A stretch of 64,000 nucleotides of DNA. Origin: Salminus brasiliensis (taxonomy: Eukaryota > Chordata > Actinopteri > Characiformes > Bryconidae). Position numbers and translations under genes: made by a program. Below the pieces are notes generated by a model. It searched no databases and was not told where the DNA came from. It saw only the letters and a list, made by a program, of their open reading frames with translations. Below, one piece after another: positions 1-64,000 of this stretch (position 1 is its first letter; each line of letters starts with the position of its first letter). The stretch is taken from NCBI RefSeq assembly GCF_030463535.1, contig NC_132880.1, forward strand, positions 39,251,842 to 39,315,841, read 5' to 3'.

Positions 1-1044
1 TACTTATCCCCCATATCACAACGCAACGTAACCCATTAAACCATGTGTTCTGGCTTTGCACTCTGAGGCCAATGAATAAGAATATAAATGCTTTTTTGGC
101 CTGCTTTAAGGAAGCAGATGGAGGATGAAAGTCCCAGAGATCAGGGTGAGGCCTGGCCTTTTGATGGGCAGTGCATGTGGTAGATGGGCTTCTAATTAAA
201 GAGCTGGGCCCTTGTGTGCGCCTCTATTTTCATTCAGTTCTGGCTTTCACTGAAGACTGGCCAGAGGAATGTTGTTTCAGAGTGTGTGTATGTGTGGTTC
301 TCCCTGCGATCCTCAGTTGCTCTCAAATTTTGTTGTGAGTAGAGAGCCTTCTTTAAGGTGCAGAAAGTAAGCAATCCTTATTTAGCTCAGATATAGATAA
401 TCTGGCAGTGTCAGTATTTTCTTACCTACATCCAAAACCACCGAGCGGAAATGCAGGGTATTTGTCCTGAACAGCTTCTCTCCCATCATCTATTCAAACC
501 CGTTCCCACACACTAGTCTTACAAATCCATTTATCTCTCTTCCCTGCCTTTTGCCTAAAGGATATGTTACATTAAGTCCTGAAAAGACTCATATCTCCTC
601 CTTTCAATTGTGTAGAGTTGGAAGTAGAAACCGAGATGTTTCTAAACTGCTTTTTGAGACCTGAGGGCTTTCCTTTGCAAGTTTTGTGTATCATCATGAA
701 AATGACATTAGACCTGCGTAGCATTCTAACTTACCATATTTACAGTATAACTATCAAAAAAGCATGTGCTCATAGATGTTAAAAACTTTAATGGAAACTG
801 ATGTTTGCCAAAGTTCATTCACAAAACATATGAAGGAAAAGGATGTCTTGTTTAACTTACAGCAGCAGTATTCACTCTTTATTAGCCCAAACCTGTTTTA
901 AAGGCCTCCAACTTCACATATTTCTAAATGCTCTCAAGATGAAAATGTGGTTTTAACTAGTCATTTTCTTGCATTATTTTTATTTATTTATATTTATTTC
1001 TTAGTACTAAACAGGCTTTTTGGTTTCTGTATGCATACACACTT
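1..1044. other. cdk6 intron, left edge
   Basis: Intron sequence 5' of the first visible cdk6 exon. I see no coding exon, RNA gene or clear repeat; short AT-rich runs only. Confidence 0.6.
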
Positions 1045-2100
1045 ACTGAACACTTCATAAGAAACACCTGTACACCCGCTTATTCATGCAGCCCAGCAGT
1101 GTCAGTTAATGTTCACATCATTCAATAGAATTGGTGGATTTTGAGCATGGTATGATTGTTGGTGTCAGATGGGCTGGTTTGAGTATTTCTAGAACTGCTG
1201 ATCTCTTGAGATTTTCAGCACAACAGTCTGTAGAGTTTACATATTATGGTGTAATCAAGAAAAAGCATCCAGTGAGTGGTAGTTCTGCAGATGGAAACGT
1301 CTTGTTAATGAGAGAGGTCAACAGAAGATGGCCGGGCTGGTTCGAGCTGTCAGAAACATTACAGAATCTCAGATAACTGCTCTCTACAATTGTGATGAGG
1401 AGAAAAAAACATCTCAGAATGCACAACAGTTACAACATTAAGGTGGATGGGCTACAACAGTAGAATGTCACATTGGGTTCCACCTTTGTCAGCCAAGAAC
1501 AGAAAGCTGAGGCTGCAGTGAGCTCAAGAACTGGACAGTTGAAGTCTGTAAAAAAGGTAGCCCGGTAGCCTGGCCAACATCTTGAATCCATGGACTCAAT
1601 CTGCCTTGTGTCAACAGTCCAGGCTGGTGGAAGTGGTGTAAAGGTGTGTGAGATGTTTTCTTGGTACACTTTCGGCCTGTTAATACCAATCAATCATCGC
1701 TTAAATGCCATGGACTATTTGAGTATTGCTGCTGACCATGCACATCCCTTCATGGTCACAATTTACCAGTTGTCTTAACAGCAACTTTTAGCATGATGAC
1801 ACATCATGTCCTAAAGCTAAAGTCATTTCATGAACATGACAGTAAATTCTTCAGTGTTCTTCAGTGGCTCTGCCAATCATCACCAATAAAAAAAAATCCT
1901 GTAGAACAGCTTTGGGATGTGGTGGAACGGAAGATCTGCAGCTTGAGAATGCTTTTGGAAAATCTGCAGGAAAATTGTGTGATGCAGTCAAGTCATCATG
2001 GACCAAAATCTCAAAGGAATCTGTTCAACTTCTTGTGAAGTTCATGCCACGAAGAACTGAGGTTGTTTTGTGAGCAAAAGAAGGCTCTATGCTGTATTAG
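1045..2100 (+). mobile_element. Decayed Tc1/mariner transposon, copy 1
   Basis: The 5' part (acacctgtacacccgctt, about 1065) resembles the terminal region of a common fish Tc1-like element. Reading frames along the plus strand give transposase pieces: an N-terminal helix-turn-helix region (DFEHGMIVGVRWAGLSISR), a middle DDE part (QAGGSGVKV, then TFGLLIPINH) and a C-terminal part (FHEHDSKFFSVLQW, PVEQLWDVVERKI). Frameshifts and stops separate the pieces, so the element is dead. A second copy of the same family lies at 58240-59365. Confidence 0.82.
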
Positions 2101-3058
2101 TTAACAATTAGTGTAGTATATCAATCCATGCTGAATATTAATGGGTCGGGATACTGTTGAATTAGGTGGATATATGGACAACAATTGGTTTCCCTGGCAT
2201 CACAAAAACAGTGAATTCAAAACGAGAGGTTTTTACAGCTTAGTTTCCATGTACGAACTCCAGAAACTATGAAGTGAAAATGTTTGTTTAATTAAAAATA
2301 TGAATCGTGGCCATCAGTGATGATTAAAAACAGAACATTCTCAAGACATTTTCAGTTTTTTGGGGAGGAAACTGCAAACCAGGGCACAGACAAGTATTAT
2401 AATCATAACCAGTTATTCATTTCTGTTATATACACGTTAATTGGACAGACAGACCTGTATTAATTCTGCATTAGCCTGTTTAAATTACAGGTTGCCGATA
2501 GACACAGCACAACCTAAGGTTTGGGAACAAATCAGATATAGAACAACACAATGAGCATCTGCCAGTGAACTTGAGTGAGTGATTCATGCTTTCTTTATGT
2601 ACAAGTGCGATGCCTGCTTCCGTCCACAATGAGATTAAGAAGCCATGTGAGAATACGGATGAATGCCACATGTTGAATAAAGTCAGATTTCATTTTAATG
2701 GGCTGTACAGATTTTCTAAAGCACACCAGATAATGGCCATCAGAGACAGAAGATGAGCTCTAGTGCAGTTTTCCTAAAGACCCCCAACAACTTCATTCAC
2801 ACCCCCCCTCACCCAGAAGGACACCAGATTGCAGTGGTCCCATCCACCCCCCTACCGCTCCCCCAGTCCTTTCCAAGCCCCTGTCCTGCCCACTCCTGCC
2901 TCATTTCAGACCCACCGCATGCTAATTGATGAAAGAGGGCCCCAGGAATCAAACGAGCTGGAAGGACAGCAAGCGGCTGGCGCTGGACTGGGGAGTGCGG
3001 CTGGGCCCTCCAGCCCGACGCTCGTCTCAGGCCGGTCCCTGCCCCATAAAGGAGAGCC
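2101..3058. other. cdk6 intron, no recognised feature
   Basis: Unique-looking intron sequence. Short open frames exist on both strands but have no splice or family support. Confidence 0.5.
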
Positions 3059-3170
3059 TAATGAAGCATGGGGAGGGAATTACACTAACGCTAACTGGCA
3101 GATGTCCTGCATTGTGCCTGGCTACAATAAACAATATGGCCTCCTCTCATGAATTAGCATGAGAAAGGGG
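3059..3170. promoter_or_regulatory. Candidate intronic enhancer / conserved noncoding element
   Basis: A compact block holds a SOX/FOX-like ACAATAAACAAT (3124-3135) followed 12 bp later by CATGAATTAGCATG (3148-3161), whose complement resembles a POU/octamer site. Both sit in otherwise repeat-free intron sequence. Regulatory function is inferred from motif clustering only. Confidence 0.3.
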
Positions 3171-4869
3171 AGTGCCTTCTGGAGGCTCTGTTTTGACTGC
3201 TGTTTTTTGGGTGTTTTTATGGGTTTTTTTCTTTTTGGCCTTTTCTCTTTTTCCTCAACTCTCCGTCCACGTCTTTTTGCGGAAGAGGTGCTTTTGAGGG
3301 CAGGTGTTGTGGGGATTTGGCATTTAGGCTGTGTGAGGTACTCAGCCTTGGTGTTTCAAGTTGATGCTGCTTCAGCTGTTTCGGCTATAGTATAATCAAT
3401 ATTTAAAATTTTACCAAGAAAAGATGATCAAGTTAAACCTCAAACTGCATTAAACAGCATTTCCAAAGTTTTTGCACAGCAAACTACAAGGAAAGATTTA
3501 AAGATTGCTGCTTATAGACTTTACATTATTAAAAGTTTTCCCCATATAAGTTTTTTTCCCCATTTCCCATCATATTTGGGGTTTTAATTCCTTTTTAATA
3601 CACATTACATACACAGGTCACCCTTATTAACCCTTTAATGACAGCTTTTCAATAGTCTCGGCACAGCCTGAAGTTAACTCATCTGAGACAACAAAGGAGA
3701 GCTGGGGTGAGTGTTTGTGTGTTTGTCTTTGGGTCATTATTCTGTAATTGTGATTTTGTTCCCCCCCTTTTCTTTTTTATTGGGAGGAGGAAACGTGGCA
3801 ATAAGGCTTGAAGCCAATGTGGAGGAACTGATGTGTTAGGTGGGGGGTGATGCTGTTGCGCCAGACTGCCTGTGCCACGGCAGGTTGGTGGGTCTGGTAG
3901 GTCATGGCTGGATGGGCATTCAGAAAGGGCCCTTGTTTATGCTGGCTGCCAGGCACACAGGCCTTACTCTCTCACACACACACGTTTCCTGGGCCCTAGC
4001 CCCCTTTATACGCATTGTCACAGCACGTAACCCCCCTCTTTGCCCCCTCCCACTCCAACCCAGACCCCTTCCCCAGGCACAGCCAGATCCGCGCCGTTTG
4101 CAAATGTTTTCTGCTTGAGTGTGCACCCCATTGTTTCAGTGCTTTTAATCACTCACCAGCTGGTTGGGGAGTGAATGGAGCCGCGGGCCCGGATCCATGT
4201 CACTTGTGAGGTCTTGGAGGCAGGTTTCTGGAGGGTTAGCCTGCCACTGCTTGATGCCTCCAATTTGGAGCAATTCATGCAGCAACTTGTGCACAAACAC
4301 CTCTCTCTCTTTCTTTCCCTCCTTCTCTTCCGTCGGCCCCAGTTTTTTTTAGCTATCACTCAGGCAGCTCCCTGCAGCCTCAGTGGCCGTGGCTTTCTTC
4401 TGCTGTCGTTGTGTAAGTTTCACCAGAGGAAATGGCAGTTAAGCCATTCTCTCTCCCTCTCTCTCTCTCTCTTTCTCACTCTCTCCTTTTCTCTCCCGAG
4501 TCAGTGGCATTAGGGGCTGCTCTCTGGCTGGCCCGCAGACTGAACAAGTGATTGTGGGACAGCTGCAGGGAAGTGGAGGCCCAGCAGAACGGGGCCTTAA
4601 AGTAACATGTCTTTCCGGCTCCACATTCATGTCAGTTATCAACATCTGCCTCGCTCCAGATTTAAAGCGACATGCTCGTTTTTTCCCCCCCTCTCAATCC
4701 TGAAACCATCTCACGATTGTGAACTGATTGCCCAGAGAACTCCTTGAAATATCATATGTTCTAAGATGTCTCCTCGGTCATCCTATTTGCTTGGTTCCTT
4801 CAGGCTACTTTGAGATGTTTGGGCCTGACGTGTTAGGAATAGCCCATGTTTCTGTGTTTGTTTTCACAG
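3171..4869. other. cdk6 intron with CT microsatellite
   Basis: Intron up to the 4870 exon. It contains a CT-rich run at about 4447-4495 and GC-richer sequence at 3840-4240. No coding exon is supported. Confidence 0.5.
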
Positions 4870-33914
<29,045 letters not shown>

Positions 33915-34115
33915 AAGACTTCTAGCCTTTTTTTAAGACTCACTGTGCCCAAGGCACTAAATCCCAACCCCACTTTTTGAACTTGTCTTCCATCGCAACA
34001 TTACATGCTGCTTTTAGGTCTCTTTGAAGTATTACAGCAACTTTTGGTTGATCTGTTTTCACTGCTGCCAGGCAGTTCAAGCCCTGCCAGAGGGTAAATT
34101 CACTCTGCCTGGGGC

Positions 34116-34121
34116 AATAAA
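34116..34121 (+). terminator. Candidate proximal cdk6 poly(A) signal
   Basis: An AATAAA lies about 200 bp after the cdk6 stop, followed by an A-rich run. It could give a short-UTR isoform. Confidence 0.35.
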
Positions 34122-37100
34122 AAAAAACAAACAAACAAAAAACATCAGAAGCTGCTTTCCTGCCTGCCTGTCTTCCCTAGCAGGAAGTCCCTCTGCTCAG
34201 AGGAAACTCTACTGCCAGCTACCTGATACAGAGGCTGCTACACCACCATGCCAGGGCTCATTCTGTCCTTCTTTGGGTGTCAATTAGATACAACTGCCAG
34301 GACTCAACTGCCTTTCTTCACTGCTCCGGATCAACAAGCTTGGGTTTCGCTGCCTCACACTGACCTGGTTTCACACTTCGGACCCCGCAAACACTTAGAG
34401 CTGTCACTGATAACGTGGGTCTGTTGAACAGACCCTCTGTATAAAGATGTAATCGCACACTCACACTCTTATGAAAGAGTAGCTCATGCTTTTAAATGGC
34501 CCATGGGTTAATGGGCCAAATGATTTTTGGTTTAGATTGAATTGTCCCTTGTCTCCTTGGGGCCATTCCCTGCCCAAGGCTGAGGGCTGGTCTTTTTTTG
34601 TGGACCTTTTTTTTGTGAACAGCAATTGACATGCATTCAACGCCTTAGAGAGGACGATGAAATCATATGACTTTGGTTTCACTCCTCTCCACCGTCAAGG
34701 CCTTAGTGATCCTGCCCAGCCCAGTAAGACCAAAAAAAAACTTCAGGCTGATTTTCTGGACACATGCTAAGCCTAGTCCCCACTGGCAGTGTAATTGAGT
34801 CCAAGGCTAGACTTACTCTGTGTCTGGAAAACCAACCCTTAGACTTCTAGCAAAATGTAACAGCGCATTATAGTCTACTCCTACATACATTGTTCGTTCT
34901 ACTTTGTACACTGTTCAATTATTATTATTATTATTATTGTTTTTTATTTCAGTGTTGATCGTTGATGACTTTTGTTTGTGTGATTTTTGTCATGTCTTAA
35001 TTTTAGTTGACTTGAAGGTGTAGGGACTTGTGTTAGCGAATGCTATGTCCCATGTATGACTTCATACAGAGTGCACCCTGCTGTCAGGGACATGGCATAG
35101 TTGATAGCTAGAGGCTGGTATAGTTAGATGTAGTTAGGAAGGGAGCCCCTCGTTGGGCAGCATGTTGCTATTAGAATGGACGGCTATTAAAAAAGCAAGA
35201 GGAGATGTAAACGTGGGAGCAGATGCCGGTGGCTCAACATTACGCGAGAGCAGATAGATAGCTGTAGATGTGTAGAGACGGCTAACGAGACGTTAAAGAG
35301 GTTAGGTTAAAAGAAAGGGTTAGAAGGGTAAGGTGATAATTGTATGACTGCTGGAATTCAGGACGTTGTTGTACATACCGTTTAAACGTCTTATTTCCTT
35401 ATAAGGGTAAGATTATATCCTTCCATTTTTAAAAATTTCTCTTAGATGTTGGTGGGGAGGTCAAAAAGCAACGCAGCCTCTTGTCTGGCTGTTCGGATAA
35501 GTTTGGATGTGAGGGAGGAAAGTGAGGAAAGGAAGGAGGGAAGGAAAGGAAGGATGCTGCTTTTTTTTTGTTTGTTTTACGATGTGGTCCAGGACTAAGA
35601 CTAAACTGAGGAGAAGCTACACACAGGCACTGTATCGTAGACCTTAATCCACAGGTTCATCCAGATAAGCACTGGTGCTTTCTTCATACACTCAGGATCT
35701 CAGTAGACTCAATGGTTCGTATTTATCAGTTAGCTCGAAGTAGGCTCTACCGATCATATAGTTACCAGCACACATCTGATACCTGATAAATACGACTCGC
35801 TCTGTCCCACTCTTCACTCTCAGGTTCTATTTATGGTTGTAGTTTTAGATTCAACACGTTTCAGGTTTGACTCCGCTCGGTCGTTTTTAATATAACATTA
35901 GCGCATATTGAAATGAAGTCTGCAGACTATTCACTGTATTAATAAACTCCACAATAACAGTACAATACATGTTGCTATATTTATGAGTATACATACATAT
36001 ACACACACACAGATGCTCAGCAGATTACTGGTAACTTCAGCCATTTTAACACTGTAACATGGCATTCTGGACTCATCTTTGAACTGATGATAATTTTAAT
36101 AGTAATAATAGCAATAATAATAAAACCACGAGGCAGTCGTCTCTCTTTCCTTTCTGATTGCTGTCCTAACAGCTCCTCACACTCTTTATACTGCTAACAT
36201 GCTTCTTCTCTCTCTCGGTCAGTCCCTCGCGTTCCATGCGACGCGGCTTGCGTTCGCATGGCCGCCACAGCGGCGCGTTTCCCTCTTCCAAACAGACGGC
36301 AAAAGAAAGAGTGATGTTTAGATGTTTTCTGTGGGCATTAGATGTCAAACAATACACCTATTTGCGTGTCAGAAATGTAACTGTAGGCCTTTTGATTGTG
36401 GCTTTTACTCAGCAACCATCCTTCTCTATACTCGATTTCATGAGGTTGAAAGGGTCTCGAGTTTCTCAAGACAGTGTTTTGGAATATTGAGTTATTGAAG
36501 CTTAAAGCTTTGGAATGTAAAATGTTATGCTAGTTATAAATGTAAATGTTGACTGGCTGTGATGGCTATGCTGACACGAAAAAAAAAGAAAAAGAAAAAA
36601 ACAGCACCTTGAATTCACCCATCTCATCACTTCCCCCGGTGTGGAACATACAAAAAGCTTTTCGGTGAAGTTTCTATTGTTTTTCAAGTGTTTTCAAGTT
36701 GTCGAATGCATGAGGGTGACGTAAACAATAAATAAACGCAAATATTCCAGTTTGTACTCTTTACTTTAATTGGAATTGAAACAAATGTAATCAGCTGTAT
36801 TATTATTGTACTTAATCAGTCATAACTGTCTCTGAACACGTATCATATTGCTGGATAGTGGTACTTTTGTGTTGTTTATTTTTTTGGTATGCTCTTCAGC
36901 TCCTTTAAACTTGGCCTCCACTTTAGATGTAGTCCCTATGTTTTATTTATTGGCATTTCAATGGTGATTCTTGCGTGAAGAATCAAGCCTGTATAATTGG
37001 GTGGTGGTGGTGGTGGTGTACCGATGGTGCTATAAGTATTGTCTAAACTTGAAAAGATTCTGTGGGGCAAAAAAGGATCAGTAGATCTTAAAAGAACAGT

Positions 37101-38796
37101 CAGTAGTGGTGGTCCGAGGCTTTCTAGTTCTCATTACCTGTCTTTCTCTACAGAGAACAACCTTTATTCAAAAATAAGACTATTTTTTAAGCTGGAATGT
37201 TTAAACTGTGGTTTGTATGAACTGCTACAATGGTGGTTCTCAGCTCCTGGGGATCTCTTCTTGCCCTGCACAGCTTCAACTGTTCCCTGCCTGCAGCCTA
37301 ACAAATGAGCTCTTTCAGCTTGATGATTTGCTGGTGAGCTGGGTCTGAGATGTTTTGGGGTAAGGGTCTACTTGACTGTTGAACTGTTGAAGGCAGGAAG
37401 TCCCCAGGACCACTGTGCTAGATAAGTCACGTGATTTACTTACCATTTGCCTTACATGCTACATAAAGCTGATGAACAGACTCTGTTCACTCTGTTCAGA
37501 CATGCATACATATTGCAGAGCTTTCGTTCTACTGAATTTCCCTGTTTCTGCGTATTCAAAGTTCTGGAGCTACGACGCTTACAATCTATCAATTCTTAAA
37601 GCTGTATCCAGTGTTGAGTCTGGCAATTTCTCTCACTGCTAACCATGTTTTTGTATTGTTTTTGTGTGCACCACATGTATGGGGGTCGATGTACTTCTTT
37701 ATATTTCACTGGAAAATTGAGCAAACTGTGTTGAGATGTTTGTGATGTATTTTGTGTTTCTCCAGCTTTCCACTTTTTAAAGCAGAATAGTTACCAGAAT
37801 AGGCTTGTTTTTTTTGCTTTTTTATAATTTGTTGTTCTGTGCTATGAATTTGCCTAATTGATCATTCTGATATTTACTGATATACGATATTATTGCTTTC
37901 TTTTTTCTACATAGCAGTCTTTTAAACATACACAGTGAGTAGACGGTAGTTTTGGCCAGTGCTTCATGTGTGTTTATGTAGGTTTTAGGACGTTTGCTCT
38001 GAAAGCTGGTGTACCATGAATTTGGTCCACAGTCTTTGTGTCACTACTTGATGTGGGTGGCACACACCAATTCATGGAATGTCGCTCGTATTAGGGATGT
38101 ACGACACTTGCTATATAGTATTTGAATTTTTATTGCTTTCTTTGTTTTGTGATTTTTCAGAACGTGTGCTCAGTTGTGTGTTCAATCATGAGCTACAATA
38201 GATTGTATGGGTATTTCCTTCTCCAATAGACAGTCCATTTCAACTTGTTGAATGTTTTTGAGCAAGAAAGGCATGTGACGGCTTCGTAACGTACCTAATG
38301 CGACAAATGAATATCACACACATCAGATGTTTTAATTTATTATAGGCTGCACTTAAAAAACAAACAAATAATCGAATGACAGTGGATTACCACAGTCAGC
38401 ACCTATGAAGTAGATCAGTTATAACAGCTTACACAACACACACACACAATAACACACAAAATACTATAACAATAAACAAGAAACAGTTGTTTTATTGCTG
38501 CCTTTCCTGCTTATGTTGAGTTTAAAGCTTTGATTGAATAATATGTCCAAGTTCTTCATGAACCAAATTAAGCATCAATGTCACAGCACCTTTTTAGTTT
38601 TTGTATTTTTGGCTGGGTGGGTTGTGTGGGTTGGGGTGTAAAGATGAATGACAGATGGGTTTCGCAATTTTTTTTATATCTGTTTTCCCTTTGAACTGGT
38701 TTGCTGCTAATTTACCCATAGGTTCCACTCCAATAGACGAGGAAAGAGAGGCCCATAAAAAGTGGTTTAAATTTGATGCAAATGACAAAATAGACA

Positions 38797-38874
38797 AATA
38801 AAGCTGCTTGTGATGTGTGCCACATTTGTAACTGCCTGTCAATGTTTTTATTATTATTTTTTTCTTTAAATAAA
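38797..38874 (+). terminator. Candidate distal cdk6 poly(A) signals
   Basis: Two AATAAA hexamers (38797-38802 and 38869-38874) are followed by a T-rich stretch near 38900-38920, resembling a downstream element. Assignment to cdk6 is inferred from strand and the absence of other plus-strand genes nearby. Confidence 0.4.
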
Positions 38875-39751
38875 TATTTTAGTAAGTAAAATTACTTGGT
38901 CTGTTTTTTTTGTTGTTGTTTTATGCATGCTGGTCCATTTCTGTGCATTTTTTATTTAACTCACCCGATCAAAACTGCAGTGTGATGCATTGTGTGGACA
39001 AAGATGATGTCAGTAGTGTATAAATACTGCTTACTGAGAGCTTTTAGTGCTCACTTGGCTGTAGCTTAGAGCCTAGCTTTTTAGTGCATGTCTTCCATTG
39101 ATGAAGGCGATGAAGTCTGGGGTCTTAATTTCACACTCCTTTCAGCAGGTGGCAGTATGCACTGTAAGCTGGTCTGCAAACTGTTGTAATCCTCTTTGAA
39201 GAAGAAGAAGAGGTTCAGCTCTATTTCGTTACACAGGGTCCCTAAGCAGTGCACTTCCACTCCACACACACTGATGAGAAGATGCAGGTTACAGTGTTTG
39301 CATTAAACATTACTATGCTTTTAAATCAAAACACACACACACACACATTACATCAGCACAAAATGTAGATAAAAGTGTTTAAGCAGAGCAAAATAAGTAA
39401 GTCCACATAATAATGATGCAGTAAAGTATCAATCTGGTGTCTTCTTGACGTCCACAGACTGATGACCTAAAAGCGAAGTTCATTTTGTGTTAAGCGCCAT
39501 TTTTGAGGGAATTTTTGAAGTCTGTGATGATCTGTAGTCGACTCAAATAAGCTGTGTGTTGGTTTTCTGTCTTCTAAAGTAGAAGAGGGTTCATCCAGCA
39601 CTAGTATTGATGGCCAACACATCACCCAAACAGCACTCGTCCCTGCTGCCGGGTGTTGGCCAGCACTCCCACCAGCACATCCAAAGCTGCTGGCACAACA
39701 ACCGCCACATCTCACAGCGGCCAGAACACCATCAGACACTTCCTAAAGCAG

Positions 39752-39872
39752 CTTTGTAAAGTTGGTAAAGAACCCTTAAATTGGTATAGCACCTTTTTGA
39801 TGGCTTAAAGCTGTTCATGCTCACACTACTTTGGTGACTATGGCATTGCTTAAGGAACCCGTGTGCCCCTTT
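39752..39872. mobile_element. Foldback MITE remnant, copy 4
   Basis: taaagaacccttaaattgg, a tagcacctttttgatgg segment and actatggcattgcttaagga match the other foldback copies. Too decayed to define ends. Confidence 0.5.
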
Positions 39873-39879
39873 GTCAAAA

Positions 39880-40165
39880 ATGCAGTGGTTTAGTGGTGAA
39901 AGTGCTGGACTATAAATCATAAGGCTGGATCTGGAATTATTTTATTTGCTTGTTTATTTATTTGCCGGCTCTGGCTATAGATACCCAAGCAGTTCTAATG
40001 CAGAGATCATTCTAAACTACTATTCTCAACTACAGGACCAATGAGCACACAACCTCACCCGAAGCAGTTGGGGGTTAGGTCCTTTGCTCAAGGGCATCTC
40101 ATCCATGAATGTTCAGAAAACACGGTTCTTTCATTTCCCCCACCCTCACTTACCTGCAAGTCCAG
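39880..40165. mobile_element. Decayed SINE-like segment
   Basis: gtttagtggtgaaagtgctg and ctataaatcataaggctgg look like the A- and B-box part of a tRNA-derived repeat; gggttaggtcctttgctcaa further right is a motif seen in fish SINE bodies. Assignment is by resemblance only. Confidence 0.4.
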
Positions 40166-40730
40166 AAGATCAGATCAGCAACCTTCTGGTCCCAAGCCTC
40201 CATCTCTGACCTTTAGACCACAGTTGACCTGTGCTCCATGTACTTGATGTGTTCATATATTGTGCTGTTTATTTAGTGATGTGTGTATATTGTCTTAGTA
40301 CACACTCTTGTCTCATGTAGTCTTGTGTAAGGTGCTGCTGTTGAGTGTTTGCACCATAGGCCTGAAGATCCACCTTTTATTCCAGTGTAGTTTTAATGGG
40401 TTGTATTAAGGATTGTATTATAGACTCCCTGGACAGCCTTCATTAAGACATCTACTGTTCACTTTATTTCATTTTATTTAATCACAGTATTTTAATGCTT
40501 ATCTTCACTTAAGACTATTTTTGGCTCCATTCGGAAGATCAGAAGATCTTAACATATTACCCAAACCTTCATTTACAAATAATAAGTCTGTATTCTCAGC
40601 TGGGAATGAAGTTTTACTGGTCTTTAAAAGTTGGTGCTTAATTAATATCATTGTATTTATGACGTGTTCCAGCTGTTTTACCACTACAGTGCAAGAAAAC
40701 CAAGAGAGAAACACATTTAATGCATTTAAA

Positions 40731-40736
40731 TTTATT
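40731..40736 (-). terminator. Candidate poly(A) signal of the minus-strand gene
   Basis: AATAAA on the minus strand, 88 bp beyond the stop codon of the coiled-coil exon. Confidence 0.4.
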
Positions 40737-43700
40737 AAGAAACAGAGAAAAGAGAGCAGATAGAAAGAAAAGTAAATCTAAAAGTAAAGCAAACTATTTA
40801 TCAACACGTCCTTCTCCTCATCTTCAGCCTTCCAGTGTCATTCCTTTCAGTTTCTCTACCAAATCCTCCATCTCTCTGTCTTCTCTCTCTCTCTGCTGTC
40901 TCTCTCTCCTTCTCTGCCTCTCCACCTGGACCTGCTCCCTCTTCTGTTTCAGATATGCCCAAACATTCTCCAGCCTTTCTCCTCCTTCTGCTCTCAGCTT
41001 CTGACTTTCTTCCTTTACTCCTTCACTCTTCAGCTGTACTCCCAGTTTGCTCTCTACCACACTGCCCAGACCTGCGTCCAGCTTCTCCTCCAGCCTCACC
41101 TCCAGCTTGGCTTTCTCCTTTTCCAGCTCTTCCACCTTCCTGACCATTTCCCCTCTCTCTCTCCTCATCATTTTCATAGCCTTCTTATCCTTCTTTCTCC
41201 TTTTCTCCAGCTTCCTGAGCTCCTCCAGCAGCTCCTCTTTGTCCTTCTGTCTTTCCTTCTCCAGCTCCTCTTTCTCACTGTCAAACTCCTTCATCATCTG
41301 CTCCATCACCTCAGTTCTGATCTTCTCTCCTTCCTTCTTCATCTGCTCTATCTCCTTCTGTAACCCTTCTCCCTCCTTCCTCCACTCTTCCTGCAGCCTT
41401 TCTCTTGCCTCCCTCTCTTTCCTGACTTCCTCTTTCAGTTCCCTCAACCAAACCCTCTTAGATGTGACCTTACTGGCCACCGCGCCCTCCTGCATTTAGG
41501 AGAATTGGACAGAAGAAGAGGACGTTTGTAATTTTGTAATAAAACAGGATCAGTTCATGTACTATTCTTCTTCCAACATCATGACATACAGGAAAAGACT
41601 CCTGCCATCTTGCCCAAGGAAGCTTCGGCCGGACACCATTCAGCTCCTGTGACGAGTTCAGCGTTTTGCCAGATCCTAGATTAGATGTGACCTTACTGGC
41701 CACCGCGCCCTCCTGCATTTCGGAGAATTGGACAGAAGAAGAGGACGTTTGTAATTTTGTAATAAAACAGGATCAGTTCATGTACTACTCTTCTTCCAAC
41801 ATCATGACTTACAGGAAAAGACTCCTGCCATCTTGCCCAAGGAAGCTTCGGCCGGACACCATTCGGCTCCTGTGACGAGTTCAGCGTTTTGCCAGATCCT
41901 AGATTAGATGTGACCTTACTGGCCACCGTGCCCTCCTGCATTTAAGAGATGAGGACAGAAGAAGAAGACATTTGTAATTTTGTAATAAAACAGGATCAGT
42001 TCATGTACTATTCTTCTTTCACTCTCTGTCAAATCAAACATCATGACTTACAGGAAAAGACTCCTGCCATCTTGCCCAAGGAAGTTTTGGCCGGACACCA
42101 TTCAGCTCCTGTGACGAGTTCAGCGTTTTGCCAGATCCTAGATCAGATGTGACCTTACTGGCCACCGCGCCCTCCTGCATTTAGGAGAATTGGACAGAAG
42201 AAGAGGACGTTGGTAATTTTGTAATAAAACAGGATCAGTTCATGTACTATTCTTCTTCCAACATCATGACTTACAGGAAAAAACTCCTGCCATCTTGCCC
42301 AAGGAAGTTTCAGCCGGACACCATTCGGCTCCTGTGACGAGTTCAGCGTTTTGCCAGATCCTAGATTAGATGTGACGTTACTGGCCACCGTGCCCTCCTG
42401 CATTTAAGAGATGAGGACAGAAGAAGAAGACATTTGTAATTTTGTAATAAAACAGGATCAGTTCATGTACTATTCTTCTTTCACTCTCTGTCAAATCAAA
42501 TATCATGACTTACAGGAAAAGACTCCTGCCATCTTGCCCAAGGAAGCTTCAGCCGGACACCATTCGGCTCCTGTGACGAGTTCAGCGTTTTGCCAGATCC
42601 TAGATCAGATGTGACCTTACTGGCCACCGCGCCCTCCTGCATTTAGGAGAATTGGACAGAAGAAGAGGACGTTTGTAATTTTGTAATAAAACAGGATCAG
42701 TTCATGTACTATTCTTCTTCCAACATCATGACTTACAGGAAAAGACTCCTGCCATCTTGCCCAAGGAAGCTTCGGCCGGACACCATTCGGCTCCTGTGAC
42801 GAGTTCAGCGTTTTGCCAGATCCTAGATTAGATGTGACGTTACTGGCCACCGTGCCCTCCTGCATTTAAGAGATGAGGACAGAAGAAGAAGACATTTGTA
42901 ATTTTGTAATAAAACAGGATCAGTTCATGTACTATTCTTCTTTCACTCTCTGTCAAATCAAATATCATGACTTACAGGAAAAGACTCCTGCCATCTTGCC
43001 CAAGGAAGCTTCAGCCGGACACCATTCGGCTCCTGTGACCAGTTCAGCGTTTTGCCAGATCCTAGATCAGATGTGACCTTACTGGCCACCGCGCCCTCCT
43101 GCATTTAGGAGATGAGGACAGAAGAAGAGGACTTTTGTAATTTTGTAATAAAACAGGATCAGTTCATGTACTATTCTTCTTCCAACATCATGACTTACAG
43201 GAAAAAACTCCTGCCATCTTGCCCAAGGAAGTTTCGGCCGGACACCATTCGGCTCCTGTGACAAGTTCAGCATTTTGCCAGATCCTAGATTAGATGTGAC
43301 CTTACTGGCCACCGTGCCCTCCTGCATTTAAGAGATGAGGACAGAAGAAGAAGACATTTGTAATTTTGTAATAAAACAGGATCAGTTCATGTACTATTCT
43401 TCTTTCACTCTCTGTCAAATCAAACATCATGACTTACAGGAAAAAACTCCTGCCATCTTGCCCAAGGAAGTTTTGGTCGGACACCATTCGGCTCCTGTGA
43501 CGAGTTCAGCGTTTTGCCAGATCCTAGATCAGATGTGACCTTACTGGCCACCGCGCCCTCCTGCATTTAGGAGAATTGGACAGAAGAAGAGGACGTTTGT
43601 AATTTTGTAATAAAACAGGATCAGTTCATGTACTATTCTTCTTCCAACACCATGATGTAATTTTGTAATAAAACAGGATCAGTTCATGTACTATTCTTCT

Positions 43701-44165
43701 TTCACTCTCTGTCAAATCAAACATCATGACTTACAGGAAAAGACTCCTGCCATCTTGCCCAAGGAAGCTTCAGCCGGACACCATTCGGCTCCTGTGACGA
43801 GTTCAGCATTTTGCCAGATCCTAGATTCAGATATTCATGATTATTAAACAAGTTTAGGAGTTGATCTTTTCTAAAACAGGAACACGATGAAAGTGGATCT
43901 TCTTGTTGTCTTTAAGGCTGTATTCATTCTGAGGTCAGTCGTTTTGAAGTACTGAAACTTTATACTTTAAATAAACGGATTAAAGCTTTGAAAACTTACC
44001 TGAATCTCCTTTTATTCTGGTTTTGAGATCTGAGTGTTGTGAAGTGTGTCTGCTCAGTTGGTCCACAGTCCAAAGAACTGATCACTAAAGTTCCTAATGC
44101 AGGTTCTTTCTCACCTCACAATCGCATCATCACGTGACCTCATAATCGCACTGCTACAGCCCCGA
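40731..44165 (-). CDS. Unrecognised gene: nine tandem identical-length exons plus coiled-coil terminal exon
   Basis: Read on the minus strand. Terminal exon 40824-41489; internal exons, each 123 bp: 41590-41712, 41813-41935, 42052-42174, 42275-42397, 42514-42636, 42737-42859, 42976-43098, 43199-43321, 43438-43560. Upstream exon 43735-43870, possible leader exon 44000 to about 44165. Every internal exon has an acceptor (aaatgcag) after a pyrimidine tract and a donor after TCTTTTCCT (GTAAGT, once GTATGT). All are phase 0-0 and none has a stop in frame. The 41-residue unit begins EG(A/T)VAS(K/N)VTS and ends LPWARWQE(S/F)FP. From the first in-frame ATG (43809) the model predicts 25 + 9x41 + 221 = 615 residues. 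TATAAAA lies at 44199-44193 and AATAAA at 40736-40731. No family is recognised. Alternatively it is a satellite with fortuitous splice motifs. Confidence 0.5.
40824..41489 (-). CDS. Terminal exon: highly charged coiled-coil domain
   Basis: An open frame of 222 codons including stop. It begins with the tandem-unit leader EGAVASKVTS, then diverges into KRVWLRELKEEVRKEREARE and about 190 residues rich in E, K, R, L and M with heptad-like leucines (EELLEELRKLEKRRKKDKK; VRKVEELEKEKAKLEVRLEE), ending MTLEG. The shape resembles C-terminal coiled coils of fish immune GTPases and structural proteins, but no diagnostic domain is present. The strand is purine-rich, which also opens the opposite strand (150 codons), so openness alone is weak evidence. 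The in-frame acceptor and downstream AATAAA are the stronger points. Confidence 0.5.
   Translation of the reverse strand, partial: EGAVASKVTSKRVWLRELKEEVRKEREARERLQEEWRKEGEGLQKEIEQMKKEGEKIRTEVMEQMMKEFDSEKEELEKERQKDKEELLEELRKLEKRRKKDKKAMKMMRRERGEMVRKVEELEKEKAKLEVRLEEKLDAGLGSVVESKLGVQLKSEGVKEESQKLRAEGGERLENVWAYLKQKREQVQVERQRRRERQQREREDREMEDLVEKLKGMTLEG
41461..43829. repeat. Tandem array of 223/239-bp units in a 462-bp higher-order pattern
   Basis: Units start (at gatgtgac) at 41461, 41684, 41907, 42146, 42369, 42608, 42831, 43070, 43293 and 43532. Spacings are 223, 223, 239, 223, 239, 223, 239, 223, 239. The long form carries a 16-bp net insertion (tcactctctgtcaaatcaaa replacing a short segment). 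The last unit is a hybrid with an internal partial duplication at 43653-43720. Units are near-identical in exon-like and intron-like parts alike, implying recent amplification or gene conversion. Confidence 0.95.
43735..43870 (-). CDS. Candidate first coding exon of the tandem-exon gene
   Basis: The donor side is identical to the array units. The acceptor is tcctgttttag, outside the array. The first in-frame ATG is at 43809, giving MLNSSQEPNGVRLK then LPWARWQESFP. A tiny upstream ATG frame (MNI, then stop) lies at 43838-43827. In most array units the corresponding codon is ACG (Thr), so this ATG is nearly private to this exon (one internal unit also has it). Confidence 0.42.
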
Positions 44166-44199
44166 GAGTCACTGCAATATAAACTGGACACATTTTATA
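43958..44199 (-). promoter_or_regulatory. Candidate promoter and leader exon of the minus-strand gene
   Basis: TATAAAA at 44199-44193 could place a start near 44165. A transcript from there meets a good donor, GATTCAG|GTAAGT, at 44000. A second TATAAAG at 43964-43958 lies in the presumed intron and is an alternative promoter. Both are inferred from motifs. Confidence 0.35.
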
Positions 44200-44396
44200 T
44201 CCAACCATCATTAAACAAGTACAGTAAATTCAGACACTGTCCAAATTATCTCAAATAAAGTTTTTTTAATGCCAAACGAACGTGCTTTCAGCAACTATAT
44301 TATATTAAATGATCCAACTGCATCCTTACTGTGTGTTTATACCTATGAAACCTTTTTTTGTGTTAAAAATATTGTTTGCTAATTTAAGGTATGCTA

Positions 44397-45180
<784 letters not shown>

Positions 45181-45899
45181 TAAAATATCACTGTCAAATA
45201 CAGTTTGAACTCAACATGTGATGGAATTTGTGATCTTTTTTTGGGTATTGGGACATAGGAGTGCTTTGGGCTGTCTTTGAGGTTAGTTGTTTTTTTAGGG
45301 GGGTTAGAAAGAAAGGCTTTTTTGGGATTGTATTCTGTGCTGAAAATGAACTACAAATGAAACAAAACTGGAACTTTTACAGAGCCTGTAAAATATCATG
45401 GTAGAAAAATAATATTTTGCTGCTGTAAAATAAAAACCATGGATTCATTTTTGTGTGTTTTTAGTTTTCTCCATGGTTTGATATCCACATAATTCTGGAT
45501 GAATGGACCAGTAGAAATGCTCTAAATTCCTTGGAATAAACTCTAATTTTACACTGACTTCCATTCAAAGTTAGGGACAAATTTGTCTTCTCCTGTAAGG
45601 AGACACGTGTTGGACAGTGATGATTGTAAAAAAGTCCTTCAATTTAACCAATTATTCCCTCAATTTATTAAAAGAAAATCCTTAATTCAGTAAACCATTT
45701 CTTCATTTTAGGTTTAGGTAGGTTGTTCCCGAGAGTCTCTGTGTCTCTGAATATTACTTTTTCTACCCTGGAGCTTTAGGGGGGTCCGTACACTTCAGAG
45801 TGGACATGTTCACTACCCAATGGGTTCATCTGTAGTTGTGAATTCCCCTTGAAAAGCCTGACACTCTCTGAAGTCCACTTGGCAGGGATGTATCAGGGG
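45181..45899. other. Intergenic region upstream of fam133b
   Basis: No supported coding sequence. T-rich and A-rich runs, nothing recognised. Confidence 0.5.
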
Positions 45900-46074
45900 T
45901 TATTGGTGCACTGCTGAAGTGACGCGATCGTCAGTAGCGCAGACTGGCCGCTGGTGGGCAGTAGTGTTCAGATAGTCAGAGGCGATTCCGCCGCACAGCG
46001 AGCCATGTAAACAAAGAGTCTAACTTCTGATATGCAGGTTAAATAACAACAATAATAATAATACAAAATCAATA
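45900..46074 (+). promoter_or_regulatory. fam133b: fam133b promoter and 5' leader region
   Basis: A CpG-richer block (gacgcgatcgtcagtagcgc, ggcgattccgccgcacagcg) lies within 180 bp of the start codon, with no TATA box. This suits a housekeeping promoter. An ATGTAA start-stop element is at 46005-46010. The transcription start is not visible. Confidence 0.45.
46005..46010 (+). promoter_or_regulatory. Minimal start-stop uORF in the fam133b leader
   Basis: ATG directly followed by TAA, with G at -3, 65 bp before the fam133b start. It matters only if transcription starts upstream of 46005. Confidence 0.35.
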
Positions 46075-51113
<5,039 letters not shown>

Positions 51114-51351
51114 AACGTAGCCTTGTGGCCTCCTGCCCGAAAGGTAGTGGGAAGACTTGGGTGTACTTGGAGCCTCTGCCACATTGTTGGAAAACCCAAC
51201 GGAAGTCTGCTGGAGGGACTCTGACTCTGGCTGTCTATGAAGTGGTGTGTCTTCCTGCTTAAGCAGAATGATGACTGGATGAGGAATTTGAAGGGGTTAT
51301 GAGGGCTTTGAGTCCCTGTGGGTTTATTATTATTATTTTTCTTTTTTGCTT

Positions 51352-51388
<37 letters not shown>

Positions 51389-51430
51389 CAGAATATTCTC
51401 TGTCAAAATAAAGCTCAGTTATGCCATTGG
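51114..51430 (+). other. fam133b: fam133b 3' UTR
   Basis: Follows the TAG at 51111-51113. Contains a 32-bp T run (51353-51384) and AATAAA at 51407-51412, which predicts cleavage near 51425-51435. Confidence 0.65.
51407..51412 (+). terminator. fam133b poly(A) signal
   Basis: AATAAA 294 bp after the stop codon, the only hexamer before hepacam2. Confidence 0.65.
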
Positions 51431-52004
51431 TCATCAGTTGTGGTGCTGCATGTAATATGTACATGACCCAGATTTTAAAGAGGAACCATCTAAGAGACTG
51501 ATGTGCTGTTGGACTAGTAGGTTAAAGCATTTTTAATTATGCATTGTAGTTATGCTTTCTCACTTGGTCTTCAATATTTTAACACATACACTTTGACATT
51601 GTGCTTTTAAATTTGTCAAAAAGAAAGAGCTAGATTAAAAATTCAAGACTGAATTGCCTGACCGATGTCCTCACTTCTAAAAACAGTCACAATCCAAAGC
51701 ATACGCAGCATACATGTCCCAGTTCATCTTTGTAGACGCCTCGCTGAAGGTGGACTCAAAGGCGAAAAAGGTGTGAGGGGGAATTTTCTCGAGTGTGCAT
51801 GGGTGCGGGTGAAGGTTTGCATATCCTTGTGTACATTGTCTGTGTATATGTGTGTCTAGAGCTTGAAGAGGCTTAGGTGTCTGTGTGTGTTCAATGGTAT
51901 CTACCCAACGGCTGTGTTCAAATCCCCTCACAAATGGGTGTATTTTTCTGTGTGATCTGATACCTTGTACTTGATCCCATGTATACCTCTGTCAGAGCCT
52001 TTTG
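51431..52004 (+). promoter_or_regulatory. Short fam133b-hepacam2 spacer with hepacam2 5' region
   Basis: Under 600 bp separates the fam133b poly(A) site from the hepacam2 start codon, so it should hold the hepacam2 promoter or leader unless a 5' exon lies farther upstream. No TATA box was identified. Confidence 0.4.
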
Positions 52005-52083
52005 ATGGAGCTGCATGTGGCCCTGGAGGAGGTGGCGGCCTTTCTGAGCGTCTGCCAGGTGTACAGTCTCCTCCTGCTGTCCT
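52005..52083 (+). CDS. hepacam2: hepacam2 signal-peptide exon
   Basis: ATG at 52005 opens MELHVALEEVAAFLSVCQ, then VYSLLLLSC. The donor is tcct|gtggga at 52084. The split Cys codon (t|gt) is completed exactly by the next exon. It parallels the human N-terminus (MEPFGDTLGVFQ...). The donor is not a consensus one, so this exon is less certain than the others. Confidence 0.72.
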
Positions 52084-55000
52084 GTGGGAGGGGCCTCATT
52101 TCCCTGGCAAATGCTGTCACCAGTTCCCCTTTTCTTGTCACTAGAGTCCTAGAGCTCTTGGAACACAGCAAGCAGAAATGGAAGCAATTGGAGTTGCAGA
52201 GTTGTTTCTTCTGTGTGCCATGACTGGAATGTCAGGTAAGATGTTGTGAGGATGGATGATGAGGAGGATGATGATACCAGCCAAGAGATTGTAACTTTAT
52301 CAGCTTAACACAACTGACTGAGAATAAGTCTTTTACTGGGGTGTTTATCACTGTTGGTCAATACAATGTGATCTATAGTAACTGGAGCAATATTTTCCAT
52401 GATAGAAATTTTATGTGGAAACTAGATGTCAATGTAAGCTCTGCTTTACTCTCTTAGTTCTGTCTCAATGTATCAGAGGGTCTCACTATTTATTAACTCA
52501 TCGTAATGCTAATTAAGGCCTGGTACTGTGACTGTTCTGGTTATAAACATCTCAGTTGTGTGGATTCTTTGTAGTTCTGCTGATTAATATGCTTAGTATG
52601 TTTGGGTTATTATTCTAGCTTAGTTGTTTCTGTACTTGTTTTATCTGCTGTAATTATATTGTGCATTTTTCTTTAATATTGATCTGTTCTGAAGCTTTTC
52701 ACCCAAAAAAGTGGTCTTTACCCAACATTGCCTTGTATATGTGTGGCAAAGTTGACATTTTTGTTTTCCCACCACTCTCTAATGGGCACTAAATATTCAT
52801 AAACTTCTCACTCAGGCAGTGTTCTGATAAGTTGACAGCTACAAGTTCCCTTATCTCATGAGCCATCACATGCGGCTCTAAATCAACACCAGACTTGACT
52901 CACTGGATTATTCATGCCCAGGCTTTTTATTGTCCAGTATGGAATCTACTGTGGTTTTAAGTGCAGTTTGCACCCCCTAAAATACCAGTTGCCCCAGTGT
53001 GTGTGTGTGTGTGTGTAGTCTAATGTGTGGTTTTGTTGGGATATTTGTGTATTTGCCATGTAATTGTTGGTAAAAGTGCTTTTAGCTTGATGTCTATCGT
53101 CATGCTGAGCTCTTAGTCACTGCTGTTATCATCACAACAATCTCTGGTTTGTTTGGAGACAACAGGACCAGAGAGGGCCAAGCACACTCCTCGGTATTCT
53201 CCAAGCCTGCTAAGAATAGTGTGCAGTAAACAGTGGCACACTTCTAACCTCGGGGCCTCCCCTGCCTCAGGGCCTTTTTTGTGTGCCATAGGGGTGTCCT
53301 TATTTATTATTTAGGACACAACACGAGCTGCACAGTGCTCTATTGTACCACGCAGAGCCAATACAGCAGGCAGGCAGTAGGCCTGGCTGTGTCCGGGAAA
53401 AGAGGCGCGCGCGTGTGTGTGTGTGTGTGTGTATACACCCACTACCTACCTCCCTGTTACATAGTCCTTCCTAGCAACAGAATACAGATTAACAGCAGCT
53501 GTCAGTTAAGGGTAGGTAACTGATCTGCACTGAATCCAGTTCAACAGGATTAATTACACTCTTATTCCAGTGGAATTTGCAGTTGGTCAGTGGTCTAGGG
53601 GGAGTAAGGATATCTGCAGTATGCTCAGAAAAGCATTCTGGCATAATATCTCACAATAATGACAAAGCTCTTTATATTGCTCATCTTCTGCTTCTCAAAT
53701 ATCATTAGGCCTTATTCACCAACTGTTCTTATGAAGAAATGTCTTCTTAAAAGCCACTTACTCAGTTTTGATGAAGATTCTGACATTTACCAATGTTTTT
53801 GTTTTCATATGGGATTTGTTTGGTTTACAAGGACAATGTGATAAAGAAAAATGTAATGCACTTTTCTCAAGAACAAATGTAGGTGTTGGTGAATGAGGCA
53901 ATGCATTTACCAATATTGGTATAACATTCTGTATAAAAAGTGGCAGTTAGGAAGTGCTTTACATAAGAAAACCTCAGAACGGCTTTTTGCGAGAATAGTT
54001 ACAATTAAAAGAAAGTTGCCCCCCAAAATTGAAATGAAAAACAACTGTGATTCTCAGATGGATAGAAAAAAGGTATTAACTTAAAAATAAGGAACATGGA
54101 ATTAAAACAAAGAAAATGACAGTTATAACATTGGACAAAAGCATAATAACAAAAACATACGTTTCAGGTGGGATAGTAAGTTCAGACTGGCAGATGACAC
54201 ACAGATGGCATTGCATGAGGATAATTGAGCTATAGAAAGATTCATAGGTTGAGAAAAGGCGGTACAGTCTGGGCCGGCCCAAGCCTTTATGGAGCCCTAA
54301 GCAGATTTTCATTTGGGCCCCCACCACCACCTCAGCACCAGATGTTTCATCATTCCATAGGGTACACTCTGTGTGTTAGCATTATCTGCATTTGCCCAAC
54401 AGTGGCAGCAGCCAACAGAAATTGATTAACCAAGTATTGGTGTGCATAAAATAGTGTGTAAAAATGCTTTTACCTGTGTTATACCATTTCATTTTATTAT
54501 TCAATGTTATTTTTAAAACAGAAATATTTTCATTGTGATGTCTTGGTGATCTTTAGGGGGCCCCCTGGTGGCGTTGGGGCACTAAGCAGCCACGTACTTC
54601 AAGTATGCAGTGGGCCGGCTCTGGGTACAATGCAGTGAATGTCTCGTCCAATGTGTGGAAAATAGGTCACAAAGCAGATGTTATTGTTTGGCAAAAAGAA
54701 GTGGTTGCGTTTGGGCGTGCCAAAAGCCATAGTGTGAAGGAAGTAGCTAAATTTGCAGGTGCAGTACAGTCATATAGGTCTACCAGCAGTGGCAGGAATC
54801 CCAGTCTACAAGAAATTCTCCTCAGAATTGTGGCCGAAAGATGAAACTGACGACAGGCTTGTGAATGAAAATCGTTTTGCTTAAAGGCAAGAACTGCTTC
54901 TAGAAGTAAACTAGGTCTTTCACCAGCAATTTCTGAAAGAACGCTCTGCAGGGAACTGCATAGCATGAACATATGGGGCAGTGTGTCACACAAGGTGCCT

Positions 55001-58000
55001 TTGCTTCAAACATTGACACAGTGAGTCTATTTGGGCGTAGTCATCTGGTGACAGCCAGGTATATCTGTGTGTCATGAGGACCAATGTTCAAACTGAACAA
55101 GAAGCTGAAGTCTGTTCTCTTTGTGCAAGAAGAGCATGACTTCATGTACCGCTCAGTTTCTTCACACAGCCTTGGTGTTTGCTCAAAGACCAGTTTGGAC
55201 AATTTAGAAAGGATCTTGTGTTTGGCTACAATCATCCAGTATAGCTTGTCAATATTTGCTCGTGGCAGTTACAGGACTGATCAAGTAAAGTCAGGCCTCA
55301 GAGGTGATTAAACTACACAATGTGTAAATCATCTAATGTAGCATATGGACAAACAGAGCTTAGCCAAGTCTGTCTTTGGTTTCGGAGTCTTGAACTCATG
55401 AAGAAACAGCCAGCAGGAGAACTGTTGGTGTGCAGGGAAAGTTTCACATGGCATCAATATTGCAAGAAAAAAAGATTTGTGAATTTGAAGCACCCTGAGA
55501 AAACATGAGGGTTTGATTAGGAGTGATATGGTTAAAATATCACGTTTCTAAATACATTTTCTTGATAAACAAAATTTATTTTGAAAGTTTAACATACAGA
55601 CAAAATGCATTGGTGGCAGCAGATCTTAAATACTGTTATCCAAACACTCTCCTGTACAGGGGTGTTGTATAAGGCGGGGAAGTTAGGACGACTCTAAGGC
55701 CCTAATAATGTTTATTATGAAGTATTTCATAAGCCCAAAATCCAGCAGCACAACTGCTTCTATAGTTTGTACATACATTTTAATTCAAAGTTTGCTGCGC
55801 TCCATCCAAAACTTTGACGACTCAAAGAAACATTTAGATACCTAAATGGCACAGAACCTTGAAAAATGGTTGTATACAGCTCTATAAAGCTGTATTAGGC
55901 CCTTCATTTCTTTTTAGTACTAAATACACAATCATGTCAGAATATTATGACCACACCTATTTTGGAATGAACAAAAGGTGAAGGGTGGTAGCATATCGGA
56001 CACCGCTAACTTTGTGGGATGTTCTAAGGCTGCTGTAGTGAACGGTGGTACCTAAGAGGCCATTGATGCCAGCGAGTGGAACAGAGCAATCGACGTGGCA
56101 TCCCTGTGGACCTGTTAACCACTAGAATGACATTCAATCACTTAATGCAGTCCGTGCCACGACGTCTCACTAGTGTCACACAAGCCAGTGGTATCTGTTC
56201 CCACTATTGGGTAGGTGGTCATAATATTCTGATATGACTGTGTAGAAGCATTACGTTATATGGAGTTTTTAGACCCTTAAAGGTTCTTCAAACTTACATT
56301 TACATTTATGGCATTTAGCTGACGCTCTTATCCAGAGCGACTTACAAGGTAACTCATATTACAGAGGTGGGTCAGTGTAGTGTCAGGAGTCTTGCCCAAG
56401 GACTTTTATTGGTGTAGCGCAGCATGGTCACCCAGAATGGGAATCAAACCCCAGCCTCCCACATGGTGTGGTAGCTCAGTGGCAGGTAGTGGTGTTATCT
56501 GTTGCGCCACACTAACCACTTACACATCTCCTTCATTAAAAGGTTCTAAAAGGAACAAAGTGACACTGTGTAAAACCCCTTTGTCCCCTTCGTGTTTAGG
56601 ACTGTAGTTATTCCAGTTCTTTCCATGTAACAGTGATCGTTGTACTGCTGTAGATGCTTTGGGGAAACCCCAACCTGGAATGAACATAGAAGAGTCATGC
56701 ACTCTTAAAAATGAGATGATTTAGATGGCTTTTTTGATCAGTCCCATAGAAGATCCACTGTTATCTAGATGAACTTTTCAATAGAAGAATTTCACCTAAT
56801 GTTCCATCCATCCTTTAGGGAGTTAGGTGTGGTTCCTTTGTGGCATTCCTCTAAGGAACCCTTTGTGGCACTTTGAGTGTTTAAGTACATTTCATACATG
56901 TGATTTGTGAGTTTCTGTTGTTTCTGTTTTAAAGGTGCCAACATGGAGCTTGTTACAATGCCTCCTGTCCTGCACGGGATCATGGGCGAATCTCTGCACA
57001 TACCTGTGGAGACTCACTTTGATGTAAAAGGAGTGAACTTCCAGCTCTACTGGTTCCAGAGCAGTCCTAAGCACAGTCCTAGTCCCAGACCTGATACCGC
57101 ACTGGTTGCCTATGAGGATGGCAATGCAATCATTAAACTGCAGTGGAAGGAGATTCTCATCTTCAGTCCTATTGACTTTTCCCTGACCTTTAATCAGCTG
57201 GATGAGGCAGCTGAGGGCGACTACAGGCTAGAAATCAACTTCTTTGGCGCAAACAAGACAACTGAGATGCTTATCAAGACTGTGAGCATTATCGTGAATG
57301 GTGAGTATGACTTTAGCTGATGGGATAGTTTCACTTCTCTGACACGTCAGCCAACCTGACTGTGAGGGATGGCAGATGGCACTGGGGCTTTTGTTGAGGG
57401 GATGTTTATTGCCTTGTTTTCAGCATTGCTTTTGAGAGTGTGTGCTCCTAGTGCTAGGATCCATTAGAGGAAGTATTTTTGAATACGCTGCAGCTGATGT
57501 TATCTTCATAGGGAAAAACATATTAAAGGTAGGGATCATGTGTGACATTTCTGGCAGTATTATAAGATTATAAGTATCTATTTTCTGCTCTCAGAAAAGC
57601 TTATGTTTAATTAACATTGTGTGTTTACATGTGTTGTAAATGTATATAATAAGATATACATAATAATAAATAATAAATAATAAATATGCTGTGAACAAAC
57701 AGCCCAAAACTGTTCTTTTAGACTGAAATCCCATGACTGATTCAGATTCAGCCCCTAAAGAACTCTGAACACTTTCCTGTTCATAAAACCAGTTTGAGGC
57801 GGCTTTGCTTAGTGACATGGTGCATTATCATGCTGCATTATCCCATGCTCTTTTAATTATAGAAGTACTGGTGCCATTTCTTTCAGAGATTATAGAATAG
57901 ATACAATGTCTCAACATACAAGCTCTTAAAGAAAACCCTTTCACAAGTAAGGTCTGGCTCCCTGAAATGATCTGCCAAGAGTCAGTTCCCTTTATATACC

Positions 58001-61000
58001 TTCTGCACCATTAAGAAGTGCAGGAATGGGAAATTCCTGCGTTATAGGGATGCACTGTGTGTTGTGGGAAGACTAATTTGTTTTCCCAAAGAGCCCTTTT
58101 ACTAAATGGTTTTGGGAATGAGAGAAAGTTCCTGCACACATAGGTTAAGAGGTTATAGTTAAACCACAAGGTGAGCTTTTTAACACCTCTGAGAGTGTAA
58201 ATGCTTTTTAGGTCATTTGTAAGTGTACATTTGAATTACACACTCAGTAAATGTGCATTTAGGTCTTGTACCCCTACCTATGCAATTATCTAGTCAGCCA
58301 ATCAATATAACACATAAAATCATGAGCCAGCTGCTTTACACATTGTTCACATCCACCATCAGAATAGGAAAAAATGTGGTTTTGAGTGTGGCATGACTGT
58401 TGATGCCCGACAGGCTGGTTTGAGCATCTCTATTCCTGCTAATCTCCTGGGATTTTCAGCACAGCAGTCTCTAGAGTTTATCAGAATGGTGGAATGAAGA
58501 AAATGCATCCTCTTGAGCAGCAGTTCTGCAGAATTAAAAACACCCTGTTAATGTGAGATGTAAAGGGAGATTGATCTGACTAGTTTGGGCTGACCGAAAG
58601 GCCACAGTAACTCAGAAAACCACTCTACAATCCGTGGTGAGCAGAAAAGCACCTCAAAAAGCACAACACATCCGACCTTAGATAGATGGTAGATGGTAGA
58701 TGGGCTACGACAGCAGAAGACAGAAAGCTGAGGCTTAGGCTCACCAAAACGGGACAGTTGAAGAATAGAAAAACATCAAGGTCTGCGTTGATGAATCTGA
58801 ATTCCTGCTGAGGCTCACAGATGGTAGGATCAGAACTTGGCGCCAGCAGCTTGAATCCATAAACCCAACTTGTCTTGTATCAACAGTCCAGGCTGGTGGA
58901 GGTGGTGTGATGGTGTGGGAAAGGTTTTCCTGGCACACTTTGGGTTGTTGATGCCAGTTAATCATTACTTGAATGCCACAGCCTATTTGAGTATTGTTGC
59001 TGACCATGTTCATCCCTTTATGACCACAGTTTACCCATCTTCTAATGGCTACTTCCAGCATGATAATGCACCATGTCACTAAGCAAAGCCGCCTCAAACT
59101 GGTTTTATGAACAGGAAAGTGTTCAGAGTTCTTTAGGGGCTGAATCTGAATCAGTCATGGGATTTCAGTCTAAAAGAACAGCTTTGGGCTGTTTGTTCAC
59201 AGCATGTTCAAGTGTTCCTAAAACAAATGTGGAATGCAGGTATGTCACCATTGAGCAGAATATCCAAAAAATGGCGGAAGGATTAAAGCTGAGAGCAAAG
59301 GGAAGCCTATCCCGTATTAGCCTAGTGGTCCTAATAAAGTGCTTGGTGATTGTGTATTGTATATTCTACTGTATTATATTATGTAGAGATACTTTTTCTA
59401 TTTTTAATAATTGAAAAAAGTAAAACAACATATATATTTTAATAATTGTATGATACATTTACAAAATGTCATTATTAATGTGAAATTTTGTCTTAAGAAG
59501 AATTCACAAAATTCACTAAGATGACTGGTAGTCATTATCGTTAAATCTTGGTCTTTTGGATCTCTGTGCTCAGTAAAGATATAAACACTCTCATTTTGAT
59601 AAATGGTTTAAAAAATTGATTGATTGTCAAATAATACTTTTAATAATTCTGATGATGAATGAGTGTTTTAGAATAATCATGTCTACTGTGTGTGCCTTTA
59701 GTGCGTCTTTCCACTCCTGTCGTGGTGAAGAACTCAGAGGACACACTCGTGGAAGATCGGGACAATGTCACTCTGACCTGCATTGTGGAGAAAAGAGCAA
59801 GGGCTAAGTACCAGTGGCTGAAAAACAACAAACCTGTCGAACTGAGTGAACGTCACATGTTCTCCCAAACAAACAACTCTCTGCTCATCAGCCCAGTGAA
59901 GAAGGAGGACATTGGCATGTACAGCTGTGTGGCTGAAAACTCCATCAGCCTCGCAAGGAGCCTAGCCATGGAACTCAGTGTGTTCTGTGAGTGTTCAGCT
60001 TTCTGCTCTTTATTCACCGCCATGCAGTCCGCAAACTTCCACTACCTTTATTTCTCTTGGATATCCTCATTTCACCTCTCACATCCTTAATGGCCTTTTT
60101 GCATGTGGTGTCTTTTCTCTTGTTGCCTGAGGATGTTTACAGCAGCCTGATCTCCATGGAAGTGAATGATCTTTCTGCTTAAACTGTTTAATATTCAAAT
60201 ACTCTATGCTCTATACTCAAACACACTAGGTGTTCAAATGTTTGTGGACACCGCTTCAAAAGAATGCAACTTTAAGTTGCACTCGCTGATATAGATGTGC
60301 AAATGCCTGCGCACACACACAGCTTGTCTAGCTATTCTCAAACTCAACCCCTACAAGACGGAGCTGCTGTACATCCCGGGAACTGCTGGACCAAGAAACG
60401 ATCTTGCCATCACCTTTGAGAACTCACTGGTCACTCCTTCTACTGAAGCCCGAAGCCTTGGTGTAGTGATGGATGATCAGTTATCGTTCTCAAGTCATGT
60501 TGCAAACGTAACTCGGTCCTGCAGATTCCTCCTGTACAACATCCGGAGAATTCGACCCTTCCTCTCTAGAGAGGCCACTCAGGTCCTTGTTCAGTCTCTC
60601 GTCACTTCCAGACTTGACTACTGCAACTCTCTTCTGGCTGGTCTCCCTCTGCGCACCATCAGGCCCCTGCAACTCATCCAGAATGCAGCGGCACGGGTCG
60701 TCTTCAATGTCCCAAAATTTAGCCATGTCACTCCACTGCTGCGTTCTCTCCACTGGCTTCCTGTAGCTGCCCGCATCAGATTTAAAACACTGACGCTGGC
60801 CTACAAAGCCAAGAACGGACCAGCCCCTCCGTATCTGATGGCAATGGTCAAAAGCCGATCCGCACCAAGAGCCCTTCGAGCTTCAAGTACGGCTCGGCTT
60901 GACCCGCCATCCCTCAAAATCCGCGGAAGACAAGCGTCCAGGCTTTTTTCTGTCCTGGCACCAAAGTGGTGGAACGAGCTGCCCCTGGGTGTCCGAACGG

Positions 61001-62378
61001 CCGAGTCGTTCGCTGTCTTCAAACGCAGACTGAAGACCCACCTCTTCAGAGAGTACTTGGACGAATAGTTCTATGGTCGCCTTATTGTATTGTGTTTAGC
61101 AATGTCTAAGCTTAGAGGTATCTTTTGAATTATTAGCCTATTCTAACTAGCTAAGGTTTTCTTGGGTAAATAGCAAAGCACTTTGTAAGTCGCTCTGGAT
61201 AAGAGCGTCTGCTAAATGCCGTAAATGTAAATGTAGCTACTTGTCTAGTCGAGAATTATTGCCAATAGAATAAGACATTCTGGAGCAAATAGGCATGAAC
61301 CTGTTGGCACCATGTCTAAAGCCAGGCTGGGCTAGAGGGGTATACAGTCCTGTAATGATGGTGCTTCATCCAGTATGTTTGGGATGACCTGGGGTGGGAT
61401 GATGTAACATCCTGACCTCACGAACTCTCTTGCTGCTGAATGCAATCAAATTCTTACAGCAATGCTCTAGAATCTAGTAGAAAACCATTGGTACCCCTTG
61501 GATACCTTTGATTTTGGGAGAAACAACAAATGAGCAGATGTCCCAAAACTTTTGTCCATTTAGTGTGCATGAGATTGTTTTCAAAGGCATTACATGTTTC
61601 AGGTGAATTGTCATACTTCAGACCACAAAACTCTTAAATACTTTGTTTGTACACTAATCAGCCATAAGATTAAAACCACCTACTGAATATTGTGTAGGTC
61701 CTGCTCGGGCCACCAAAACAGCTCTGATCCATTGAGGCGTGGACTCCACAAGACCTCTGAGTGTGTCCTGTGGCTCTCTCTTTAAGTCCTGGTGGGTGGG
61801 GCCTCCATGGACTGCATCAATGAACCTTGGACACCCATGACCCTCATACTACTTCACTAATTGTTGTTCATTGGTAGATGCCAATCACTGCATAACAGCC
61901 ACACTCCATGAGACCTGCCTCTTTGGAGATGTTCCGACCCAGTCGTCCAGTCATCATAATCTGGCGCTTGTCCAAGTCGCTCAGATCCTTATGCTTGCCC
62001 TTGTGAAGTATTGTGGTTTAATGTAAAGGAACATGAACATGAATTCAAAAACTCAGTGACTGTTTATTTTCTCCTCAGATGGCCCTTATAATCTGGAAGT
62101 GAACTCAGACCAGGGTTTGAGAATTGGAGAAGTGTTCACTGTAAACCAAGGAGAGCTGATCTTTTTTGAATGCTTGGCCGACTCCAACCCCCCCAACACC
62201 TGTGTGTGGATCTCCAGGACGGGCAACAATACAGAAGTCCTTATGACAGGCCCTCGCTTTGAGGTGCCTTCACACAAGTTGGCTCAACCCACCAAGTTCT
62301 TGTGCCGGGCCTTCAACAATATGACGCAGAAGCAGGATGAAACTCACTTCACGCTGGTGGTGGCCAATCTCGGCAAAG
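52005..62378 (+). CDS. hepacam2: HEPACAM family member 2, first four coding exons (partial gene)
   Basis: Exons 52005-52083, 56935-57300, 59702-59986 and 62079-62378, all joined by phase-1 introns typical of Ig-domain genes. They encode a signal peptide (AAFLSVCQVYSLLLLSC), an N-terminal V-like Ig domain without the usual cysteines, a C2-type domain (NVTLTCIVE ... KEDIGMYSCVAEN) and a third domain (YGPYNLEVNSDQGLRIGEVF; ECLADSNPPNTCVWISR; FLCRAFNN; QDETHFTLVV). The YGPY.L.VNSD..L..GEVFTV and ADS.PPNT motifs match HEPACAM2 as I remember it. N-glycosylation sequons include NKT, NVT, NNS, NNT and NMT. HEPACAM2 is a single-pass Ig-superfamily protein linked to Golgi/centrosome behaviour in mitosis. 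The transmembrane and cytoplasmic exons lie beyond the right edge. Confidence 0.92.
52084..54267. other. hepacam2 intron 1, first part
   Basis: Contains TG runs (about 52997-53017 and 53411-53431). No other exon or RNA gene supported. Confidence 0.5.
54268..54626. mobile_element. Nonautonomous element with GGGCCGGC termini
   Basis: The left end cagtctgggccggcccaagc and the right end gtgggccggctctggg form imperfect inverted repeats. Inside are agccctaagcaga and gcactaagcagcc, motifs of a dispersed fish repeat. The class is uncertain. Confidence 0.55.
54627..55020 (+). pseudogene. Ancient Tc1-like transposase N-terminal relic
   Basis: Plus-strand frames read HSVKEVAKFAGAVQSYRST, then AISERTLCRELHSMNIWGS and SHKVPLLQTL, resembling the two helix-turn-helix motifs of Tc1 transposases (SERT.RRELH.MG). 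Stops and shifts are present. Confidence 0.5.
55021..55930. other. hepacam2 intron 1, middle
   Basis: 55080-55500 may continue the decayed transposase region, but I could not confirm a domain. The rest is unremarkable. Confidence 0.4.
55931..56243. mobile_element. Tc1-type MITE with 'CATAATATTCTGA' termini
   Basis: tcagaatattatgaccacacct at the left mirrors aggtggtcataatattctga at the right. Internal remnants such as gcagtccgtgccacgacgt show it derives from a longer element. Confidence 0.75.
56295..56519 (-). mobile_element. tRNA-derived SINE with L2-like tail, copy 2
   Basis: Closely similar to 15601-15829 over its whole length. The minus strand has a slightly decayed B box (ggtttgattcc) and the tail agtcgctctggataagagcg with atgtaaatgta. 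Confidence 0.82.
56697..56880. mobile_element. Foldback MITE, copy 5
   Basis: gcactcttaaaaatgagatg and cccatagaagatccac at the left face ggttcctttgtggcattcct and aaggaaccctttgtggcac at the right. Same general family as copy 1, decayed. It ends about 55 bp before the hepacam2 exon at 56935. Confidence 0.5.
56935..57300 (+). CDS. hepacam2: hepacam2 exon: N-terminal V-like Ig domain
   Basis: Acceptor ttttaaag, donor gtgagt, 366 bp. Encodes ANMELVTMPPVLHGIMGESL through EAAEGDYRLEINFFGANKTT to VSIIVN. It has no cysteines, as in the first domain of human HEPACAM2. Confidence 0.9.
57301..57685. other. hepacam2 intron 2, start
   Basis: No recognised feature apart from an AT-rich TAA run at about 57656-57686. 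Confidence 0.5.
57686..57835 (-). repeat. Inverted 150-bp copy of part of the 58240 Tc1 element
   Basis: The reverse complement of this segment equals 59056-59205 with a single mismatch and no gap. It derives from the transposase region around the second catalytic residue. Loop length is 1220 bp. Confidence 0.95.
58240..59365 (+). mobile_element. Decayed Tc1/mariner transposon, copy 2
   Basis: Same family as 1045-2100. The 5' part is ctatgcaattatctagtcag; transposase pieces include QAGGGGVMVWE-like sequence at about 58890 and SSNGYFQHDNAPCH at about 59040; the 3' part is ctagtggtcctaataaagtg. Stops, frameshifts and deletions have killed the gene. It lies in hepacam2 intron 2 in sense orientation. 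Confidence 0.85.
59702..59986 (+). CDS. hepacam2: hepacam2 exon: C2-type Ig domain
   Basis: 285 bp between acceptor tgcctttag and donor gtgagt. Disulphide cysteines are in NVTLTCIVE and GMYSCVAEN, with the core Trp in YQWLKNNKPVE and the D-x-G-x-Y-x-C motif in KEDIGMYSC. Confidence 0.94.
60223..61566 (+). mobile_element. Nonautonomous Tc1-like element split by an L2 insertion
   Basis: The left inverted repeat acactaggtgttcaaatg ... gtttgtggacacc starts at 60223, and the right one, tgtcccaaaacttttgtcc ... tttagtgt, ends at 61566. The pieces flanking the LINE (60223-60331 and 61240-61566) match the deletion derivative at 47615-48043. Confidence 0.78.
60332..61239 (+). mobile_element. 5'-truncated L2-clade LINE with intact C-terminal RT frame
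   Basis: An uninterrupted frame to the stop at 61066-61068 encodes the end of a reverse transcriptase: LGVVMDDQLSFSSHVANVT, SRLDYCNSLLAGLP, IQNAAARVVFNVPKFSHVTP, LHWLPVAARIRFKTLTLAYK, then FKRRLKTHLFREYLDE. This is the standard fish L2/CR1-type C-terminus. The 3' tail is aagtcgctctggataagagc plus (GTAAAT)n. The 9-bp target-site duplication cttgtctag flanks it at 60323-60331 and 61240-61248. The endonuclease and most of the RT are missing. Confidence 0.92.
61651..62001 (-). mobile_element. Internally deleted Tc1-like element
   Basis: The terminus acactaatcagccataagat is followed by ccaccaaaacagctctgatc, tggactccacaagacctctg and, after a deletion, gagatgttccgacccagtcg with tccaagtcgctcagatcctt. 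On the minus strand these are the two ends of a Tc1 transposase gene. It ends at about 62001, 78 bp before the hepacam2 exon, without a second inverted repeat. Confidence 0.75.
62079..62378 (+). CDS. hepacam2: hepacam2 exon: third Ig-like domain
   Basis: 300 bp between acceptor tctcctcag and donor gtacaa. Carries YGPYNLEVNSDQGL, FFECLADSNPPNTCVWISR and KFLCRAFNNMTQKQDETHF, ending in phase 1 for a downstream membrane exon not in the window. Confidence 0.94.
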
Positions 62379-64000
62379 GTACAAACGGGAATATGGGTGA
62401 AATATTGCTTTGGGACAAGACTTTCTGCTTACGGTTACAGCTGCCCGGTTCTGACGTATCATGAGTCAGACGATTGTAAGCGTTTTGTGGAGAGCATCTG
62501 ATAAGCATTGTATATGCTTTACAATAGCTGCTGTGCAATAGCTGCTTCTCAGTTGCTAAGCAGATATCACTGCACCTCATGTGAAAGTGGTGCTGAGTGA
62601 TCGGAAAGGAAATAGGGGTTGGCAGCTGGTCTTCGTGTGTGCTGTTCTTCAACATCATATGAAATTCTAGTCAGTCAATGTGGGTATTGATCCCAAATCA
62701 TTGGGCGGTTGATATAGGTTTTTTATGGGAATGGGTGTTGCATTGTTTCTTAACATTTGAGCCCCCTAATCTAAATCCTTCTCATGCCTACCCATGAGGG
62801 GTTTTTTTTTGGTTACCAAAAGACTAGCCTCGGAAAAAATAGGGGTGAAAAAAAATCTTATTTTTTTAATGTGATTTAAAGTTTTTTTCCAAAAACAATT
62901 TTTCCTAGGACTATTTTTGCCTAGAGGAGACAATTTCACTTACTGACTTACTGACTAATCACACATTACTGACTTTGTTGTTTGCTGAAAATACATTTTC
63001 TGGTACTGATGGTCTGAGGACTACATTTTGCCACAAAGCAAACAAGAAGTATCTGTGCCTCCGAAAGGAGATGTAATCTTAGGTACGCTAAGGTTGTGTC
63101 TCCTTGCTTAAAATATTACTGTAAAGGGAAGTGGTGTGATGACATATTGTGGCATTAATGTGTGTGTGTGTGTGTCAAAGTCCGAAGAGATAGCATGTTG
63201 ACTTAACGTTGCTAACGTCTGTCCCAGCATTGGTGCTGTAGTGTTAGCTCACCGACCATATCCATCGAAACTACTCCTGCCAGGAAAATGGCCTATGAGC
63301 TGTCCTGGCATTAACCCCCAATTATTAACTATAGAAAACCCCCCAAATCTCCTTACTTTTAGAGAAACATCAGTGTGGTCCATTCCACATGAAACTTAAA
63401 CAACATTGAAAGTTAAGTGATATAGTATATATAAGTGATATATATCACAGTATAAAACGTCTGATGATCACTTTTTTTAAACCAGAATGAAACGTCTTAC
63501 TGTGGAAATGCAGTAATAGGAGAGAAAATGTATTAATTGAATAGCAATTAGCAGTAATTCCTTACTGCTTTAACCATGGACTCAAAAACATCCTCAAAGA
63601 ATCACATGATGTACTGCTTATAGCAACAAAAGGCCCCGGATACCTGAACTGTATCGGTCTATTCTGCGCACTAAAGGCATACTCGACTTTCATCTTTAAA
63701 TCACACATTACTGACTTTATGCTAACCACACCAAGAGTTAACCAGAACCAAGAGTTGTAGACATTTAACCACTACGCTCAGCACTGCCTACTTCTTTACT
63801 AACATCGTTCATCTCTAACCTCAAAGTGAGTCAGTTAAATTACAGTTCCTGGCGCTCTTAAAACTAAAAGTGCCTAAAAACAGGGAACAAAACACACCAA
63901 AGAGTCACTTTCAGTTCTCTAAAGAACCTTTCAGTTGATTGCTTTCTGTCTGTTTACAGAACTGTCTACTGAAAGCCTCTTTAGGGAATTTTAAGAAGTC
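62379..64000. other. hepacam2 intron 4, right edge
   Basis: No membrane-spanning exon is recognised. A TG run lies at about 63160-63175, and cagttctctaaagaaccttt at about 63911 may be another foldback MITE fragment. The gene continues off the window. Confidence 0.5.

Follow-up and report, generated by a model that had tools for sequence, protein, structure and literature searches.

In nebulin and similar genes, in-frame repeated exons lengthen the protein, and these are old structural repeats. In LPA, a folded kringle domain, KIV-2, is repeated in large units whose number varies between people. This intragenic repeat is reported to make up as much as 70% of the coding sequence (PMC11201333). 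The NLR-B30.2/NLR-C genes of zebrafish are described as carrying several N-terminal peptide repeats of ~30 residues, each on a single exon, before a large exon, with a repeat number that can differ between genes (PMC4852459, PMC11192531). A different kind of remodeling, by exon loss, is described at the fish short-form granulin (GrnC) locus, whose flanking genes include HEPACAM2, CDK6 and FAM133 (PMC4527844).

Here, we analyze a minus-strand locus in the CDK6-FAM133-HEPACAM2 interval of Salminus brasiliensis, within a 64,000-nucleotide stretch of DNA that we refer to as the window. As in nebulin, exons are repeated in frame, but the array is young. As in LPA KIV-2 (PMC11201333), a tandem repeat lies within one coding frame, here covering 369 of 615 predicted residues (60%), whereas the repeat unit is 223 or 239 bp, is chimeric in origin and encodes 41 residues for which almost no fold is predicted. 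The layout resembles that of the NLR genes, with N-terminal peptide copies on single exons preceding a large exon in a fish gene; in contrast to them, no Pfam domain, NACHT and FISNA included, reaches the cut-off in the predicted protein, and its downstream exon would encode a charged helix. The neighborhood is that of GrnC, but a motif scan found no granulin module in the window. The literature searched on tandem or chimeric exons turned up nothing closer. We consider it probable that the locus is a real, undescribed coding gene in which duplication of a chimeric exon multiplied the N-terminal peptide.

Results

Anatomy of the predicted gene

A sequence-only reading of the window had described nine open minus-strand segments of exactly 123 bp in the same frame and phase 0, and this description held to the base. 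Near-identical exons and introns repeat head to tail in the same phase, with AAATGCAG directly upstream of all nine units and, as described, a GTAAGT donor after eight of them and GTATGT after the remaining one. AG and GT are kept at ten of ten acceptors and ten of ten donors, and all nine units are in frame. The tenth acceptor (41489) leads into a 221-codon helical frame closed by TGA at 40826-40824, so that the array does run, as claimed, in frame into a 221-residue exon sharing the leader of the units. The features, all on the minus strand, are as follows.

44199: TATAAA, a TATA-like box (sequence present)
44000..44170: exon 1 (5'UTR); 3' end from the donor GATTCAG/GTAAGT at 43999, 5' end taken to lie ~30 bp below the TATA-like box, transcription start putative
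43735..43820: exon 2, 86 bp, acceptor at 43820, start codon (ATG) at 43809, encoding MLNSSQEPNGVRLKLPWARWQESFP
43561..43734: intron before the array, 174 bp, its 5' part of the 116 type fused to a 3' part of the 100 type
43438..43560: unit exon 1, 123 bp, phase 0
43199..43321: unit exon 2, 123 bp, ATG kept at codon 17 (ACG in the other eight units)
42976..43098: unit exon 3, 123 bp
42737..42859: unit exon 4, 123 bp
42514..42636: unit exon 5, 123 bp, exon-2 part with one difference from exon 2 proper
42275..42397: unit exon 6, 123 bp
42052..42174: unit exon 7, 123 bp
41813..41935: unit exon 8, 123 bp
41590..41712: unit exon 9, 123 bp, donor GTATGT, its head matching the helical-exon head at 32/32 nt
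40824..41489: terminal helical (coiled-coil-like) exon, 221 codons plus stop
41458..41489: helical-exon head (EGAVASKVTS + 2 nt), source of the first 32 nt in every unit
40731..40736: AATAAA, polyadenylation signal candidate

Between units, the eight introns are 116 and 100 bp in turn, and a 100-bp intron separates unit 9 from the helical exon; the two intron lengths reported earlier were thus right for these, and the 174-bp first intron had been overlooked. The leader donor and acceptor, TATA box and AATAAA (40736) are present, and the predicted spliced frame of 1,848 nt encodes 615 aa plus a stop, agreeing with the ~615-residue product first proposed. Joining exon 2 directly to the helical exon would give a short form of 246 aa. 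Because the units are phase 0 and a multiple of three in length, any number of them could be spliced without a change of frame. A broken Tc1-like element, recognized by eye, ends ~0.2 kb above the TATA-like box. A simple pattern search of 43.5-46 kb found no interferon-type promoter motifs (ISRE, GAS).

Relatives in the same genome

Comparison within the genome places the window gene in a small family. Four other copies (C12a, C12b, C3a and C3b) each pair a single short exon with a single long helical exon, and their two coding exons, with matching splice sites and phase, support the original gene call. The counterpart of exon 2 is single-copy in all four, with a start codon and a phase-0 GTAAGTCATG donor as in the window copy, and is followed by an intron of 213 or 223 bp; at least one other candidate donor per paralogue lies 876-2970 bp upstream, but only those at 213/223 bp are exon 2-like. 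The window helical exon matched C12a at E 2.1e-19 in the genome search and is 51% identical to C12a and 41% to C3a, the two members aligned. With phmmer, the window gene scored 129 bits against C12a and 63 bits against C3a, while having only two 5-residue words in common with C12a and five with C3a. Exon 1 (44154-44070) matches C12a at 77.6%, where the donor reads GTTCAG/GTGAGT; blastn found no match between exon 1 and C3a.

Nine of the 13 rows of the genome search came from these five genes, and four (L018-L021, E 0.95-5.7) were left out, blastn giving a single 22-nt match among them, in L019. Exon 2 showed a dN/dS of 0.83-0.98 against the paralogues (22-25 codons), and the recent C3 pair differed by seven non-synonymous changes and one synonymous change. 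One C12 copy carries a frameshift. A further copy, C6, has decayed and contains stops, an example of what drift does in this family, which comprises at least five open copies and one decayed copy. A transposon origin of the gene was rejected: homology between the window copy and C12a continues past the point where the C12a/C12b block stops, which leaves the copies without a common fixed end.

Composition of the repeat unit

We next compared the units with the flanking exons. Positions 1-32 differ from the helical-exon head by 0-2 nt in all nine units, and the last 86 nt differ from exon 2 by 1-6 nt. In the paralogues, the helical-exon head aligns with ELSVGRKRLS or ENTVIRKRFS, which indicates that the head is ancestral. 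Judged by these alignments, the 123-bp unit is a chimera in which the 32-nt helical-exon head is fused to an exon-2 body. The repeat had initially been described as matching no known family; no Pfam family does reach the cut-off, but the unit is such a chimera and not a novel domain. In a genome search that scored the best candidates, all 11 matches listed for the unit DNA fall inside the window.

Variation among the units

Comparing the units for selection, which the sequence-only reading had proposed, showed no visible purifying selection among the nine: eight of 11 variable columns are non-synonymous, relative to 0.62-0.66 expected under neutrality. Units and introns are about equally variable (11/123 columns versus 11/98 common columns), and the four inter-unit 116-bp introns, 0.6% apart, are more alike than the units (2.8-3.3%). 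Units two apart differ on average at 3.7 positions and neighboring units at 5.1, consistent with a two-unit repeat of 462 bp. A single unit gives no coding signal (codon chi2 6.6, p 0.35), and as the nine copies are near-identical, their common openness counts roughly once.

These observations bear on a rival account that accepts the gene and its family but treats the array as a neutral passenger: an intron-bounded duplicate would have expanded recently, much like a minisatellite, with most units skipped and the 246-aa short form serving as the working protein, as in the paralogues. The lack of visible constraint or codon signal in the units fits this account, as does the fact that four other copies manage without an array. 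The intact AG/GT at all ten acceptors and donors and the open frame of nine out of nine units speak against it, and nothing visible in the near-identical splice signals would lead to systematic skipping. The open frames discriminate with low power, given our estimate that, at stop fractions of 0.028-0.047, 11 neutral changes would leave the units stop-free ~60-70% of the time. We regard the passenger account as unlikely, though a serious competitor, and the array as plausibly composed of translated exons.

Coding signal and structure of the helical exon

The helical exon, by several measures of its sequence, is protein-coding. Its frame contains no stops, compared to 19 and 7 for the two remaining minus frames; when the exon body was dinucleotide-shuffled 5,000 times, no shuffle stayed open, and its codon-position chi2 of 99 exceeds the maximum of 25 across 1,000 shuffles. 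When neutral change was simulated at 0.3 substitutions per site, the frame remained stop-free in 0.1-0.2% of 2,000 runs, and dN/dS against paralogues was 0.17-0.42. Frame-blind substitution counts, which took two of five C12a blocks (three overlapped) and two of three C3a blocks (one off frame), did not reach significance (p 0.28 and 0.40). Synonymous excess was borderline in the window lineage (p 0.07), with p 0.07 for C12a and p 0.34 for C3.

If the window copy were instead a non-functional relic of a living family, its helical frame would be open only through recent loss. The family does lose members, as the frameshifted C12 copy and C6 illustrate, and the broken Tc1-like element lies close by; yet the helical exon is open, the start codon, splice sites, TATA-like box and poly(A) signal are present, and the synonymous fraction in the window lineage (28/77) is similar to that in the C12a lineage (27/74), leaving a relic improbable. 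That the array is an assembly artefact, with a true length longer or shorter and a regularity partly due to repeat assembly, is very improbable: a near-identical repeat of 462 bp is a difficult target for assembly and a single assembly is at hand, but private changes distinguish the units (S/L/W and T/M columns), the 52 Mb contig suggests long reads, and a wrong copy number would leave the explanation unchanged.

Structure prediction for the helical exon as a single chain gave a long helix (pLDDT 86, helices 5-152 and 156-218), and the unit peptide showed almost no predicted fold. The coiled coil proposed at the outset is thus supported in part, by the long helix. Of the six helical periods examined, 3.6 is the prominent one (p 0.0015); 3.5 is not (p 0.066), and its power was equalled by another reading frame (29.1 vs 27.9). 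An E/K/R-rich single alpha-helix would be an alternative for this exon.

Searches for known relatives

No Pfam family matched the 615-aa protein at the curated cut-off, the best match below it being Frey (E 0.0038). One PDB search returned no chains at E 0.1, and a further search gave 31 weak matches, of which most were coiled-coil chains and the best was NDUA8 (E 0.0085). The suggested search for annotated relatives also found none: there was no protein-database match at E <= 10 for the 615-aa form (7,999 candidates scored, proteins of ~338-1076 aa) or the 246-aa form (5,879 candidates, proteins of ~135-430 aa). A control query, a LINE frame from the same window, gave 5,747 matches among 6,849 candidates; in the best 120 of these 5,747, Prochilodus came top and Astyanax and Serrasalmus were within the first seven, so the database holds characiform fish proteins. 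Since even true paralogues have few 5-residue words in common, these searches exclude close annotated orthologues and not distant ones. Eight pattern stretches in viral contigs included no relative.

Two identities suggested by position were rejected. For granulin, whose module has twelve cysteines, a six-frame motif scan gave two matches, both loose xCCP and neither paired-cysteine. For a SAMD9 relative, SAMD9/SAMD9L are reported, in the source cited, to be absent from fish (PMC3685527).

Discussion

We propose that the ancestral gene had a non-coding exon 1, a short exon 2 that supplied the start codon and ~25 residues, and one long exon for a charged helical rod. A tandem duplication would have had one breakpoint at exon 2's 5' edge (old acceptor TCTAG/GATCTGG) and the other 32 nt into the helical exon, its junction fusing the helical-exon head in frame with the exon-2 body. 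The resulting 123-bp exon would have taken its acceptor from the helical exon and its donor from exon 2, with phase 0 on both sides, and then propagated as a 462-bp dimer.

The predicted protein would be a helical rod with one ancestral and nine duplicated N-terminal peptide copies, provided that the units are, as we infer, spliced in and translated. The likely effect would be multivalency, raising the peptide arms per rod from one to about ten, and avidity for the putative binding partner of the peptide would increase with copy number; the rods may also oligomerize. The near-identity of the units suggests that their copy number may vary. More tentatively, and with some doubt, the unit may be a self-propagating exon cassette, its internal ATG mostly changed to ACG, that acts as a length-polymorphic valency module with an arm number varying across individuals or tissues.

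Comparable steps are usually inferred only once their traces have vanished, whereas here the genome also holds sister copies lacking the array, which would provide the 'before' picture of an exon's birth. The locus suggests that one tandem duplication breaking inside an exon can yield a new, symmetric and freely multiplying exon. It would also add, from the CDK6-FAM133-HEPACAM2 interval of a fish, a gene family without a match in the libraries searched and, if the array is translated and individually variable, would offer a natural dose series for peptide valency.

Anatomy of the window gene

The sequence-only reading had placed a possible undescribed gene on the minus strand, and its coordinates for the exon array proved exact to the base. 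All nine units, running from 43560 to 41590 on the minus strand, are exactly 123 bp long as claimed, and all nine are open in the common frame described for them, at phase 0. We found AAATGCAG immediately before every unit and, as had been noted, GTAAGT after eight of the nine and GTATGT after the ninth. Inter-unit introns alternate between the two lengths reported, 116 and 100 bp, and the intron ahead of unit 1 (174 bp) is a fusion of these two types. The outside leader pair (donor 43999, acceptor 43820) lies 5' of the array, the last acceptor at 41489 opens the 221-codon final exon, and the ATG at 43809 begins a frame of 615 residues, agreeing with the previous estimate.

Presumed exon 1 also carries a 10-codon upstream frame on the minus strand (ATG at 44143) and a TCACGTGA box at 44137-44130 (minus strand), which is absent from the paralogous copy C12a. 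Broken Tc1-like transposase pieces, seen by eye at 44620-45179 (minus strand), lie directly upstream of the promoter region.

Paralogues in the same genome

The decisive evidence on this locus is a comparison with paralogues elsewhere in its genome, an assembly of 1.07 Gb in 103 contigs where the window occupies C3:39251842-39315841. The helical exon has relatives in at least four other open loci, designated C12a, C12b, C3a and C3b:

Open relatives of the helical exon
C12:32115195, plus strand, open helical-exon relative
C12:32081198, minus strand, open helical-exon relative
C3:33442949, plus strand, open helical-exon relative
C3:33451181, plus strand, open helical-exon relative

The 123-bp unit was found solely in the window (11 of 11 among the matches listed). 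All four paralogues instead have a single short exon ahead of the helical exon, at a distance of 213 or 223 bp, each ending in the same GTAAGTCATG donor and the same phase as in the window gene. The exon 2 peptide is MLNSSQEPNGVRLKLPWARWQESFP in the window gene, MKPSEELNGLQLPLPWTRRVDALP in C12a, the same minus two residues in C12b, and MMKLSLELNGVQPLAPWTSRVDTLS in C3a and C3b. Exon 1 matches C12a at 77.6% over 85 bp with its donor conserved; comparison of the window gene with C3a gave no such match.

Searching with C12a gave a further relative of the helical exon on C6 (L036, G000:C6:9754672-9755001; E 0.005). This copy has decayed: every forward frame of the displayed stretch contains stops. 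Near residue 195, C12b has shifted out of the C12a frame. The C12a helical exon contains a 78-nt direct duplication (6457-6612 of its stretch, L022) whose halves are 77% alike: internal duplication has lengthened the helical rod there too. Near the C12 copies, L022 3-215 and L027 6041-6445 are, by eye, what we take to be SERCA-type calcium ATPase exons; C12a may lie within or just after such a gene.

Origin of the 123-bp unit

Judged from these alignments, the 123-bp exon is a chimera of the helical-exon head and exon 2, because its two ends match these sources and the head is old. In all nine units, nucleotides 1-32 show 0-2 differences from the opening 32 nt of the helical exon (unit 9 shows none), and the final 86 nt differ from exon 2 at 1-6 positions. 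The head is old, since EGAVASKVTSK of the window gene aligns with ELSVGRKRLSK and ENTVIRKRFSK of the paralogues. It was made by a tandem duplication that began at the 5' edge of exon 2 and reached 32 nt into the helical exon. A short ATCT common to both homologies marks their meeting point; the old exon-2 acceptor (TCTAG|GATCTGG) is retained inside unit 9 and, as read from the window sequence, in the remaining units. At the old start codon one unit keeps ATG, where the other eight read ACG.

The 116-bp intron type and the C12a intron have a TTTGACAGA-AGTGAAAGA stretch in common, which makes the 100-bp type look as if it derived by deletion. The array itself grew as a dimer, because units two apart are more alike than neighbours (mean differences 3.7 vs 5.1) and Tandem Repeats Finder reports a 462-bp repeat (4.5 copies, 97%).

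Coding potential and constraint

Several lines of evidence show that the terminal helical exon is coding. Since G and A make up 527 of its 663 bases, any long open frame has to be weighed against this purine-rich composition. Its reading frame contains no stops, against 19 and 7 in the other two minus-strand frames; shuffling its body by dinucleotides gave no open frame in 5,000 trials; and its codon-position asymmetry (chi2 99) exceeds that of all 1,000 shuffles (maximum 25).

We determined dN/dS for this exon from protein-guided alignments, which bias toward low values, obtaining 0.29 against C12a (219 codons) and 0.17 against C12b (136 codons, before the frameshift); the C3 copies gave 0.41-0.42 over 206 codons. 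Frame-blind differences by codon position run in the same direction and are not significant (26/31/39, p 0.28; 11/13/18, p 0.40). With a synonymous share of 0.28 expected for all three lineages, lineage-specific changes gave 28/77 in the window gene (p 0.07), 27/74 in C12a (p 0.07) and 39/130 in C3 (p 0.34); the recent C3 pair shows seven non-synonymous changes and one synonymous. Exon 2 yields 0.83-0.98 against the paralogues. The kept frame is a stronger argument for constraint on the helical exon than these substitution counts: under simulated neutral substitution (2,000 runs), the share of runs left without a stop was 6-8% with 0.1 substitutions per site, 0.1-0.2% with 0.3 and no more than 0.1% with 0.6, and dS between the window gene and C12a is ~1.2.

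Within the array we saw no sign of constraint, with 8 of 11 variable columns non-synonymous and 3 synonymous (non-synonymous fraction expected without selection, 0.62-0.66); this test is weak in both directions because the array is young. Among shared intron columns 11 of 98 vary, and the four inter-unit 116-bp introns are more alike than the units.

Genomic neighbourhood

CDK6 lies on the plus strand: it is the best PDB match of the frames at 4843 and 33708. Coding pieces at 48.6-51.1 kb are FAM133-like by eye. Three open frames at 56.9-62.5 kb all match immunoglobulin models, a single one of them exceeding the curated cut-off, and look like HEPACAM2. This last region also holds an open 257-codon LINE reverse-transcriptase-type frame (60295-61065, plus strand), nearest to characiform fish proteins among the matches listed, from which the species is probably a characiform. 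A minisatellite at 27014-27563 (21/42-bp unit, ~26 copies) carries a 192-codon open minus-strand frame (27049-27627) with repeated MNYSVSA/T-like residues. A six-frame motif scan found no granulin module in the window. Two papers place short-form granulins beside HEPACAM2, CDK6 and FAM133 in fish (PMC4527844), and SAMD9/SAMD9L between CDK6 and HEPACAM2 in mammals (PMC3685527).

Predicted product

Single-sequence AlphaFold2 modeling of the helical exon gave two helices (5-152 and 156-218; mean pLDDT 86). Of six periods tested for hydrophobicity, 3.6 gives a clear signal (p 0.0015); 3.5 does not (p 0.066), and another frame scores equally well there. The earlier 'coiled coil' label is therefore likely rather than certain, and the exon may form a single charged helix. 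The unit, in a weak single-sequence model, has almost no fold beyond a six-residue helix over WARWQE, which suits a linear motif more than a domain. As predicted, the array is a strongly basic stretch (pI 9.9).

Protein-database queries with the 615-residue product and the 246-residue short form returned no annotated relative, which excludes close annotated orthologues, though distant ones may be missed. The closest known parallels are LPA KIV-2 (PMC11201333) and the exons for N-terminal peptides in zebrafish NLR genes (PMC4852459, PMC11192531); by the tests made, the window gene is a member of neither. The self-compatible chimeric exon permits any number of copies without a change of frame. 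Our best reading is a taxon-restricted gene whose product is a helical rod bearing a short peptide at its N-terminus; in this copy the chimeric exon would have multiplied that peptide to ten.
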